Positions 1 through 64,000 of a stretch of 64,000 bases of DNA are shown one piece after another (the stretch's first letter is position 1; the number at the start of each line of letters is the position of its first letter). A program made the position numbers and the translations under genes. The DNA is from Vannielia litorea (lineage in GTDB: Bacteria > Pseudomonadota > Alphaproteobacteria > Rhodobacterales > Rhodobacteraceae), in assembly GCF_900142295.1 (NCBI RefSeq), contig NZ_FSRL01000001.1, positions 1,116,001 to 1,180,000 on the forward strand, given 5' to 3'. The notes beneath the pieces are model-generated. The model was not told the DNA's origin. It worked only from the letters and a program-made list of their open reading frames with translations, and did no database searches.

Positions 1-2
1 GC

Positions 3-299
3 GAGATCGGGGTGCAGCAGGTCGGCCCCGGCCTCGCACCCTACACCATGCTCTGTCACCGCCACGAGCGCGCGTGGCGCGGGCTGATGGGCACGGCCGC
101 GCCGCAACACCCCGATGCCTTCGAGTGCATCCTGCGCGTGGCCGAGCCCGAATCCGAGCTGCGCCGCCTGGCTATTGGTGCCATCGCCCTTCCGGAGCCG
201 CCGCCACCGGAGGCGCTCGACGCCGCGGGCGCCCGCTGGCTCGACGGCTTTGTGCTGATCCCGCGCAGCGCCGAGGAACTGGAGCGCCTGCTGCGCTGA
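3..299 (+). CDS. C-terminal part of an unidentified protein, cut by the window start
   Basis: The reading frame is already open at the window edge and ends with TGA 65 bases before glycerol kinase, so the true start is upstream of the window. A GTG at 12 could act as a start but nothing supports it. The visible 98 residues are Arg/Glu/Ala/Pro-rich and have no signal peptide, membrane segment or catalytic motif that I recognise; the last stretch (LIPRSAEELERLLR) looks like a closing amphipathic helix. Codon use matches the neighbours. I do not recognise the family and assign no function. It could share a transcript with glpK, but the 64-base gap leaves that open. Confidence 0.5.
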   Translation, partial: EIGVQQVGPGLAPYTMLCHRHERAWRGLMGTAAPQHPDAFECILRVAEPESELRRLAIGAIALPEPPPPEALDAAGARWLDGFVLIPRSAEELERLLR

Positions 300-363
300 C
301 CCCGCCCCGCGTGACGCGGGCTGCCGTCCACGCTAAACCATCCGTCAACAGGGAGGACACGCA

Positions 364-1851
364 ATGACCTACATTCTCGCCATCGACCAGGGCACCACCT
401 CCTCCCGCGCCATTCTGTTCGATGCGCAGATGAAGCCCGTCGCCACTGCGCAGGAGGAATTCACCCAGCATTTCCCGGCTTCCGGTTGGGTCGAGCACGA
501 GGCGGCCGATCTCTGGACCACCACCGCCGCCACCTGCCGCGCGGCGATCGAGAAGGCGGGCGCGTCGAGCGGCGATATCGCCGCCATCGGGATCACCAAC
601 CAGCGCGAGACGACGGTGGTCTGGGACAGGACCACGGGGCGCGCCATTCACAACGCCATCGTCTGGCAGGACAGGCGCACCGCCGATTTTTGCCGCTCCC
701 TCAAGGAGAAGGGCCATGAACCGGCGGTGACCGAGGCGACCGGGCTGCTGCTCGACCCGTATTTCTCTGGCACCAAGCTGCGCTGGATCCTCGACAACGT
801 GGAGGGCGCGCGCGCGAAGGCGGAGGCGGGGGAGCTTGCCTTCGGCACGGTCGACAGCTGGATCATCTGGCACCTCACCGGCGGCAGGGCCCATGTGACC
901 GATGCCACCAATGCGGCGCGGACGATGCTCTACGACATTCGCAAGGGCGCGTGGTCGGAGGAGATGTGCGGGCTGCTCGACATCCCCATGTCGATGCTGC
1001 CAGAGGTGAAGGACTGCGCCGCCGATTTCGGCACGACGCGGACCGATCTGTTCGGCGGCCGCGAGATCCCGATCCTCGGTGTCGCGGGCGACCAGCAGGC
1101 GGCAACGGTGGGGCAGGCCTGTTTCGAGCCGGGCATGATGAAATCGACCTACGGCACGGGCTGCTTTGCCCTGCTCAACACCGGGGCCGACCCGGTGAAG
1201 AGCGAGAACCGCTTGCTGACGACGATTGCCTACCAGCTCGACGGCAAACCGACCTATGCGCTGGAAGGCTCGATCTTCGTGGCAGGCGCGGTGGTGCAAT
1301 GGCTGCGCGACGGGATGAAGCTGATCCGCGAGGCGGGCGAGACCCAGCCGTTGGCGGAGCAGGCCGATACCGGGCAGGGGGTGGTGCTGGTGCCCGCCTT
1401 CACCGGCCTCGGTGCGCCCTATTGGGATGCCGATTGCCGTGGCGCCGTCTTCGGCCTGACGCGGGCGACCGGCCCGGCCGAGTTTGCCCGCGCCGCGCTG
1501 GAGAGCGTGGGCTACCAGACCCGCGACCTGCTGGAGGCGATGCAGGCCGACTGGGCGGGGAGCGGCGAAACCGCGTTGCGCGTGGACGGCGGCATGAGCG
1601 CCTCTGATTGGGCGATGCAGTTCCTGTCGGACATCATCGGCGCGCCGGTGGATCGGCCAAAGGTGCTGGAAACCACGGCCATGGGCGCGGCCTGGCTGGC
1701 GGGGCAGCGGGCAGGGGTCTACCCCGACCAGGCAGGCTTTGCCGAGACCTGGGCGCTGGACCGGAGCTTTGCGCCGGAGATGGCCGAGGGGGAACGGGAG
1801 GAGAAATACGCTCGCTGGAAGCGCGCGGTGGCGGCAACGCTCAGCTTTTAG
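364..1851 (+). CDS. glpK: glycerol kinase
   Basis: ATP-dependent phosphorylation of glycerol to sn-glycerol 3-phosphate in the cytoplasm. At 495 residues it has the usual length of bacterial GlpK. The N-terminus carries the FGGY-kinase phosphate-binding loop (DQGTTSSRA, about residues 8-16). The sugar-binding segment [10 protein letters not shown] and the late ATPase loop near [14 protein letters not shown] are also present. GGGAGGAC lies just before the ATG, a strong ribosome site that fixes the start. No glycerol facilitator or glpD is next to it. The 3' end overlaps the convergent MarR gene by 11 bases. Family assignment is secure; regulation cannot be read from the short upstream gap. Confidence 0.97.
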
Positions 1852-2320
1852 ACGGCGTCTCGGCAGGCTTGCTGCGGCCAGAGAGCTGATCGAGCCCGTC
1901 GCGGAGCTGGGCGGCGGTGATCCGTTCCAGCTCGGCTTCGATCCGCGCATGGGTCTCGCGCCAGATCGGCAGCGCCTCTTTCAGGATCGCGCGGCCCGCG
2001 TCGGTCAGCATGAGGCGCTTGGCGCGCTTGTCCTTCTCGTCGGGCTCCTGCCGCATCAGCCCGCGCCGCTCCAGCACCTTCACCGCCGCGGTCAGGGTTG
2101 TGCGGTCCATGCCCAGCTGACCGGTGAGGTCGGTCAGGCGGGGCGGGGCAGGGCGGTTGAGGCTCATCAGGAGCGAGAACTGGCCGTTGGTCAGGCCGAG
2201 CGGGCGGAACACCTCGTCGAAGATCCGGGCGAGCTGGCGCGCGGCGCGCTGGGCGCGCAGGCACAGGCAGGCCCAGCCGACCTCGTGGGTCACGTCGAGG
2301 GGGAGTTCGGGGTCCATCAT
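1841..2320 (-). CDS. MarR family transcriptional regulator
   Basis: A 159-residue winged-helix regulator. The central region has the MarR recognition-helix context ([26 protein letters not shown], read in parts around residues 65-90), followed by the basic wing ([17 protein letters not shown]). It is divergent from the DUF1428 gene, and the 72-base gap between them holds a perfect 12-base palindrome, so it probably represses itself and the DUF1428-YceI-thioesterase genes. Its end overlaps glpK by 11 bases in convergent orientation. The inducer is unknown. MarR proteins of this size often sense oxidants or aromatic acids, but no redox cysteine is evident beyond one in the N-terminal part. Confidence 0.9.
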
Positions 2321-2328
2321 CGTCTTAT

Positions 2329-2340
2329 GTTGATATCAAC
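2329..2340. promoter_or_regulatory. perfect 12-bp palindrome, likely MarR operator
   Basis: GTTGATATCAAC is a perfect inverted repeat in the gap between the divergent marR-type gene (start 2320) and the DUF1428 gene (start 2393). MarR regulators bind short AT-centred palindromes of this kind, and it sits 9 bases from the marR start codon. Assignment to this regulator is inferred from position. Confidence 0.6.
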
Positions 2341-2392
2341 CATAAAGCCTGTCAAGGTGAGGTCGGAATGCGCCATGAGGGAGGTATTTGCA

Positions 2393-2761
2393 ATGGCATA
2401 TGTTCAAGGGTTCCTGCTCGCCGTGCCGCAGGAAAACAAGGCGAAATACAAGAAGATGGCCGAGGAGGCGCTGGAGATGTTCAAGGGCTACGGCTGCATC
2501 GGGATGCAGGAGAACTGGGGCGTCGACGTGCCCGATGGCAAAGTGACGAGCTTTCCGATGGCGACCAAGATGGAGGAGGGTGAGGTGTGCGTGTTCTCTT
2601 GGGTGATCTGGCCGGACAAGGAGACTTGCGACAAGGCGGCGGAGCAGATGACCAAGGACATGGAGGGCCAAGAGATGCCCGAAATGCCCTTTGACGGGAT
2701 GCGGATGATGTGGGGCGGGTTCGAGCCGCTGGTGGCCTGGGGCGAGGGCTCGGTGCGATGA
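2393..2761 (+). CDS. DUF1428 family protein
   Basis: A 122-residue cytoplasmic protein of the DUF1428 family, a dimeric alpha/beta (ferredoxin-like) fold of unknown biochemical role. Recognisable family segments are MAYVQGF at the start, the ENWGVDVPDGKVTSF stretch, VFSWVIWPDKETCDKA, and PFDGMRMMWGGFEPL near the end. The frame stays open far upstream into glpK, but homology begins at the ATG at 2393, preceded by GGGAGG at a suitable distance. The stop overlaps the next start (ATGA), so it is translationally coupled to the YceI gene. It is divergent from a MarR regulator and probably controlled by it. Confidence 0.88.
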   Translation: MAYVQGFLLAVPQENKAKYKKMAEEALEMFKGYGCIGMQENWGVDVPDGKVTSFPMATKMEEGEVCVFSWVIWPDKETCDKAAEQMTKDMEGQEMPEMPFDGMRMMWGGFEPLVAWGEGSVR

Positions 2762-3414
2762 TGCGGCCAGCGCTTGTTCTGGCAGGGATTATCGCCGCCG
2801 GGCCCGCCATCGCGCAGGATCTGGCGATGGACACCACCAAGACCGATCTCGCCACGCTTCAACCCGGCACCTACAGGCTGGACCAGGCCCATTCGAGCCT
2901 GATCTTTGCGGTGGATCACATCGGGATCTCGATCTTTCGGGCGAGCTTCGACAGCTTCACGGCCACGCTGGAGATGGACCCGGCGGACCCTGGCACGGCG
3001 AAGCTCTCCGCCACGATCGACGTGGCCTCGCTCGACATTCCGACGCCGGAGCCTGAGGGGTTCAGGGCGATGCTGACCACCGCGCCCTGGTTCGACCTGA
3101 CCAATCATCCGGAGATCATCCTGGTGAGCACGGCAATTCGCCTCACCGGGGAGAAGGCGGCGGAGGTGGAAGCGGTGCTCACGATCAACGGCACCTCCGC
3201 CCCGATCACCATGTCTGTCACCGCCCTGGGAGGCTGGGTTGGCAACCAGTACGACCCCAACGCGCGGATCGGCTTTCATGCGGAGGGACGTTTCAGCCGT
3301 TCGGCGGTGGGCTTCGACGTGGGGCTGCCGCCGCCGGGCACGACGATGGGCGTGGCCGACGAGGTGAGCTTCTCGGTCGATGCGGAGTTCACCGGGCCGC
3401 CCTGGGAGGGCTGA
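2758..3414 (+). CDS. YceI family periplasmic protein
   Basis: A 218-residue exported lipocalin-like protein. Residues 1-20 form a short signal peptide ending in AIAQ. The mature part is a YceI domain, with the hallmark opening TYRLDQAHSSLIFAVDH and the later VGFDVGLPPPGTTMGVADEV. YceI proteins bind isoprenoid-type lipids and are often induced by stress or acid; no enzymatic activity is established. Either of two adjacent ATGs (2758 or 2761) can start it; 2758 overlaps the DUF1428 stop as ATGA. It is the middle gene of a likely three-gene operon downstream of a MarR operator. Confidence 0.88.
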   Translation: MMRPALVLAGIIAAGPAIAQDLAMDTTKTDLATLQPGTYRLDQAHSSLIFAVDHIGISIFRASFDSFTATLEMDPADPGTAKLSATIDVASLDIPTPEPEGFRAMLTTAPWFDLTNHPEIILVSTAIRLTGEKAAEVEAVLTINGTSAPITMSVTALGGWVGNQYDPNARIGFHAEGRFSRSAVGFDVGLPPPGTTMGVADEVSFSVDAEFTGPPWEG

Positions 3415-3460
3415 GCGGGCCCGATTGACGTGGGCAGCGGGGCAGGGCAGCGTGGCGGCG

Positions 3461-3922
3461 ATGACAGACGCCCCCGCCAGCCCGGCCCCGCCGCCCGATT
3501 TCATCGCGCTCGACGTGCTCTCGCCGGTCGACGCGGCGATGGGGCCGTGGTTCGTGCGAGAAAACGCGGATGGCTCGCGGACCGTGGGCTTTCGGGTCGA
3601 AGCGCGGCACCTCAACGTGAATGGCGTCTGCCATGGCGGGGTCACGGCGACCTTTGCCGATATCCTCGCCCGCGTCTTCAACGAGACCTATAGCGGTACG
3701 CCGGGCAAGGCCCCGCTTGTGGGCAAGATGGCGACGATCACGCTGGATATCGACTATCTCGGCCCCGGCCATCCCGGCGCCTGGATCGAGGCGACCCCGG
3801 AGGTGGTGAAGCGCACCGGCAAGATGCTGTTCACCCAGGCGCTGATCACCGATGGCGAGAGCCCGGTGGCGCGGTGCAAGGCGATCTACCGGCTGTTCCA
3901 ACAAAAAGGCGGAACCGACTGA
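3461..3922 (+). CDS. PaaI-type hotdog thioesterase
   Basis: A 153-residue single hotdog-fold protein of the PaaI/YbgC-like thioesterase group. The diagnostic motif is HLNVNGVCHGGVTATFAD (about residues 49-66), with the HGG loop that positions acyl-CoA thioesters. The C-terminal strand GKMLFTQALITDGESPVARCKAIYR is typical. It presumably hydrolyses an acyl- or aryl-CoA thioester, but the substrate cannot be inferred. The frame is open to 3380; the ATG at 3461 fits family length and follows the YceI stop by 46 bases. It may be the last gene of the MarR-controlled operon. A hairpin overlapping its stop codon likely ends transcription. Confidence 0.85.
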   Translation: MTDAPASPAPPPDFIALDVLSPVDAAMGPWFVRENADGSRTVGFRVEARHLNVNGVCHGGVTATFADILARVFNETYSGTPGKAPLVGKMATITLDIDYLGPGHPGAWIEATPEVVKRTGKMLFTQALITDGESPVARCKAIYRLFQQKGGTD

Positions 3923-3938
3923 TGTCGATCCCGCCTTT
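3905..3938. terminator. bidirectional hairpin between thioesterase gene and phyR
   Basis: AAAGGCGG and CCGCCTTT pair across 18 bases that contain a smaller nested CGAC/GTCG hairpin. It is A-rich on one side and T-rich on the other, and it covers the thioesterase stop codon. It lies between two convergent genes, so it can stop transcription from both. Confidence 0.6.
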
Positions 3939-3957
3939 CTCGAGGGAACCTTGGGCC

Positions 3958-4773
3958 TCAGGCGACGAGGGTCACCGTGGAGGCGAAGAACATGGCCTGG
4001 CTTACGGCGAGGCGCACCTGCTCTTCGGTATAGGGCTTGGTGATGAGGAACACCGGCTCCGGCTTTTCGCCGGTCAGCAGGCGCTCGGGGAAGGCGGTGA
4101 TGAAGATCACCGGCATCTCGCCGAACTCGCCGAGGATCTCGTTGACTGCCTCCACGCCCGACGAGTTGTCGGCCAGCTGGATGTCGGCCAGGATCATGTC
4201 GGGGCGTTCCTGCTTGGCCAGCTGCACGGCACCCTTGTGGGTGCGGGCGACGCCGGTCACGCGGTGGCCCATCTGGCCAACGACGGTTTCGAGGTCCATG
4301 GCGATGATTGCCTCGTCCTCGATGATCATCACCTTGCCCATGATCGAGCGGGCCATCTCTTCCTGCGCGGTGGCGACCATCTCCTCGGCCTCCTCCTCGG
4401 TGGAGTCTGTAATCTGGCCGATCTGGGCATAGGAGAACTGCTCGATCGTGTAGAGCAGCAGGGCCTCGCGGGTGCCGGGGGTCAGGGGGGCCATGTGGCG
4501 CTGGGCCTGCGCGGCGAGGAAACTGTCGCCCTCGGCGGCCTCGACGGGCGCGCCGGAACTTGTCCAGATGGCGTGAAAGGCGCGGAAGAGCGCCACGCGC
4601 GGGCTGCGCGAGCGATCCCCGAGATCCGGATCCTCCAGCATCGCCTCCAGCGTGGCGGCGGCATAGGCGTCGCCCGATTTCTGGCTCCCTGTCAGGGCCC
4701 TCGAATAGCGACGAAGATAGGGGAGTTCACGCGCGATACCGTCAGCAAAGCCTTCGGAGGTTGCACTGTTCAT
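3958..4773 (-). CDS. phyR: PhyR, anti-anti-sigma response regulator of the general stress response
   Basis: A 271-residue two-domain protein. Residues 1-140 mimic an ECF sigma factor (sigma-2-like and sigma-4-like helices; LTPGTREALLLYTIEQFSYAQIGQI resembles region 4). Residues 147-265 form a receiver with acidic pair E152/D153, phospho-acceptor D197 in LADIQL, T226 and K246 in the TKP motif. The segment PVIFITAFPE corresponds to the signature of the FAT-GUY receiver subfamily. In the known pathway phosphorylated PhyR binds NepR and frees EcfG. It is divergent from nepR-ecfG with a shared promoter region carrying EcfG-type elements, so it is probably positively autoregulated. Domain order and context make this call very secure. 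Confidence 0.97.
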   Translation of the reverse strand: MNSATSEGFADGIARELPYLRRYSRALTGSQKSGDAYAAATLEAMLEDPDLGDRSRSPRVALFRAFHAIWTSSGAPVEAAEGDSFLAAQAQRHMAPLTPGTREALLLYTIEQFSYAQIGQITDSTEEEAEEMVATAQEEMARSIMGKVMIIEDEAIIAMDLETVVGQMGHRVTGVARTHKGAVQLAKQERPDMILADIQLADNSSGVEAVNEILGEFGEMPVIFITAFPERLLTGEKPEPVFLITKPYTEEQVRLAVSQAMFFASTVTLVA

Positions 4774-4804
4774 GTTGCCTTACCCATTTTCTTATTGGCG
4801 TTCG

Positions 4805-4836
4805 GGAACCAAACTCGCCTGAAAACGTTTGGTTCC
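4805..4836. promoter_or_regulatory. divergent EcfG-type promoter inside a 10-bp perfect inverted repeat
   Basis: GGAACCAAAC at 4805 and GTTTGGTTCC at 4827 form a perfect inverted repeat with a 12-base spacer. On the plus strand this gives GGAAC-N16-CGTT (4805-4829), the EcfG consensus, pointing at nepR-ecfG. On the minus strand it gives GGAAC-N16-AGTT, pointing at phyR. One symmetrical element can therefore serve both divergent units. Confidence 0.8.
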
Positions 4837-4848
4837 AAATTATTTTTG

Positions 4849-4873
4849 GGAACCTGATCCGTGCAGACGGGTT
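4849..4873 (+). promoter_or_regulatory. second EcfG-type promoter before nepR
   Basis: GGAAC (4849-4853), then 16 bases, then GGTT (4870-4873). It matches the same form found before the PRC-barrel and DUF883 genes, and lies 62 bases before the preferred nepR start. It may be a tandem promoter for nepR-ecfG. Confidence 0.55.
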
Positions 4874-4934
4874 GGAGAGATGAACGCGCGGAGTGGTGGC
4901 ATTGAACGACGCTAGGAAAGGCAAGGCGAAAGAC

Positions 4935-5099
4935 ATGAACGAGCAGCAAAAACAGCCGAACGAAGGGCTGCGAAGACAGATTGACGAGAACCTGCGCCGG
5001 GTTTTTCAGGCACAGGTCGAGGAGGATGTGCCTGATCGGTTCACCGAACTTCTGAACAAGCTGCGCCAGCAGGATACGAAAGGCGGGCGCACGCAATGA
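4935..5099 (+). CDS. nepR: NepR, anti-sigma factor of EcfG
   Basis: A small 54-residue helical protein with the NepR core RRQIDENLRRVFQ, followed by an acidic linker and the second helix VPDRFTELLNKLR. In the known partner-switch it holds EcfG inactive until phosphorylated PhyR captures it. The frame also has an in-frame GTG at 4893 that would add 14 residues. I prefer the ATG at 4935 because homology starts after it and AAGGCG lies about 10 bases upstream. The stop overlaps the ecfG start (ATGA), coupling anti-sigma and sigma synthesis. Confidence 0.92.
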   Translation: MNEQQKQPNEGLRRQIDENLRRVFQAQVEEDVPDRFTELLNKLRQQDTKGGRTQ

Positions 5100-5674
5100 C
5101 CTCCGCCGCCGCCGAGCTGCCACCCGTCGATCCGCGCGACGAGATCGTCACCCATCTTCCTGCCATGCGCGCCTTTGCCATGAGCCTTGCCCGCAACTCC
5201 GCACAGGCAGATGACCTGGTGCAGGATGCGGTGGTCAAGGCCTGGAGCAACTTCGACAAGTTCAAGGTGGGCACCAACCTGCGGGCCTGGCTTTTCACCA
5301 TCCTGCGCAACACCTTCTATTCGGCGCGCCGCAAGTCGGGCCGCGAGGTTGCCGATGTGGATGGCGTTCTGGCCGGGGGCCTTGCCTCCAAGCCCGATCA
5401 CGACGGGCGCCTGGCGCTCGCGGATTTCCAGGCTGCCTTTGCCACCCTGCCCGACGAACAGCGCGAGACGCTGTGGCTCGTGGGTGCGCTCGGCATGTCG
5501 TATGACGAGGCCGCCGAGACCTGCGGCTGTGCCGTGGGCACGGTGAAGAGCCGGGCCAACCGCGCGCGGGTCAGGCTGGCCGAGTTGCTGCACTTGAGCG
5601 ACGACGAAGAGCTGGAGCTTACCGATCAGAGCACCATGGCGGTGGTATCTGCCAGCATCACCCCGCTCGGCTGA
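5096..5674 (+). CDS. ecfG: EcfG-type ECF sigma factor of the general stress response
   Basis: A 192-residue sigma factor. Region 2 is seen at residues 25-90 (ARNSAQADDLVQDAVVKAWSNF, followed by LRAWLFTILRNTFYS). Region 4 is at 120-165 (FATLPDEQRETLWLVGALGMSYDEAAET, then VGTVKSRANRARVRLAELL). The family directs transcription from GGAAC-N16/17-nGTT promoters, several of which occur in this window. The start overlaps the nepR stop by four bases. A histidine kinase follows 11 bases later, so nepR, ecfG, the kinase and a phospholipase D form one apparent operon. The C-terminal 25 residues after region 4 are an ordinary tail. Confidence 0.95.
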   Translation: MTSAAAELPPVDPRDEIVTHLPAMRAFAMSLARNSAQADDLVQDAVVKAWSNFDKFKVGTNLRAWLFTILRNTFYSARRKSGREVADVDGVLAGGLASKPDHDGRLALADFQAAFATLPDEQRETLWLVGALGMSYDEAAETCGCAVGTVKSRANRARVRLAELLHLSDDEELELTDQSTMAVVSASITPLG

Positions 5675-5685
5675 GCGAGGGGCGC

Positions 5686-7548
5686 GTGAGGGGTATTACC
5701 CAGTCGCTGGTTTTCAGGGTCGCCGTCATGCTGTCGGTGGCCCTGCTGCCCGTTGGCATCATCGCGTTGATGCAGACAGCCAACGTCTCGCGGCAGGCCA
5801 GCGAGCTGAACCGCTCGGCCCTGTTCGGCCGGACGGTCGCGGACGTCGAGGACATGCGCGACATGTTGCACGGCGGCTTTGCCTCGGCGCGGGTTCTGGC
5901 GACCTCGGTGGTCGGGCTCCGAAGCGACCCGGCGGCCTGTTCGGACCTGATGCGGCAGCTGGTGGACCGCTCGGTCGTCTACACGCTGGCGATGTTCATC
6001 GACGAAAACCACCAGAGCATTTGCAACTCCAACGCGGAGACCTATGACCTGCAGGGCTCGGCCTTTGCGGACACCATGGCGCGCGACCGGGTGCCGATGG
6101 CCGATCTGATCAAGAAGGGGCGTGTCTCGGGGTTCGAGGTGATGGTGCTGGGCTACCCTGTCTATCAGGACGGGGTCTACCTCGGGTTCGTCTCGATCTC
6201 GATCGGAGGAGACGACCTGTCGCAGCGCGAGACCGGCGTTGGCACCACCACGTCCGCTGGCGAGATGGAGCAGAAGCCCATCGACCTCGTGACCTTCACC
6301 GAGGGCGGAAAGGTGCTTCTGTCCGATCTGTCCGCCGAGGCGCTGGAGGGAGAACTGCCCAAGGACGTGTCACTCAAGGCCCTTGTCGGCGGCGGGGTGA
6401 CCGCGTTCTCCGGCGAGAGCGCTGCGGGCAAGCCGCGCATCTACACGCTGGTGGCCATCATCCCCGGGCTGGTCTACGCCATGGCGATCTGGGAGGACAA
6501 GTCGCCGAGCGGGCTGCGCTGGTTCAGCGCGGCGCTCTTTCCCATGCTGATGTGGCTGATCTCGCTGGGCGTGGCCTATATCGCGGTGCACCGGCTGGTG
6601 CTGGTGCATATCCGCCGGCTGCGGGCCCGGATGATCCGCTTTGCCGCCGGACACCGCAGCCTGCGCGGCTCCGACCCGGTCTCCGACCGCGCGACCGCCG
6701 AGTTCCGCGAGATGAACGAGACCTTCGAGAGCATGGCCGAGACCATCCTGCACGACGAGGCGGAGCTGGAAGACGGGCTGCACGAGAAGAACCTGCTGCT
6801 GCGCGAGGTGCATCACCGGGTCAAGAACAACCTCCAGCTCATCGCCTCGATCATGAATATGGAGATCCGCAAGGCGCAATCGGACGAGGCGCGCACCACC
6901 CTGCGGCGTATTCTCGACCGGGTGATGGGCCTGGCGACGGTTCATTCGAGCCTCTACCAGACCTCTCGCCTGTCGATCGTGCATGCCAACACGCTGCTGG
7001 CCGCGATTTTGCGCCAGACGCTCTCGACCGCCCTGCCCAAGGACGCCGGGGTGCGGCCCAACCTCGAGATCGAGAGCCTGACACTGGCACCGGAACAGGC
7101 AGTGCCGGTTGCCTTGCTGACCACCGAGGCGGTGACCAATGCGACCAAGCACATGGGGCACCCCGACGGACCCGGCACGGCCTGGCTGACCATCAAGCTG
7201 GAAGAGCTGGAACCCGCCCCGCCCGAGGAGGTCAGTGAGGTCGAGGACGAGATGGCGGCCCGCTCGCGCGCGCGGCTGGTCGTGGCCAACTCCGTCGGCG
7301 CGCCGCTCAGCCGCGACTTCACGCCGCCCTCCAGCGCGGGCCTCGGCAGCCAGCTGATCCGCGCCTTCGCCGCGCAACTGGGCGGAACGCTGACGATCGA
7401 CGAGAAAGACGACAGCTATCAACTGTCGATCACCTTTCCGATCGAGGACCAGCCAGAGGGCGCGCCCGAGGCCGAGATCGCGCCGGGCGAAAAGACGGTG
7501 CCGCCGATGTCCCTTCCCGAGAGCCTGCGCAGGGGCGATGCGTCATGA
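5686..7548 (+). CDS. membrane sensor histidine kinase (HisKA_2/HWE type), probable PhyR kinase
   Basis: A 620-residue kinase with a first membrane segment at about residues 9-30, a roughly 245-residue extracytoplasmic sensor region, and a second membrane segment at about 279-301. The dimerisation/phospho-acceptor helix carries EVHHRVKNNLQL; the likely phosphorylated residue is H377. A HATPase domain follows (N-box asparagine about N485). Kinases of this group are the known inputs to PhyR. It starts with GTG, 11 bases after ecfG, and overlaps the phospholipase D gene by four bases at its end. The acidic C-terminal tail beyond the ATPase domain is not part of the catalytic fold. The signal sensed is unknown. 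Confidence 0.93.
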   Translation: MRGITQSLVFRVAVMLSVALLPVGIIALMQTANVSRQASELNRSALFGRTVADVEDMRDMLHGGFASARVLATSVVGLRSDPAACSDLMRQLVDRSVVYTLAMFIDENHQSICNSNAETYDLQGSAFADTMARDRVPMADLIKKGRVSGFEVMVLGYPVYQDGVYLGFVSISIGGDDLSQRETGVGTTTSAGEMEQKPIDLVTFTEGGKVLLSDLSAEALEGELPKDVSLKALVGGGVTAFSGESAAGKPRIYTLVAIIPGLVYAMAIWEDKSPSGLRWFSAALFPMLMWLISLGVAYIAVHRLVLVHIRRLRARMIRFAAGHRSLRGSDPVSDRATAEFREMNETFESMAETILHDEAELEDGLHEKNLLLREVHHRVKNNLQLIASIMNMEIRKAQSDEARTTLRRILDRVMGLATVHSSLYQTSRLSIVHANTLLAAILRQTLSTALPKDAGVRPNLEIESLTLAPEQAVPVALLTTEAVTNATKHMGHPDGPGTAWLTIKLEELEPAPPEEVSEVEDEMAARSRARLVVANSVGAPLSRDFTPPSSAGLGSQLIRAFAAQLGGTLTIDEKDDSYQLSITFPIEDQPEGAPEAEIAPGEKTVPPMSLPESLRRGDAS

Positions 7549-9221
7549 GCGGTGCGGGCGAGATATCGCCCGCAGGGATGACGGATGGCGCTCCGCATCT
7601 GCTCATCACCGCGCGCGAGGCCTATCCGGTTTTCGAGGCGTTGGTGCTGGGGGCGCAACGGCGGGTGAGCATGAGCTTTCGGGTCTTCGATCTGCGCACG
7701 CGGCTGCACAGCGCGGCGGGTCTGGCGATCGGAAACACCTGGGCCGATCTGCTGGCCGACGCCCTGCGGCGCGGGGTCAGCCTGCGCCTCGTGATCGCCG
7801 ATTTCGACCCCATCGGCGCGGCCGAGCTGCACCGCAGCACCTGGCGGACCATGCGCCAATGCGCCGGTCTCCGCGAGATCGCCGGCAAGGTCGGCACCGG
7901 GGCGCTGGAGGTGATCGCCGCCCGCCACCCGGCCCGGATCGGGGCGGTGCCGAGCGGGCTGTTCTGGCCGGTGGCGGCCTGGCGGCTGCGCAAGGCCGCA
8001 CGCATGCTGAACGATCTGACGCCGGATGAGCGCCGGCGGTTCCTGTCGGAAGCGCCGCGGCTGCGACCGAACCTGAAGGTCGAGGAGGGTGCAGAGGGCC
8101 GGGTGCGGGCGGACTTTGCCCACAGGTTCCGGATGACGCCGGTGACGCATCACCAGAAACTCGCCGTGATCGACGGGCGCAGGCTCTATGTCGGCGGGCT
8201 CGACCTCGACGAGCGGCGCTGGGACACGCCGACGCATGACCAGCCCGCGCGGGAAACATGGCATGACGTGCAGATGGTGTTCGACGAGCCGGAACTGGTG
8301 GCCCAGGCCGAGCGCCATCTGGAGGGGTTTCTGGAGCAGTCGGCGGGGGAGGGGCCCGCGCCCGAGGGCCGGGGCACCGCCGCACCGGCGGGCGGCAGCC
8401 GGTTTCTGACCACGATCTCGGAGCCCGCGCGGTTTGCGCCCTTCCGGTTTTCGCCCAGGACCCGGTCGTCGGGCATATTCGATGCCCATCTCGCGCGGAC
8501 CGGGGAGGCGCGCAGGCTGATTTTTCTGGAGACCCAGTACTTCCGCGACCGGCGGCTGGCGCGGGCTCTGGCCCGGCGCGGCCGGGAGGAGCCGGGGTTG
8601 CATCTCGTCATGGTCCTGCCAGCTGCCCCGGAGGAGGTGGCCTTTTCGAGCGGTGGGACCGATGCCCGTTATGGGGAGTTCCTGCAATCACGCTGCCTGC
8701 GGGCGGTGCGGAAGGCGTTCGGAGACAGGTTCATCGCGCTGTCACCCGCGCAGCGGCGGCGGCCCGGACGGCCGGAGGAGGAGGCAGGCGACGAGGCGGT
8801 GGGTGCGCCCGACGGCTCCGACGACCCGGCGCATGGCCGTTCGGTGCTGCTGGGCGCGCCGGTGATCTACGTTCATGCCAAGCTCTCGGTCTTCGACGAC
8901 CGCGCCGCCATCATCTCCTCGGCCAACCTCAACGGCCGCAGCCTGCGGTGGGATACGGAGGCCGGGGTGGAGATGAGCGACCCGGCCACGGTGGCGATGA
9001 TCCGCGGTCGGGTGCTCGATCACTGGTATCCGGGCCTGGCAGAGGGGCGGCGGGCCGAAATGCTCGATCCGGCGCGCGCCTTCGGTGCCTGGGTGGCGGC
9101 CGCGCGGCGCGATGCGGCCCGCCCGCCAGAGGCCCGCGAGGGCTACCTGCTGCCCTACGACATGCGCCCCGGCAGGCGGTTTGGCATGGCTGTCTTCGGG
9201 GTGCCGGAAGAGATGGTCTGA
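7545..9221 (+). CDS. phospholipase D-like (HKD) protein
   Basis: A 558-residue protein with two complete HKD motifs: H203-Q-K205 to D210 (HHQKLAVID) and H444-A-K446 to D451 (HAKLSVFDD). Each is followed by a family-type loop (VGGLDLDERRWDTP and SANLNGRSLRWDTE). Two HKD halves make one PLD active site that acts on phosphodiesters. No signal peptide is visible, so a cytoplasmic or membrane-face location is likely. Whether it is a phospholipase, a transphosphatidylase or acts on another diester cannot be told. The start overlaps the histidine kinase stop (ATGA), which places it firmly in the nepR-ecfG operon and suggests lipid remodelling under stress. Confidence 0.88.
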   Translation: MSGAGEISPAGMTDGAPHLLITAREAYPVFEALVLGAQRRVSMSFRVFDLRTRLHSAAGLAIGNTWADLLADALRRGVSLRLVIADFDPIGAAELHRSTWRTMRQCAGLREIAGKVGTGALEVIAARHPARIGAVPSGLFWPVAAWRLRKAARMLNDLTPDERRRFLSEAPRLRPNLKVEEGAEGRVRADFAHRFRMTPVTHHQKLAVIDGRRLYVGGLDLDERRWDTPTHDQPARETWHDVQMVFDEPELVAQAERHLEGFLEQSAGEGPAPEGRGTAAPAGGSRFLTTISEPARFAPFRFSPRTRSSGIFDAHLARTGEARRLIFLETQYFRDRRLARALARRGREEPGLHLVMVLPAAPEEVAFSSGGTDARYGEFLQSRCLRAVRKAFGDRFIALSPAQRRRPGRPEEEAGDEAVGAPDGSDDPAHGRSVLLGAPVIYVHAKLSVFDDRAAIISSANLNGRSLRWDTEAGVEMSDPATVAMIRGRVLDHWYPGLAEGRRAEMLDPARAFGAWVAAARRDAARPPEAREGYLLPYDMRPGRRFGMAVFGVPEEMV

Positions 9222-9231
9222 GCCGCGCGGC

Positions 9232-10335
9232 TCACTCGATCGCGGCGGCCTCGCGCGCGGCGACCTGATCGTCGATCTCCTGTCGCCGCTCCACGGCCTC
9301 GCGCATGTCTTCGTCCATCTTCATCAGGTCGGCGACCAGCAGGACCCAGAGCAGCACCGGGATTGCCACGAACCCACCCAGCGGCCCCCAGATCCACAGG
9401 AAGAAGACCAGCGACAGGAAGATCAGCAGCGGGTTCACCTTGAGGGTCTTGCCCACGAGAGAGGGCGTGACGAACTGGCCCTCGGTCATGTTCATGGCGA
9501 GATAGACCGCCATCGGCGCCACCGCCATCACCCCGTCGAAGGCGACGATGCCGCCCAGGAGCAGCACCACGGCATAGACCGCGGGGCCGAGGTAGGGGAC
9601 GAAGTTGACCGCGAAGGCGGCGATGCCCCAGAGGATGGGCGAGCCCATGCCCAGAAGGATCATCGCGGCGGCCACGGCCAGGCCGAGGCAGGCGTTGATG
9701 AGGGTGATGGTGATGAAGTAGCGCGATACCATGTGCTCGGCGGCCATGAGCGAGGCCTTGTAGCGGTCGCGTGCGGCCGGGTTGCGGCCACCCAGCGCCT
9801 TGGCCATCCAGCCATAGACACTGTCACGGGTGAACAGAAAGAAGAACAGCACGCCCACGAAGATCATCACCTGCGCGGCGATGGTGGGCGCCAGCGCGAT
9901 GGCGTCGATGGCGGAGGGCAGGGCGACGGCGGGCTCGGCCTCGGGGGCGCTTCCGGCGGCCTCGGGGGAGATCGCGTCTTTCACGTCCTCGGTCATCTTG
10001 TTGAGCCCGCGCAGGGCATCCTGGAACTGTCGCAGGGTTTCCTGCAACTCGCTCCAGACTAGCGGCAGCTTGTCGAAGGCGCGCCACAGGACGGGTTCGA
10101 ACAGCAACGCCAGGGTGGTGAAGGCCACCAGCACGAAGGCGAGCACCGCGCCGGAGGCAACGGAGCGTGGCACCCCGAGGCGCAGCAGGAGGCCTATGGC
10201 GGGCGACAGGATCACCCCCGTGATCAGCGCCAGTACCGTCGGCGCGAGAAAATGCGACCCCTGCTTGAGAGCGGCAATCGTGAGGATTGCCGCGATGACC
10301 ATCAGCGGCACTGTGACGGAGCGGTTGCTCAACAT
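9232..10335 (-). CDS. AI-2E family transporter (PerM/YdiK-like permease)
   Basis: A 367-residue polytopic membrane protein with about eight hydrophobic segments. The family pattern shows an N-terminal pair (residues 8-60), a soluble stretch (80-155), and a C-terminal block with NFVPYLGPAVYAVVLL and EGQFVTPSLVGKTLKVNPLLIFLSL. The family is named for autoinducer-2 export, but its members include Na+/H+ antiporters and uncharacterised permeases, so the substrate is unknown. It is convergent with the phospholipase D gene (10-base gap). It sits inside the stress block, but I found no EcfG-type promoter directly upstream. Confidence 0.88.
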   Translation of the reverse strand: MLSNRSVTVPLMVIAAILTIAALKQGSHFLAPTVLALITGVILSPAIGLLLRLGVPRSVASGAVLAFVLVAFTTLALLFEPVLWRAFDKLPLVWSELQETLRQFQDALRGLNKMTEDVKDAISPEAAGSAPEAEPAVALPSAIDAIALAPTIAAQVMIFVGVLFFFLFTRDSVYGWMAKALGGRNPAARDRYKASLMAAEHMVSRYFITITLINACLGLAVAAAMILLGMGSPILWGIAAFAVNFVPYLGPAVYAVVLLLGGIVAFDGVMAVAPMAVYLAMNMTEGQFVTPSLVGKTLKVNPLLIFLSLVFFLWIWGPLGGFVAIPVLLWVLLVADLMKMDEDMREAVERRQEIDDQVAAREAAAIE

Positions 10336-10453
10336 GGGTCGGTCTCCTCGGTGGCAAGGGGTCGAGGCGCTTGCGGAACCATGCTGGGGGAATGGCCGCA
10401 GTTTGCAAGAGCCCGGCGACCGGACAGGCCGGCGCCGGGCTGTAGATCAAAGA

Positions 10454-10482
10454 GGAAGCGCCTCCGCGGGGGAGGCGCTTCC
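10454..10482. terminator. strong hairpin after the PRC-barrel gene
   Basis: A perfect 12-base stem (GGAAGCGCCTCC with GGAGGCGCTTCC) and a 5-base loop lie 14 bases beyond the PRC-barrel stop. On the minus strand it is followed by TCTTTG. It fits an intrinsic terminator for that gene and also insulates the AI-2E transporter gene downstream. Confidence 0.75.
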
Positions 10483-10495
10483 GAAAGCGGCTGGA

Positions 10496-11743
10496 TCAGC
10501 CGTCTTCATACTCGGGGAAGCTCTTCAGCTGCTCCTCGGTGGTGTTGACATAGGCACGCAGGTCATCGCCTTCGGCCTGCTTCTGGAGCGAGATGCCCGA
10601 GAAGCTGATCGCCACAGGCTTTTCACCGATACCGAGGAAACCGCCCACGTCGATGACCGCATCGGTCACCACGCCGTCGGAGGAGATCAGCACTTCGGAG
10701 ATCTCGCCCACGCGGTTGTCGTTGGGGTCGTAGACCGACAGGCCGGTCAGGTCTTCGGACGACAGCTCGGTGACCATCACGGTGGAGTAGCCGTCGCGGG
10801 TGAACTCTTCCATCGAGCCGGACTCGGCGGGGGCTTCGGCCATCTCCTGAGCGGCTTCGTCACCGGCTTCCTCGACGGCGTCGCCAGCTTCGGCCATCTC
10901 CTGAGTGGCTTCGTCGCCGGCTTCCTCGACGGCGTCGCCAGCCTCGGCCATCTCCTGAGCGGCTTCGTCGCCGGCCTCCTCGACAGCATCACCGGCTTCG
11001 GCCATCTCCTGGGCCGCCTCGTCACCGGCTTCCTCGACGGCGGCTTCGCCCTCGGCCAGTTCCTCGGTCACTTCGGCTTCTGCTTCGTCGGCGGCGTTGT
11101 CACCGGCTTCGGCCATCTCTGTCATCTCTTCGGTGTTGTTCGGATCGGCCGCCATCGGGTCGGCGGTCACGTCCTCGCCTTCGGCCATGTCGACTTCCTC
11201 GCCGGGGGTCTCCTCAAGCGGGGTGGCGACGGAGCCGTCGGTGGCCTCGGCCTGCTCCATCGGAGCCGGCTCGGTGAACTCGAAGGCCGGAGCCTGGTCG
11301 AGCGCCTCGCGCGAGGAGTTGACGGTGACGAAATACTCGCCCGGCGCATCGGCGTCGGCGACGAGGTTTAGCGAGTCCATGGTCAGGGCCACGGGCTTCT
11401 CGCCGATGCCGAGGAAACCGCCGATATCGACGATCACGCCTTCGACCTCGCCGGTGCGGGCGAGGATCACGTCGCTCACCTCGCCGATGTCTTCCCATGC
11501 GGCATCGGCCTCGGCGACGCCTTCGTCACCATACTCCATCTCTTCGGACATCGCGTAGACGCGCTTGCCGATGAAGTCGCTGGCCATCACGTCCTGCGGG
11601 TCTGCGGACTGGATGAAGCCGCCCGCGGCCATTTCGGTGCCGGCCTCGGGGGTTGCGGTGGCTTCGGGCGCGGCGGCGTCCTGCGCGAAGGCAGGCATCA
11701 CCAGCGACGCTGTCAGCGCGGTGGTTGCAAGAATGCGTTTCAT
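10496..11743 (-). CDS. exported double PRC-barrel protein with acidic tandem-repeat linker
   Basis: A 415-residue protein with an N-terminal signal peptide (about residues 1-20, ending AFAQD). Two PRC-barrel domains (about residues 50-165 and 310-410) share the closing motif VDIGGFLGIGEKPVA / IDVGGFLGIGEKPVA. Between them is a low-complexity linker of about 140 residues. It is rich in Glu and Ala and contains nearly four copies of an 18-residue repeat (core EEAGDEAAQEMAEAGDA, residues about 231-301). PRC barrels are small beta-barrel adaptor domains; their role in the periplasm is undefined. The gene has an EcfG-type promoter 59 bases upstream of its start and a strong terminator, so it is likely a monocistronic stress-induced envelope protein. 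Confidence 0.85.
   Translation of the reverse strand: MKRILATTALTASLVMPAFAQDAAAPEATATPEAGTEMAAGGFIQSADPQDVMASDFIGKRVYAMSEEMEYGDEGVAEADAAWEDIGEVSDVILARTGEVEGVIVDIGGFLGIGEKPVALTMDSLNLVADADAPGEYFVTVNSSREALDQAPAFEFTEPAPMEQAEATDGSVATPLEETPGEEVDMAEGEDVTADPMAADPNNTEEMTEMAEAGDNAADEAEAEVTEELAEGEAAVEEAGDEAAQEMAEAGDAVEEAGDEAAQEMAEAGDAVEEAGDEATQEMAEAGDAVEEAGDEAAQEMAEAPAESGSMEEFTRDGYSTVMVTELSSEDLTGLSVYDPNDNRVGEISEVLISSDGVVTDAVIDVGGFLGIGEKPVAISFSGISLQKQAEGDDLRAYVNTTEEQLKSFPEYEDG
10841..11050. repeat. 54-bp in-frame tandem repeats within the PRC-barrel gene
   Basis: The string CATCTCCTG recurs at 10841, 10895, 10949 and 11003, an exact 54-base period. Copies are near-identical, differing by a few third-position or Ala/Thr changes. 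The repeat is a multiple of three and encodes the 18-residue acidic unit, so copy number can change without breaking the frame. Confidence 0.9.
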
Positions 11744-11801
11744 TGGTCTCTCCGGATTTCTGGTTTCAGAAACTGCGGCGCTGGGCCGCTTGTGAGGAGA
11801 G

Positions 11802-11826
11802 AACCGGGAAATTGCGCCTTTGTTCC
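11802..11826 (-). promoter_or_regulatory. EcfG-type promoter of the PRC-barrel gene
   Basis: On the minus strand GGAAC (11826-11822), 16 bases, then GGTT (11805-11802), placed 59 bases before the PRC-barrel start codon. Both elements match the EcfG promoter form seen before nepR. Confidence 0.7.
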
Positions 11827-11849
11827 TCGGAATAATTCACAAGTGTTAC

Positions 11850-11874
11850 GGAACTTAATTGGCGGCGGCGCGTT
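11850..11874 (+). promoter_or_regulatory. EcfG-type promoter with no annotated gene behind it
   Basis: GGAAC (11850-11854), exactly 16 bases, then CGTT (11871-11874) on the plus strand. This is the best match to consensus in the window besides the phyR/nepR one. It points away from the PRC-barrel gene towards a hairpin-containing stretch and then the antisense strand of the DUF1328 gene. Confidence 0.6.
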
Positions 11875-11880
11875 AAGGGC

Positions 11881-11971
11881 TCTCGTGCAAGAAAAAGGTA
11901 TCGGCAATTCCTTGCCGGTCGGAATGGCGGAAAATGGCAAAAGGGGCACCCGAAGGCGCCCCTTGTCGTTT
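11881..11971 (+). ncRNA. candidate stress-induced small RNA (predicted)
   Basis: About 90 bases lie between the EcfG-type promoter at 11850 and the end of a terminator-like hairpin. They contain one compact hairpin (CGGCAA-TTCC-TTGCCG, 11902-11917) and the terminator-like hairpin at 11941-11964, followed by GTCGTTT. No start codon with a ribosome site and usable frame is seen. The transcript is inferred only from promoter plus terminator geometry. The downstream hairpin also serves as the DUF1328 gene's terminator on the other strand, so coincidence is possible. Confidence 0.4.
11941..11964. terminator. bidirectional hairpin after the DUF1328 gene
   Basis: AAGGGGC pairs with GCCCCTT, with an inner CC/GG pair and a CGAA loop. 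On the minus strand it is followed by TTTGCCATTTT, a good terminator for the DUF1328 gene 35 bases upstream. On the plus strand it is followed by the weaker GTCGTTT. Confidence 0.7.
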
Positions 11972-11998
11972 GTCCGGTCCTGGTTGCCCTGTCGGGCG

Positions 11999-12169
11999 TC
12001 AGGGCGTGCGGCCCCGCATCGCCCGCGCAACCATGGCGACCACGAAGAGGATCAGGAAGATGAAGAACAGCACCTGCGCGATGCCGGCGCTGGCGCTGGC
12101 GATGCCGCCAAATCCGAAGAGAGCAGCAATCAGCGCGATCACGAGGAAGGTAATGGCCCAGCCAAGCAT
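11999..12169 (-). CDS. DUF1328 (YtjA-like) small membrane protein
   Basis: A 56-residue protein starting [20 protein letters not shown] and ending ARAMRGRTP. Two hydrophobic segments (about 4-24 and 30-50) are separated by a Gly/Ala/Ser turn. This is the DUF1328/YtjA pattern of small inner-membrane proteins, whose function is unknown and which are often stress-induced. AGGAAA lies at the right distance before the ATG. A terminator hairpin follows the stop, and an EcfG-like element lies about 60-90 bases upstream on the same strand. The gene is well supported despite its size because length, composition, ribosome site and terminator agree. Confidence 0.88.
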
Positions 12170-12231
12170 TGTAAGTTTCCTTTCATTTGCATGTGTTCGG
12201 GACTGCGTTGTGATCCCGATCTTGCCGACAC

Positions 12232-12257
12232 AACTTCGGCTCCGGAGCGTGGGTTCC
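12232..12257 (-). promoter_or_regulatory. possible EcfG-type promoter of the DUF1328 gene
   Basis: On the minus strand GGAAC (12257-12253), 17 bases, then AGTT (12235-12232). The spacing is one base longer than in the others and the -10 differs at one base, but it is correctly placed 63 bases before the DUF1328 start. Confidence 0.5.
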
Positions 12258-12281
12258 GGAAATTCTTTTCAATTCATTTCG

Positions 12282-12306
12282 GGAACCTTTGAAGGGGATG
12301 CCGGTT
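12282..12306 (+). promoter_or_regulatory. EcfG-type promoter of the DUF883 gene
   Basis: GGAAC (12282-12286), 16 bases, then GGTT (12303-12306) on the plus strand, 43 bases before the DUF883 start codon. It has the same form as the PRC-barrel promoter. Confidence 0.7.
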
Positions 12307-12348
12307 GAATTGTCGAATGACACACCTGAATTGAAAGGGAGACGTCAA

Positions 12349-12681
12349 ATGGCACAGGCCAAGACGACTGCAACGACCACAGAGACAAAACCCGCGGATG
12401 AGGTTTCGGCCCAGATCGCGGCGCTGAAGGCGGACATCGCCAGCCTGACCAGCGCGGTGGCCGACCTTGGCCGCGCCAAGAGCGCCGAGTTTCAGGACTA
12501 CGCGAAGGCCAAGGCCGCCGAAGCGAAGGCCAAGGCCCAGGAAGGTGCGGATTACATGAAGGCGAACGCCGAGTTCGCCTATGGCCGGGCCAATGACTTC
12601 GTTGTCGAGCGGCCGGCCACGGCGATCGGCATCGCGGCCGCCGTCGGCTTCTTGATCGGCCACTTTTCCTCCCGCAAATAA
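12349..12681 (+). CDS. DUF883 (ElaB/YqjD-like) membrane-anchored protein
   Basis: A 110-residue protein with a long Ala/Lys/Glu helical region (about residues 18-85, coiled-coil-like) and a C-terminal membrane anchor (GIAAAVGFLIGHF) ending in the short basic tail SSRK. This is the ElaB/YqjD architecture. Those E. coli proteins are tail-anchored, stress-induced and bind ribosomes; whether that role holds here is unknown. The frame continues upstream, but AAAGGGAG before the ATG at 12349 and the loss of homology support this start. An EcfG-type promoter lies 43 bases upstream, and the holin-like gene follows after one base, so they form an operon. Confidence 0.85.
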   Translation: MAQAKTTATTTETKPADEVSAQIAALKADIASLTSAVADLGRAKSAEFQDYAKAKAAEAKAKAQEGADYMKANAEFAYGRANDFVVERPATAIGIAAAVGFLIGHFSSRK

Positions 12682-12682
12682 C

Positions 12683-13024
12683 ATGCTCACGGGTTTGAAA
12701 CTGAGCCTGGCGCAGGGCCTGCGCCGGGCGGCCTTCTCGGCCGGAGCGGGGCTCTGCTTTCTGGTTGGTGCCGGGTTTCTGACGGTGGCCGGCTGGATCT
12801 ACCTGGCGGAGACGACCTCGGCGCAGACCGCGGGTCTGGTGATCGGAGCGATCTGGTTTGCCGCGGGCTTCGTTCTGCTGGGGCTTGCGAACCTGCGCCC
12901 GGCAGCTGCGCGTCGCCCCCACCATGCTGCACATCCGCCACGGCCCCAGCCCGACGGCTTTGGCATCGCGCAGGCCTTCCTGTACGGCCTCGAGGCCGGG
13001 CAGGGCTCAGCCAGGAGGAAATGA
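12683..13024 (+). CDS. small membrane protein, phage-holin-III/YqjE-like (DUF1469 type)
   Basis: A 113-residue protein with two membrane segments (about residues 19-41 and 50-71) separated by a short polar turn, then a Pro/His/Arg-rich tail to residue 113. The two-helix hairpin and its place directly after an ElaB/YqjD-like gene match the yqjD-yqjE arrangement of enterobacteria. It starts one base after the DUF883 stop and is therefore cotranscribed from the EcfG-type promoter. The call holin reflects a family name, not lytic activity; a membrane-modulating stress role is the more likely reading. Confidence 0.65.
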   Translation: MLTGLKLSLAQGLRRAAFSAGAGLCFLVGAGFLTVAGWIYLAETTSAQTAGLVIGAIWFAAGFVLLGLANLRPAAARRPHHAAHPPRPQPDGFGIAQAFLYGLEAGQGSARRK

Positions 13025-13027
13025 GGA

Positions 13028-13759
13028 ATGGAAGAGGTATGCAAGCATTGCCCGGTGGTCGACAAGGAGACCTTTGCGGGAATCTCGCTCGATGAGCTGC
13101 GCGGGATGAAGGCCTTCAAGGTCGGCGAACTGGCGGTCGACCCCGGCGCCGTGATCCTGATGGAAGGCGCCAACAGCCCGCAGCTCTACGTTGTCATGGA
13201 AGGCATGGGGCTGCGCTACAAGCTGCTCGAAGACGGCGCACGCCAGGTGCTCAACTTCGTCATGCCGGGGGATGTGCTTGGGCTCCAGGCCGCGGTGATG
13301 GGCGAGATGGGACATTCGGTCGAGGCCTCGACCTCGATGCGCCTCGCGGTGTTCAACCGCAAGGATCTCTGGGATTTCTTTCGCAGCCATCCCGAGCGCG
13401 CCTTTGACCTCACATGGGTGGCCTGCGCGGAAGAGCATTTTCTGGGCGAGGCCTTGCTGACGGTGGGCCAGCGCAGTGCGGTCGAGGCGATCGCATGGGC
13501 TCTGGTGCGGCTCTACAGCCGGGGCAAGGCGCTTGGGCTGACCCGTAATGGCGAGATGAAGCTGCCGTTCCGCCAGCAGGACCTGGCCGACGCGCTGGGC
13601 CTGTCGCTGGTGCACACCAACAAGAGCCTCGCCAAGCTCCGCGACAGGAAGCTGGCCACATGGCGAAACGGCACCCTGGCGATACACGACGTGGAGGAAA
13701 TGCGCCGCGTGGCCAAGCTCGACGCCGAGGAGAGCCCGAAGGTGCGCGCGCTGACGTGA
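13028..13759 (+). CDS. Crp/Fnr family transcriptional regulator
   Basis: A 243-residue regulator with an N-terminal cyclic-nucleotide-binding-type beta roll (about residues 30-130, with VILMEGANSPQLYVVMEGMG) and a C-terminal winged helix (FRQQDLADALGLSLVHTNKSLAKLRD, about residues 179-205). Two cysteines at positions 5 and 8 (CKHC) lie in the N-terminal leader. The four-cysteine pattern of oxygen-sensing Fnr proteins is not complete, so it is not a typical FnrL. It begins three bases after the holin-like gene and may be the last cistron of the DUF883 operon. That would place a second-tier regulator under stress control. The ligand is unknown. Confidence 0.88.
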   Translation: MEEVCKHCPVVDKETFAGISLDELRGMKAFKVGELAVDPGAVILMEGANSPQLYVVMEGMGLRYKLLEDGARQVLNFVMPGDVLGLQAAVMGEMGHSVEASTSMRLAVFNRKDLWDFFRSHPERAFDLTWVACAEEHFLGEALLTVGQRSAVEAIAWALVRLYSRGKALGLTRNGEMKLPFRQQDLADALGLSLVHTNKSLAKLRDRKLATWRNGTLAIHDVEEMRRVAKLDAEESPKVRALT

Positions 13760-13951
13760 TCAGCGCAGCGCGGTCCGGGCGGCCTCCAGGGCCGCCGAGA
13801 GCACCGCACGATCCCCGACATGATTGCACAGCAGGAGAACGAGCCGCGCGTTGAGCGCGGCGCTCTGTGTTTCGGTCAGCCCGTCATGGGCGGCGATCAA
13901 CTCGGCATAGAAGCCGTCGGGATCAGGGATGTTGGGGGCGGTGTTGAGCAT
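13760..13951 (-). CDS. DUF2783 small protein
   Basis: A 63-residue soluble helical protein (MLNTAPNIPDPDGFYAELI at the start) of the DUF2783 family. The family is found beside aromatic-ring monooxygenase genes in Alphaproteobacteria and has no known function. It is the last gene of the homogentisate cluster and starts three bases after the end of the FAD monooxygenase gene, so the two are surely cotranscribed. Its stop abuts the convergent Crp/Fnr gene directly. It may be an accessory or stabilising subunit for the monooxygenase, which is inference from gene order only. Confidence 0.8.
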   Translation of the reverse strand: MLNTAPNIPDPDGFYAELIAAHDGLTETQSAALNARLVLLLCNHVGDRAVLSAALEAARTALR

Positions 13952-13954
13952 GTC

Positions 13955-15565
13955 TCACTCCTTGGCCGTGGCGTGGCGCAGGGCGGCGGCGATGGTGGCA
14001 GCGTCGGCCTCGGCCCAGCGGGCGGCCACGTGCTGATCGGGGCGGATCAGGTAGAGCGCCGCCGGGGCCTCGCCAAGATACCGCTGGTGGAGGGCACTGG
14101 CGGGGCCCTCCGACGGCATGGCGAGCGTGGCCAGCCCATCGGGCAGGCCCTCGGGCGCCGCGCAGTTGAGGCAGAGCAGGGTGAAGCCGCCGCCCAGCCG
14201 GTTCAGCAGGAAGCCTTCGGGCAGGGGCGCATCGGGGCAAGGCGCACCGGGACGGGTGCGCGCCGGCCCGCCCGGCAGGGCATCGGCCCCGTTCAGCGGG
14301 CCATCGTCGTAGGTGCAGGGCAGCGAGAGGCGGCCGGAGTTGACCAGCGGCCGGGCGAAGGCGTGGTGCTCGGCGAGGTCGAGCACGGCATTGCGGAACA
14401 TGTGGCTGACGGGTGACTTCGGCGTGATGAAATCTGTCGAGCGGGTCGAGTTGAGGATGTTCTCGTCGGCCCCGTAGCGGCGCTCTTCGCAGTAGGTATC
14501 GAGCAGCGCATCGGGGGCCTCGCCGCGCAGCACCATGCCGAGCTTCCAGCAAAGGTTGTCGGCGTCCTGGATGCCGGAGTTCGCCCCGCGCGCGCCGAAG
14601 GGGCTGACCTGATGCGCGGAATCGCCCGCAAAGATCACCCGGTCGTGTCGGAATTTCCTCATCCGGCGGCACTGGAAGGTGTAGATTGACGTCCAGACGA
14701 TCTCGTAGTCGACATCCGCTCCGAGCATGGCGTCGAGGCGGCGGCGGACGTTTTCCTCCTTCAGCTCCTCCTTGCGGTCCACGTCCCATCCGATCTGGAA
14801 ATCCACGCGCCATTCCCCGTCGGGCTGCTTGTGCAGCAGGGTGGAGGCCCCGGCGCCGTGGGAGGGCTCGAACCAGAACCACCGCTCGGTGGGGAAGGGG
14901 GCGGCCATGGTGATGTCGGCGATCAGGAAGCTGTCCTGGAACACCCGGCCCTCGAAGTCGAGCCCGAGGATCTTGCGGGTGGGCGAGCCGGCGCCGTCGC
15001 AGGCGACGGCGTAGTGCGCCTCCAGCGTATAGGGGCCTTCGGGCGTGGTGATCTCGAGGGAGACATGGGTGCCGTGCTGGGTGAGGCCGTCGATCCGGTT
15101 GCGGCCGCGCAGGTCGATCTGCGCACCTTGTGCATTGGCCTCGCGGATGCGCTCGACAAGGAACTTTTCGAAGTAGGGTTGCTGGAGGTTGATGAAGGCC
15201 GGAAATTTGTGGCCGTCCTCGGGCAGAAGGTTGAACTCGAAGACCTTGCGATCTTCGTGGAAGACCTTGCCGAGATTCCACACGACGCCCTTGGCAAGGG
15301 CCTTCTCGCCGAAGCCGTAGCGATCGGCGATCTCCAGGCTGCGCTTGGAGAAGCAGATCGCGCGGGAGCCCTGGCCGACGCCCTCGTGGTCGTCGAGCAG
15401 AACGACGGGCAGGCCCTGCAGCCCGAGGTCGAGGGCGCAGGCCAGGCCGATGGGGCCGCCGCCGATGATGACCACGGGGTGGCGCACCGGCGTGGCCGCA
15501 TCCTGATCGGGGTGGCGGGCATAGGGGTAGAGCCTGTGGGCGAGGGGGTAACGGTCCTGGATCAT
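13955..15565 (-). CDS. FAD-dependent aromatic-ring monooxygenase (MhpA/PheA class A type)
   Basis: A 536-residue flavoprotein hydroxylase. It has the FAD dinucleotide loop IGGGPIGLACALDLG (about residues 34-48), the mid-protein DG motif (AVACDGAGSPTRKILG) and the second FAD motif VIFAGDSAHQVSPFGARG. These are features of class A phenol-type monooxygenases such as 3-(3-hydroxyphenyl)propionate hydroxylase. In a homogentisate operon it could hydroxylate 3- or 4-hydroxyphenylacetate or a related phenol to feed HmgA; the substrate is inferred from context only. The frame is open 57 codons further, but a GAGGAACC ribosome site precedes the ATG at 15565. Its end is coupled to the DUF2783 gene. Confidence 0.85.
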   Translation of the reverse strand: MIQDRYPLAHRLYPYARHPDQDAATPVRHPVVIIGGGPIGLACALDLGLQGLPVVLLDDHEGVGQGSRAICFSKRSLEIADRYGFGEKALAKGVVWNLGKVFHEDRKVFEFNLLPEDGHKFPAFINLQQPYFEKFLVERIREANAQGAQIDLRGRNRIDGLTQHGTHVSLEITTPEGPYTLEAHYAVACDGAGSPTRKILGLDFEGRVFQDSFLIADITMAAPFPTERWFWFEPSHGAGASTLLHKQPDGEWRVDFQIGWDVDRKEELKEENVRRRLDAMLGADVDYEIVWTSIYTFQCRRMRKFRHDRVIFAGDSAHQVSPFGARGANSGIQDADNLCWKLGMVLRGEAPDALLDTYCEERRYGADENILNSTRSTDFITPKSPVSHMFRNAVLDLAEHHAFARPLVNSGRLSLPCTYDDGPLNGADALPGGPARTRPGAPCPDAPLPEGFLLNRLGGGFTLLCLNCAAPEGLPDGLATLAMPSEGPASALHQRYLGEAPAALYLIRPDQHVAARWAEADAATIAAALRHATAKE

Positions 15566-15608
15566 CGGTTCCTCCCGGTGCACGAAATGTCTGCGAAGAT
15601 GCGGTGGG

Positions 15609-16559
15609 TCAGCCCTGCAGGGCGGCCCACATCGCCTTGTCGCGCTCGGCGGTCCAGATGCGGGGCGTGTCGATGCCCTGGGCCTCGTCGAAGGCTCGGG
15701 CGACGTTGAAGGGCAGGCAGTGCTCGTAGATCGCATAGTCGGCGAACTTGGGATCGCAGGCGGCGCGGACGGCGTCCCAGGCCTCTTTCAGCGTGCCGCC
15801 CCGGGCCGCGACCTTGGCGGCGGGCGCGTAGGTGGAGGCGACGAAATCGCGGGTGTTCTCGATGGCGGCATTGACCATCTCGCGCCCGATGAGCGCATCG
15901 CCCCGGCCCGGTGCGATGGCGTCGAGATCGTAGGCCTTGATCGCGTCGAGGGTCTTGCCCCAGTCGCCGAAGTGCCCGTCGCCGCAGTAGCAGGCGGAGT
16001 GGTATTCGACGATGTCGCCGGTGAACATGACGTTCTGGTCGGGTACGTGGATCACGATGTCACCCGCCGTATGGGCGCGGCCGAGTTGCATGAGATCGAC
16101 CCTGCGCTGCCCCAGGAACACGCTCATGCGGCCGCTGAAGGTGGTGGTGGGCCAGGTCAGGCCGGGGATGCTCTCATGGCCCTCGAAGAGACGGGGGAAG
16201 CGGTCGAACTCGCTGTCCCAGTCCTCCTGCCCGCGTTCGGCGACCATGCTGCGGGCCTTGTCGGACATGATGATCTGATCTGCGCCGAAGGCGGAGGCGC
16301 CGAGCACGCGGACGGCGTGGTAGTGGGTGAGCACCACGTGGCTGATCGGCTTGTCGGTGACGGAGCGGACGCAGTCGATCACCTTGTTCGCCAGCCGGGG
16401 CGTGGCCTGGGCCTCGACGATCATCACGCTGTCGTCGCCGATGATGACGCCGGAGTTGGGGTCGCCCTCTGCGGTGAAGGCATAGAGACCCTCGCCCACT
16501 TCAGTGAAGCTGATGGTCTTTTCGGTCATGTCTCCGGCAGAGGCGAAGGCTTTGGCCAT
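15609..16559 (-). CDS. metallo-beta-lactamase-fold hydrolase with degenerate metal motif
   Basis: A 316-residue MBL-fold protein. The first metal motif reads THYHAVRVLG, so the two first histidines of HxHxDH are kept but the Asp-His pair is replaced by Arg-Val. A later metal-ligand histidine (GRAHTAGD) and the bridging aspartate (MFTGDIVEYHS) are present. Site 1 could thus still bind zinc while site 2 lacks its usual ligands, so the enzyme may be mononuclear or use other residues. It lies 43 bases upstream of the FAD monooxygenase in the homogentisate operon and may hydrolyse a lactone or ester intermediate. The ATG at 16559 follows GGAAACGC. Confidence 0.8.
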   Translation of the reverse strand: MAKAFASAGDMTEKTISFTEVGEGLYAFTAEGDPNSGVIIGDDSVMIVEAQATPRLANKVIDCVRSVTDKPISHVVLTHYHAVRVLGASAFGADQIIMSDKARSMVAERGQEDWDSEFDRFPRLFEGHESIPGLTWPTTTFSGRMSVFLGQRRVDLMQLGRAHTAGDIVIHVPDQNVMFTGDIVEYHSACYCGDGHFGDWGKTLDAIKAYDLDAIAPGRGDALIGREMVNAAIENTRDFVASTYAPAAKVAARGGTLKEAWDAVRAACDPKFADYAIYEHCLPFNVARAFDEAQGIDTPRIWTAERDKAMWAALQG

Positions 16560-16679
16560 GGTGCGTTTCCTTTTTCGTGGCGCCGAAGAGATCTGATACC
16601 TCCGGCGGGGATATTTTCAGCAAGAAGATGAGGCGGTTGGGAGTTGCGGCTTCAGGGTGTGTCGTGCTCTGGTCGGCCC

Positions 16680-17240
16680 ATGAGACGCGTGCATTACGGG
16701 TACTGGCTGGCGTTGGCGATCACGGTGGTGATGGCCGCTGTGATGTTGTGGTGGGGGCGCGAGCCGATCTGCAAATGCGGATATGTGAAGCTCTGGCATG
16801 GCGCGGTGGTCAGCTCGGAGAACTCGCAGCACATCACCGACTGGTACACGCCGAGCCACATCATTCACGGGCTGCTGTTTTACGGGCTGCTGTGGCTGGT
16901 GGCATGGAAGCTGCCGCTGGGCTGGCGTTTTGCCATCGCCACCGCCATCGAGGCGGGCTGGGAGCTGCTGGAGAACACCGACAGGGTGATCGAGCATTAC
17001 CGGGCCGTTACCATCTCGCTCGATTACTACGGCGACTCGGTGCTGAACTCGGTCTGCGACGTGGCGGCCATGTGGCTGGGCTTTGCGCTGGCGCGGAAAC
17101 TGCCGGTCTGGGCCAGCGTGGTGCTGGCCCTCGGGTTCGAGGCCTTCACCACCTGGATGATCCGCGACGGGCTGGCCCTGAACGTGCTGATGCTGCTCTG
17201 GCCGCTCGAGGCGGTGAAGGACTGGCAGGGCGCGCTCTAG
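16680..17240 (+). CDS. DUF2585 integral membrane protein
   Basis: A 186-residue membrane protein with about five hydrophobic helices (residues 6-25, 61-80, 85-100, 125-160 and 165-182). A conserved-looking polar patch (EAGWELLENTDRVIEHYR, then ISLDYYGDSVLNSVCD) lies near the middle. This pattern belongs to the DUF2585 (UPF0314-type) family of alphaproteobacterial proteins with no known function. It is the only plus-strand gene inside the homogentisate cluster: divergent from the MBL gene and overlapping the fumarylacetoacetase end by four bases. An ATG at 16680 is preferred; an alternative in-frame start at 16644 lacks a ribosome site. Confidence 0.8.
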   Translation: MRRVHYGYWLALAITVVMAAVMLWWGREPICKCGYVKLWHGAVVSSENSQHITDWYTPSHIIHGLLFYGLLWLVAWKLPLGWRFAIATAIEAGWELLENTDRVIEHYRAVTISLDYYGDSVLNSVCDVAAMWLGFALARKLPVWASVVLALGFEAFTTWMIRDGLALNVLMLLWPLEAVKDWQGAL

Positions 17241-18493
17241 GGCCATTTCACCGCCGGGAGGATCTTGCCGGTGCAGGGGCCGAAGCCGATGCGGTAGCCG
17301 TCGCCCTGGGCGTGGCCCTCCAGCGTGAGGGTATCGCCGTCTTCGATGAAGGTGCGGGTCTCACCGGTGTCGAGCGTCAGGGGCTCCTTGCCGCCCCAGG
17401 TGACCTCGAGGAGAGAGCCGTAGCTGGATTTGTCTGCGCCCGAGATGGTGCCGGAGCCGAGCAGGTCGCCCGCGTTCATCGCGCAGCCCGAGGTGCTGTG
17501 GTGGGCGAGTTGCTGGGCGGCGGAGTAATACATCTCGCTGTAGTTGGTGTTGGAGAAGGTCGTGGCACGGGCCGCGCCCTCGGGCTGGATCGCGGCGGAG
17601 AGCTTGATGTCGAAGAGGCCGGGGCGGGGCTCTTCGAGGTAGGGCAGCAGGGGCTTTTCGCGGGCGGGCGTCGAGGTGCGGAAGGGCTCCAGCGCCGCCG
17701 TGGTCACGATCCAGGGGCTGATGGTGGTGGCGAAGGCCTTGGCCTGGAACGGGCCGAGGGGCTGATACTCCCATGCCTGGATGTCACGGGCGGACCAGTC
17801 GTTGAGCAGGACGTAGCCGAAGATCATCTGCTCGGCCTGGGCCACGCTGACGGGCTGGCCCATCTCGGAGGAGGTTCCCACGACGGCGCCCATCTCGAGC
17901 TCGATGTCGAGGCGTTTGCAGGGGCCGAAGCCGGGCATCTCGGCGTCGGGCGCCTTGGTCTGGCCGTTGGGGCGGTGGACCGGCGTGCCGGAGACGACCA
18001 CAGTGGAGGCGCGCCCGTTGTAGCCGATGGGGATGTGCAGCCAGTTGGGCGGCAGGGCATTCTCGGCCCCGCGGAACATGGTGCCGACGTTGGTGGCATG
18101 CTGGCGGCCTGCGTAGAAGTCGGTGTATTCCGACACGAGGAAGGGCATGTGCAGTTCGGCCTCCCCCATCGGCACGAGAAACGGCTGGACGGCGGCAGCC
18201 TTGGCGGAGCCTTCGGAGAGCAGCTCGGTCAGGGTGGCGCGAAGCTCGCCCCAGGCGCGTGGCCCGAGTTCCATCACCTCGTTCCAGAAAGGCACATCGA
18301 ACACCGGCACATCAGCGAGCGTGACCAGGCCGGCCTCTTCGACCGCGGCCATGTCGAGGATCATGTCGCCGATGGCGACGCCGCAGCGGGGCTCGTCATC
18401 GCCCCGCGAGAACACGCCATAGGGCAGGTTGTTGAGGGGGAAGGGGTGGTTTTCGGCGTTGGCCGAAGCGACCCAGCTTTTCATCAGGGGCAT
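17237..18493 (-). CDS. fahA: fumarylacetoacetase
   Basis: A 418-residue FAA-hydrolase that splits fumarylacetoacetate into fumarate and acetoacetate, the last step of tyrosine/homogentisate breakdown. The N-terminal domain opens with KSWVASANAENHPFPLNNLPYG. The catalytic domain holds LGPCKRLDIELEMG-like metal-binding segments (seen as FGPCKRLDIELEMGAVVG) and YVLLNDWSARDIQAWEYQPLG. The length matches the eukaryotic-type enzyme. AAGGAAA before the first ATG (18493) supports that start over the ATG three codons later. It sits 75 bases downstream of hmgA in the same operon. Confidence 0.96.
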   Translation of the reverse strand: MPLMKSWVASANAENHPFPLNNLPYGVFSRGDDEPRCGVAIGDMILDMAAVEEAGLVTLADVPVFDVPFWNEVMELGPRAWGELRATLTELLSEGSAKAAAVQPFLVPMGEAELHMPFLVSEYTDFYAGRQHATNVGTMFRGAENALPPNWLHIPIGYNGRASTVVVSGTPVHRPNGQTKAPDAEMPGFGPCKRLDIELEMGAVVGTSSEMGQPVSVAQAEQMIFGYVLLNDWSARDIQAWEYQPLGPFQAKAFATTISPWIVTTAALEPFRTSTPAREKPLLPYLEEPRPGLFDIKLSAAIQPEGAARATTFSNTNYSEMYYSAAQQLAHHSTSGCAMNAGDLLGSGTISGADKSSYGSLLEVTWGGKEPLTLDTGETRTFIEDGDTLTLEGHAQGDGYRIGFGPCTGKILPAVKWP

Positions 18494-18568
18494 TGTGCGC
18501 GGTTTCCTTGGGGTGATTGGTTGGCATCCACCCTACGCAGGACGCAGGGTGGATGAAACCGACCGGAG

Positions 18569-19924
18569 TTACTTCTTGCCCGGCGTGCCGTCGAACTTCT
18601 TCTCCAGCGTTTCCCAGCAGTCGATGTAGTTGTCCTGCAGGGGCGCCTCGTTGGCCGCGAAGGCGGTGAGGTGCTGGGGAAAGCGGGTTTCGAACATGAA
18701 GCTCATGGTGTTGTCGAGCTTGTGGGGCTTCAACTCGGCGTTCGACGCTCCCTCGAAGGCGTCGCGGTCGGGGCCGTGGGGCAGCATCATGTTGTGGAGC
18801 GACATACCGCCGGGGACGAAGCCCTGCGGTTTGGCATCATACTGGCCGTAGATGTTGCCCATCAGCTCGGACATGATGTTCTTGTGATACCACGGCGGGC
18901 GGAAGGTGTTTTCGGCCACCATCCAGCGCTCGCGGAAGAGCACGAAGTCGATGTTGGCTGTGCCGGGCACGCCGGAGGGGGCCGTGAGCACAGTGAAGAT
19001 CGAGGGGTCGGGGTGATCGAAGAGGATCGCGCCGACCGGGCAGTAGGTGCTCAGGTCGTATTTGTAGGGCGCGTAGTTGCCGTGCCAGGCGACCACGTCG
19101 AGCGGGCTCTGGGCGATCTTCGTTTCGTGGAACTGGCCGCACCACTTGATGGTCAGCGTGGAGGGCACCTCGCGGTCCTCGAACGCGGCCACGGGGGCCT
19201 TGAAGTCACGCGGGTTGGCGAGGCAGTTGGCACCGATGGGGCCGCGACCGGGCAGCTCGAACTTCTGGCCGTAGTTCTCGCAGACGAAACCGCGGGCCGG
19301 GCCTTCAAGCACTTCGACCCGGTAGACGAGGCCGCGCGGGACGATGGCGATCTCCTGTGGTGCCAGGTCGATCACGCCGAGCTCGGTGGCAAAGCGCAGC
19401 CTGCCCTCCTGGGGAACCACCAGCAACTCGCTGTCCGCTGAGTAAAAATAGGCGTCTTCCATGGAGGCGGTGACGAGGTAGATGTGGCTCGCCATGCCCA
19501 CTTGAGTGTTCACGTCGCCCGCCGTGGTCATGGTGCGCATGCCGGTGAGCCAGGTGAGGGGCTCGTCGGAATGGGGCACCGGATCCCAGCGGTACTGACC
19601 CAGCGAGGTGACGTTGTCGACCACGTTGGGGGAGGACACCCAGTAGGGCAGGTCGATCCGCTCGTAGCGGTGCGAGTGCTTCACCGAGGGCCGGATCCGA
19701 TAGGTCCAGGTGCGCTCGGGCGGGTCGGCGGTGAAGGCGGTGCCGGAGAGCTGCTCGCCGTAGAGGCCGTAGTTGCACTTTTGCGGCGAGTTCATGCCCT
19801 GGGGCAGGGCACCGGGCAGGGCCTCGGTCTCGAAGTCGTTGCCGAAGCCGGGCATGTAGCCGGGCGTGGTGCCGATGTGGCTCGGGGCCTGGGTCAGGCC
19901 GGCGGGCTTGGATTGGTCGTTCAT
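18569..19924 (-). CDS. hmgA: homogentisate 1,2-dioxygenase
   Basis: A 451-residue non-haem iron dioxygenase that opens homogentisate to maleylacetoacetate. Family landmarks are [20 protein letters not shown] near the N-terminus, the central [41 protein letters not shown], and the iron-site region [32 protein letters not shown] precedes the ATG at 19924, and the longer open frame to 19975 has no support. It is the first gene of the catabolic operon and is divergent from a MarR regulator. No maleylacetoacetate isomerase gene is seen in the cluster. Confidence 0.97.
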
Positions 19925-19953
19925 GGCGCGTCCTCCTGTTGCGGCGGTGATAA

Positions 19954-19971
19954 TAGTTGAAAATGTAACTA
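19954..19971. promoter_or_regulatory. candidate operator between hmgA and its MarR regulator
   Basis: TAGTT (19954-19958) and AACTA (19967-19971) form an inverted repeat with an 8-base spacer in the 67-base divergent gap. Its position fits a MarR-type repressor site controlling both directions. The match is short. Confidence 0.45.
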
Positions 19972-19991
19972 ACAAGAGGCATCACGGGAGA

Positions 19992-20414
19992 ATGAGCTTT
20001 GATCTGACAGACTTCCTGCCCTATCTCCTCAACCAGGCCGCAGAAGCCGCGAGCCTTGATTTTCAGCGGGAATACAAGGCCCGCTACGGGATGCTGCGCA
20101 CCGAATGGCGGGTGCTGTTTCATCTCGGGCGCTACGGCGACATGAGCGCGCGCGACATCGTGGAGCGGGCGATGATCCACAAGACCAAGGTGAGTCGGGC
20201 GGTGGCGGCGCTCGAGGAGCGGCGGTTTCTGGTGCGCTCGGAGGTGGAGGAGGACCGGCGGCGGGAGGTGCTCTCGATCACGCCGGCGGGGCGCGAGGCC
20301 TTCGGGGAACTCACGGCGCTGGCGGAGGCGCATGATGCGGCGCTCCTGCGCGGCGTCTCGGAGGCCGATGCGGCCGTGGTGCGGCGGGTGCTGCGGCAGA
20401 TCGCCGGGCTCTAG
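19992..20414 (+). CDS. MarR family regulator, probable repressor of homogentisate genes
   Basis: A 140-residue winged-helix protein. The recognition region is DIVERAMIHKTKVSRAVAALEERRFL (about residues 54-79, quoted as adjoining parts), followed by the wing EVEEDRRREVLSITPAG. It starts 67 bases from the divergent hmgA start and shares an inverted-repeat operator with it, so it likely plays the HmgR role, sensing homogentisate. The stop overlaps the lcdH stop region by four bases in convergent orientation. The regulator is certain; the target is inferred from divergence. Confidence 0.88.
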   Translation: MSFDLTDFLPYLLNQAAEAASLDFQREYKARYGMLRTEWRVLFHLGRYGDMSARDIVERAMIHKTKVSRAVAALEERRFLVRSEVEEDRRREVLSITPAGREAFGELTALAEAHDAALLRGVSEADAAVVRRVLRQIAGL

Positions 20415-21817
20415 CGAGACCCGGCTTGCGCATGGGGCGCGGCCAGCTCCCGATGGGCCGCGGCATAGGCTTGCAGCCTCTCGGCCACGTCCGGCGCGGG
20501 CGGGGCGGAGCGGCGGGTGGCGAGGTCGATGTGCAGCAGCAGTTGGGTGCAGGTGGCGGAGAGGGTCTCTCCGACCCACATTTCGTGGTGCATCCTGAGT
20601 TTCTTGCCCTCCGCCAGCAGGATCGTGGTGCGCACCTCGCAGGTCTCGCCCGCCTGGGTCTCGGCAAGGTAGCGGATGTGGTTGTCGACGGTGAACCAGG
20701 TGGCGCCCTGGGTGCCGGGGCTCTCGGGCCCCATGCCGATGGCCACCAGGATGGTATCGCCCGCATCCGACCAGAGCTGGCCATAGCGGCTTTCGTTCAT
20801 GTGGCCGTTGTAGTCGGTCCAGTCCACGGGGATGGTGCGGCGCAGGGTGACCAGCGGCGCCGGGCCGGGCGGCGGCGGCGGGGGCGTGAGGGATTGTTCA
20901 TGCGCGTTCAGCAGCTTGCCGGCACCGGCGTTGCGCTGCTTGAGGGCGCGGAGGAGGGCCACGAGGTTGTGGTCGCGCAGCGTGGTCAGAGCCTCGGTGG
21001 AGAGGTGGCCGGACTGGGCGTCTGACTGGGCGGCGATCTTTTGCACCAGAGCCGCGTCGAGGTCGGGCACATCGGTGAGGTGGCTCCAGGGCCATTTCAG
21101 CGCGGGGCCGAACTGGGCGAGAAACTGGGCAAAGCCGCCCTCGCCGCCGCCGAGGCGGTAGGTCTCGAAGAGGCCCATCTGGGCCCATCGCAGGCCAAAG
21201 CCCATGCGGATGGCCTCGTCGATCTGGCCGGTTGTCGCCACGCCGTCGTTGACCAGCCAGAGCGCCTCGCGCCAGACCGACTCGAGCAGCCGGTCGGCGA
21301 TATGGCCGTCGATTTCGGCCGTGATCTCAAGCGGATACATGCCGATCCTGGTGAGGATCGCGGCGGCCTGGGCTGTCTCTGGCCCGACCAGTTCGACCAG
21401 CGGGAGCAGGTAGACCGGGTTGAACGGGTGGGCGACGATCACGCGCCCCGTGCCGCCGTTGAGCGCCGTGGGGGTAAAGCCGGAGGTGGAGGAGGCGAGC
21501 ACCGCGTCGGGCGCGGCGTGCTCCAGCACCTCTCGCCAGATTTCGTGTTTGAGATCAAGGCGTTCCGGGGCGCTCTCCTGCACCCAGGCGGCCCCCCTTA
21601 CGGCCTCTTCCAGCGTACCGAAACGCAACGACCCTTCGGGCGGCAGGGCCACCTCGGAGAGCATGGGCAGCACCCGGCGGGCGGCGGCGAGCGTGGCATC
21701 GAGCCGGGCCTCGGCTCCCGACGCAGGGTCATGAACCGCTACGTCCCACCCGGCGAGCAGGAAGCGGGCGGCCCAGCCGGCACCGATGACGCCGGTGCCG
21801 AGGATCGCGGCCTTCAT
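20411..21817 (-). CDS. lcdH: L-carnitine dehydrogenase fused to a betainyl-CoA-type thioesterase domain
   Basis: A 468-residue fusion. Residues 1-315 form a 3-hydroxyacyl-CoA-dehydrogenase-type NAD enzyme (GTGVIGAGWAARF near the N-terminus; LASSTSGFTP; VAHPFNPVYLLPLVELVG), which would oxidise L-carnitine to 3-dehydrocarnitine. A Pro-rich linker at about 320-330 leads to a hotdog domain with the 4HBT motif DWTDYNGHMNESRYGQLWSDAG, which would release betaine from betainyl-CoA. The BKACE enzyme that links these two steps is encoded two genes upstream, so the operon covers carnitine to glycine betaine. ATG 21817 overlaps the preceding gene's stop by four bases. Confidence 0.9.
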   Translation of the reverse strand: MKAAILGTGVIGAGWAARFLLAGWDVAVHDPASGAEARLDATLAAARRVLPMLSEVALPPEGSLRFGTLEEAVRGAAWVQESAPERLDLKHEIWREVLEHAAPDAVLASSTSGFTPTALNGGTGRVIVAHPFNPVYLLPLVELVGPETAQAAAILTRIGMYPLEITAEIDGHIADRLLESVWREALWLVNDGVATTGQIDEAIRMGFGLRWAQMGLFETYRLGGGEGGFAQFLAQFGPALKWPWSHLTDVPDLDAALVQKIAAQSDAQSGHLSTEALTTLRDHNLVALLRALKQRNAGAGKLLNAHEQSLTPPPPPPGPAPLVTLRRTIPVDWTDYNGHMNESRYGQLWSDAGDTILVAIGMGPESPGTQGATWFTVDNHIRYLAETQAGETCEVRTTILLAEGKKLRMHHEMWVGETLSATCTQLLLHIDLATRRSAPPAPDVAERLQAYAAAHRELAAPHAQAGSR

Positions 21818-22161
21818 CGGCACCGCACGCGCTCGACCATGTAGCCCTCGTCCCACCAGTAGAGACGGTCATCTCCGGTGAGCATGAGGAGAACGTTCTG
21901 TTCGTAGCTCTCGCCTTCGCCCGTGCAACTCATCGTCACCGACCATGCAGAGCCGGAAGGATGCGGCTCGGCGGAGATGATGTCACACCCGTTCTCGTAG
22001 CCCAGGAACTCGGTGTCGGCGAGATAGATCGGCGCCTCGGGCACCTCGCCTTGCGTGTTGGCGCACCAGGCCGGGTCGGCGGCCCAGTATCCGGCCCAGG
22101 GCGGGATCTCGGCGGCGGCGGGTGAGGCGAGGCAGGCGAGGGCGAGGGCAATGCGTTTCAT
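21814..22161 (-). CDS. small exported protein of unknown function in the carnitine operon
   Basis: A 115-residue protein with a clear signal peptide (MKRIALALACLASPAAAE). The mature part is about 97 residues with four cysteines (WCANTQGE, NGCDI, MSCTGEG and the C-terminal RCR), suggesting two disulfides, and many aromatic residues. I do not recognise a named family. Its stop overlaps the carnitine dehydrogenase start (ATGA), and it begins 32 bases after the BKACE gene, so it is embedded in that operon. It may act in periplasmic binding or envelope maintenance; no function is claimed. Confidence 0.75.
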   Translation of the reverse strand: MKRIALALACLASPAAAEIPPWAGYWAADPAWCANTQGEVPEAPIYLADTEFLGYENGCDIISAEPHPSGSAWSVTMSCTGEGESYEQNVLLMLTGDDRLYWWDEGYMVERVRCR

Positions 22162-22193
22162 CGAGAGTGTCCCTGAAATGGTTTACAAAGTTT

Positions 22194-23102
22194 CTAAGCG
22201 GGGGCGCGCTTGGTGAGGGCGAGCTTGTCGCGCATCTCCTGCGCCGTCATCACCCGCGCACCGAGGCTCTCGATGACCTGCACCGCACGCTCGACGAGCT
22301 GGGCGTTGGTGGCGAGTTGGCCGCGAGAGATCATCAGGTTGTCTTCCAGGCCCACGCGGGCATGGCCTCCGGCAAGGACGGCGGCGGCGACGTAGGGCAT
22401 CTGGTCGCGGCCCAGAGAGAAGGCGGAGAAGGCCCAGCCCTCGGGGATACCGGCGACCATGGCATTGAAGGTGGTCAGGTCGTTGGGTGCGCCCCAGGGC
22501 ACGCCCATGCAGAGCTGCACCAGCGCCGGGTCGGTGATGACGCCCTCGGAGACGAGCTGGCGGGCGAGCCAGAGGTGGCCGGTGTCGAAGGCCTCGATCT
22601 CGGGCTTGACGCCGAGGTCGGTCATCCGCCGGGCCATGGCGCGGAGCATGCCGGGCGTATTGGCCATGACATAGTCGTTTTCGGCAAAGTTCATGGTGCC
22701 GCAATCGAGGGTGCAGATCTCGGGCAGGCATTCGGCCACATGGGCGGTGCGCTCCTCGGCGGTGAGGAGGATGGACTCCTGGCTGATCGGCAGGGGCCGG
22801 TCAGGCGGGCCGAAGATGAGATCGCCGCCGAAGCCGCAGGTCAGGTTGATGACAAGGTCGGGCTCGAGGTCGCGGATGCGCTCGACGGTCTCGCGGAAGA
22901 GGGCTGTGGAGTGCGAGGGCACGCCGGTTTCGGGGTCGCGGACGTGGACATGGACGCAGGCGGCGCCGGCGAGGGCGGCATCACGGGCGGCCTCCGCGAT
23001 CTGTTTCGGCGAGCGCGGAACGTGGGGGGAGCGGTCTTGCGTGCCACCCGCGCCGGTGAGGGCGCAGGTGATGAAGACCTCGCGGGACATGGTGAGCGGC
23101 AT
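22194..23102 (-). CDS. BKACE-family (DUF849) beta-keto acid cleavage enzyme, likely dehydrocarnitine-specific
   Basis: A 302-residue TIM-barrel enzyme of the BKACE family, which condenses a beta-keto acid with acetyl-CoA and cleaves it to acetoacetate and a new CoA ester. Zinc-binding and active-site segments include CVHVHVRDPETGVPS (His-x-His) and EIEAFDTGHLWLARQL. MGVPWGAPNDLTTF is also a family feature. Beside L-carnitine dehydrogenase the substrate is most likely 3-dehydrocarnitine, giving betainyl-CoA. The first gene of a three-gene operon; GGGAGGAC lies directly before the start. Substrate specificity within BKACE cannot be read from motifs alone. Confidence 0.88.
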   Translation of the reverse strand: MPLTMSREVFITCALTGAGGTQDRSPHVPRSPKQIAEAARDAALAGAACVHVHVRDPETGVPSHSTALFRETVERIRDLEPDLVINLTCGFGGDLIFGPPDRPLPISQESILLTAEERTAHVAECLPEICTLDCGTMNFAENDYVMANTPGMLRAMARRMTDLGVKPEIEAFDTGHLWLARQLVSEGVITDPALVQLCMGVPWGAPNDLTTFNAMVAGIPEGWAFSAFSLGRDQMPYVAAAVLAGGHARVGLEDNLMISRGQLATNAQLVERAVQVIESLGARVMTAQEMRDKLALTKRAPA

Positions 23103-23211
23103 GGAGTCCTCCCTTTGCGCGGGAGGTTAGGGCCGATGCGGAGCCTGCGCAACGAATGTGCTCCCCCGCGGCAGCAGCGTGGCGGCCGCGGGGTGCGCCG
23201 TCAGGCGGGTG

Positions 23212-24267
23212 TTACTTGAGGCAGTCGGCGTAACCCGTTGCCAGCGCTTGCAGAAGCTCGGTGTACTGGTTCGGGCCCGGGGTGAGGTCTCGGCCGAGGG
23301 GATCGAGGAAGTGGGCCTTGAGGTCGGTGCCTTCGGTGAGCGTGCGGACCGTGGCTTCGGCGGTGTCGGGCTCGGTGATGAGGCAGGTGATGCCCTCTTC
23401 GGCGGCATGTCGGACCTCCTCCATCGCGCGGGGGCCGGTGACGCCGCCGTCGATGCCGGTCAGCGCGTGAGCGGGGGCGATGTGGAAGCGGGCCTCGAAA
23501 TAGGCGAAGGCGCGGTGGGTGGAGAGATATTCGCGGCCCTCGACCGGCTCCAGTGTGGCTTCGATCTCGCCGATGAGCGTGTCGAGCTCGGCGCTCGCGG
23601 CTTCGGCATTGGCCTGGTAGGTCGCGGCGTTGTCGGGGTCGTGCTCGGCGAGTTCCTCGGCGATCAGCGCGAGCCATGTCCTGGCGTTGTCGGGCGAGAG
23701 CCAGACGTGCGGATCCTCGGGGCCGTGGTCGTGGCCCTCATGGCCTTCCTCGGCATGCTCTTCGTGCTCGTGCTCCTCGTGGCCTTCCTCGGCATGCTCT
23801 TCGTGGTCGTGGTCCTCGTGGCCCTCTTCGGCGTGCTCTTCGTGCTCGTGCTCCTCGTGGCCCTCTTCGGCATGCTCCGCGTGCTCATGCGCGTCATGGC
23901 CTTCTTCGCCCTCGTGCTTGTGCGGCTCGGCGGATGTCGAGTCGATCAGGAGGGTGCCGGGCTGCTCCATCAGGGCGATGACATGGGCGTTTTCGGCGAG
24001 GGTTTCGAAAGGCTTTTCGAGCGCGGGCGACATCGCCGGGCCGATCCAGAAGATCAGGTCGGCCTCCTGCGCGGCGGCGGCCTGGGAGGGGCGAAGCGAG
24101 AGGCCGTGGCCGGAGCCGCCCTGGTCGAGCAGGAGCGAGGGGGTGCCGACGCCCTCCATCACCTTGGCCACCAGCGAGTGCACCGGAGGAAGATCGGCGA
24201 TGACTTTGGGTTCGGCGAGGGCGGGGGTGGCGGCGACGAGGGCCGCAAGGGAAGGAAGGATACGCAT
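23212..24267 (-). CDS. znuA: zinc ABC transporter substrate-binding protein with long His-rich loop
   Basis: A 351-residue periplasmic cluster A-I metal-binding protein. It has a signal peptide (about residues 1-18), the first metal-ligand region (LPPVHSLVAKVMEG), and later YLSTHRAFAYFEARF and EPDTAEATVRTL. The His/Glu/Asp-rich loop typical of ZnuA is expanded here to about 60 residues (about 117-180), built from a 13-residue repeat (EHAEEGHEEHEHE). The permease and ATPase genes znuB/znuC and zur are not next to it; an orphan arrangement. A palindromic Zur-like site lies 39 bases upstream. Zinc is the most likely substrate given the His-rich loop. Confidence 0.92.
   Translation of the reverse strand: MRILPSLAALVAATPALAEPKVIADLPPVHSLVAKVMEGVGTPSLLLDQGGSGHGLSLRPSQAAAAQEADLIFWIGPAMSPALEKPFETLAENAHVIALMEQPGTLLIDSTSAEPHKHEGEEGHDAHEHAEHAEEGHEEHEHEEHAEEGHEDHDHEEHAEEGHEEHEHEEHAEEGHEGHDHGPEDPHVWLSPDNARTWLALIAEELAEHDPDNAATYQANAEAASAELDTLIGEIEATLEPVEGREYLSTHRAFAYFEARFHIAPAHALTGIDGGVTGPRAMEEVRHAAEEGITCLITEPDTAEATVRTLTEGTDLKAHFLDPLGRDLTPGPNQYTELLQALATGYADCLK
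23735..23890. repeat. 39-bp in-frame tandem repeats in znuA
   Basis: GGC-(A/G)TG-CTC recurs at 23752, 23791, 23830 and 23869, an exact 39-base period. Copies are nearly identical and encode the 13-residue His/Glu unit. Slippage would alter the number of metal-binding histidines without breaking the frame. Confidence 0.9.
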
Positions 24268-24305
24268 GACAGTCTCCGGTGTGAGTCGGAGAATGTGTAT
24301 TTGTA

Positions 24306-24317
24306 ATGATATAACAT
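24306..24317. promoter_or_regulatory. candidate Zur box upstream of znuA
   Basis: ATGATATAACAT (minus strand ATGTTATATCAT) is a near-perfect AT-rich palindrome 39 bases before the znuA start. Alphaproteobacterial Zur sites have an ATGTTATA-type core, so zinc-dependent repression is likely. Confidence 0.6.
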
Positions 24318-24383
24318 CGCAAGCCGTTAAGCGGCGATGCGCGGCGCGGCCATGTGAAGGTCGCGCCGCAAGTTCTTGAGATA

Positions 24384-25637
24384 TCAGCCCTCCAGCACGA
24401 CCAGCGCGTGGCGCTTCTTGCCCGCGGAAAGCTTGACGGGCGAGGAGAGGGCCGCCGCGTCGAGCATGAGCCCGGCGTCGGTGAGCGGGGCGTCGTCGAT
24501 CCGGGCGCCGTTGTCGGCGATGAGGCGCTTGGCCTCCTTGCCGGTCTTGGCCAGCCCGGAGCGGACGATGAGCTGGGCCACCGAGATACCATCGGCCACT
24601 TCCGCCGCGGTCAGGGTGAGGGTGGGAAGATCATCGCCCACGCCGCCTTTCTCGAAGACTTCCCGCGCTGTGGCCTCTGCGGTTTCTGCCGCTTCTGCCC
24701 CGTGGCAGAGCGCGGTGACCTCGTTGGCGAGCCGGATCTTGGCGTCGTTGATCTCGCTGCCTTGTAGCGCGCCGAGCCTTTCGCACTCGTTAACATCGAG
24801 CTCCGTGTAGAGCTTGAGGAACCGGCCCACGTCGGCGTCGGTGGTGTTGCGCCAGAACTGCCAGAACTCGTAGGGGCTGAGCATGTCGGCGTTCAGCCAC
24901 ATGGCGCCGCCCTGGCTCTTTCCCATCTTCCTGCCGTCCGAGGTGGTCAGCAGGGGCGAGGTCAGGCCGTAGATCTCGTGGTCGAGCACCCGGCGGGTCA
25001 GGTCGATGCCATTGACGATGTTGCCCCACTGGTCGGAGCCGCCCATCTGCAGCAGGCAGCCGTAGCGACGGTTGAGCTCGAGGAAGTCGTAGGCCTGAAG
25101 GATCATGTAGTTGAACTCGAGGAACGACAGGCTCTGCTCGCGATCGAGCCGCGACTTGACGGACTCGAACGAAAGCATCCGGTTGACCGAGAAGTGCCGG
25201 CCGATATCGCGCAGGAATTCCAGATAGTTGAGGCCGTCGAGCCACTCGGCGTTGTTCAGCATCAGCGCATCGGTGGGGGCGTCGCCGTAGCTGAGATACT
25301 TGGCGAAGACGTTCTTCATGGAGGCGATGTTGTCGTCGATGGCCTGCGCCGTCAGCAGGGGGCGCTCGTCGGCGCGGAAGCTCGGGTCGCCCACCTTGGT
25401 GGTGCCGCCGCCCATGAGGGTGATCGGCTTGTGGCCGGTCTTCTGGAGCCAGCGCAGCATCATGATGTTGAGCAGATGGCCGACGTGGAGCGACTTGGCC
25501 GTGGCGTCGTAGCCGATATAGGCCGGGACCACGCCCTGGATCAGTGCTTCGTCGAGGCCTTGATAGTCGGTGCAATCCTGAAGGAAGCCTCGCTCTATCA
25601 TCACGGCCATGAAGTCCGATTTGGGGTGGTAGGTCAT
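24384..25637 (-). CDS. tyrS: tyrosyl-tRNA synthetase
   Basis: A 417-residue class I aminoacyl-tRNA synthetase charging tRNA-Tyr. The HIGH-type motif appears as HVGHLLN, the tyrosine-binding segment as [14 protein letters not shown], and the KMSKS-type loop as [11 protein letters not shown]-terminal S4-like RNA-binding domain closes the protein (about residues 350-417, with [22 protein letters not shown]). The open frame reaches 25946, but homology and spacing from the divergent anmK gene favour the ATG at 25637. tyrS and anmK are divergent with a 69-base gap, a common arrangement in Rhodobacterales. Confidence 0.97.
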
Positions 25638-25706
25638 CGCTCTTTTCCATGTTGCGAAGGGGTTGGAGACCCCCTCATACTGGCCGGGAGGCAAGAGGGA
25701 AAGGCC

Positions 25707-26819
25707 ATGTTGAAAAAGGCCAGGGGGCAGGCCCGTGTGACGGCGCTGGGCGCAATGAGCGGCACATCGCTGGATGGCGTGGACGCGGCGGTGATCGAGA
25801 CAGATGGGGTTGAGATTTTTGCCTTTGGGCCAAGCGGTTACCGGGAGTACTCGAGCCGCGAGTCCGGGGTGCTGAGGGCCGCGCTGGGGCGCTGGCCGGG
25901 CGAGGAAGGGGTGGCCGAGGCCGCGGAGGTGGTGGAGACCGCCCATGTGGTGATCCTAGAGGAACTCATCGAGGGCGTTGATATCGTTGGCTTTCACGGC
26001 CAGACCCTGGCCCATGACCCGGCCGGGCGGGGCACGCACCAGGCCGGCGACGGGCGGGTGCTGGCAGAGGCGCTGGGGCGGCCCGTGGTGTGGGATTTCC
26101 GCACGAGCGACGTGGAGATGGGCGGGCAGGGTGCGCCCCTTGCGCCAGCCTATCACTACGCCTTGGCGAAGTTCATCAAGGCTGACAAGCCCTTGGTTTT
26201 TCTCAATCTTGGCGGGGTGGGCAATGTCACCTGGATCGACCCGGCGCAGGGGCCGGAAGCGATGCTGGCGTTCGACACGGGGCCTGCGAATGCGCCGGTG
26301 AACGACCTTGTGGGCGACCGGCTGGGGCTGGCCTGCGACGAGGGCGGCGCGCTGGCGGCGGAAGGCGCGGTGGATGAGGCCATCCTGGCGCGGTTTGCCG
26401 AGCATCGCTACTTCTTCAAGCTGCCGCCGAAGTCCCTCGACCGCGATGATTTTCGTGCGCTTTCTCAAGAGGTTGCAGGGCTTTCCGACGCGGATGCGGC
26501 GGCGACCTTGACGGCGGCGGTGGCGGCTTCGGTGGCCTTGGGGCAGGAGCATTTTCCGGCCCCGGCGAGCCGGGTTCTGGTCACCGGCGGAGGGCGGAAG
26601 AACCCGGTGATGATGGCGATGATCGCGGAGGGCCTGGGCTGCCCGGTGGAGCCGGTCGAGACCGTGGGGCTGGACGGAGATATGCTGGAAGCTCAAGCCT
26701 TTGCCTATCTCGCGGTGCGGGTGGCCAAGGGGCTGCCGACCTCCTGGCCGGGCACCACGGGGGTGCGGGCGGCGGTGGGCGGCGGCGTGGTTTCGAAGCC
26801 TTCCAAGGGCTTTGCATGA
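25707..26819 (+). CDS. anmK: anhydro-N-acetylmuramic acid kinase
   Basis: A 370-residue sugar kinase of the ASKHA fold. It phosphorylates and opens 1,6-anhydro-MurNAc released during cell-wall turnover, giving MurNAc-6-phosphate. The N-terminal phosphate-binding motif is [14 protein letters not shown], followed by the sugar-binding segments [11 protein letters not shown] and [26 protein letters not shown] near the C-terminus is also diagnostic. The frame is open back to 24978 through tyrS on the other strand, but the ATG at 25707 follows AGAGGGAAAGG and fits family length. MurQ is not nearby. Confidence 0.95.
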
Positions 26820-26866
26820 CTGCCCGGACGCGGCCTGCCTGCCCCCCGTTAACCCTGAGAAGCAGG

Positions 26867-26899
26867 GATACACAACCGATACACAACCCATGCACAACC
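26867..26899 (+). repeat. three 11-bp direct repeats downstream of anmK
   Basis: GATACACAACC, GATACACAACC and CATGCACAACC follow one another without gaps, with a partial fourth copy (CATACC). An 11-base period places each copy on the same face of the helix, as for arrays of protein-binding sites. No known box is matched. The next gene starts 170 bases downstream. Confidence 0.7.
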
Positions 26900-27068
26900 C
26901 ATACCTATGCAGATTTGCAAGGCGGCGAGGTGTTACCCCACCGCGCGCTGCCCCGAGGCGGCCCGAAAAGGATGACGGCATTCGTCACGTGACCGGGGCC
27001 GGGGCCTCGGGATAGCCATCGCTCCAGAAGACCGGGCCGGCGGATCGGCCCGCAGATCGAGGAGACGG

Positions 27069-27437
27069 ATGATGAGAGTTCTGGCAACCTTTCTGGCGGT
27101 GCTGGCCGCCTGCGGAACGCTGGCCGCTGCGGCAGGCGCGGCCCCGGTGGCGAGCGCCAAGAGCCACGGCTATCGCGGCGACGATGCGGCCAAGTACCAG
27201 CGGCTGGTGGGCGAATACGCCCGGTTGAACTGCAAGACGCTGGCGCGGGAATACGGAAAGGCCGCCAAGCTGGCGGGCAAGCACGAAAAGGGCACCGGGC
27301 TTCAGGTGATGGGCGCTCTGATCGGGCGCGGCAAGGTGGCCGGTGCGGCCGCCGAGATCGGCGGCAACGTGGTGAAGGATGCCGCGTTGCGCCGGGATGC
27401 GGCCAAGTCCGTCTACATCGCCAAGGGTTGCCGCTGA
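27069..27437 (+). CDS. small exported protein of unknown function
   Basis: A 122-residue protein with a signal peptide (about residues 1-24, ending AAGAAP) and a basic, Ala/Gly/Lys-rich mature part. Only two cysteines remain in the mature chain (LNCKTL and the C-terminal GCR), which could form one disulfide. A helical middle section contains ARLNCKTLAREYGKAAKLAGK, a Gly-rich stretch follows (GALIGRGKVAGAAAEIGGN), and the end is SVYIAKGCR. I do not recognise the family. GAGGAGACGG precedes the start and a 7-bp hairpin (27033-27052) lies in the leader. It is monocistronic, between anmK and a convergent terminator. Confidence 0.7.
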   Translation: MMRVLATFLAVLAACGTLAAAAGAAPVASAKSHGYRGDDAAKYQRLVGEYARLNCKTLAREYGKAAKLAGKHEKGTGLQVMGALIGRGKVAGAAAEIGGNVVKDAALRRDAAKSVYIAKGCR

Positions 27438-27481
27438 GTGGTCGTCGGGGGCGCCACGCGCGGCCCCGGTGAAAGCGGCAT

Positions 27482-27513
27482 GGCCCGGGCCCCTGCTGGA
27501 GGGGGTCCGGGCC
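27482..27513. terminator. hairpin between two convergent genes
   Basis: GGCCCGG pairs with CCGGGCC, with an inner CCCC/GGGG pairing, in the gap between the exported protein gene and the convergent cupin gene. TGTTGCTATTT follows on the plus strand. Confidence 0.6.
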
Positions 27514-27534
27514 TGTTGCTATTTGCGCCAGGTC

Positions 27535-27954
27535 TCAGGGGATGTCGAAGCCCGGCGGCGCGAGGGTGAAGCCGGAGAAGGAGAAGCCCGGGGAGACGGT
27601 GCAGCCGACAAGGGCCCAGCCGTGGGGCGAGGCCTCGGCCGCCTGCCAGTGATCCTTGGGGACGATGACCTGGGGCGTGCCGCTGGCGAGGTCGGGGCCG
27701 AGGGTGTGGCGCGTGGCGGGGCCGGACTCGCTGGCCGAGAGCCGCAGGGTGAGCGGGGTGCCCGTGTAGAAGTGCCAGATCTCGGTGGCATCGACCCGGT
27801 GCCAGTGGGAGCGCTCGCCGGGTTTCGGAAGGAAGTAGATGCAGGTGCCTGCGGGGCGTCCCGAGGCGGGTGCCTCCACCCAGGTTTGCCGGTAGTGGCC
27901 ACCCTCGGGGTGCGGCTTAAGGCCGAGGCGGTCGATGATTTCCTGCGCGTCCAT
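27535..27954 (-). CDS. cupin-fold DUF985 protein
   Basis: A 139-residue single-domain cupin of the DUF985 (cupin_5) family. Typical segments are PHPEGGHYRQTW near residue 15, GTCIYFLPKPGERSHWHRVDATEIWHFY with the metal-type histidines, and the late FSFSGFTLAPPGFD. Members have a jelly-roll fold and are sometimes annotated as sugar epimerase-like; the activity is unproven. It lies 22 bases downstream of the acetyltransferase gene on the same strand, so these are probably cotranscribed with the GlxA-type regulator further upstream. Confidence 0.85.
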   Translation of the reverse strand: MDAQEIIDRLGLKPHPEGGHYRQTWVEAPASGRPAGTCIYFLPKPGERSHWHRVDATEIWHFYTGTPLTLRLSASESGPATRHTLGPDLASGTPQVIVPKDHWQAAEASPHGWALVGCTVSPGFSFSGFTLAPPGFDIP

Positions 27955-27976
27955 GCCGGCAGGCTAGCCCGCCGCT

Positions 27977-28486
27977 TCAGCCAGGGGAAGGCGCGGGGCG
28001 GGGCAGGCTGAAGTAGGTGCTGTCGGACCACTCGCCGTTGATGAAGAAGGTGTTCTTTTCGTGGTGGGTCACGGTGAAGCCGGCCTTCTCGAGCACCCGA
28101 CCCGAGGCGACGTTGCGGGGGTCGATGTCGGCAGTGATGGCGGGGCAGTCGGGGTGGCGGGCGAAGGCTTCGGCGCAGAGGGCGCGGAGGGCCTCGGAGG
28201 CAAAGCCGCGGCCCCAGGCCGAGGCGGCGAGGATGTAGCCCACCTCCCATTTGCGCCAGAGGCCGATGCGGCCGATCAGCCGGCCCTCGTGGAGGATCAT
28301 CAGCTCCGGCCCCAGCGCGCGCTCACCGCGCATGAAGCCTTCGAGCCGCTCGGCGGTGGCCTCGAGGGTCGCGTCGGGCGGCGTGGACCAGTGGCGCATC
28401 ACCTGCGGGTCGGAGAAGATGGCGTGGAGCGCCGGCAGGTCGCCGGGTTCTGCCGGGCGCAGGGTGAGGCGGGCGGTGGTGAGCAT
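27977..28486 (-). CDS. GNAT family N-acetyltransferase (RimJ/RimL type)
   Basis: A 169-residue acetyltransferase. It opens with TARLTLRPAEPGDLPALHAIF, typical of the RimJ/RimL-like GNAT group. The acetyl-CoA-binding core is WEVGYILAASAWGRGFASEALRAL, and ITADIDPRNVASGRVLEKAGF contains the family's N-x-x-S-x-x-x-x-x-K-x-GF signature. The substrate, a protein N-terminus or a small amine, is not predictable. It begins 7 bases after the GlxA-type regulator stop and precedes the cupin gene, so a three-gene operon is likely. Confidence 0.9.
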   Translation of the reverse strand: MLTTARLTLRPAEPGDLPALHAIFSDPQVMRHWSTPPDATLEATAERLEGFMRGERALGPELMILHEGRLIGRIGLWRKWEVGYILAASAWGRGFASEALRALCAEAFARHPDCPAITADIDPRNVASGRVLEKAGFTVTHHEKNTFFINGEWSDSTYFSLPRPAPSPG

Positions 28487-28493
28487 GCGGGCC

Positions 28494-29498
28494 TCAGACC
28501 GAAAGGCGCGTGCCGTGGGAGCCGCGCTCGCGGTAGGGGGTGGTCTGATACTGGGCCCGGTAGCACTTGGAGAAGTGCGAGGGCGAGGTGAAGCCGCAGG
28601 CCAGCGCCACGTTGATGACGCTCATGTCGGTCTGCATCAGCAGGTTGCGGGCCTTCTGAAGCCGCAGTTCCATGTAGTACCGCTTGGGCGAGCGGTTCAG
28701 GTAGCGGCGGAAGAGCCGCTCGAGCTGGCGGGTGGAGAGCACCACCTCGTCGGCCAGCAGGGCGGGCGAGATCGGCTCTTCGAGGTTCTGCTCCATGATC
28801 TGGATGACCCGGGAGAGCTTGGGGTGGCGCACGCCGATCCGGGTGGGGATCGAGAGGCGCTGGGTGTCCTGATCGGTGCGGATGGAGGAGTAGATCAGCT
28901 GGTCGGCCACGGTATTGGCCAGCTCCTCGCCGTGGTCCTCGGCGATGATCTGCAGCGCGAGGTCGATCGAGGCGGTGCCGCCGGCGGTGGTCATCCGGTT
29001 GCCGTCGTGAACGAAGACGGTTTTGGTCAGCCGCACGTCCTCGAACTCCTCGGAGAAGCTGTCGGCGTTCTCCCAGTGGATGGTGGCGCGCTTGCCGTCG
29101 AGCAGCCCGGCGCGGGCCAGCAGGTAGCCCGCAGTGCACAGCCCGCCCACGGCGAGGCCGCGGCGGGCCTGCTTGCGCAGCCATGCGAGCAGCTTGGGGC
29201 TGGCCTTGTCTTCGACATCGAGCCCGGCGCAGACCAGCACCACCTCGTCGCGGGGGAGGTCGTCGAGCCCGCCGTCGACCTGGAAGACCGAGCCGCAGGA
29301 GGCGTTGATCGGTTCGCCGCCCTCGGAGATCAATTGCCAGTCGTAGAGCCGGGCGCCCGCCGTGCGGTTGGCCAGGCGCAGCGCGTCGATCGCGCCGGCG
29401 AAGGACAGCAGCGAGAAATCGCGCACCAGCAGAAAGACAAAGCGGCGCGGCTTGGCCGGAGGATCGACCACCGGAGTTTGCGCTTCGGCCCGCGGCAT
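28494..29498 (-). CDS. GlxA family AraC-type regulator (CdhR/GbdR-like)
   Basis: A 334-residue regulator with an N-terminal DJ-1/PfpI-like domain (about residues 18-195; FVFLLVRDFSLLSFAGAIDALRLAN, then GGLCTAGYLLARAGLL) and a C-terminal AraC double helix-turn-helix (about 225-325; LSTRQLERLFRRYLNRSPKRYY and VALACGFTSPSHFSKCYR). This architecture and length match GbdR and CdhR, the known activators of betaine and carnitine catabolism. The carnitine genes lie 5.4 kb away, so control of them is plausible but unproven. The catalytic-type cysteine region (GLCTAGY) is kept, as in other members, for ligand binding rather than hydrolysis. Confidence 0.88.
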   Translation of the reverse strand: MPRAEAQTPVVDPPAKPRRFVFLLVRDFSLLSFAGAIDALRLANRTAGARLYDWQLISEGGEPINASCGSVFQVDGGLDDLPRDEVVLVCAGLDVEDKASPKLLAWLRKQARRGLAVGGLCTAGYLLARAGLLDGKRATIHWENADSFSEEFEDVRLTKTVFVHDGNRMTTAGGTASIDLALQIIAEDHGEELANTVADQLIYSSIRTDQDTQRLSIPTRIGVRHPKLSRVIQIMEQNLEEPISPALLADEVVLSTRQLERLFRRYLNRSPKRYYMELRLQKARNLLMQTDMSVINVALACGFTSPSHFSKCYRAQYQTTPYRERGSHGTRLSV

Positions 29499-29692
29499 CT
29501 GTCTGGCTCCGTGCTAGATGTTGTCCCCGCCTGGGAGGCAATCAGGATTTGTCCACCCGCGCAAGGGCGGGAGGGCGAGAAAAACGGCTGTATCCTGCGC
29601 GCAGGGGTAGCCGGGGCGTGGTCTGCGCCCTATAACGCAGGCCTCATCCGTGGCCGGGAGGCTGCGGGGTGCATACCAGAGGAAGTGAGACG

Positions 29693-31066
29693 ATGAGCAA
29701 GACCTGGACCAAGACCGACTGGCGCAGCAAGCCCCGGGTTCAGATGCCGGATTATCCCGATGCGGCGGCGCTGAATGCTGTTGAGGCGCAACTTGCCAAG
29801 TATCCGCCGCTGGTGTTTGCCGGCGAGGCCCGCCGCCTGAAGGCGGAGCTGGGCAAGGCCTCGCGCGGGGAGGCCTTTCTGCTGCAGGGCGGGGATTGCG
29901 CCGAGAGTTTTTCGGAGTTCAGCGCCGACAACATCCGCGACACCTTCAAGGTGATGTTGCAGATGGCGATCGTGCTGACCTTCGGCGCCAAGGTGCCGGT
30001 GGTGAAGGTGGGCCGGATGGCCGGGCAGTTCGCCAAGCCGCGCTCGGCCCCGACCGAGAGCAAGGACGGCGTGGAGCTGCCGAGCTACCGGGGCGACATC
30101 ATCAACGAGCTGGATTTCACCCCCGAGGCCCGGATCCCGGACCCGGCGAAGATGCTGCAGGCCTACACCCAGGCCGCCGCCACGCTGAACCTGCTGCGGG
30201 CCTTCTCGACGGGCGGTTTTGCCGATATTCACCGCGTCCACAGCTGGACGACGGGCTTCGCGGATGAGGACCGCGCGGCACGCTACAGAGACCTCAGCAA
30301 CCGGATCCAGGACGCGCTGGATTTCATGACCGCAGCCGGGATCGACGGCGACAGTGTGCATGCGATGCAGTCGGTCGATTTCTACACCAGTCACGAGGCG
30401 CTACTGCTGGAATACGAGGAGGCGCTCACCCGCGTCGACTCCACCACCGGGCAGGTGGTGGCGGGCTCGGGCCACATGGTCTGGATCGGCGACCGGACCC
30501 GCCAGCCGGACGGCGCGCATGTGGAGTTCTGCAAGGGCATTCTCAACCCGATCGGGCTGAAGGCCGGTCCGACCACGACGGACGAGGACCTCAAGCGCCT
30601 GATGGCCACGCTGAACCCCCGCAACGAGGCCGGGCGCCTCACGCTCATCACCCGCTTCGGCGCCGGCAAGGTGGAAGAGCACCTGCCGCGGCTGATCGAG
30701 GTGGTGAAGAGCGAGGGCGCCAACGTGGTCTGGGTCTGCGACGCGATGCATGGCAACACGATCAAGTCGGACTCGGGCTACAAGACCCGGCCCTTCGAGC
30801 GGGTGCTTTCGGAGGTGCGCGAGTTCTTCGCCGCCCATCGGGCCGCGGGCTCGATCCCCGGCGGCGTGCATTTCGAAATGACCGGCCAGGACGTGACCGA
30901 ATGCACCGGCGGCGTGCGCGCGGTGACCGACGAGGACCTCGGCTCGCGCTACCACACGGCCTGCGACCCGCGGCTCAACGCGAGCCAGTCGCTGGAGCTG
31001 GCGTTCCTGGTGGCCGAGGAGCTCTCGGCCCGGCGCGAGGAAGCTGCGGCGGCCGCCGCGGGCTGA
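29693..31066 (+). CDS. class II 3-deoxy-7-phosphoheptulonate (DAHP) synthase
   Basis: A 457-residue plant-type (class II) DAHP synthase, condensing phosphoenolpyruvate and erythrose 4-phosphate at the entry of the shikimate pathway. Motifs seen are [44 protein letters not shown] (substrate-binding Arg/Lys region), [10 protein letters not shown] and [18 protein letters not shown], with metal-ligand Cys, His, Glu and Asp. It starts at the ATG at 29693 with GAGGAAGTGAGACG before it. A hairpin terminator follows the stop, so the gene is a single unit. trpE, a downstream branch gene, lies 12 kb away. Confidence 0.96.
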
Positions 31067-31091
31067 GGCCCGGCCTCTCCAGACATGCGGG

Positions 31092-31114
31092 CGCCCCGGT
31101 GGATCACCGGGGCG
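31092..31114 (+). terminator. terminator of the DAHP synthase gene
   Basis: CGCCCCGGT pairs with ACCGGGGCG around a GGATC loop, followed by TTCTGCGTTTC. It lies 26 bases after the stop codon. Confidence 0.75.
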
Positions 31115-31194
31115 TTCTGCGTTTCAGGGGGGCGGTGCGGCCTGTTCCGTCGGCGGAAATGGCTGCGCGGCGCGCAGCTGCGGCGCCCTGCGGC

Positions 31195-31962
31195 TCAATC
31201 GTCCTGGCCGACCGGCTCGCCTTCGGAGCGCACCAGGCGGAGGCGGGGTTTTTCGCCCCGGGGCGGCCGCGGGGGGGCGGGGATGAAGCTGGGGGCGGGT
31301 TCGGCGAAGCCGTGGGTCTCGCGCAGGCGCGCGGCCTCGGCCTCCTGGGCGGCCCTGCGCAGGCGGGCGCGCTCCTCGCGTGTCACCGGCGCGCCCAGGG
31401 TTTCCGGGGCGGCCTCGATGCGAACCGGGCGCGCCACCTCGTCCTTGATGACGAAGCGGCGCGGCGTGCGGCCCACGGGGCCGATGGTGCAGAGGCAGCC
31501 GAGGGCGCGGGTCACGTCGCCGAAATCGGAGGCCAGCGGCAGCAGGAGCATCTGGCCGTCCATCGGCGGGCGGCCCACGCCACGCTCGCCGGCCAGGGTG
31601 ACGATCGCCGTGGAAGGCCCGGCGAAGACATCCTCGAGCACCCGGCTCAGGGTGGCGCGGTGCTCGGGCATGAACATCGAGGTGCAGGGCATGCCGCGCA
31701 CCTCCATCCCCATCAGGTCGTTGAGGTGCATCCCCGCAAGACGGAAGCGCCCGACGCCGGGGGCGATGCGTTCGAGGATGAAGGCGTATTCCAGAGTTTC
31801 CTCGATCGCCCGCGGATCGACCTCGGCGCGTGAGGGCACCTGGCGCGGCCCGCGCAGCTCTTCCCAGTAGCGCCGGAGCGCATGGACCGCGGGGAATCGG
31901 ATGTCGTTGTGATACTTCATGAGCGAAACCACCTCGCGGCCGTTATCATCTTGATGTTCCAC
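31195..31962 (-). CDS. PAS_5 domain protein of unknown function
   Basis: A 255-residue cytoplasmic protein. The N-terminal half has the alphaproteobacterial PAS_5 pattern (ALRRYWEELRGPRQVPSRAEVDPRAIEETL, in parts; then FRLAGMHLNDLMGMEVRGMP). The second half is a charged Arg/Ala/Glu helix and a Pro-rich tail ending in acidic residues. No kinase, cyclase or DNA-binding domain is attached, so it may be a ligand-sensing or protein-interaction module. The start is uncertain: a GTG at 31962 has GAGGG upstream, an ATG at 31920 has GAGGTGG upstream, and a TTG at 31980 is possible. It is divergent from yicC. Confidence 0.72.
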   Translation of the reverse strand: MEHQDDNGREVVSLMKYHNDIRFPAVHALRRYWEELRGPRQVPSRAEVDPRAIEETLEYAFILERIAPGVGRFRLAGMHLNDLMGMEVRGMPCTSMFMPEHRATLSRVLEDVFAGPSTAIVTLAGERGVGRPPMDGQMLLLPLASDFGDVTRALGCLCTIGPVGRTPRRFVIKDEVARPVRIEAAPETLGAPVTREERARLRRAAQEAEAARLRETHGFAEPAPSFIPAPPRPPRGEKPRLRLVRSEGEPVGQDD

Positions 31963-32094
31963 GCCATCGCCCTCGCGCAAATTCGTACCGGCTTTATTGT
32001 CCAGGGGCGCACGGTCTGTTAACCCATGGACAGGAAAGATTACCTAAACGTTAATACCACAATGCCGGACGCATTTCCGGGGGATAATTCTTAA

Positions 32095-32991
32095 ATGGTT
32101 AACTCCATGACAGGGTTTGCCGCCCGCTCCCAGCAGGGCAGCGACTTCAGCTGGAGCTGGGAGCTTCGCGGTGTGAACAGCAAGGGGCTGGACCTGCGCC
32201 TGCGGTTGCCGGAGTGGATCGGCGGGCTGGAGCAGGGGCTGCGCACCGAGCTGAGCCGCGCCGTCACGCGGGGCAGCATATCTCTCAACCTGCGGATCCA
32301 GCGCAGCCGGGGCGACGGCTCGATGCGGCTGGACGGCACCCAGCTGGCGCAGGTGCTGGCGGCGCTGAGCCAGATCACGCGGGAGGCGGAGCGCGCGGGT
32401 GTGGAGCTGAAGGCGCCGACCACCGCCGAGATCCTCTCGATGAAGGGCATTGCCGACGATCCGCAGAGCATGAGCGAGGGCGAGGTGGTGGCGCTGCGCA
32501 GCAAGCTGCTGGCCGACTTCCGGCCCCTGCTGGCGGAGTTCGTGCAGATGCGGGCGACCGAGGGCGCGGCGCTGCATGCGGTGATGCTGGCCCATCTCGA
32601 CAAGGTGGAGAAGCTGGTGCGCGCCGCCCGCCCGGTGGCCGAGGAGCGCAAGTCGGAGATGGCGGAGAGCCTGCGGGAGAACCTGGCGCGGGTGCTGGAA
32701 AACGCCAAGGGGCTCGACGAGGCCCGGGTGGCGCAGGAGGTGGCGCTCCTGGCGCTCAAGTCCGACGTGACCGAGGAGCTCGACCGGCTGGAGGCCCATG
32801 TGGCCGCGATGCGGGCATTGCTCGGCGAGGAGGAGGCGGTGGGGCGCAAGCTCGACTTCCTTTGCCAGGAATTCAACCGCGAGGCCAACACGCTCTGCTC
32901 CAAGGCGCAGGCGGTGGAGCTGACCCGGATCGGGCTTGACCTCAAGGCCGCCATCGACCAGATGCGGGAGCAGGTTCAGAACATCGAGTGA
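32095..32991 (+). CDS. yicC: YicC family endoribonuclease-like protein
   Basis: A 298-residue protein of the YicC/YloC family. It begins with the family opening [12 protein letters not shown] and contains the region [17 protein letters not shown]. The C-terminal domain ends with the hallmark [22 protein letters not shown]. Family members in enterobacteria act as endoribonucleases or adaptors in small-RNA decay. It is directly followed by gmk (10-base gap), the usual genomic pairing. Its own AUG sits in an A/T-richer leader without a clear ribosome site. Confidence 0.93.
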
Positions 32992-33001
32992 GGGGAGAGC
33001 C

Positions 33002-33646
33002 TTGGCCAGACGCGGATTGCTCATCATCCTGTCGTCGCCATCGGGCGCCGGAAAATCCACCCTCGCGCGGCGGCTGATCGGCTGGGACGAGACGCTGAGC
33101 TTTTCGGTCAGCGCCACCACGCGCCCGCCGCGGCCGGGCGAGCAGGATGGGGTTCACTACCATTTCCTGAGCGAGCAGCAGTTCCGCCAGCAGGTTGCCG
33201 ACGAGCAGATGCTGGAGCACGCCCATGTCTTCGGCAACCATTACGGCTCGCCCGCGGCCCCGGTGCGGGCGGCGATCGACGCGGGGCGTGACGTGCTCTT
33301 CGACGTGGACTGGCAGGGCGCGCAGCAGATCCGCAACTCCGAGCTGGGCAAGCACACGCTCTCGATCTTCATCCTGCCGCCCTCGATCGACGAGCTGCGG
33401 CGCCGGTTGATCGAACGCGGCCAGGACGAGCCCGGCGTGATCGCCAAGCGGATGCAGAAGAGCTGGGACGAGATCAGCCATTGGGACAGCTACGACTACG
33501 TGCTCGTCAACGACGACCTCGACGAGACAGAGGCGCGGCTGCGCACCATCGTCATGGCCGAGCGGCTGCGCCGCGCCCAGCAGCCCGACCTTGCGGGCCA
33601 TGTCCGCGCCCTTCACGAGCAGTTCCGGGAGACCGAAGACCGATGA
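33002..33646 (+). CDS. gmk: guanylate kinase (TTG start)
   Basis: A 214-residue kinase converting GMP to GDP with ATP. The P-loop is [10 protein letters not shown] (about residues 10-19) and the GMP-binding region is [21 protein letters not shown]. Further family features are [12 protein letters not shown] and [13 protein letters not shown]. The gene appears to start with TTG at 33002, preceded by GAGGGGAG; no ATG fits upstream, because the frame enters the yicC end. The stop overlaps the next gene start (ATGA). An unusual start codon for an essential enzyme may keep expression moderate. Confidence 0.95.
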
Positions 33647-34167
33647 TCTATGCGCTCGACGGCCTCGCGCCCTCGTTTCCGGAGGATGGCGACTACTGGG
33701 TCGCCCCCGATGCCAACCTGATCGGCAACGTGGTGCTGGAGAGCGGCGCCTCGGTCTGGTTCGGCTGCACGCTCAGGGGCGACAACGAGCTGATCCGGGT
33801 GGGCGCGGGGGCCAACGTGCAGGAGAACACGGTGTGCCACACCGATCCGGGCTGCCCGCTCACCATCGGCGCGGGCGTGACGGTGGGCCACAAGGCCATG
33901 CTGCACGGCTGCACCATCGGCGAGAACTCCCTGATCGGCATGGGTGCCACGGTGCTGAACCGCGCGGTGATCGGGAGGAACTGCCTGATCGGGGCGGGGG
34001 CGCTCATCACCGAGGGCAAGGAGATCCCCGACGGCAGCCTGGTGATGGGCGCGCCGGGCAAGGTGGTGCGCCAGCTGGACGAGGCGGCCATCGAGGGGCT
34101 GCGGCGCTCGGCGCTGCACTACCAGCAGAACATGCGGCGGTTCCGGGCCGGGCTGGCGGCGGTTTGA
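33643..34167 (+). CDS. gamma-carbonic-anhydrase-like hexapeptide protein (YrdA/PaaY type)
   Basis: A 174-residue left-handed beta-helix protein. Hexapeptide repeats run from about residue 20 to 140 ([66 protein letters not shown]). The three metal-ligand histidine positions are plausible in CHTD, GHKAM and LHGC. Members trimerise and bind zinc or iron, but many lack strong carbonic anhydrase activity. The start overlaps the gmk stop (ATGA), and phoR starts 7 bases after its stop. Confidence 0.9.
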
Positions 34168-34174
34168 GGCGGCG

Positions 34175-35218
<1,044 letters not shown>

Positions 35219-35315
35219 AAGGGCTACGGCCAGTGCGGTACACCGAGCACCCCTTGGCTTTCGCAAGGTGCGGGCCGCGGGGACGGGCAGGCTTTTTTCA
35301 CCATGCCCCGCGACA

Positions 35316-35343
35316 TGTCATGAAACTGTTACACACGTGTCAC
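35316..35343 (+). promoter_or_regulatory. Pho box upstream of pstS
   Basis: TGTCAT (35316), TGTTAC (35327) and TGTCAC (35338) are three direct repeats spaced exactly 11 bases apart, the arrangement bound by PhoB. The site ends 88 bases before the pstS start. It predicts phosphate-starvation induction of the whole pst-pho operon. Confidence 0.85.
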
Positions 35344-35430
35344 AAAAGCCTAACACCCAGCGCCGAGAAGGGGCCCGCGAACGCCCCGCAGGAGCAGCCG
35401 GGGCGAGCCTGACATGCAACGGAGTTCCAG

Positions 35431-36471
35431 ATGTCTTTCACCAAGCTCAGCGTTTCCACCCTCGCCGTGATGGCGGTTTCGGCCACCGCCGCCGCCGCGC
35501 GCGACGAGATCCGGATCGTCGGTTCCTCGACCGTCTTCCCCTACACGCAGGCCGTGGCCGAGCAGTTCGCCAACAACACCGGCGCGCCTTCGCCCATCGT
35601 CGAATCCACGGGCACCGGCGGCGGCATGAAGATTTTCTGCGGCGGCATCGGCGAGCAGCACCCCGACATCACCGGCGCCTCGCGGGCCATGAAGGCCTCC
35701 GAGTACGAGCTGTGCCAGCAGAACGGCGTGACCGAAGTTACCGAGGCCCTGATCGGCTTTGACGGCCTGTCGCTGGCCGTGTCGCGTTCCAACGACTTCG
35801 ACTGGGACCTGTCGCTCGGCGAGATCTACCTGGCCCTGGCCGCCCAGGTGCCGGTTGACGGCGAGTGGAAGGACAACCCCTACAAGATGTGGAACGAGAT
35901 CCGCGAAGACCTGCCGGCCGTCGAGATCCTGGCCTATGGCCCGCCGCCGACCTCGGGCACCCGTGATGCCTTCGTCGAGCTGGCCATGCACGCCGGCTGC
36001 GAAGAGCTGGACTATGTGAAAGAGGGTGGCTTCGACGGCGACTGGATCGGCGAGAACTGCTCGCGCATGCGCACCGACGGGCCCTTCGTGGAAGCCGGCG
36101 AGAATGACAACCTGATCGTTCAGCGCCTCGAAGCCGACGCCAACGCCATGGGCATCTTCGGTTACTCGTTCCTCTACGAGAACCTCGACAAGCTGAAAGG
36201 CGTGAAGATCGAAGGCGTCGAGCCCTCGACCGACACCATTGCCGACAAGTCCTACCCGGTGTCGCGCCCGCTCTACTTCTACGTGAAGAACGCCCACCGC
36301 GGCGTGATCCCGAACCTCAACGAGTTCATCGAAGAGTACATGTCGGACGACGCGCTGGAAGCCGGTGGCTACCTCGCCGAGCGGGGCCTCGTTGCCCTGG
36401 CCGAAGACCGCCGCATGGAGCTTCAGGACGCCGTGCTGAACGGCTCGTCGATGGCGGCTCCCACCAACTGA
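35431..36471 (+). CDS. pstS: phosphate ABC transporter substrate-binding protein
   Basis: A 346-residue periplasmic phosphate-binding protein. A signal peptide (about residues 1-21, ending AAAAR) precedes the binding loop RIVGSSTVFPYTQAVAEQF. The later PPPTSGTRDAFVELAM holds the second phosphate-contacting Ser/Gly/Thr/Arg set. Transport feeds PstC-PstA-PstB downstream. A Pho box lies upstream, and a strong hairpin follows the gene, which would keep pstS mRNA in excess over the membrane genes. Codon use is more biased than in the neighbours, in keeping with high expression. Confidence 0.96.
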   Translation: MSFTKLSVSTLAVMAVSATAAAARDEIRIVGSSTVFPYTQAVAEQFANNTGAPSPIVESTGTGGGMKIFCGGIGEQHPDITGASRAMKASEYELCQQNGVTEVTEALIGFDGLSLAVSRSNDFDWDLSLGEIYLALAAQVPVDGEWKDNPYKMWNEIREDLPAVEILAYGPPPTSGTRDAFVELAMHAGCEELDYVKEGGFDGDWIGENCSRMRTDGPFVEAGENDNLIVQRLEADANAMGIFGYSFLYENLDKLKGVKIEGVEPSTDTIADKSYPVSRPLYFYVKNAHRGVIPNLNEFIEEYMSDDALEAGGYLAERGLVALAEDRRMELQDAVLNGSSMAAPTN

Positions 36472-36489
36472 TCCGGCACTCGTGAAATC

Positions 36490-36516
36490 GCCCCGGTCCG
36501 TCCGCCGGACCGGGGC
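36490..36516 (+). terminator. attenuating hairpin between pstS and pstC
   Basis: GCCCCGGTCCG pairs perfectly with CGGACCGGGGC around TCCGC and is followed by ACCTTTTCTTC. It lies 19 bases after the pstS stop and 25 before pstC, so it should reduce read-through and set a high PstS-to-PstC ratio. Confidence 0.75.
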
Positions 36517-36540
36517 ACCTTTTCTTCAAGAGGTCTCCCA

Positions 36541-37917
36541 ATGTCCGCGCTCCCGTTCCTGCTGCTGATCGTGGCGACGATTGCAGGCTATGTTCTGAAC
36601 CGGCTTGCGGCACGAACCGTGCGCGACCGCGGCCAACGCCTGCATTCCATGACATCCTACCATGGGCTTTTCTCCGCCCTGCTGGTTCTGGTGCCGGTGC
36701 TCACCGTGATCCTGCTCTGGCTCGTCCTGCAGGGGCCGTTCATCGACCGGACGGTCATGGGCAACCTGCCCCAGGGCGCGCTCGACGGGCTCGACTCGGG
36801 CGGGACGCAGCTGGTGCTGGCGGAGATCAAATCGCTTTCGCAGGGCCAGGTCTTCGGAACGCCGGAGGACTGGAAGCTCGCGGCCGCCGACCACTACAAC
36901 GCGCTGCATGCCCGCGCCGACTGGCTGATGGTGGCCACTGTCGCGGTGCTGTCGCTGATCATCATCCTGTTCGCCAGGAGCCGCGTCTCTGCCGAGTTCC
37001 GCGCCCGGCAGGGGGTGGAGGGCATCGTGAAGGGGCTGATGATCTTCTGCTCCACGGTGGCGATCTTCACCACGGTGGGCATCGTGCTGTCGCTGTCCTA
37101 CGAAACGCTGCGCTTTCTCGACCGGGTGCCGCTGACGGAGTTCCTGTTCGGCGCCAACTGGGAGCCGCAGATCCCCTTGCGCGAAGATCAGATTGCGGCG
37201 GAAGGGGCCTTTGGCTGGCTTCCGGTCATTCTCGGCACCATCGTGATCACGGTGGTGGCGCTGGTTGTCGCGGTGCCGATCGGCCTGTTCTCGGCGATCT
37301 ACCTCAACGAGTTCGCCCCGCGCCGCTTGCGCACGATGATCAAGCCGGTGCTCGAGATCCTGGCCGGGGTTCCGACGGTTGTTTACGGCTTCTTCGCGAT
37401 CCTGGTCGTGGCCCCGGCGATCCGGTCCTTCGGTCAGAGCATCGGCGTCGATGTCGCTCCGAACACGGCGCTGGCCGCCGGGGGCGTGATGGGCATCATG
37501 CTGATCCCGTTCATATCGTCCTTTGCCGACGACGCGCTCTCCGCCGTGCCGCACTCGTTGCGCGACGGCGCGCTGGGCCTGGGCGCCACGCGCGGAGAGA
37601 TGATGACGACCGTGCTGTTTCCGGCGGCCTTGCCCGGCATCGTCGGCGGCGTGCTGCTGGCGGTGAGCCGGGCGATCGGGGAAACCATGATCGTCGTGAT
37701 GGCCGCCGGCCTCATCGCCAAGATGACGATCAACCCGCTCGACAGCGTCACGACCGTGACCGTGCAGATCGTCACCCTCCTCATCGGCGACACATCCTTT
37801 GACAACCCCAAGACCCTCGCGGCCTTCGCGCTGGGGATGATGCTCTTCCTCGTCACGCTGATGATCAACATTCTCGCGCTGCGCATCGTGCGCAAGTACC
37901 GCGAAGCCTACGATTGA
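36541..37917 (+). CDS. pstC: phosphate ABC transporter permease PstC (long form)
   Basis: A 458-residue permease. The binding-protein-dependent transport domain occupies about residues 225-450 (LPVILGTIVITVVALVVAVP, IYLNEFAPRRLR, then DGALGLGATRGEMMTTVLFPAALPGI with the EAA loop). The N-terminal 220 residues add extra membrane segments (about 1-18, 42-62, 125-145, 165-185) and a periplasmic stretch, making it about 140 residues longer than E. coli PstC. This long form is usual in Alphaproteobacteria. It pairs with PstA 10 bases downstream. Confidence 0.94.
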   Translation: MSALPFLLLIVATIAGYVLNRLAARTVRDRGQRLHSMTSYHGLFSALLVLVPVLTVILLWLVLQGPFIDRTVMGNLPQGALDGLDSGGTQLVLAEIKSLSQGQVFGTPEDWKLAAADHYNALHARADWLMVATVAVLSLIIILFARSRVSAEFRARQGVEGIVKGLMIFCSTVAIFTTVGIVLSLSYETLRFLDRVPLTEFLFGANWEPQIPLREDQIAAEGAFGWLPVILGTIVITVVALVVAVPIGLFSAIYLNEFAPRRLRTMIKPVLEILAGVPTVVYGFFAILVVAPAIRSFGQSIGVDVAPNTALAAGGVMGIMLIPFISSFADDALSAVPHSLRDGALGLGATRGEMMTTVLFPAALPGIVGGVLLAVSRAIGETMIVVMAAGLIAKMTINPLDSVTTVTVQIVTLLIGDTSFDNPKTLAAFALGMMLFLVTLMINILALRIVRKYREAYD

Positions 37918-37927
37918 GGCCGATCCA

Positions 37928-39226
37928 ATGACCGATATCTCCACCGCCAACGGAACCGACCCCCGCCGGGCGTCCGACATCGTCGCCTCCACGCTTGGCC
38001 GGCGGCGCCGAAAGCAGGCGCGCCTGAAGTGGATCGGCATCAGCGCGATCTCGATCGCCTTCCTGATGCTCTTCATCCTGGTCGCCTCTCTCGTCAGCAC
38101 CGGCTGGCAAGCCTTCACCCAGACCCATCTGACGCTGGAGGTCTTCGTCGACCCCGAGGAGATTCCGGCGGAGCGGCTGCCGCGTGGCGGCTTCGACGAT
38201 GCGCTTGCCGCCTCGCTCGCAAGAATGCTGCCGGGCGTGGACATGGATGACCGCGCCACCGCCAAGGCGGTCGAGGGGATCCTGTCGAACGGGGCCCAGT
38301 TCGAGCTGCGGGACCGGGTTGTGGCCAACCCCGAGCTGATCGGCCAGACCCTCACCATGAAGGTGCCGGTCTCCGACCCCTATGACCAGCTCTACAAGGG
38401 GCTTATCGAGCGCGCCACGCCCGAGGTGAACCGGCGGGTCAAGGACAACGAGATCGCGTGGTTCGACGCGCTCACCGAGCAGGGTGCCATCAGCAAGCCC
38501 TTCAACTTCGGTCTCTTCGCCAATGCCGACTCGCGGTTTCCGGAGCTTGCGGGCCTGAAAGGCGCGCTCGTCGGGTCGTTCTGGGCGCTGCTGATCTGCT
38601 TTCTCATCTCGTTCCCGCTGGGGATCGGGTCGGCGATCTATCTCGAGGAGTTCGCGCCGAAGAACAAGCTGAGCGACTTCATCGAGGTCAACATCAACAA
38701 CCTTGCGGCGGTGCCATCCGTGGTCTTCGGCCTGCTGGCGCTGGCGGTGTTCATCGGCTGGTTCGGCCTGCCGCGGTCGGCGCCCTTCGTGGGGGGGCTG
38801 ACGCTGGCGCTGATGACCATGCCGACGATCATCATCGCCACCCGCGCCGCGCTCAAGGCGGTTCCGCCGTCGATCCGCGAGGCGGCCCTGGGGCTGGGCG
38901 CTTCAAAGCAGCAGATGGTGTTTCAGCACGTGCTGCCGCTGGCGATGCCCGGCATCCTGACCGGCACGATCATCGGGCTTGCCCAGGCGCTTGGCGAGAC
39001 CGCGCCGCTGCTGCTGATCGGGATGAACGCCTTCATCACATCTGCGGCGGCGAGCCCGTTCGAGAGTGCGACGGCTTTGCCGACCCAGATCTTCATCTGG
39101 GCCGACAGCCCCGAGCGGGGCTTCGTCTCGCGCACGTCGGCGGCGATCTTGGTGCTGCTCGGTTTCCTGATTATCATGAATGCCATCGCGATCTTCCTTC
39201 GGCAGAAGTTTGAACGGCGCTGGTAA
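37928..39226 (+). CDS. pstA: phosphate ABC transporter permease PstA (long form)
   Basis: A 432-residue permease with one membrane helix near residues 35-58 and a soluble insertion of about 130 residues (EIPAERLPRGGFDDALAASL and following). The transport domain runs from residue 215 to the end (LGIGSAIYLEEFAPKNKLSDF, then REAALGLGASKQQMVFQHVLPLAMPGI as the EAA loop). It is longer than E. coli PstA owing to the insertion, as expected for the alphaproteobacterial form. It lies between pstC and pstB with short gaps (10 and 15 bases), all in one operon. Confidence 0.94.
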   Translation: MTDISTANGTDPRRASDIVASTLGRRRRKQARLKWIGISAISIAFLMLFILVASLVSTGWQAFTQTHLTLEVFVDPEEIPAERLPRGGFDDALAASLARMLPGVDMDDRATAKAVEGILSNGAQFELRDRVVANPELIGQTLTMKVPVSDPYDQLYKGLIERATPEVNRRVKDNEIAWFDALTEQGAISKPFNFGLFANADSRFPELAGLKGALVGSFWALLICFLISFPLGIGSAIYLEEFAPKNKLSDFIEVNINNLAAVPSVVFGLLALAVFIGWFGLPRSAPFVGGLTLALMTMPTIIIATRAALKAVPPSIREAALGLGASKQQMVFQHVLPLAMPGILTGTIIGLAQALGETAPLLLIGMNAFITSAAASPFESATALPTQIFIWADSPERGFVSRTSAAILVLLGFLIIMNAIAIFLRQKFERRW

Positions 39227-39241
39227 GGGGAAGGACATCCA

Positions 39242-40039
39242 ATGAACGACATGCGACCGCTGGAGAGAATAGTGGACACTGACAACATCAAGATCTCGGC
39301 CAAGGGCTGTCAGGTCTATTACGGCGACACGCACGCCATCAAGGATGTGAACGTGGAGATCGAGGGCAACACGGTGACGGCCTTCATCGGCCCGTCGGGC
39401 TGTGGCAAGTCGACCTTTCTGCGCTGCCTGAACCGGATGAACGACACCATCGACATCTGCCGCGTCGAGGGCGAGATCCTGCTCGATGGCGAGAACATCT
39501 ACGACAGATCGGTGGACCCGGTGCAGCTGCGCGCCAAGGTGGGCATGGTCTTTCAGAAGCCGAACCCCTTTCCGAAGTCGATTTACGACAACATCGCCTA
39601 CGGGCCGCGGATTCACGGGCTGGCCAGGACCAAGGCCGATCTCGACGTGATCGTGGAAAAGAGCCTGCGGCGCGGCGCGATCTGGAACGAGGTGAAGGAC
39701 CGGCTCGACAAGCCCGGCACCGGCCTGTCGGGCGGCCAGCAGCAGCGGCTGTGCATCGCCCGCGCCATCGCCACCGAGCCCGAGGTTCTGCTGATGGACG
39801 AGCCCTGCTCGGCGCTCGACCCGATTGCCACCTCCCAGGTGGAGGAGCTGATCGACGAGCTGCGCGAGCAATACTCGGTGGTGATCGTGACCCATTCGAT
39901 GCAGCAGGCGGCCCGGGTGAGCCAGAAGACCGCCTTCTTCCACCTCGGCAACCTGGTGGAGTTCGGCGAGACCGGGCAGATCTTCACCAAGCCCCAAGAC
40001 CCGCGCACCGAATCCTACATCTCCGGCAAGATTGGCTGA
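39242..40039 (+). CDS. pstB: phosphate ABC transporter ATP-binding protein
   Basis: A 265-residue ABC ATPase powering phosphate import. It shows Walker A (GPSGCGKST), the Q-loop ([12 protein letters not shown], a PstB hallmark), signature LSGGQQQR, Walker B ([12 protein letters not shown]) and the switch histidine ([10 protein letters not shown]). The ATG at 39242 gives a 17-residue leader before homology starts. phoU begins four bases after its stop. Together with PstSCA and PhoU it also signals phosphate status to PhoR. Confidence 0.97.
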
Positions 40040-40043
40040 TCCC

Positions 40044-40766
40044 ATGTCCTTGACTCCCCCGAACGAACAGCACATCGCCTCGGCCTTCGACCGGGACCTG
40101 GAGGCGATTCAGGCGATGATCATGAAGATGGGCGGCATGGTGGAGACGGCGATCACCGAAGCCGCCTCCTCGCTCGACGCCCGCGACGAGGAAACCGCCG
40201 AGCGCGTGCGCAAGAACGACGAGGCGATCGACGCGCTGGAAGAGCAGGTGAACGAGGAGGTCGCGCGCCTCATCGCCCTGCGCGCCCCGGTGTCCACCGA
40301 CCTGCGCACCGCGCTCACGGTGATGAAGATCTCGGGCAACCTCGAGCGGGTCGGCGACTATGCCAAGAACATGGCCAAGCGCACCGGCGTGCTGGTGCAG
40401 CTCGACCCGATCGAAGGCGCCACCACCTCGATCCGGAGGATGTGCCGGACGGTGGAGGGGATGCTGAAGGATGCGCTCGACGCCTACATCCAGCGCGACG
40501 CCGAGCTGGCCACGGACGTCCGCGACCGCGACCAGGAAGTGGACCAGATGTACAACGCGCTGTTCCGCGAGTTCCTGACCTACATGATGGAAGACCCGCG
40601 CAACATCACCGCCTGCATGCATCTGCATTTCATCGCCAAGAACACCGAGCGCATGGGCGACCATGTGACCTCGATCGCCGAGCAGGTGATCTATCTTGTC
40701 ACTGGCGAGCTGCCCGACGATGCGCGGCCGAAGGAGACGGCGCCGGCTTACGAGGTGGGCAACTGA
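40044..40766 (+). CDS. phoU: phosphate signalling protein PhoU
   Basis: A 240-residue all-helical protein made of two PhoU three-helix repeats, each with a conserved acidic metal-binding pattern. In the first, LERVGDYAKNMAKR lies at about residues 100-113; in the second, NTERMGDHVTSIAEQ is at about 199-213. It connects the Pst transporter to PhoR and shuts the response off when phosphate is plentiful. The ATG at 40044 matches homologues better than the earlier in-frame start at 40032, which would overlap pstB. Confidence 0.95.
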   Translation: MSLTPPNEQHIASAFDRDLEAIQAMIMKMGGMVETAITEAASSLDARDEETAERVRKNDEAIDALEEQVNEEVARLIALRAPVSTDLRTALTVMKISGNLERVGDYAKNMAKRTGVLVQLDPIEGATTSIRRMCRTVEGMLKDALDAYIQRDAELATDVRDRDQEVDQMYNALFREFLTYMMEDPRNITACMHLHFIAKNTERMGDHVTSIAEQVIYLVTGELPDDARPKETAPAYEVGN

Positions 40767-40767
40767 G

Positions 40768-41460
40768 ATGAGCCGCACCGCACAACCCCTTGTGTTGGTT
40801 GTAGAAGACGAGCCCGCGCAGCGGGAGGTCCTGAGCTACAACCTGGAGGCCGAGGGCTTTGACCTGGTCAGCGCCGACAATGGCGAAGACGCCCTGCTGC
40901 TGGTCGAGGAGGAGCGCCCCGACCTGATCGTTCTCGACTGGATGCTGCCCAACCTCTCGGGCATCGAGGTGTGCCGCCGGCTGAAGCTGAAGACCGAGAC
41001 GCGCGGCATTCCGATCATCATGCTCTCGGCGCGGGCCGAGGAGGTGGACCGGGTGCGGGGCCTCGAGACCGGCGCCGACGACTACGTGGTGAAGCCCTAT
41101 TCGGTGATCGAACTGATGGCCCGGATCCGCGCCCAGCTGCGCCGCACGCGGCCCGCCACGATGGGCGAGCGGCTGGTCTACGAGGATATCATGCTCGACG
41201 CCGAGACCCACAAGGTGGAGCGCAACGGGCGCGAGCTGAAGCTGGGGCCCAAGGAGTTCAGGCTGCTCTCCACCTTCATGGAGAAGCCGGGCCGGGTGTG
41301 GAGCCGCGAGCAGTTGCTCGACCGTGTCTGGGGCCGCGACATCTACGTGGATACCCGCACGGTGGACGTGCATATCGGGCGGCTGCGCAAGGCGCTCGGG
41401 GCCCATGGCGGCGAGGATCCGCTGCGCACGGTGCGTGGCGCGGGTTACGCGCTGGGGTAA
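40768..41460 (+). CDS. phoB: phosphate response regulator PhoB
   Basis: A 230-residue OmpR/PhoB-type regulator. The receiver (residues 1-120) has the acidic pair in VVEDEPAQRE, phospho-acceptor Asp in LIVLDWMLPN, and the switch Lys in DDYVVKPYS. The C-terminal winged helix (about 130-228) contains LGPKEFRLLSTFMEKPGRVWSREQLLDRVWG and TVDVHIGRLRKAL. It should bind the Pho box before pstS, closing an autoregulatory loop. It starts one base after phoU ends. An intrinsic terminator follows. Confidence 0.96.
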   Translation: MSRTAQPLVLVVEDEPAQREVLSYNLEAEGFDLVSADNGEDALLLVEEERPDLIVLDWMLPNLSGIEVCRRLKLKTETRGIPIIMLSARAEEVDRVRGLETGADDYVVKPYSVIELMARIRAQLRRTRPATMGERLVYEDIMLDAETHKVERNGRELKLGPKEFRLLSTFMEKPGRVWSREQLLDRVWGRDIYVDTRTVDVHIGRLRKALGAHGGEDPLRTVRGAGYALG

Positions 41461-41513
41461 GGGCCTGGTCAGCCACCGCCCAGGCGCCGCCTGACGCAAC
41501 CCTGAAAACGACG

Positions 41514-41537
41514 AAACCCCGGCCTTGGCCGGGGTTT
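41514..41537. terminator. bidirectional terminator between phoB and eno
   Basis: AAACCCCGGCC and GGCCGGGGTTT form a perfect 11-base stem separated by TT. A-rich and T-rich flanks occur on both sides, so it can end both convergent genes. Confidence 0.85.
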
Positions 41538-41577
41538 GCCTTTTGTGGGGCCCGTGGTGCGACCGGGCGCGGCGGGC

Positions 41578-42888
<1,311 letters not shown>

Positions 42889-42981
42889 CTACGTCATAGC
42901 AGCGTGGGGGCGTGGCGCAAGGGGCGCGCGGCAAGGAATGTGAGCGCTAACATGCCGCCGCCCGACCGCGGCAGAGGCGGA

Positions 42982-44496
42982 TCAGCCGTTGCCGCGACGG
43001 GTGAAGCGGGCGGCGTCGTCGGCGGCGGCCTTGATGGCCTTGGACTTGTTCACGGTTTCCATGAACTCGGCCTCGGGGTCGCTGTCGTAGACAACGCCGC
43101 CGCCGGCCTGGATATAGAGCGTCTCGTCCTTCAGCACGGCGGTGCGCAGGGCGATGCACATATCCATGTCGCCATCGGCGGAGAAATAGCCCACGCCGCC
43201 TCCGTAGACGCCGCGCTTTTCGGGCTCCAGCTCGTCGATGATCTCCATGGCGCGGACCTTGGGCGCGCCGGAGACGGTGCCGGCAGGCAGGCCCGCGAGC
43301 AGGGCGGAGAGGGCATCTTCGCCGTCGTTCAGCTGGCCGACGACGTTGGAGACGATGTGCATGACATGGCTGTACCGCTCGACGATGAACTCCTCGGTCG
43401 GGCGGACGGTGCCGATTTTCGCAACCCGGCCGACGTCGTTGCGGCCGAGGTCGAGTAGCATGAGGTGTTCGGCCAGTTCTTTCTCGTCGGAGAGCAGGTC
43501 GGCCTCGAGAGCGCGGTCCTCATCCTCGTTGGCGCCGCGCTTGCGGGTGCCTGCGATCGGGCGGATGGTGACCTCGCCTTCGCGCAGGCGCACGAGGATC
43601 TCGGGCGAAGCGCCGATGACCTGGAAGCCGCCGAAGTTGAAGAAGAACATGAAGGGCGAGGGGTTGGTGCGCCGCAGCGAGCGGTAGAGCGCGAAGGGCG
43701 GCAGGGCGAATTTCTGCGACCACCGCTGCGAGGGCACGACCTGGAAGATGTCGCCCGCGCGGATGTACTCCTTGGCCTTCTCCACGGCGGCCTTGTAGCC
43801 CTCATGGGTGAAGTTCGACACCGGCTCGGGCGTGACATGGGCGGCCTCGAGCTCCCGGCTTTCGCCGGAGAGGCCACGGTCGAGGTCGCGCAGGGCATCC
43901 ATCACCCGCTCGGCGGCCTGGGCATAGGCGGCCCGGGCCGAGAGGCCGGAGGCGGTGAAGGCGGGTGAGACGAGGGTGACCTCGCCCTTCACGCCGTCGA
44001 GCACCGCCACGACGGTGGGGCGCATCATCACCGCATCGGGCAGGCCGAGCGGATCAGGCGGCACGTTGGGCAGATGCTCCACCAGGCGGATCATGTCGTA
44101 GCCCAGGTAGCCGAAGAGGCCCGCGGCGGCAGAGGGCAGACCCTGGGGCAGGGAGATGCGGCTCTCGGCCAGCAGGGCACGGAGACTGTCGAGCGGGGCC
44201 GCGGTCTCGGGCTCCCAGCTGTCGGGGTCGAAGCGGGCGTTGCGGTTGATCCGCGCGGCTGCGCCGTGGCACTGCCAGATCAGGTCGGGCTTGAGGCCGA
44301 CGATGGAGTAGCGGCCGCGCACCTCGCCGCCGGTCACCGATTCCAGCATGAAGCTGTCTTCGCGGGCGCCGGCGAGCTTGAGCATCAGCGAGACGGGCGT
44401 GTCGAGGTCGGCGGCGAGCCGGGTGTAGACCACCTGGTTCTGGCCCGCCTCCCAGGCGGCGGCGAAGGCCTCGAAGCTCGGTTCGATCGCGGTCAT
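42982..44496 (-). CDS. trpE: anthranilate synthase component I
   Basis: A 504-residue chorismate-utilising enzyme that forms anthranilate from chorismate with the glutamine amidotransferase subunit TrpG, not seen here. The feedback motif for tryptophan (MLESVTGG, the LES motif) is kept near residue 51. The catalytic core shows FQVVPSQRW, RPIAGTRKRGANEDED, ELAEHLMLLDLGRNDVGRV and GAPKVRAMEIIDELEP. The start overlaps the PpiD-like gene stop (ATGA), so trpE is translated as the last cistron of that operon, an unusual partner. No leader peptide attenuator is seen in front. Confidence 0.96.
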   Translation of the reverse strand: MTAIEPSFEAFAAAWEAGQNQVVYTRLAADLDTPVSLMLKLAGAREDSFMLESVTGGEVRGRYSIVGLKPDLIWQCHGAAARINRNARFDPDSWEPETAAPLDSLRALLAESRISLPQGLPSAAAGLFGYLGYDMIRLVEHLPNVPPDPLGLPDAVMMRPTVVAVLDGVKGEVTLVSPAFTASGLSARAAYAQAAERVMDALRDLDRGLSGESRELEAAHVTPEPVSNFTHEGYKAAVEKAKEYIRAGDIFQVVPSQRWSQKFALPPFALYRSLRRTNPSPFMFFFNFGGFQVIGASPEILVRLREGEVTIRPIAGTRKRGANEDEDRALEADLLSDEKELAEHLMLLDLGRNDVGRVAKIGTVRPTEEFIVERYSHVMHIVSNVVGQLNDGEDALSALLAGLPAGTVSGAPKVRAMEIIDELEPEKRGVYGGGVGYFSADGDMDMCIALRTAVLKDETLYIQAGGGVVYDSDPEAEFMETVNKSKAIKAAADDAARFTRRGNG

Positions 44497-46358
44497 GGGG
44501 ATTGCGTGGCGATCTGGGAGTGGACCTGGGCGAGCGCGCCGTTGTCGATTTCGACGCCGGCGCTCGCGGCGACTGCCGAGGCGAAGGCCGAATAGAGATC
44601 GACCGAGAGCGACTGGGCGGCCTGCTGGGTGAGCAGTTGCGAGAGCAGCGCGATGCGCTCGTTCTCCATGTCGACCGGCTGCACGCCGGTGAGCTGGAGC
44701 AGGTAGACCTTGCCGAAGCCCTCGAGGATGGCGCTGCCGCCCTCCTCGAGCTCGAAGGCGGTGGTGACCAGCGCGGGCGGCGTGCCCTCGATGAAGGCGT
44801 CGCGGGTCTGGCCCTCGGCCTCGTCGACCGGCGCGGCGGAGGACGACAGCGGCGCGCCGGCCTCGATCTGGGCCTGAAGCTCGGCGGCCTGCACGCGCAG
44901 GCGCTTCTCGGTTTCCTGCGCCTCCCAGCCGGCCAGAACCTTGGGGCGCACGGCGTCGATCTCCTGCACGCGGGGATCGAGGATTTCGTCGAGGCGCATG
45001 GCGAAGATGCCGCCGTCCTCGAGCCGGATCACGGTTGGGAAGTCATCGTCGGTCAGGGTGAGGGCCGCGTCGCGGAAGGCGTTGTAGTTGGCGATGTCCT
45101 CGCCGGAGGCCTCCCACCAGTCGATGCGGCGAAGCTCGAGCTCGGTTTCCTCGGCCAGTTCCTCCAGCGTGGCGCCTTCGGCGAGCCTGTCCTCGATCTC
45201 GATCTCCATGTCGGAGATGACCCGGCGGGCACGCTCCTGCGCCAGCTCCTCCACCAGATCGGCCCGGGCCTCCTCGAAGGGCACGTCGACGGCGGCGAGG
45301 ATGCCGTTCATCCGGAAGAGCGCGGGGCCGAGGTCGGTGGGGAAGGGGCCGGCGACGCCGGGCTCCGAGAGGCCGAAGACGCCCTCACCGGCCTCGCCGG
45401 GCAGCGCGGCCCGGGTCACCTCGCCGAGGTCGACATCTTCCAGCGTGAGCCCGCGGGCCTCGACCAGCGACTGGAAGGTGGCGGAGCCGTCATCGAGCTG
45501 GGCCTTGGCCTCGGCGGCGGCCTCGTCGGAGGGGAAGATCAGCCGTTCGACCAGCCGCCGTTCGGGCTGGCGGAACTCCGACGCCTTGCTCTCGTAGAGC
45601 TTGCGGGCGGAGTCCTCGTCGATCTCAACGGTGTCCACCAGCATCTCGGGCAGCACCCAGGCGTAGGTGATGCGCTTCATCTGGGGCAGGGTGAAGTCGG
45701 CGGTGTTTTCCTGGTAATAGGCGGTGAGCTGGGCGTCGGAAGGCTCGGGCAGCGGCTCGGCCAGCTGGTCGGCGGAGAAGGTGGCCCAGCGGAAGCTGCG
45801 GCGCTCGCCGAAGTAGCCCAGGAGCGCGTCGATCTGGGTGGTGGGCGCGGGCACGCCGCCGACGACGGCGCCTTGCAGGATGGTGCGGGCGGTGTCCTTG
45901 CGGACGCCGTTCTCGAATTCCTCGACCGACATGCCGCGGTTGCGCAGCACGCCCTGGTAGGCGGCGCGGTCGAACTTGCCGTCGATGCCCTGGAAGGCAG
46001 GCGCGGCCAGCACCTGCTCGCGGACCCGCTCGTCGCCCACGGAGAGGCCGATGCGGGCGGCCTCGTTGTCGAGCGCGGCGCGGTTGGTCAGGCGGGTGCG
46101 GACGCGCGACAGCACGCCCAGCTGCTCGGCATCGGCGATCGAGATCTGGCGACCCTGCTCGCGCTCCTCGGCGGAAATCTCGGACACCAGCTCGCGGTAA
46201 TACTCGTTCACCGGGATCGGCTCTTCGCCGACCTTGCCGATGGCGTTGATCGAGCTACCAAAATTTGTGACGCCGAAGCCGCCCAGACCGAGGATCAGGA
46301 GGCCCATCAGCACCCAGATCACGATGTTGCCCGCCTTCTTGCCCGCGCTCTGTGCCAT
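44493..46358 (-). CDS. membrane-anchored periplasmic peptidyl-prolyl isomerase (PpiD-like)
   Basis: A 621-residue protein with a single N-terminal membrane anchor (about residues 13-35) and a SurA-N-like chaperone domain (about 36-180). A central parvulin (rotamase) region is at about 245-370 and a long C-terminal helical part follows. This is the PpiD architecture: an inner-membrane folding factor facing the periplasm that assists outer-membrane and exported proteins. The rotamase part is divergent and may be inactive, as in several PpiD proteins. The ATG at 46358 is preceded by GGAGCA. Its stop overlaps trpE. Confidence 0.88.
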   Translation of the reverse strand: MAQSAGKKAGNIVIWVLMGLLILGLGGFGVTNFGSSINAIGKVGEEPIPVNEYYRELVSEISAEEREQGRQISIADAEQLGVLSRVRTRLTNRAALDNEAARIGLSVGDERVREQVLAAPAFQGIDGKFDRAAYQGVLRNRGMSVEEFENGVRKDTARTILQGAVVGGVPAPTTQIDALLGYFGERRSFRWATFSADQLAEPLPEPSDAQLTAYYQENTADFTLPQMKRITYAWVLPEMLVDTVEIDEDSARKLYESKASEFRQPERRLVERLIFPSDEAAAEAKAQLDDGSATFQSLVEARGLTLEDVDLGEVTRAALPGEAGEGVFGLSEPGVAGPFPTDLGPALFRMNGILAAVDVPFEEARADLVEELAQERARRVISDMEIEIEDRLAEGATLEELAEETELELRRIDWWEASGEDIANYNAFRDAALTLTDDDFPTVIRLEDGGIFAMRLDEILDPRVQEIDAVRPKVLAGWEAQETEKRLRVQAAELQAQIEAGAPLSSSAAPVDEAEGQTRDAFIEGTPPALVTTAFELEEGGSAILEGFGKVYLLQLTGVQPVDMENERIALLSQLLTQQAAQSLSVDLYSAFASAVAASAGVEIDNGALAQVHSQIATQSP

Positions 46359-46433
46359 TGCTCCGCCCGTATGCTTGGTTCGCAGTTGGCGTTTGTTATC
46401 CGGGCCGTGCCGGAGGGGCAAGAGCGGGGGCGA

Positions 46434-47612
46434 TCAAACCCCTTTGAAATCGCAGAGCCGGGCAGCCAGCTGGGCGATGCGCGGGGCGTCGAGGTTGGCG
46501 AAGGCCACGCGCAGCGCGGCGCGGCCGGTGGCGTCGCCCTCGGGCGAGAAGAAGGTGCCGGGCAGGGCCAGGACGGCGGCCTCGCGGGCGAGCGCCTGGG
46601 CGACGGTGGTGGCGTCGGTGGCGAAGGGATGCTCGATCCAGGCAAAGAAGCCGCCCAACCCGGCGAGGCGCCAGCCTTCCCCGGCCAGCGCAGGGGCGGC
46701 GGCGCGCATGGCGGCCTGCCGGGTCATCACCTCGTCGCGCTGGGAGGCGACCCATTGGGCGAGGTTCCGGAGCCCCCAGAGCGCGGCCATCTGGCCCAGC
46801 GGGGTGGGGCAGATGGTGACGGTGTCGATGAACTTCTCGATTTCGGCCAGTCGAGCGGGAGATGTGGCCACCGCGCCCACCCGGTGGCCCATCAGGCGGA
46901 AGCTCTTGGAGAAGGAGTAGATGTGGATGAGCGTGTCATCCCAGTCCGGATCCTCGAAGAGCCCGTGGGGCGCGCCGGGGGTGGCGGTGAAATCGCGGTA
47001 GGTCTCGTCGACGATGAGCGCGAGGCCGCGGGCGCGGGCGAGGTCGCGGAAGGCGGCGAGGGTCTCGGGCGGATACTCGGCGCCGGTGGGATTGTTGGGC
47101 GTGACCAGCACGATGGCGCGGGTGCGCTCGGTGATGAGCGCCGCCGCCTGCTCGGGATCGGGCAGGAGATCGGTGCCGCAGGGCAGCGGCACGGTGCCGA
47201 TCTGGGCCATGTCGAGCCACATTTTATGGTTGAAATACCATGGGGTTGGCAGGATGACTTCATCCCCCGGCCCGGCCAGCGAGGCCAGCGTGGCGCAGAA
47301 GGCGTGATTGGCGCCGGAGGTGATGGCAAGCTGCGCCGCCGACACCCTGCCGCCGTAGGTGGCGGAGATGTTGGCGGCGAGTTCCTCGCGCAGCGGCCCC
47401 AGGCCCAGCACGGCGCCGTATTGGTGGGCGCTGTCGTCGCGAAGCGCGGCCTCGGCGATCACCCGGCGCAGTGCTTCGGGGGGCGGGTCGGAGGGCGCGG
47501 CCTGGCCTGCGTCGATCAGCGGGCGGTCGGGCGTGAAGCTGAGGCCCGCAAGCCAGCCCTTGGCCTCGACGACGGGCGAGCGGAAGGTGCGGGCGGTGGG
47601 GGCGAGCGCCAC
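46434..47612 (-). CDS. class I/II PLP-dependent aminotransferase (GTG start)
   Basis: A 392-residue fold-type I aminotransferase. The substrate-binding and PLP-binding segments are seen in order: ITSGANHAFCATLASL, VTPNNPTGAEYPP, DETYRDF and the Schiff-base lysine in IYSFSKSFRLMGHRVG. The closest named group is aspartate/aromatic or arginine:pyruvate-like transaminases; the amino donor is not predictable. It begins with GTG at 47612, placed two bases after the gpt stop, with the upstream GGGGCAAGGA as a possible ribosome site, so it is coupled to gpt. It ends 75 bases before the PpiD-like start. Confidence 0.88.
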   Translation of the reverse strand: MALAPTARTFRSPVVEAKGWLAGLSFTPDRPLIDAGQAAPSDPPPEALRRVIAEAALRDDSAHQYGAVLGLGPLREELAANISATYGGRVSAAQLAITSGANHAFCATLASLAGPGDEVILPTPWYFNHKMWLDMAQIGTVPLPCGTDLLPDPEQAAALITERTRAIVLVTPNNPTGAEYPPETLAAFRDLARARGLALIVDETYRDFTATPGAPHGLFEDPDWDDTLIHIYSFSKSFRLMGHRVGAVATSPARLAEIEKFIDTVTICPTPLGQMAALWGLRNLAQWVASQRDEVMTRQAAMRAAAPALAGEGWRLAGLGGFFAWIEHPFATDATTVAQALAREAAVLALPGTFFSPEGDATGRAALRVAFANLDAPRIAQLAARLCDFKGV

Positions 47613-47613
47613 G

Positions 47614-48117
47614 TCAGTCCTTGCCCCGGAAGGGCTGGACATATTGCAGGGCCATGTCCCAGGGGAAGAAGATCCAGGTGTCCTGGCTGACGCCGGTGAT
47701 GAAGGTATCGACCATCGGCTCGCCCTGGGGCTTGGCGTAAACGGTGGCGAAGTGGGCGCGGGGGTAGAGCCGGCGCACCAGCTCGAGGGTCTTGCCGGTG
47801 TCCACCAGGTCGTCGACCACGAGGATGCCCTCGCCATCGCCCATCATCGCCGCGTCGGGGGCCTTGAGCACCTTGGCCTCGGTGCGGTCCTGGTGGTCGT
47901 AGCTCTTGACCGAGATGGTATCGACGGTGCGGATGTCGAGCTCGCGGGCCACGATCATCGCGGGCGCCATGCCGCCGCGGGTGATGGCCACGACGGCCTT
48001 CCAGGCGCCGGCATCGGGGCCCTTGCCGTCGAGCCGCCAGGCGAGTGCCCGGCTGTCGCGGTGGATCTGGTCCCAGGACACGTGGAAGCCTTTTTCGTGG
48101 GGCAGGCGGTCGGACAT
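47614..48117 (-). CDS. gpt: xanthine(-guanine) phosphoribosyltransferase
   Basis: A 167-residue purine salvage enzyme. The PRPP-binding loop is [17 protein letters not shown] (about residues 82-98). The first conserved region is [21 protein letters not shown] (quoted in part), and [11 protein letters not shown] near the C-terminus is characteristic of the Gpt group. The ATG at 48117 has AGGGAAC upstream; longer readings lack support. The stop is followed after one base by the aminotransferase GTG, so both share a transcript. Confidence 0.94.
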
Positions 48118-48260
48118 CGGTTGTTCCCTCGTGCAGCGTTTTGCCTCTCTTAGCCTCGCAGCGGCACTGACGTCGAGAGGGGCCGGGCCTTTTGCGGTGC
48201 GAAATGAGGCGAAGACGGCGGTGCCGGCAGGGGGGCGAGCGACGGCGCGATGGCAGTCGG

Positions 48261-48677
48261 TCAGGGGGAAACCGAGATGCGGAAGGCGACCTGCTGCGCC
48301 ACGGCGCGGTTGAACACGCGCTCGGTGTCTTCGAGCAGCTCGGTGGTGTGCTCGGCCATGTTGGGCCATGCCGTGAAAAGCTCGGGCTGGTCGCGCAGGG
48401 CGGCACGGAGGGCGGCGCAGAGCTCCAGCATGGCCTCGGGCGGAAACCAGGGGCCGTCGCGCTCAGGCACGTAGGGGCGGCGCATGTGCTCGGGGATGGC
48501 CTCGTTCATCTCGTCGAACTCCGCCTGGGACAGGCCGATGTAGGCCTCGAGCGGGGCAAGGCCCGCGTCGATGAAGATGTCGGGGAAGGGCGGGGCGTCG
48601 AACAGGGCGAGATCGAGGTAGTCGTCCCCCATCACCGCAGGGTCATCGGGGTCGAAAACCGGCCAATACTCGGGCAT
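48261..48677 (-). CDS. acidic hypothetical protein
   Basis: A 138-residue soluble, strongly acidic protein ([19 protein letters not shown] at the start) rich in Asp, Glu, Pro and aromatic residues. No signal peptide or membrane segment is seen. I do not recognise a named domain. It lies 9 bases after fabI on the same strand and 143 bases before gpt, so it may be cotranscribed with fabI. Codon use fits the surrounding genes, and the absence of a competing frame supports it being real. Confidence 0.65.
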
Positions 48678-48686
48678 GGTGCCGGA

Positions 48687-49511
48687 TCACTCGCCCTTGC
48701 GCTTGGTGACCACGTCGATATCGGGTGCGTCCACCGCCTTCATGCCGACGGCGTGGTAGCCGGCGTCGACGTGGTGGATCTCGCCGGTCACGCCGGAGCC
48801 GAGATCGGACAGCAGGTAGAGCGCGGATTTGCCCACGTCCTCGATGGTCACGTTGCGGCGCAGCGGCGAGTTCAGCTCGTTCCACTTGAGGATGTAGCGG
48901 AAGTCGCCGATGCCGGAAGCGGCGAGGGTCTTGATCGGGCCCGCGGAGATGCCGTTGACGCGGATGCCGTCCTTGCCGAGGTCTTCGGCGAGGTAGCGCA
49001 CCGAGGCCTCCAGCGCGGCCTTGGCAACGCCCATGACGTTGTAATGGGGCATGACCTTCTCGGCGCCATAATAGGTGAGGGTCAGGCAGGAACCGCCGGA
49101 TTTCATGAGCTTTTCGGCCCGCGCGGTGCAGGCGGTGAAGGAATAGACGGAGATGTCCATGCTCATGCGGAAGTTCTCGCGGGAGGTATCCACGTAGCGG
49201 CCGCGCAGCTCGTTCTTGTCGGAGAAGCCGATGGCGTGGACATAGAAGTCGAGCCCGCCCCATTCCTTCTCGATCTGGGCGAAGCAGGCATCGACGCTGT
49301 CCATGTCGGTCACGTCGCAATCGGCCATGAGGGTGCAGCCGAGCTGCTCGGCCAGCGGGGTGACACGCTTCTTGAAGGCCTCGCCCTGGTAGGTCAGGGC
49401 CAACTCGGCGCCAGCGTCGGCGCAGGCCTTGGCCACGCCCCAGGCGATGGACTTGTCATTGGCGAGGCCCATGATGAGCCCGCGCTTTCCTGCCATCAAT
49501 TGTGACGTCAT
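48687..49511 (-). CDS. fabI: enoyl-[acyl-carrier-protein] reductase (NADH)
   Basis: A 274-residue SDR-fold enzyme reducing trans-2-enoyl-ACP in the last step of each fatty-acid elongation cycle. The N-terminal nucleotide-binding stretch is KRGLIMGLANDKSIAWGVAKA. The catalytic Tyr-x6-Lys pair is seen in HYNVMGVAKAAL, and IRVNGISAGPIKTLAASGI and the closing HHVDAGYHAVGM are typical of FabI. It starts with ATG at 49511, preceded by GGAGGGCTCCGATG. It is divergent from pdxH. Confidence 0.97.
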   Translation of the reverse strand: MTSQLMAGKRGLIMGLANDKSIAWGVAKACADAGAELALTYQGEAFKKRVTPLAEQLGCTLMADCDVTDMDSVDACFAQIEKEWGGLDFYVHAIGFSDKNELRGRYVDTSRENFRMSMDISVYSFTACTARAEKLMKSGGSCLTLTYYGAEKVMPHYNVMGVAKAALEASVRYLAEDLGKDGIRVNGISAGPIKTLAASGIGDFRYILKWNELNSPLRRNVTIEDVGKSALYLLSDLGSGVTGEIHHVDAGYHAVGMKAVDAPDIDVVTKRKGE

Positions 49512-49716
49512 CGGAGCCCTCCGTCGCTTTCAGCCCTGCTCCCTTTAGGGCAAGCCGGGCCGAGGTTGCAAGCGCTGGCGCAACAGGGCAAGACTGTGCG
49601 CGAAACTTGCAACGGCGGCCCGGATGCGTGCGCTGAAGCGGCGCGCCTGCCCAAAGGGACAGGTTGCTGAAGGGTAGACCGGTGCGTAAGTCGCCCCGGA
49701 GCAGGGATGGCAGGCC

Positions 49717-50325
49717 ATGTCGGAACGCAGTGGAATCTTTGAAGGGGACGACCCCTTTGCCCTTGCGCGCAGCTGGCTCGCGGAGGCGGAGGGATCGGAG
49801 ATCAACGACCCGAACGCGATTGCGCTGGCGACCGTGGACGAGGCCGGATTACCCAATGCCCGCATGGTCTTGCTGAAAGAAATCGAAGATCATGGCTTTC
49901 TCTTCTACACCAACTGGGGTAGCGCTAAGGCACGGGAAGTTGACGTAAGCGGAAAGGCGGCCTTTGTCTGGCACGCCAAGTCCCTGAGGCGGCAGATTCG
50001 CGTCAGGGGAGTTACCGAGCGGGAAGACGGCCAGAAGGCTGATGCGTATTTTGCCTCCCGCTCCCTGAAATCCAGGTTGGGCGCCTGGGCCTCGCGGCAA
50101 AGTCAGCCCCTGTCATCGCGTGCGACGCTCGTTGCCGAAGTCGCCAAGGTGACAGCACAGCACGGGACGGCTCCCGAGCGCCCTCCGTTCTGGGGCGGAA
50201 TTCGAATCTTGCCACTCGAGATCGAATTCTGGGCGGACGGCGCGTTTCGTCTTCACGACCGGTTTCGGTGGACCCGTTCCGCCGTGACGGATCGTGAATG
50301 GCAGGTCCGGCGCCTCTATCCGTAA
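49717..50325 (+). CDS. pdxH: pyridoxamine 5'-phosphate oxidase
   Basis: A 202-residue FMN enzyme oxidising pyridoxine/pyridoxamine 5'-phosphate to pyridoxal phosphate. Conserved segments are [22 protein letters not shown] (quoted in parts), [20 protein letters not shown] and [24 protein letters not shown] (seen as [19 protein letters not shown]). [17 protein letters not shown] and the closing [11 protein letters not shown] complete the pattern. Many mid-gene codons are less G+C-rich than the neighbours'. It is divergent from fabI across 205 bases. Confidence 0.96.
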
Positions 50326-50439
50326 CACTCGCGGATTGGCAGGCGCCGTTAAGCGGTAGGGGAATGCCCATGTTACTGGGGCAGTGCGCCTTTCGGGCCA
50401 TCGGCCCGGCATGCGCCACGAGGACGATATTGAACCGGT

Positions 50440-50973
50440 ATGGAAGAAGACAACACGCAGAAAAGGGTGCGGGGACGAGTCAAATGGTTTGATCCCGCCA
50501 AGGGCTTCGGCTTTGTCATTGCCGACGAGGGCGGCCCGGATATCCTGCTGCATGCAAATGTGCTGCGGAATTTCGGCCAGAGCTCCGTTGCGGACGGCGC
50601 CGGGATCGAGATCAGCATACAGGACACCACCAGGGGGCAGCAGGCGGTCGAGGTCTTTGCGATCGACCCGCCGGAGCCGGGTGATGTGCCGCTGCTCGAC
50701 GATGTCGCGGCGCTCGATCCGGCGGAGCTGGCCGCTCTGCCGATGGAGCCCGCGCGGGTGAAGTGGTTCGACAAGGGCAAGGGCTTCGGCTTTGCCAATG
50801 TCTTCCGCAACCCGGAGGACATTTTCGTTCACATTGAAGTGCTTCGCCGCTCCGGCCTTGCAGACCTGCAACCGGGCGAGGCAATCTGCCTGAAGGTCGT
50901 CGAAGGACGGCGCGGCAGGATGGCGACGCAGGTGCTTTCATGGGAATCGGCGCTCAAGGAAAAGAAGGATTGA
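50440..50973 (+). CDS. double cold-shock-domain protein
   Basis: A 177-residue nucleic-acid-binding protein with two cold-shock domains. The first (about residues 10-70) carries VKWFDPAKGFGFVIADEGG, with the RNP-1 motif KGFGFV; the second (about 105-170) carries VKWFDKGKGFGFANV. They are joined by an acidic Asp/Glu/Pro/Ala linker. The second copy has GFGFA in RNP-1. Most bacterial Csp proteins have one domain; the two-domain form is common in Rhodobacterales. GTATGGAAG surrounds the start; no classic cold-shock leader box is recognised. A DUF192 gene follows. Confidence 0.93.
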   Translation: MEEDNTQKRVRGRVKWFDPAKGFGFVIADEGGPDILLHANVLRNFGQSSVADGAGIEISIQDTTRGQQAVEVFAIDPPEPGDVPLLDDVAALDPAELAALPMEPARVKWFDKGKGFGFANVFRNPEDIFVHIEVLRRSGLADLQPGEAICLKVVEGRRGRMATQVLSWESALKEKKD

Positions 50974-51008
50974 GGGCATGGCGCGCGCAGCCTGAGTGGC
51001 GGCGCGTC

Positions 51009-51587
51009 ATGCCCGGACCCTTTCTGGCCTTGGTGATGGCCTTGGTGATGGCCCTGGCCCCGGTGGCGCTTTCGGCGCAATCGGGCGCCACGCTCGATGC
51101 CGGTGGCGGCGGTGCGGCGGCACCGTTGACCGCGATGCCCGACAAGGCGGGGCAGGCGGCGATTCCGGACCTGGCCGGCTGCGAGCTGAACGAGGTGCAC
51201 CTGCGCTGGCAGGGCGGGCAGGCGCGGTTCTCGGTCGAGGTCGCGGATGACACCGCCGAGCGCGGGCTGGGGTTGATGAACCGCGAGAAGATGGCCCGTT
51301 CGGCGGGGATGCTCTTTGTCTATCCGCGCGCCGGGCGGGTGAGCTTCTGGATGCGCAACACGCTGATCCCGCTCGACATGATCTTTCTGGACGAGGCCGG
51401 GGTGGTGACGCGGGTGCATTCCAACGCGGTCCCGCTCGACGAGACCCCGATCCCGGGCGGCGAGGGCGTTCTGGCCGTGCTGGAGATCAACGGCGGGCTG
51501 GCCGAGGCCTTCGGGATCGCGCCCGGCGCGCAGATGCGGCACCCGGCCTTTGGCGAGACGGCGGCCTGGCCCTGCGGGGCCGAGTGA
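51009..51587 (+). CDS. exported DUF192 family protein
   Basis: A 192-residue protein with a signal peptide (about residues 1-24, ending ALSAQ) and a DUF192 domain (about 70-185). Family markers are RGLGLMNREKMARSAGMLFVYP, VSFWMRNTLIPLDMIFLD and the closing VLEINGGLAEAFGIAPGA. The function is unknown; the fold is a small beta barrel. The frame extends back to 50940, inside the cold-shock gene, but the ATG at 51009 gives a proper signal peptide. It follows the double cold-shock gene by 35 bases and may be cotranscribed. tRNA-Pro lies 48 bases downstream. Confidence 0.88.
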   Translation: MPGPFLALVMALVMALAPVALSAQSGATLDAGGGGAAAPLTAMPDKAGQAAIPDLAGCELNEVHLRWQGGQARFSVEVADDTAERGLGLMNREKMARSAGMLFVYPRAGRVSFWMRNTLIPLDMIFLDEAGVVTRVHSNAVPLDETPIPGGEGVLAVLEINGGLAEAFGIAPGAQMRHPAFGETAAWPCGAE

Positions 51588-51635
51588 CTAGAGGCTCTTT
51601 CCTTCGGGCGCGCACCGCGCTACACCGCGCCTCGT

Positions 51636-51712
51636 CGGGGCGTAGCGCAGCCTGGTAGCGCATCTGTTTTGGGAACAGAGGGTCGGGAGTTCGAATCTCT
51701 CCGCCCCGACCA
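51636..51712 (+). tRNA. tRNA-Pro (anticodon TGG)
   Basis: A 77-base cloverleaf with a perfect 7-base acceptor stem (CGGGGCG/CGCCCCG), a D-arm GCGC/GCGC, and anticodon stem TCTGT/ACAGA with loop TTTGGGA (anticodon TGG). The T-arm is GGGAG-TTCGAAT-CTCTC, followed by discriminator A and an encoded CCA. All arms pair with one G-U. It lies at the border between core genes and the catabolic island. Confidence 0.97.
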
Positions 51713-52034
51713 TTCAAGCCAGGAAAGACGGGATGTGACGTGTTCGGCGTCGGGGTGGGCCTGGCGTTTGGCGCGGTCAGGGCGGGGCTCTGTGCCCGAA
51801 ACCTGCGCGTGAGGAGGCTGCGCTGACTTCGGGAGACGAGACCTGCCAGGCCTTGGCCCGGGGACGGTGTCCGCCGGTGGGCCGGGCGGGCGTGGTGGTA
51901 TAATCCGGGGCAAACCAGGGTCTTTCGGCGCCTCCTGCGAAGGGGTGTGCAGGGGCGTCGCCTCGAGGGCGATCCGCCATGTCCGGAGGCTCCCTGCCTG
52001 GCACGAAATCGAAGACCAAGGGTCACCAAAACGT
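51713..52034. other. non-coding stretch between tRNA-Pro and the island promoter
   Basis: About 320 bases in which I see no gene I can support. Open frames on the minus strand here run back over the tRNA and lack ribosome sites. The only notable sequence is CAAAACGTTTG (52028-52038) directly before the tctC promoter -35, a near-palindrome of the LacI-operator kind. No tRNA fragment duplicate or integrase is visible. Confidence 0.6.
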
Positions 52035-52075
52035 TTGACAGAAGCAGGCCCGCTCCATAACCTACTACATGGTAG
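52035..52075 (+). promoter_or_regulatory. tctC promoter with overlapping TetR-type operator
   Basis: TTGACA (52035-52040), a 17-base spacer and TAACCT (52058-52063) form a sigma-70-type promoter. CTACTACATGGTAG (52062-52075) starts within the -10 and covers the expected transcription start. The same operator core occurs twice before the oxidoreductase operon at 58127 and 58149. Confidence 0.75.
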
Positions 52076-52092
52076 ATAACGGAGGAGATACC

Positions 52093-53112
52093 ATGTCGGC
52101 CCTTTCAAGGATTGCCATTGTCGCGGCGGCCGCGGCCTTTGCCGCCCCGCTTGCCGCGCAGGACTACAGCTGGAAACCGGACCGTCCGATCAACATCATC
52201 GTGCCGTGGTCGGCGGGCGGATCGACCGACCAGGTCACCCGGGTCGTCGCGCCCATCCTGGAGGAGGCACTGGGCACCGAGGTCGTGGTGGTCAACCAGC
52301 CGGGGGCGTCGGGCTCGACCGGCACCAAGGCCGCGCTGGACGCCCCGCGCGACGGCTACACCTGGACCGCGAACGCCATTGCCAACAACGCCACCTATGC
52401 GGTGACCGGCCTGATCGAGAACACCTCGATCGAGGATTATCACATCTACCTGCACGTCGCGAACGTGCCGCTGGTCAGCGTCAACGCCGATGCGCCCTAC
52501 CAGACCTTTCCCGAACTGCTGGACGCCATGCAGAACGGCTCGGTCACGGTGGGCACCGCTGGGGTGAACTCCTCGGGCGGCATGGCGCTTGCGGCGATCA
52601 AGGAAAGCGCCGAGGGCGATCTGGCCGGCGCGCGGATGATCACCTATGACGGCGGCAACCCCGCGGTCATCGCTGCGGCCAGCGGCGAGGTTCAGGTGAC
52701 CACCCAGCTCGCGGTGGAGCAGACCGAGATGATCCGGGCCGGACGGCTGCGCGCTCTTGCCGTGCTCTCGGATACCGCGCTGGAGGTCGAGGGTATCGAC
52801 CCGGTGCCGCCGATCACCGACTTCATGCCCGATTTCCACGTGGCCGCGGACTACTTTGGCGTGTTCATCCCGGTGGGTGCGCCGCAGGAGGTGTATGACA
52901 CCGTCGACCAGGTCTGGCAGGATCACGTCATGAACAGCGAGGCGCTCAAGTCCTATGCCACCGACCGTGGCGCCGTCTTTGCCCCGAGCTTTGGCGAGGG
53001 CGCCCTCGAAAAGGCGATGCCGGTGGTCGTGTCCGAGGCCTGCGCCCGCGTGACCCGCGGCGAGGCGGTCGTCGATCCTTCGGAGATCGGCATCGACTGC
53101 CCGGCCGAGTAA
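52093..53112 (+). CDS. tripartite tricarboxylate transporter substrate-binding protein (TctC family)
   Basis: A 339-residue periplasmic binding protein with a signal peptide (about residues 1-22, ending LAAQD). The TctC/Bug fold shows [18 protein letters not shown] near residues 36-53, the binding-loop region [17 protein letters not shown], and the second motif [19 protein letters not shown]. Bug/TctC proteins bind carboxylates such as citrate or sugar acids. It is the first gene of tctCBA, followed by catabolic enzymes, so the ligand is presumably the substrate of the island. ATG 52093 follows GGAGGAGATACC. A hairpin after the gene may keep its level above TctBA. Confidence 0.92.
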
Positions 53113-53123
53113 GCGCGCTTCTT

Positions 53124-53151
53124 CGGGCGGGGCCCTCCGCGGCTCCGCCCG
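53124..53151 (+). terminator. hairpin between tctC and tctB
   Basis: CGGGCGGGGCC pairs with GGCTCCGCCCG (one G-U pair) around CTCCGC, 12 bases after the tctC stop. No T-run follows, so it more likely stabilises the tctC mRNA end than fully stops transcription. Confidence 0.5.
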
Positions 53152-53184
53152 GATCTGACTGCATTCAAGAGAACTGGTGATACC

Positions 53185-53670
53185 ATGCACATGGCCCTGG
53201 CGGACCGCCTTACGGCTATCCTGCTGTTCCTGCTCGGACTGGCGCTGCTCGCGGGCGGCTACACGATGGACCGGCTGGAAATCAGGCAAATCCACCCGGC
53301 CTCGATCCCCGGCCTCGTGCCGATGATCCTGGGTGTGTTGCTGTCGCTTTGCGCGGCATTGCTCTTCTGGACGTCCGTCAAGACGGACGAGCGCAACGCG
53401 GCCCTGGTGCTCTCGGGCGGGTCCTGGGCACGGCTGGGGATCACCACCACGATCTGCACGGTCTATGCGCTGGGGCTCGTGGGCTGGCTGCCGTATTTCT
53501 GGGCCACCTTCGTCTTCACCACCTGCTTTACCCTGGTCTTTTCCTTCCCTGTCGAGGGCGCGCGGCGCGCGCAGGTCATTTCGCTCGCCGGGGCCCTGGC
53601 CCTGGGGTTCGGGGTGGCGCTGGGATCTTCGCTGCTGTTCGAGAAGCTCTTCCTGGTGCGGTTGCCATGA
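53185..53670 (+). CDS. tripartite tricarboxylate transporter small membrane subunit (TctB family)
   Basis: A 161-residue membrane protein with four hydrophobic segments (about residues 10-28, 44-62, 85-118 as a split pair, and 132-155), the TctB pattern. TctB is the small membrane subunit that partners TctA; it is poorly conserved but always adjacent. A first ATG at 53185 and a second Met at the third codon are both possible. Its stop overlaps the tctA start (ATGA). Confidence 0.85.
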   Translation: MHMALADRLTAILLFLLGLALLAGGYTMDRLEIRQIHPASIPGLVPMILGVLLSLCAALLFWTSVKTDERNAALVLSGGSWARLGITTTICTVYALGLVGWLPYFWATFVFTTCFTLVFSFPVEGARRAQVISLAGALALGFGVALGSSLLFEKLFLVRLP

Positions 53671-55190
53671 GCGGGCTGGGCGATCTTCTCTCCGGGCTGG
53701 GCACGTTGCTCACGCCGACGATGCTGTTTCATGCGGCATGGGCCACGCTTCTGGGCATCGTGGTGGGCTCCTTGCCGGGTCTGACGGCGACGATGGGCGT
53801 GGCGCTGATGACCACGCTGACCTATTCGCTGGATTCCACCTCCGCGATCTTCGTGCTGATCTGCATGTATGTCGGTGCGATCTATGGCGGCTCGCGCAGC
53901 GCGATCCTGCTCAACATTCCCGGCACGCCCGCCAGTGCGGCGACCTCGCTGGACGGCTATCCGCTGGCCAAGCAGGGGCGGGCGGGCTACGCGATGGGGC
54001 TGGCCACTGCGGGCTCGGCCCTGGGCACGCTGGCGGGCGTGCTGATGCTGGTGCTGATCGCGCCGCCCCTGGCCGAGGCCGCGCTGAACTTCGGCAGTTT
54101 CGAGTTTTTCTGGCTGGCGGTCTTCGGCATCCTGATTTCCGGCCAGCTGACCGCCGACACCACGGCGCTCAAGGGCTACATCGCCGGGCTGCTCGGGCTC
54201 GCGGTTGCGATGATCGGCTCGGAGGGCATTCACGCGCATGTGCGTTTCAACCTCGGGATCCAGGACCTGAACGCCGGCATCGCGCTGATCCCGGCGATGG
54301 TCGGGGCCTTCGGCTTTGCCGAGGTGCTGACGGCGATGTGGAACCGCGCGGGCGAGTTGGCGGTGAAGAAGGACAAGAGCGACCGGACGATCCCGCACTT
54401 CGTGGATCTCTGGCGCTACAAGTTCACCATCGCGCGCTCGGGGCTGATCGGCACGCTTGTGGGCATCATTCCTGGCGTGGGCGAGGATATCGGGGCCTGG
54501 GCCAGCTATGCCGCCGCGCGCAAGACATCGAAGGAAAAGGAAAAGTTCGGACACGGCAGCCATGAAGGCCTGCTCGCCGCGGAAACCGGCAACTCCGCCG
54601 TGGTGCCCGGTTCGCTGATCCCGGCTATCACGCTGGCGGTGCCCGGCTCGGCCTCGGCGGCGGTGCTGATTGCCGCGCTCTTCATCCACGGCATTCGGCC
54701 CGGTCCGCTGATCATGATCGAACAGCCGCATTTCGTGGGGCTCATCAGCGCCATGGTGCTGATCGCCACGCTGTTCATGGCGTTTTATGGTCTCACCCTG
54801 ACCAAGGCCTTCGTGCAGGTGCTCAAGGTGCCCTACAGCTACCTGATGCCGGTGGTCTTCGTGCTTTGCGTGATCGGAACCTACGCGCTGAGCCAGAGGG
54901 TCTTCGACATCTGGATCATGGTGTTCTTCGGGCTGGTGGGCTTTGTCCTGCGGCAGATGAAATACCCGATGGCGCCGCTGGTGCTGGGGATCATCCTGGG
55001 CGACCTGCTCGACAAGAGCCTTCGGCGCGGGCTGACGCTGAGCGATGGCGAGCTGGCTCCGTTCTTCACGCGGCCGGTATCGGCGGCCTTCGTGGCGCTG
55101 ATCGTGCTGTCGATCGCGATGAACCTGCCCGTGGTCCGGCGTGTGGCGCTGGCGCCGTTTCGCTGGATCGGGGCGCGGTTCAATGCTTGA
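53667..55190 (+). CDS. tripartite tricarboxylate transporter large permease (TctA family)
   Basis: A 507-residue permease with about 10-12 membrane helices. Family signatures are GIVVGSLPGLTATMGVALM near residue 30, YGGSRSAILLNIPGTPASAATSLDGYPLAKQG (quoted in parts), and GIIPGVGEDIGAWASYAAARK. PGSASAAVLIAALFIHGIRPGP near residue 335 is also typical. It uses a cation gradient to import the ligand delivered by TctC. The frame is open far upstream, but the ATG at 53667 overlaps the tctB stop. Its own stop lies 8 bases inside the next gene, so translation is coupled to the TIM-barrel enzyme. Confidence 0.93.
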   Translation: MSGLGDLLSGLGTLLTPTMLFHAAWATLLGIVVGSLPGLTATMGVALMTTLTYSLDSTSAIFVLICMYVGAIYGGSRSAILLNIPGTPASAATSLDGYPLAKQGRAGYAMGLATAGSALGTLAGVLMLVLIAPPLAEAALNFGSFEFFWLAVFGILISGQLTADTTALKGYIAGLLGLAVAMIGSEGIHAHVRFNLGIQDLNAGIALIPAMVGAFGFAEVLTAMWNRAGELAVKKDKSDRTIPHFVDLWRYKFTIARSGLIGTLVGIIPGVGEDIGAWASYAAARKTSKEKEKFGHGSHEGLLAAETGNSAVVPGSLIPAITLAVPGSASAAVLIAALFIHGIRPGPLIMIEQPHFVGLISAMVLIATLFMAFYGLTLTKAFVQVLKVPYSYLMPVVFVLCVIGTYALSQRVFDIWIMVFFGLVGFVLRQMKYPMAPLVLGIILGDLLDKSLRRGLTLSDGELAPFFTRPVSAAFVALIVLSIAMNLPVVRRVALAPFRWIGARFNA

Positions 55191-56013
55191 GTATGCCCTG
55201 TGCAACGAGCTCTTGGCCGAGGAAGGCCTGCCCCTGGCCGAGCAGGCGCGCACCGCCGCCGCGTTGGGGTATTGCGGGCTCGAACTGGCGCCCGCCACGC
55301 TGGGGTATGCGCTGCATGATCTGACCGGCGACGAGATTGCGCGGATCCGGGCCGAGATCGAGGCCGAGGGCCTGCGCGTCACCGGGCTGCACTGGTTGCT
55401 CAGCGGCTATCCGGACCTTTCGATCACCGATCCGGCGGTGCAGGGCCGGGCGCAGGCCGTACTGCTGAAGCTGGTGGCGCTCTGCGCGGCGCTCGGCGGC
55501 GAGGTTCTGATTCACGGCTCGCCGAAGCAGCGGCGGCGCCCGCAGGGCATGGACGATGGTGCGCTGATCGCCCATCTGGCTGCCTTTTTCGGGCCGGTGG
55601 CGGAGGCGGCGGAACGGCACGGCGTGGTGTATTGCATCGAGCCGCTGTCGCGCGCCGAGGACGACACGATCACCACCGTGGGGCAGGGGGCTGAGCTGGC
55701 GCGGGCGATCGGCAGCCCGGCCTTCAAGACCATGATCGACATCAGCGCCGCGGGCCAGACCGAGCCGCCGGTGGCCGAGCTGATCCGCGAATGGGTGCCG
55801 ACCGGCCTGATCGGGCATGTTCACGCCAACGACACCAATCGCGGCGCGCCGGGGATGGGCGATGACCCGTTTCCCGAGATCGTCGCCGCGCTGGTCGAGA
55901 CCGGCTGGAGCCGGCCCGTGGGGGTCGAGCCCTTTCGCACCCTGATCGACGCGCGCGTTACCGCCGCCACCGGAATTGCCACCCTGCGTGCTTGTGAAAG
56001 GGCCTGTTCATGA
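55183..56013 (+). CDS. xylose-isomerase-like TIM-barrel protein (sugar isomerase/epimerase type), first copy
   Basis: A 276-residue AP-endonuclease-2-type TIM barrel. Metal-ligand positions typical for this group are visible: Glu in YCIEPLSRAED, Asp in KTMIDISAAGQ, His in IGHVHANDTN and Glu in VGVEPF. Relatives include hydroxypyruvate isomerase and D-tagatose 3-epimerase. It is coupled to tctA at its start and overlaps the enolase-superfamily gene by four bases at its end. It is one of three such barrels in this island, so a role in isomerising the imported substrate or a derivative is likely. Confidence 0.85.
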   Translation: MLEYALCNELLAEEGLPLAEQARTAAALGYCGLELAPATLGYALHDLTGDEIARIRAEIEAEGLRVTGLHWLLSGYPDLSITDPAVQGRAQAVLLKLVALCAALGGEVLIHGSPKQRRRPQGMDDGALIAHLAAFFGPVAEAAERHGVVYCIEPLSRAEDDTITTVGQGAELARAIGSPAFKTMIDISAAGQTEPPVAELIREWVPTGLIGHVHANDTNRGAPGMGDDPFPEIVAALVETGWSRPVGVEPFRTLIDARVTAATGIATLRACERACS

Positions 56014-57329
56014 CAATGCTCACGATCCTCTCGGCCAGCTGGTCGGAACGCCCTGTCGTCATGCGGCTGCCCTTCCAGTTTGGCAGCACCGAGGTCCGCG
56101 AGACCGCCGAGGCGCATGCCCGCGTCGAGATCGAGGTCGAGGGCACGCGGGTTTCGGGGCGGTCGGCGCAGCTGATGGTGCCGCGCTGGTTCAACAAGAG
56201 CGCCGAGATGAGCAACGCGGACACCATCGACGAGTTGCGCGCGGTCGTGAACCGTGCGGTGGCCGAGGCCTCCGGTCTGCGCGGCACGGCGCTGGAGGTG
56301 ACGCGCGAGTTGCGGGCCAGCCTGGATCGGGCCTTGCCGAACACACCGCCGCTGGCGCGGTGCTTCGGGCCTGCGCTGGTTGAAATGGCGATGATCGACG
56401 CGCTGTGCACGGCCCTCGGTTTGCCCTTCTGGACGGCGGCGCGGGAGGATGCCTTCGGGCTGGTCCGCGGTTGCCCCGACGATCTGTCGCCCGCAGATCT
56501 GTCGCGGTCGTTGGCCGCGATCTCTGCACCGAAAGCTCTTGTTCTGCGCCATACCGTCGGTTTCGACGCCCCCCTGCGGCGGCAGGATGTCGGGGCGGAC
56601 CGCCCAGGCGACGGGCGGCCGGTTTCGCTGGACGAGGTGATCGAGGCGACCGGCGTTTCGGCCTTCAAGATCAAGCTCAAGGGCGACCCGGAGGCCGATC
56701 ACCGCCGCCTGCGCGACATCGCCGGGCTGCTGGACGCGGGCGGCGACTATGCGGTGACGCTGGATGCCAACGAACAATATGCGCCCGGCGACTTCGGCGC
56801 CTTCCTGGGCGCGCTTTCCGAGGATGGGGCGCTGGCGCGTTTCACCTCGGCGGTTCGCTTCGTGGAGCAACCCTTTCCGCGCGAGATTGCCCTGGCCGCA
56901 CCCGTCGTGGCGCCGCTTCCGCTGATCATCGACGAGAGCGACGACGCAGAGGATGCCTTTGCCCGCGCCCTGGCCCTTGGCTGGTCGGGCACCTCGATCA
57001 AGAGTTGCAAGGGCGTGCTCAGGGCGCTGATCAACAAGGCGCGTGCCGATGCCGCGGGGGCCATCCTGTCGGGCGAGGACCTGACCTGTCAGCCCGGCAT
57101 CTGCTGGCTACAGGACGCGGCGATGATGTCGGCCTGCGGTGTGCGCGACGTCGAGCGCAACGGCCACCATTTTGCCGGCGGTCTGCAGGGCGCGCCGGAG
57201 GACGAACGCGCGATCCTGCTGGAGCGCCATGACGATATCCTGACGCAGGATGCCGACGGAGTAGCGCTTCGGATCGCCGGTGGCCGCGTCGGGATTGGCT
57301 CTCTGGCCCGGCCGGGCTTCGGCTGGTAA
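56010..57329 (+). CDS. enolase-superfamily enzyme (mandelate racemase/muconate lactonising type, divergent)
   Basis: A 439-residue protein with a capping N-terminal domain (residues 1-130) and a modified TIM barrel. Catalytic-type residues are Lys-x-Lys in FKIKLKGDP (about 220), metal ligands Asp in LDANEQY, Glu in RFVEQPF and Asp in LIIDESDD, and a late Lys in SIKSCKG. All three metal ligands remain, so an active enzyme that abstracts a proton alpha to a carboxylate is likely. Possible roles are acid-sugar dehydratase, epimerase or cycloisomerase. It is fused into the tctCBA operon by four-base overlaps. Subfamily is not assignable by eye. Confidence 0.78.
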   Translation: MTMLTILSASWSERPVVMRLPFQFGSTEVRETAEAHARVEIEVEGTRVSGRSAQLMVPRWFNKSAEMSNADTIDELRAVVNRAVAEASGLRGTALEVTRELRASLDRALPNTPPLARCFGPALVEMAMIDALCTALGLPFWTAAREDAFGLVRGCPDDLSPADLSRSLAAISAPKALVLRHTVGFDAPLRRQDVGADRPGDGRPVSLDEVIEATGVSAFKIKLKGDPEADHRRLRDIAGLLDAGGDYAVTLDANEQYAPGDFGAFLGALSEDGALARFTSAVRFVEQPFPREIALAAPVVAPLPLIIDESDDAEDAFARALALGWSGTSIKSCKGVLRALINKARADAAGAILSGEDLTCQPGICWLQDAAMMSACGVRDVERNGHHFAGGLQGAPEDERAILLERHDDILTQDADGVALRIAGGRVGIGSLARPGFGW

Positions 57330-57378
57330 GGAGGAAGGCACCCTGGCGCGGGGGATCGCACGACCAACGAGAGGGCGC

Positions 57379-58041
57379 ATGGCCAAGCACGTTACCCCGA
57401 TCCGGAAGGACCGCAAACGCAACCCGGAAGTAACCCGGGCCGCCATCCTTCACGCCGCGCTGGAGGAGTTCAGCGAGGTTGGCCACTCGGGCGCCCGTGT
57501 CGACCGCATCGCCGCGCGGGCCGGTGTCAGCAAGCCGATGATCTATGATTACTTCGGCGACAAGGACGCGGTTTATGCCGCCGCACTCCGCGAAGCCTAT
57601 GTTCAGATCCGCCAGGGTGAGATGACGCTGAACCTCGACAGGCTGGAGCCTGAAGAGGCGGTGCGGGCGCTGGTGCATTTCACCATGAACCACTTCTGGA
57701 ACAACCCGTGGTTCATCCGGATGCTGAACACCGAGAACCTTATGGGCGGCGAGACGGTCCGGACGCTGGACGACGCCACCGAGATCCAGTCGGTCCTGTT
57801 GCGCCGTGTCGAGGAAATCCTGCGGCGCGGCAACACCTCCGGGCAGTTCCGTTCTTCGATCGACCCGGTGGAGCTTTACATCTTCATCGCCTCTGTCTGC
57901 TGGTTTCCGATCTCCAACATGCACACGCTCAGCACGGTGTTTCGCGCGCCGATTTCGGAAGACTGGCTGAGGGACCACGCCGACAAGGCCGCGGACATGA
58001 TCGTGCGCTATCTGCGGCAGTCCGACAAGGACGCCGGCTAG
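57379..58041 (+). CDS. TetR family transcriptional regulator
   Basis: A 220-residue regulator with an N-terminal helix-turn-helix (about residues 20-62; VTRAAILHAALEEFSEVGHSG, then VDRIAARAGVSKPMIYDYFGDKDAVY, given in parts). The C-terminal ligand domain has LIFIASVCWFPISNMHTLSTVF-like hydrophobic helices, as in the TetR_C group with a buried pocket. It is the last gene of the tct operon. The CTAC-GGTAG palindromes before tctC and before the oxidoreductase operon are its most likely targets. AGGGCGC lies before the ATG at 57379, and the frame is open upstream to 57280. Confidence 0.88.
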   Translation: MAKHVTPIRKDRKRNPEVTRAAILHAALEEFSEVGHSGARVDRIAARAGVSKPMIYDYFGDKDAVYAAALREAYVQIRQGEMTLNLDRLEPEEAVRALVHFTMNHFWNNPWFIRMLNTENLMGGETVRTLDDATEIQSVLLRRVEEILRRGNTSGQFRSSIDPVELYIFIASVCWFPISNMHTLSTVFRAPISEDWLRDHADKAADMIVRYLRQSDKDAG

Positions 58042-58100
58042 GCTCTCCCGACAGGTCCGGCTCCCCCCGGGCAGACCCGAAAAGCGCGGTGCCGAGAGCA

Positions 58101-58128
58101 TTGATCCTTGACTCGATTCTCATAACCT
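58101..58128 (+). promoter_or_regulatory. promoter of the oxidoreductase operon
   Basis: TTGATC (58101-58106), a 16-base spacer and TAACCT (58123-58128). The string CATAACCTACTA is shared with the tctC promoter, so both -10 regions are embedded in the same operator context. Confidence 0.6.
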
Positions 58129-58140
58129 ACTAAACGGTAG
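58127..58140. promoter_or_regulatory. TetR-type operator 1 of the oxidoreductase operon
   Basis: CTACTAAACGGTAG, an imperfect palindrome that overlaps the promoter -10, matching the site at 52062 in 11 of 14 positions. Confidence 0.7.
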
Positions 58141-58148
58141 CTTAGAGT

Positions 58149-58162
58149 TTACCGGATGGTAG
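58149..58162. promoter_or_regulatory. TetR-type operator 2 of the oxidoreductase operon
   Basis: TTACCGGATGGTAG, starting 22 bases after operator 1 (two helical turns). It fits the same core and lies 15 bases before the small leader ORF start. Confidence 0.65.
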
Positions 58163-58177
58163 CTTGCGGGAGGATTC

Positions 58178-58279
58178 ATGAACGACATCGGGATTTCCTG
58201 GCTCCGCCCGTGCAGATCAACGGCACCCAAGCGCCGCGCGCGCCCGAATGACGCCAAGAAGAGGGAAGCAAGACAATGA
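58178..58279 (+). CDS. short leader ORF coupled to the oxidoreductase gene
   Basis: A 33-codon frame (MNDIGISWLRPCRSTAPKRR, then a basic tail ending KKREARQ) with an unusually strong ribosome site (GGGAGGATTC). Its TGA overlaps the ATG of the oxidoreductase (ATGA at 58276), so ribosomes finishing it could restart on the main gene. The peptide is Arg/Lys-rich with no signal peptide. It may be a regulatory upstream ORF or the remnant of a gene start. It is real only if translated, which the sequence suggests but cannot prove. Confidence 0.45.
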   Translation: MNDIGISWLRPCRSTAPKRRARPNDAKKREARQ

Positions 58280-59427
58280 CCACACAACGCATCGGCATCA
58301 TCATGCACGGCGTCACCGGGCGCATGGGGATGAACCAGCACCTGATCCGTTCGGTCCTGGCGATCCGCAACGAAGGCGGCATGCTGCTCAAGTCCGGCGA
58401 CCGGCTGGTGCCGGATGTGATCATCGTCGGGCGCAACGAGAAGAAGATCGCCGAACTGGCCGCGAAGCATGGGGTCGACCGCTATACCACCGATCTCGAT
58501 GCGGCGCTGGCCAATCCCGACGATACCATCTTCTTTGACGCGGCCAGTACCCAGATGCGCCCCGGGCTGCTGCGCAAGGCGATCGACGCGGGCAAGCACG
58601 TGTATTCGGAAAAGCCGGTGTCCGAAGGGCTGGAGGAGGCGATTGCGATTGCCAAACACGCCAAGGCCAAGGGCGTGAAGAACGGCATCGTGCACGACAA
58701 GCTGGACCTGCCGGGCCTGCTGAAGCTCAAGCGTCTGCGTGACAGCGGGTTTTTCGGCAAGATCCTCTCGGTGCGCGGCGAGTTCGGCTACTGGGTCTTC
58801 GAGGGCGACTGGATGGCGGCCCAGCGCCCCTCCTGGAACTACCGCAAGGAGGACGGTGGCGGCATGGTCTCGGACATGCTCTGCCATTGGCGTTACGTGC
58901 TCGACAACGTGGTGGCCCCGGTCAAGGCGGTGAACTGCACGGCCGTCACCCACATCCCCGAGCGCTGGGACGAGAACGGCGAGCGCTACGACGCCACCGC
59001 CGATGACGCGGCCTATGCCACCTTCGAGCTGGAAGGCGACATCATCGCCCAGCTCAACAGCTCCTGGTGCACCCGCGTGCGGCGCGACGACCTGGTGACC
59101 TTCCACATCGACGGCACCCATGGCAGCGCCGTGGCGGGGCTGCACACCTGCTACAGCCAGGCGCGGGTCAACACGCCCAAGCCGGTCTGGAACCCCGACC
59201 AGAAGCAGACGATGAACTTCTTCGAAGACTGGGTGGAAGTGCCTGACAACAAGGACTTCGACAACGGCTTCAAGGTGCAGTGGGAGCAGTTCCTGCGCCA
59301 TGTGGTCGAGGATGCGCCCTGGTCCTACACGCTGGAAGAGGGCGCCAAGGGCGTGCAACTGGCGGAGCTGGGCTACAAGAGCTCGCAAGAGCGTCGCTGG
59401 CTCGACGTGCCGGCGCTCGACATCTGA
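58276..59427 (+). CDS. Gfo/Idh/MocA family oxidoreductase
   Basis: A 383-residue NAD(P)-dependent dehydrogenase. The N-terminal Rossmann region is IGIIMHGVTGRMGMNQHLI (an atypical Gly pattern with VTGRMG). The conserved lysine of the family lies in VYSEKPVSEG, near residue 115, and the C-terminal sheet domain follows from about 135. Members oxidise or reduce sugars, inositols or their acids at a ring hydroxyl. It is the first enzyme gene of the second operon of the island, with the DUF993 aldolase-like gene 10 bases downstream. The start overlaps the leader ORF stop. Confidence 0.9.
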   Translation: MTTQRIGIIMHGVTGRMGMNQHLIRSVLAIRNEGGMLLKSGDRLVPDVIIVGRNEKKIAELAAKHGVDRYTTDLDAALANPDDTIFFDAASTQMRPGLLRKAIDAGKHVYSEKPVSEGLEEAIAIAKHAKAKGVKNGIVHDKLDLPGLLKLKRLRDSGFFGKILSVRGEFGYWVFEGDWMAAQRPSWNYRKEDGGGMVSDMLCHWRYVLDNVVAPVKAVNCTAVTHIPERWDENGERYDATADDAAYATFELEGDIIAQLNSSWCTRVRRDDLVTFHIDGTHGSAVAGLHTCYSQARVNTPKPVWNPDQKQTMNFFEDWVEVPDNKDFDNGFKVQWEQFLRHVVEDAPWSYTLEEGAKGVQLAELGYKSSQERRWLDVPALDI

Positions 59428-59437
59428 GGGGGCGGAC

Positions 59438-60592
59438 ATGGCACAACTGATCCTTCCCACGGCAGACGGCGGCACTGCGCCGCTGGACCTCACCGCAGGC
59501 CCGGTGCCCGCACCGGGCGGCACCTGGACCCGCACTGCCTATGCTGCGGCCCACGTCGTCGCTGACCCGCTAGCCGAGGTGGACCCGGGCGATGGCGTTG
59601 CCGTCGACTGGGACCGCACGCTCGCCTTTCGCCAGCATCTGTGGTCGCTCGGCCTGGGCGTGGCCGAGGCGATGGACACCGCGCAGCGCGGCATGGGGCT
59701 GGACTGGGCGACCTCGCTGGAGCTGATCCGGCGCAGCATGGACGCGGCCCCGGAAGGCGCGCTGATCGCCAGCGGGGCAGGGACCGACCACCTGGCCCCC
59801 GGCCCGGAGGTGACCGTGGACGACGTGATCGCCGCCTACGAGATGCAATGCGAGGCGGTCGAGGCGACCGGCTCCCGCGTGATCCTGATGGCCAGCCGTG
59901 CCCTGGTGCGGGCGGCGAAGGGGCCGGAGGATTATGCCCGCGTCTATGGCCGCGTGCTCTCGGGTCTCAGGCAACCGGCGATCCTGCACTGGCTGGGCGA
60001 AATGTTCGATCCGGCGCTGGCGGGCTACTGGGGCAACGCCGACCACATGGCCGCGATGGACACCTGCCTCTCGGTGATTGCCGACAATGCCGACAAGATC
60101 GACGGCATCAAGATCTCGCTGCTCTCGGCGGAAAAGGAAATCGCCATGCGTCGCCGCCTGCCCGAGGGCGTGCTGATGTACACCGGCGACGACTTCAACT
60201 ACCCCGAGCTGATCAAGGGCGACGACCAGGGCTATTCCCACGCGCTGCTGGGCATCTTCGACCCCATCGCCGGGGCCGCCTGCCGGGCGCTGAACGCGCT
60301 GGCCGAAGAGGACGCCGCCGCTTATCACGCGGCTTTCGACCCCACGGTGCCGCTCAGTCGCCATATCTTCAAGGCGCCGACGCGGTTCTACAAGACCGGG
60401 GTGGTCTTCATGGCCTACCTGATGGGCCACCAGGACCATTTCACCATGGTCGGCGGCCAGGAAAGCGCCCGCTCGACACTGCACCTGGCCGAGGCGATCC
60501 GGCTGGCCAATGCCGCGCAGCTCTTCACCGACCCCGACGAGGTGGTGCGCCGCGCGACGCCGGTGTTTCAGGCGCGGGGGGTCTGGGCATGA
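59438..60592 (+). CDS. DUF993 protein (dihydrodipicolinate-synthase-like aldolase)
   Basis: A 384-residue TIM-barrel protein of the DUF993 family, annotated elsewhere as a DapA-like aldolase/dehydratase. The probable Schiff-base lysine is K225 in DGIKISLLSAE. Further markers are PAILHWLGEMFDPALAGYWG, LMYTGDDFNYPELIKGD and FMAYLMGHQDHFTMVGGQES. Its substrate has not been established as far as I know. It is coupled to the next gene by ATGA and follows the oxidoreductase after 10 bases, so it probably cleaves or dehydrates the oxidised product. The ATG at 59438 follows GAGGGGGCGGAC. Confidence 0.85.
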   Translation: MAQLILPTADGGTAPLDLTAGPVPAPGGTWTRTAYAAAHVVADPLAEVDPGDGVAVDWDRTLAFRQHLWSLGLGVAEAMDTAQRGMGLDWATSLELIRRSMDAAPEGALIASGAGTDHLAPGPEVTVDDVIAAYEMQCEAVEATGSRVILMASRALVRAAKGPEDYARVYGRVLSGLRQPAILHWLGEMFDPALAGYWGNADHMAAMDTCLSVIADNADKIDGIKISLLSAEKEIAMRRRLPEGVLMYTGDDFNYPELIKGDDQGYSHALLGIFDPIAGAACRALNALAEEDAAAYHAAFDPTVPLSRHIFKAPTRFYKTGVVFMAYLMGHQDHFTMVGGQESARSTLHLAEAIRLANAAQLFTDPDEVVRRATPVFQARGVWA

Positions 60593-61413
60593 GGACGCTG
60601 ACCGCTGCCGACCTTTCACTGAACACCGCCACCGTGTCGAAGCAATGGAGCCTCGAGGAGTGCATCGAGGGCTGCAAGCGCCACGGCATCGGAGGCATCT
60701 CGCCCTGGCGCGACAAGTTGCAGGAATGCGGTGTGGACCGGGCTGCAAGGCTGATCCGCGAGGCGGGGCTGGGCGTGTCGGGGCTTTGCCGGGGCGGCTG
60801 GTACACCGCGGAGGGGGCGCTGACGCAAAAGGTGATCGACGACAACAAGCGGGCCGTCGATGAGGCCGCCGCCATCGGGGCGGAAACCCTTGTCATGGTC
60901 GTGGGTGGGCTGCCCCAAGGCTCCAAGGACCTGGTTTCGGCGCGCGAGGTTGTCACCGAGGGGCTGGCGAAAACGCTGGACTATGCCCGCACCCAGGGCG
61001 TGAAGGTCGGTATCGAGCCGCTGCACCCGATGTATGCCGCCGACCGTGCCTGCGTGAATACCACGGGGCAGGCGCTGGATATCTGCGACCGGCTGGGCGA
61101 CGGCATCGGCGTTGCGCTCGATGTCTATCACATCTGGTGGGACCCGGAGATTGCCGCCCAGATCAAGCGCGCCGGAAAGGAACGGATCCACGCCTTCCAC
61201 GTCTGCGACTGGATGAACCCGACGCAGGATCTGCTGACCGATCGCGGCATGATGGGCGAGGGGGTGATCGACATTCCCACCTTCCGCCAGATGGTCGAGG
61301 CCGAAGGCTTCGACGGGTTGGTCGAGGTCGAGATCTTCTCGGCCGAGAACTGGTGGAAGAAGCCGGCCGACGATGTGCTTGCAGCCATGGTGAAGGCGCT
61401 TCCGGCCATCTAG
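60589..61413 (+). CDS. xylose-isomerase-like TIM-barrel protein, second copy
   Basis: A 274-residue sugar phosphate isomerase/epimerase-type barrel. Metal-ligand candidates are Glu in GIEPLHPMYA, Asp in VALDVYHIWWD, His in IHAFHVCDWMN and Glu in VEVEIFSAE. It begins MRTLTAADLSLNTATVSKQW and carries GIGGISPWRDKL in the first turn. It is coupled to the DUF993 gene by a four-base overlap, making a three-enzyme unit (oxidoreductase, aldolase-like, isomerase-like). It differs clearly from the copies at 55183 and 63710, so it is not a recent duplication. Confidence 0.87.
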   Translation: MRTLTAADLSLNTATVSKQWSLEECIEGCKRHGIGGISPWRDKLQECGVDRAARLIREAGLGVSGLCRGGWYTAEGALTQKVIDDNKRAVDEAAAIGAETLVMVVGGLPQGSKDLVSAREVVTEGLAKTLDYARTQGVKVGIEPLHPMYAADRACVNTTGQALDICDRLGDGIGVALDVYHIWWDPEIAAQIKRAGKERIHAFHVCDWMNPTQDLLTDRGMMGEGVIDIPTFRQMVEAEGFDGLVEVEIFSAENWWKKPADDVLAAMVKALPAI

Positions 61414-61440
61414 GGACGGCGACAGATAGAGCGCAAAATT

Positions 61441-61455
61441 TGCAAAAAACTTGCA
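61441..61455. promoter_or_regulatory. candidate LacI operator before the LacI gene
   Basis: TGCAAAAAACTTGCA, preceded by GCGCAAAATTTGC (61431-61443). It lies 79 bases before the LacI gene start and resembles the motifs at 62600-62654. Confidence 0.6.
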
Positions 61456-61533
61456 TTGCCCTCCCGTTCGGTCAAGAACAGGGAGGGCACTCGTATTTTC
61501 GCCCGGAAGAACGAACGGTCGGGGAGTGAGTTG

Positions 61534-62586
61534 ATGCGCCATTCGAAGGTCAGGCAGGAAGATATCGCGCGGGTGGTCGGCGTGTCGGTTTCGACGGTGT
61601 CCCGGGTCTTGTCCGGCGCGCCGGGCATAAGCCCCGCCACGACGCAGAAGGTGTTGCGCGCCGCAGCCGACCTCGGCACGCCGATCACTTTGCCGGGCGA
61701 CGGCGGCGGCCTGGTGACTCACCGCATGGAACGGGCCTTGCTGTTTCTCAAGCAGGTCGACTTGAACTCCGGCTCGGGGTCGATCTATCACTTCGTGATG
61801 ACCGGCATCCAGAAGGCGGCGCGCAAATACGGACTGCGGGTCGAGCTGGCGCTGCTGGGCGAAGATGGCGAGATTCCCGAGCGGATCCTGGGCGGTGCGG
61901 AGACCGGGGTCCTGTTCGCGGGTGTCGATCCGTCGCCCAAGCTTTTGAAGAAACTGCGAGAAACCGGAAATTCGGCGGTGCTGGTCAATGGCCTCGATCC
62001 GTCGATGACCCATGACCAGGTGGCGCCGAACAATTACCAGGGCGGGTGGCTGGCCGCGCAGCACTTTCTGGACATGGGTCACCGCCGCATCCTTCAGCTG
62101 GGGACCGCGCGACGCCTGACCCTGGCGGCGCGCACCCAGGGCTTTCTCGACGCCATCGCTCAAGCGGGCATGGACGGGCTGGACTGCGATTTCATCGAAA
62201 TCGGCAACGTGACCGAACAGGCCGCGCAGGTCGCCCTGAAGCAGATTCTGAGCGAGTCGGCATTTCCCTACACCGCGGTTTTCTGCTCGGCCGATATCGT
62301 CGCGCTCACGGTCATGCAGGAGCTGCGGATGCGGGAAATCGACGTGCCGCGCGAGGTGTCGCTGCTCGGGTTCAACGGGCTTCCGCTGGCGGAATTCTCC
62401 TCGCCGCTGCTCAGCACGCTCTACGTGGACTGGGAGTATCTGGGCCACGAAGCGATTCGCCTGTTGTGCACGAGAAGCGCCGAACCGGACAGGCCGACGC
62501 AACAGGTTCAGACACAGGTCATTCTCAAGCAGGCCGAAACGGTTGCGGACTTGTCAAATCGCAGTGATTTCAACGCCTTGGGCTAG
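61534..62586 (+). CDS. LacI family transcriptional regulator
   Basis: A 350-residue regulator. The N-terminal DNA-binding domain is QEDIARVVGVSVSTVSRVLSG (in parts, about residues 6-26), followed by the hinge region and a periplasmic-binding-protein-like effector domain (about 65-335; NYQGGWLAAQHFLDMGHRRI and VFCSADIVALTVMQEL). Ligands of the family are usually sugars or sugar derivatives. The ATG at 61534 follows GGGGAGTGAG. A-rich palindromes flank the gene on both sides, suggesting autoregulation and control of the hydroxyacid dehydrogenase operon. Confidence 0.9.
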   Translation: MRHSKVRQEDIARVVGVSVSTVSRVLSGAPGISPATTQKVLRAAADLGTPITLPGDGGGLVTHRMERALLFLKQVDLNSGSGSIYHFVMTGIQKAARKYGLRVELALLGEDGEIPERILGGAETGVLFAGVDPSPKLLKKLRETGNSAVLVNGLDPSMTHDQVAPNNYQGGWLAAQHFLDMGHRRILQLGTARRLTLAARTQGFLDAIAQAGMDGLDCDFIEIGNVTEQAAQVALKQILSESAFPYTAVFCSADIVALTVMQELRMREIDVPREVSLLGFNGLPLAEFSSPLLSTLYVDWEYLGHEAIRLLCTRSAEPDRPTQQVQTQVILKQAETVADLSNRSDFNALG

Positions 62587-62599
62587 CGTTGCAAAGTAA

Positions 62600-62654
62600 T
62601 GCAAAAACTTGCATTATTGCGTAAAAACTTGCGCTTGAGTGCAAAAAGTGCAAA
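62600..62654. promoter_or_regulatory. cluster of candidate LacI operators before the dehydrogenase gene
   Basis: Three related elements in 55 bases: TGCAAAAACTTGCA (62600-62613), TTGCGTAAAAACTTGCGC (about 62617-62633) and GTGCAAAAAGTGCAAA (62639-62654). The first matches the element upstream of the LacI gene except for one extra A there. They occupy most of the gap between the LacI stop and the next gene. Confidence 0.65.
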
Positions 62655-62690
62655 CCTTGCCGGGACGCGTTGTGTCACTGGGAGGTTTGG

Positions 62691-63713
62691 ATGCGCTATT
62701 CGTCACTGGTTCAGCTCGCGCAGCCGGAATTCGAGATTCACTTTCCGACCGCCTGCCGCGACGCGCATCTTGCCCGGCTGAGCGCCGCCACGAACCTGCT
62801 GCATCCCGAGCCGATTGCCGACCTTCAAGGCTGCGACGCCGCGACGCGGCTGGCCGAGGTGGATATCCTCGTGACCGGCTGGAAATCCGGCCGGATCGAT
62901 GCGGAGCTGCGCCGCAAGATGCCCCGACTGAAGCTCGTGGCCCACCTGGCGGGCACGGTGAAGGGCATTCTCGACCGTGATGCCGCGTCGTCGGGCCTGA
63001 CGGTGATCAGCGGGGCCGAGGCCAATGCGCGCCCGGTGGCGGAATTCACCCTGGCGCATATCCTGCTGCACCTGAAACGCGTGGAAGAATGGCGCAGGGT
63101 CTACCGCAGCCAGCGCACGCGCATTGCGACCCGCAGGACCATATTGGCCGGGCCGGTCGGCAACACCGGCCGCACCGTCGGGATCATCGGTGCATCGCGG
63201 ATCGGGCGCCGGGTGGCCGAGGATCTGCGCCGCCACCGGGTCTCCGTCCTGCTGCACGATCCTTTCGTGAGTGCCGAGGCGGCGGCGGGTTTTGGCGCGA
63301 AGAAGGTATCGATGGACGATCTGTTGGCGCAGAGCGACGTGGTCAGCCTGCACCAGCCGCTGCTGCCGTCGACCGAGCGCAGCTTCGGGGTGTCGGAATT
63401 TGCCCGGATGCAGGACGGGGCGCTGCTGATCAATACCGCGCGGGGGCGGATCATCGACGCGCAGGCGCTCGAAACCGCGATGGCGGATGGCCGGCTTTTT
63501 GCGGTGCTCGACGTGACCGACCCCGAACCCCTGCCGGACGCCTCGCCCCTCTGGGACATGCCCAACGTCACCCTGACGCCGCATATCGCGGGCTCTTTCG
63601 GCTGCGAGGTCTGCGACATGACCCAGCTGGTGCTCGAAGATATCGAGCGTTTCACCCGCGGCGAACCGTTGCAGAACGAGGTGATCATGGCGGATTGGGA
63701 GCGCGTGGCATGA
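62691..63713 (+). CDS. D-2-hydroxyacid dehydrogenase family protein
   Basis: A 340-residue NAD-dependent 2-hydroxyacid dehydrogenase. The dinucleotide loop is GIIGASRIGRRVAEDL (about residues 164-179). The catalytic triad is visible as Arg in LLINTARGRIID, Glu in DVTDPEPLPDAS and His in LTPHIAGSFG. It would interconvert a 2-keto acid and its 2-hydroxy acid. GGGAGG lies 8 bases before the ATG at 62691. Candidate LacI operators fill the upstream gap, and the stop overlaps the next gene (ATGA). The N-terminal half is divergent from glyoxylate and phosphoglycerate dehydrogenases, so the substrate is open. Confidence 0.9.
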   Translation: MRYSSLVQLAQPEFEIHFPTACRDAHLARLSAATNLLHPEPIADLQGCDAATRLAEVDILVTGWKSGRIDAELRRKMPRLKLVAHLAGTVKGILDRDAASSGLTVISGAEANARPVAEFTLAHILLHLKRVEEWRRVYRSQRTRIATRRTILAGPVGNTGRTVGIIGASRIGRRVAEDLRRHRVSVLLHDPFVSAEAAAGFGAKKVSMDDLLAQSDVVSLHQPLLPSTERSFGVSEFARMQDGALLINTARGRIIDAQALETAMADGRLFAVLDVTDPEPLPDASPLWDMPNVTLTPHIAGSFGCEVCDMTQLVLEDIERFTRGEPLQNEVIMADWERVA

Positions 63714-64000
63714 TCCGGCCCGGCCTCTGCTCTGTCACCTTCCGCGCGCTCGATGCCGAGGCTGTTGTCGATCTGGCGGCGCAATCCGGTGTCGAGGCGA
63801 TCGAATGGGGCGCCGACAAGCATGTGCTGCCCGGCGATGCGGATCACGCCCGCCGCATCGGCGATCTTTGCCGCGCGCGCGGGATCGTGCCCGCATCTTA
63901 CGGCTCCTACGTCCGCGCGGGCACGTCGGAGGCGGTGCAGAACTTCGGCCCGGTGCTGGACACCGCCAGGGCGCTGGGGGCCACGAACATCCGGGTCTGG
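63710..64000 (+). CDS. xylose-isomerase-like TIM-barrel protein, third copy (cut by window end)
   Basis: The first 97 codons of a sugar phosphate isomerase/epimerase-type barrel (MIRPGLCSVTFRALDAEAVV at the start; VEAIEWGADKHVLPGD; ALGATNIRVW at the edge). The start overlaps the hydroxyacid dehydrogenase stop (ATGA), so it is the next gene of the same operon. The remainder, including metal ligands, lies outside the window. It is the third barrel of this class in 9 kb, and its N-terminus resembles neither of the other two closely. Confidence 0.8.
   Translation, partial: MIRPGLCSVTFRALDAEAVVDLAAQSGVEAIEWGADKHVLPGDADHARRIGDLCRARGIVPASYGSYVRAGTSEAVQNFGPVLDTARALGATNIRVW

What the first reader, a model, noticed from the sequence alone, without database searches (positions are those of the whole stretch)
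52035..64000. Probable undescribed catabolic system: TTT importer, three TIM-barrel isomerases, enolase-superfamily enzyme, Gfo/Idh/MocA, DUF993 and hydroxyacid dehydrogenase
Eleven enzyme, transport and regulator genes follow each other on one strand with mostly four-base overlaps. TctC-type proteins import carboxylates. An enolase-superfamily enzyme acts next to a carboxylate. A Gfo/Idh/MocA enzyme oxidises a sugar-like ring, DUF993 looks like a class I aldolase (K225), and a D-2-hydroxyacid dehydrogenase handles a keto/hydroxy acid. I infer a route for a sugar acid or cyclitol-derived acid. I know of no described pathway with exactly this set.
Basis: partly seen in the sequence, partly recalled or inferred. 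Interest (0 to 1): 0.75.

Follow-up and report, generated by a model that had tools for sequence, protein, structure and literature searches.

The report
Undescribed bacterial sugar-acid breakdown gene set
A bacterium carries a conserved but uncharacterised set of genes that probably imports an acidic sugar-like compound, oxidises and rearranges it, and cuts it into small pieces for food; relatives of its core enzymes have solved structures but no function that we could find.

Summary
The genes are real and the family names right, but the stretch is not one operon. It holds at least three units. Units 1a (TctCBA-TIM1-enolase-TetR) and 1b (Gfo/Idh/MocA-DUF993-TIM2) share a 16-base operator-like element whose only two matches with up to 2 mismatches in the 4.1-Mb genome lie upstream of tctC and gfo. 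Unit 2 (LacI-hydroxyacid dehydrogenase-TIM3) has its own operator-like repeats and continues beyond the window into a peptide-type ABC importer and a DUF2264 protein related to a uronate dehydratase. GFO-DUF993-TIM2 is the core: GFO is adjacent in 77 of 81 loci, in several phyla. DUF993 has the dihydrodipicolinate-synthase fold with an invariant lysine on barrel strand 6; the enolase homologue is muconate-lactonising-like. Orthologues of all three core proteins are in the PDB without a function that we found; DUF993 and PF06187 occur in no paper of the open-access library searched. Best reading: oxidation, isomerisation, then Schiff-base retro-aldol cleavage of a sugar-acid-type substrate, giving a 2-oxo acid (perhaps hydroxypyruvate) that is reduced to glycerate. 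Module: near certain; chemistry: inferred; substrate: unknown.

The parts
52059..52074 (+). operator-like element (AACCTACTACATGGTA) upstream of tctC, probably for the local TetR
   Evidence: one of only two matches to WACCTACTAGTNGGTA with up to 3 mismatches in the window, 0.10 expected, and with up to 2 in the whole genome
52093..53112 (+). TctC, solute-binding protein of a tripartite tricarboxylate transporter
   Evidence: PF03401 2.1e-17; Bug/TctC chains, best 4x9t 6.2e-25
53185..53670 (+). TctB, small membrane subunit
   Evidence: PF07331 1.3e-11
53667..55190 (+). TctA, large membrane subunit
   Evidence: PF01970 1e-135
55183..56013 (+). TIM1, xylose-isomerase-like TIM barrel, nearest to D-psicose/D-tagatose 3-epimerases
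   Evidence: PF01261 1.7e-30; profile to 7x7w 1.3e-30; E152, D185, H211, E248 invariant in 15 of 15
56010..57329 (+). ENO, enolase-superfamily protein of muconate-lactonising (MLE) type
57379..58041 (+). TetR-family regulator (TetR_C_29)
   Evidence: PF00440 3.1e-14, PF17938 8.3e-33
58124..58139 (+). operator-like element (AACCTACTAAACGGTA) upstream of gfo
   Evidence: second of the two matches
58276..59427 (+). GFO, Gfo/Idh/MocA dehydrogenase, first enzyme of the core
   Evidence: PF22725 3e-22 and PF01408 3.3e-8; orthologue 3oqb 8.6e-219; K113, D200, H204 invariant in 17 of 17
59438..60592 (+). DUF993, DHDPS-fold protein, predicted class I (Schiff-base) retro-aldolase
60589..61413 (+). TIM2, xylose-isomerase-like TIM barrel, predicted isomerase of the core
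   Evidence: PF01261 2.9e-42; orthologues 3ju2 (SMc04130), 3qc0, 7vpf; E143, D178, H204, E246 invariant in 17 of 17
61441..61455 (+). LacI-type operator candidate upstream of lacI
   Evidence: TGCAA-N5-TTGCA, one of two matches to TGCAA-N2..6-TTGCA in 64 kb, 0.16 expected
61534..62586 (+). LacI-family regulator, start of unit 2
   Evidence: PF00356 9.3e-12, PF13377 6.9e-27
62597..62616 (+). LacI-type operator candidate upstream of HDH (TAATGCAA-N4-TTGCATTA)
62691..63713 (+). HDH, D-2-hydroxyacid dehydrogenase (2-oxo acid reductase)
   Evidence: PF02826 8.2e-48; below the cut-off of all 21 NCBIfam models listed
63710..64000 (+). TIM3, third TIM barrel (continues outside the window to 64501; L003:710-1501)
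   Evidence: PF01261 4.8e-18; only solved chain matched is AsbF 3dx5 1.7e-15

Best explanation
A TetR-controlled catabolic regulon for a sugar-acid-type carboxylate. TctABC imports the acid. TIM1 (ketose-3-epimerase-like) and the MLE-type enolase homologue act as an optional entry module that converts stereoisomers or lactone/enol forms of the acid. The core then runs: GFO oxidises a secondary alcohol to a ketone, TIM2 isomerises or epimerises next to it, and DUF993 forms a Schiff base through K225 and cleaves the chain by retro-aldol. One product is a short 2-oxo acid, most likely hydroxypyruvate or its isomer tartronate semialdehyde, which a D-2-hydroxyacid dehydrogenase (here HDH) or, in relatives, a GarR-like reductase turns into glycerate. 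The adjacent LacI unit (HDH, TIM3, peptide-type ABC importer, DUF2264 protein) probably feeds the same chemistry from a uronate-containing glycoside. Shown: gene content, linkage, folds, conserved catalytic-type residues, shared operator-like elements. Inferred: order of reactions, substrate class, product, regulator binding, role of each isomerase.
Against: I found no assay of any core protein. The position of the DHDPS catalytic tyrosine is an invariant histidine (H184) in DUF993, so it is not a standard DHDPS/NAL enzyme and may dehydrate, decarboxylate or act otherwise. TIM3 is rare (2 of 295 and 2 of 385 genomes, own included), and G349 has HDH-TIM3-DUF2264 while no DUF993 was listed for it. 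Reductase clustering is partly circular: three of the ten loci supplied the queries, all queries came from near DUF993, and two hits are only 25-27% identical; the GarR-like and glycerate-kinase-like proteins stay below their NCBIfam equivalog cut-offs, and SDR-clade records L121 and L124 list no glycerate kinase. Some DUF993 genes sit beside sugar ABC importers or NitT/TauT importers, so the substrate need not enter as an acid in every host. The element is absent at up to 3 mismatches near the core in the stretches held of several relatives, at up to 2 in all of G007, and before gfo in P. pantotrophus; a match like the one in L136 arises in 13 of 200 shuffles of that 20-kb stretch.
Confidence: 0.5

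Rival explanations
1. DUF993 does not cleave a C-C bond but, like the 5-keto-4-deoxyglucarate and 3-deoxy-2-keto-acid dehydratases of the same fold, dehydrates and/or decarboxylates the ketone made by GFO; downstream enzymes are outside the cluster.
For: The same superfamily holds dehydratase/decarboxylases (established knowledge); H184 at the usual tyrosine position; no aldehyde dehydrogenase among the nine genes of unit 1.
Against: Recurrent hydroxypyruvate/tartronate-semialdehyde-type reductases and glycerate-kinase-family genes near DUF993 fit a C3 cleavage product better, with the limits told above.
Confidence: 0.25
2. The core handles a cyclitol or an alicyclic acid: GFO acts like an inositol dehydrogenase, TIM2 like IolI or IolE, and DUF993 opens or splits the product.
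For: TIM2's best match outside its own uncharacterised orthologues is IolI (1i60, 1.1e-17); GFO relates to scyllo-inositol dehydrogenase (5ya8, 2.2e-16); TIM3's only solved match is AsbF, a 3-dehydroshikimate dehydratase (function recalled).
Against: GFO scores far below the IolG equivalog cut-off (57 of 355 bits) and TIM2 matches no inositol equivalog except IolO, a keto-gluconate epimerase, at 41 of 300 bits; TctABC and an MLE-type protein point to a carboxylate. IolB, IolC and IolD were not searched for.
Confidence: 0.15
3. Two unrelated neighbours: unit 1 (TctABC to TIM2) and unit 2 (LacI-HDH-TIM3-ABC-DUF2264) serve different substrates and sit side by side by chance.
For: Separate operator types; Phycocomes zhengii L033 has unit 1 without unit 2 in the 9 kb that follow; unit 2 is on another contig than DUF993 in G094, and present where no DUF993 was found in G349.
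Against: HDH-TIM3 sit beside GFO-DUF993-TIM2 in two Paenibacillus loci (L067, L074); HDH and DUF2264 lie near DUF993 in L104, DUF2264 in L039; in G094 the unlinked unit 2 carries a TetR-type element like that of unit 1.
Confidence: 0.25

Closest known systems
Uncharacterised Sinorhizobium meliloti SMc04130-SMc04133 cluster (PDB 3ju2, 4dnh)
   Same: orthologous TIM2 and DUF993 with solved structures; SMc04133 is called a putative oxidoreductase in PMC12542648 (one table passage); an orthologue of GFO (Bradyrhizobium, recalled) is 3oqb
   Different: transport differs: SMc04135 is named an amino acid or peptide ABC solute-binding protein; no function found
DHDPS/N-acetylneuraminate lyase superfamily (class I aldolases, dehydratases)
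   Different: 10-18% identity, about 90 residues longer, His instead of Tyr on strand 5, own Pfam family
Muconate lactonising / dipeptide epimerase subgroup of the enolase superfamily
   Different: no Pfam MR_MLE hit at 1e-3; profile matches only 2.7e-7 to 8.4e-4
D-psicose/D-tagatose 3-epimerases
   Same: TIM1 profile 1.3e-30 to 7x7w and the same metal-site quartet (quartet of the epimerases recalled)
   Different: 57.8 bits against a 300-bit equivalog cut-off
GH154-type uronate dehydratase BcGDH (PMC12269599)
   Same: DUF2264 protein of unit 2 matches 9o4u at 1.4e-24 over residues 87-358
   Different: extra C-terminal domain; none of the eight unit-2 genes looks like a GH88/GH105 hydrolase (permeases and ATPase named by eye)
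D-apionate, inositol, levoglucosan and glyoxylate/tartronate-semialdehyde routes
   Same: use members of the same superfamilies (GFO, TIM barrels, reductases; recalled)
   Different: none of the window proteins reaches an NCBIfam cut-off of these routes; apionate compared from memory only

Membership tests
DHDPS/NAL class I aldolase superfamily (DUF993) | (beta/alpha)8 barrel of DHDPS type | tested here: met
DHDPS/NAL class I aldolase superfamily (DUF993) | Schiff-base lysine on strand 6 | tested here: met
   K225 invariant in 18 and 37 sequences; strand 221-227 is the sixth barrel strand of the model by my count; position in DHDPS recalled; no residue-level superposition seen
DHDPS/NAL class I aldolase superfamily (DUF993) | catalytic tyrosine at the end of strand 5 | tested here: not met
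   invariant H184-W185 on strand 181-186; so not filed as a DHDPS
DHDPS/NAL class I aldolase superfamily (DUF993) | aldol cleavage or condensation activity | not testable with these tools
   needs an enzyme assay
Enolase superfamily, MLE subgroup (ENO) | capping plus barrel fold of the superfamily | tested here: met
Enolase superfamily, MLE subgroup (ENO) | KxK on strand 2, three acidic metal ligands, lysine on strand 6 | tested here: met
   K220/K222, D252/E286/D308, K331/K334 invariant in 15 of 15, strands; MLE pattern recalled
Enolase superfamily, MLE subgroup (ENO) | Pfam MR_MLE match | tested here: not met
   no Pfam family at 1e-3
Tripartite tricarboxylate transporter | TctA, TctB and TctC together | tested here: met
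   all three above Pfam cut-offs and adjacent
myo-Inositol pathway | IolG-type dehydrogenase | tested here: not met
   GFO 57.4 bits, cut-off 355
Levoglucosan pathway | levoglucosan dehydrogenase | tested here: not met
   GFO 72.1 bits, cut-off 650
Glyoxylate carboligase type route | hydroxypyruvate isomerase equivalog | tested here: not met
   TIM1 33.4 and TIM2 35.2 bits, cut-off 353; a similar function is not excluded
D-apionate pathways | Apn/Oia enzyme set | not tested
   set recalled, no model searched by name

The most novel reading that the evidence does not exclude
DUF993 founds a new functional branch of the DHDPS fold: a class I aldolase that splits non-deoxy oxo sugar acids into hydroxypyruvate and an aldehyde, giving a phosphorylation-free, dehydration-free sugar-acid pathway spread over Pseudomonadota, Bacillota, Chloroflexota and Actinomycetota, with interchangeable entry modules (TctABC with epimerase and enolase homologue, NitT/TauT importer, sugar ABC importers, or a peptide-type importer with a uronate dehydratase), several of them under one TetR-type operator.
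Probability: 0.2. Interest if true: 0.75.

Novelty: new variant of a known kind. Interest (0 to 1): 0.52.

Why it matters
DUF993 is a widespread protein of unknown function with a solved orthologue; orthologues of its operon partners GFO and TIM2 are also solved and, as far as we found, unassigned. The linkage, the operator-like element and the reductase and glycerate-kinase associations turn three orphan structures into one testable pathway, in a model organism (S. meliloti) as well as in roseobacter-type bacteria, and could explain how many soil and marine bacteria use a sugar acid that is not yet recognised as a common growth substrate.

Tried and rejected
A single operon was rejected. Promoter/terminator scans gave nothing above chance (1 promoter-like site against 1.4 expected, 4 terminator-like against 6.7), but the operator-like elements split the stretch.

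Known-pathway matches were tried through NCBIfam; none of the twelve window proteins reached a cut-off (TIM3 as its 97-residue window part). Literature: no paper with DUF993, PF06187 or DUF2264; SMc04129-SMc04134 gave two papers, passages seen, no function; PDB codes gave one unrelated paper, listing only; combined gene names gave one reconstruction paper, passages seen, that predicts TTT importers for aldarates and galactonate; hydroxypyruvate/aldolase/glycerate kinase terms gave two general papers, listing only; GH154 searches led to PMC12269599, abstract and passages seen; a last locus-tag search gave two papers, one of them the one above, nothing on function in the listing.

Profile comparison of DUF993 with the DHDPS-like family c25 found no useful match, with three DHDPS sequences only a weak one (E 5.6e-4, probability 30%); the fold comparison decided. 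Glycerate kinase was sought in the 81 loci by BLAST (E 1e-12, 60% coverage) without a hit; it is near DUF993 in plasmid records and in L026.

The TetR-type consensus was read from eight loci including the window, so hits there are partly circular. In the other 73 loci two hits with up to 3 mismatches occurred, both in L074, none upstream of the core. In the own genome the reversed control pattern is commoner than the real one at up to 3 mismatches (56 against 11); no control at up to 2 was run there. In the seven genomes the control at up to 2 exceeded or nearly equalled the real pattern in every one, so hits are used only with their position; hits far from the core were found and not explained in G094, G209, G232 and G263. 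The TGCAA repeat was also matched once each in L041, L045, L066, L081, L098 and L122, away from any unit-2 gene as far as known, and once inside HDH of L136. A first palindrome search had also given a longer consensus with weaker specificity: 15 matches at up to 4 mismatches in the 80 loci against 23 expected from base shuffles and none at up to 3 in the window.
Full report
What is there. The stretch holds twelve plus-strand genes, TctC, TctB, TctA, TIM1, ENO, TetR, GFO, DUF993, TIM2, LacI, HDH and the start of TIM3. The window is bases 1116001-1180000 of contig C1 of a 4.1-Mb genome; the closest named relative among the loci is Phycocomes zhengii (91% identity in DUF993). Four of eleven junctions overlap by four bases (TctB/TctA, TIM1/ENO, DUF993/TIM2, HDH/TIM3), TctA/TIM1 by eight, and six are gaps, the largest 234 bases before gfo. 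Beyond the window the same strand continues with the rest of TIM3, a family-5 solute-binding protein, two permeases, a fused ABC ATPase and a DUF2264 protein (permeases and ATPase named by eye).

Three units. A 16-base imperfect palindrome, consensus WACCTACTAGTNGGTA, was read from shared words upstream of tctC and gfo in the window and seven relatives. In the window it has two matches with up to 3 mismatches (0.10 expected; 1 of 100 shuffles had two), 19-34 bases before tctC and 137-152 bases before gfo; in the whole genome these are the only two with up to 2 mismatches. In the seven relatives all 12 matches listed with up to 3 mismatches, two of them overlapping, lie within 220 bases upstream of tctC, gfo or tetR, zones that make up 2.3% of the bases of all 80 loci (partly circular because the consensus came from them). 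Outside that set, Palleronia L118 has a 3-mismatch match before both tctC and gfo, and G094 a perfect match before gfo; G057 and G152 have matches with 0 and 2 mismatches 35 and 24 bases before tctC-like genes. In G094 a 2-mismatch match lies 90-105 bases before HDH, the first gene of the HDH-TIM3-ABC-DUF2264 run, which there is on another contig than DUF993; one such match is found in 13 of 200 shuffles of that 20-kb stretch, so its place, not its presence, is the argument. In Paracoccus pantotrophus a 2-mismatch match begins 40 bases before an aldehyde dehydrogenase-sugar ABC-GMC oxidoreductase cluster near GFO-DUF993-TIM2-glycerate kinase, but none lies before gfo. Several relatives have no match in the stretches held (L004, L005, L006, L014, L024, L030, L117, L127-L129), most of which do not reach upstream of tctC, and G007 has none with up to 2 mismatches in its whole genome. 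I read the element as the operator of the local TetR; binding is not shown.

Unit 2 has another repeat, TGCAA-N2..6-TTGCA: its only two matches in 64 kb (0.16 expected; 1 of 100 shuffles had two) lie before lacI and between lacI and HDH, with spacers of 5 and 4. Matches with spacers of 3 and 2 also lie before the lacI of the corresponding units in G094 (L136, 35-47 bases) and Rhizobium sp. R635 (L104, about 23 bases before the start used; an upstream TTG start would overlap it). So LacI-HDH-TIM3-ABC-DUF2264 is read as a separate unit; it is conserved as such in G094. TIM3 is rare: 2 of 295 family genomes and 2 of 385 class genomes, own included in both.

The conserved core. Among 81 loci (80 best of 581 relatives in genome contigs plus the window) a GFO gene is immediately beside DUF993 in 77, TIM2 is next to DUF993 in 69 and within 10 kb in 78; TetR is within 10 kb in 62, ENO in 42, TIM1 in 18, TctA in 23, a NitT/TauT-type SsuB in 26. 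Many of these species are related and 16 loci lack full flanks, so the numbers are descriptive. TIM1 goes with TctA (13 of 16 TIM1 loci against 7 of 49 others among the 65 loci with at least 6 kb on both sides; Fisher p 1.8e-6 without correction for relatedness). In 295 genomes of the family (own included) DUF993 is in 60, in none of 14 control genomes; GFO at 69% identity or more is in 11 and abuts DUF993 in all 11, and two weaker GFO matches (44-48%) are in genomes for which one search lists no DUF993; ENO has nine places in eight genomes, seven of them within 4 kb of DUF993. In 385 class genomes DUF993 is in 35. In a tree of 119 DUF993 proteins 90 have GFO beside them, including Paenibacillus, Thermosporothrix and Arthrobacter loci, 20 have a short-chain dehydrogenase instead (with one member without either they form one clade, support 0.997), 7 neither and 2 are cut.

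How it probably works. TctABC suggests a carboxylate. GFO has the K-D-H residues of active Gfo/Idh/MocA dehydrogenases (pattern recalled; residues). A ketone next to a carbon that TIM2 can isomerise is the natural substrate of a Schiff-base lyase such as DUF993. What the cleavage yields is hinted at by reductases: GarR-like or D-2-hydroxyacid dehydrogenase hits occur in 10 of 81 loci and 9 of these are within 3.1 kb of DUF993. Three of the ten are the query loci themselves; leaving those out, 6 of 7 are that close. Two hits are only 25-27% identical to the query, one lies on the opposite strand, and the GarR-like proteins tested (L093, L097) stay below the equivalog cut-offs. Paracoccus pantotrophus L116 and SDR-clade loci L119, L120 and L026 add a glycerate-kinase-family protein, also below the NCBIfam cut-off where scanned (L116, L119); L121 and L124 list none. 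I therefore propose hydroxypyruvate or tartronate semialdehyde, reduced to glycerate. The uronate link comes from DUF2264: it matches the B. caccae beta-glucuronate dehydratase BcGDH (1.4e-24), whose activity and the proposed reclassification of GH154 are described in PMC12269599 (abstract and passages read).

What is not shown. The substrate, the reaction order, the cofactor, the function of ENO, TIM1 and TIM3, and regulator binding are inferences. Other DUF993 genes sit beside sugar ABC or NitT/TauT importers, so the acid may be formed inside the cell there. No description was found in the open-access library; most subscription papers are not in it.

Verdict. A real, conserved, probably co-regulated catabolic core with exchangeable entry modules, plus a neighbouring LacI unit that is probably but not certainly part of the same metabolism. 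New variant of a known kind.

Noticed in passing
window 51636-51712: A tRNA-Pro (tgg) gene lies about 380 bases before tctC; the cluster might be an island inserted beside it.
   Followed up: no
L003:9311-17879 (about 72.3-80.9 kb in window numbering, outside it): An opposite-strand block follows unit 2: fumarylacetoacetate-hydrolase family, DHDPS family, two classical enolase-superfamily proteins and a sugar ABC importer, apparently a further sugar-acid cluster.
   Followed up: partly
L119, L120, L124 (also L121 and Rhodobacteraceae-like loci such as L007-L010): A second DUF993 clade has a short-chain dehydrogenase in place of GFO; in L119, L120 and L124 it sits with acyl-CoA dehydrogenase, ETF, CoA-transferase, enoyl-CoA hydratase, GMC and aldehyde dehydrogenases: an unexplained pathway of its own.
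   Followed up: partly
L123:11992-23695: In a Streptomyces plasmid a DUF993 gene is followed directly by a type I polyketide synthase.
   Followed up: no
L043:5651-6727 and ten further loci: A distinct DHDPS-like family (c25, about 355 aa) lies near DUF993 in 11 of 81 loci, in 7 of them two genes before it; 8 of the 11 loci also hold an NAD-dependent epimerase family, c35.
   Followed up: partly
L056, L060, L062 and other Bradyrhizobium loci: In these Bradyrhizobium loci the core and ENO follow a NitT/TauT-type importer instead of TctABC; its ligand would help to name the substrate.
   Followed up: no
PMC12542648 (one table passage): SMc04132, SMc04133 and SMc04135 are listed together with negative values in module 6 of an S. 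meliloti AniA/PhaR study table, which may mean co-regulation; the column meaning was not checked.
   Followed up: no
L048, L079, L108: A phytanoyl-CoA dioxygenase family gene (c73) lies on the same strand 2.7-5.4 kb before DUF993 in three loci.
   Followed up: no
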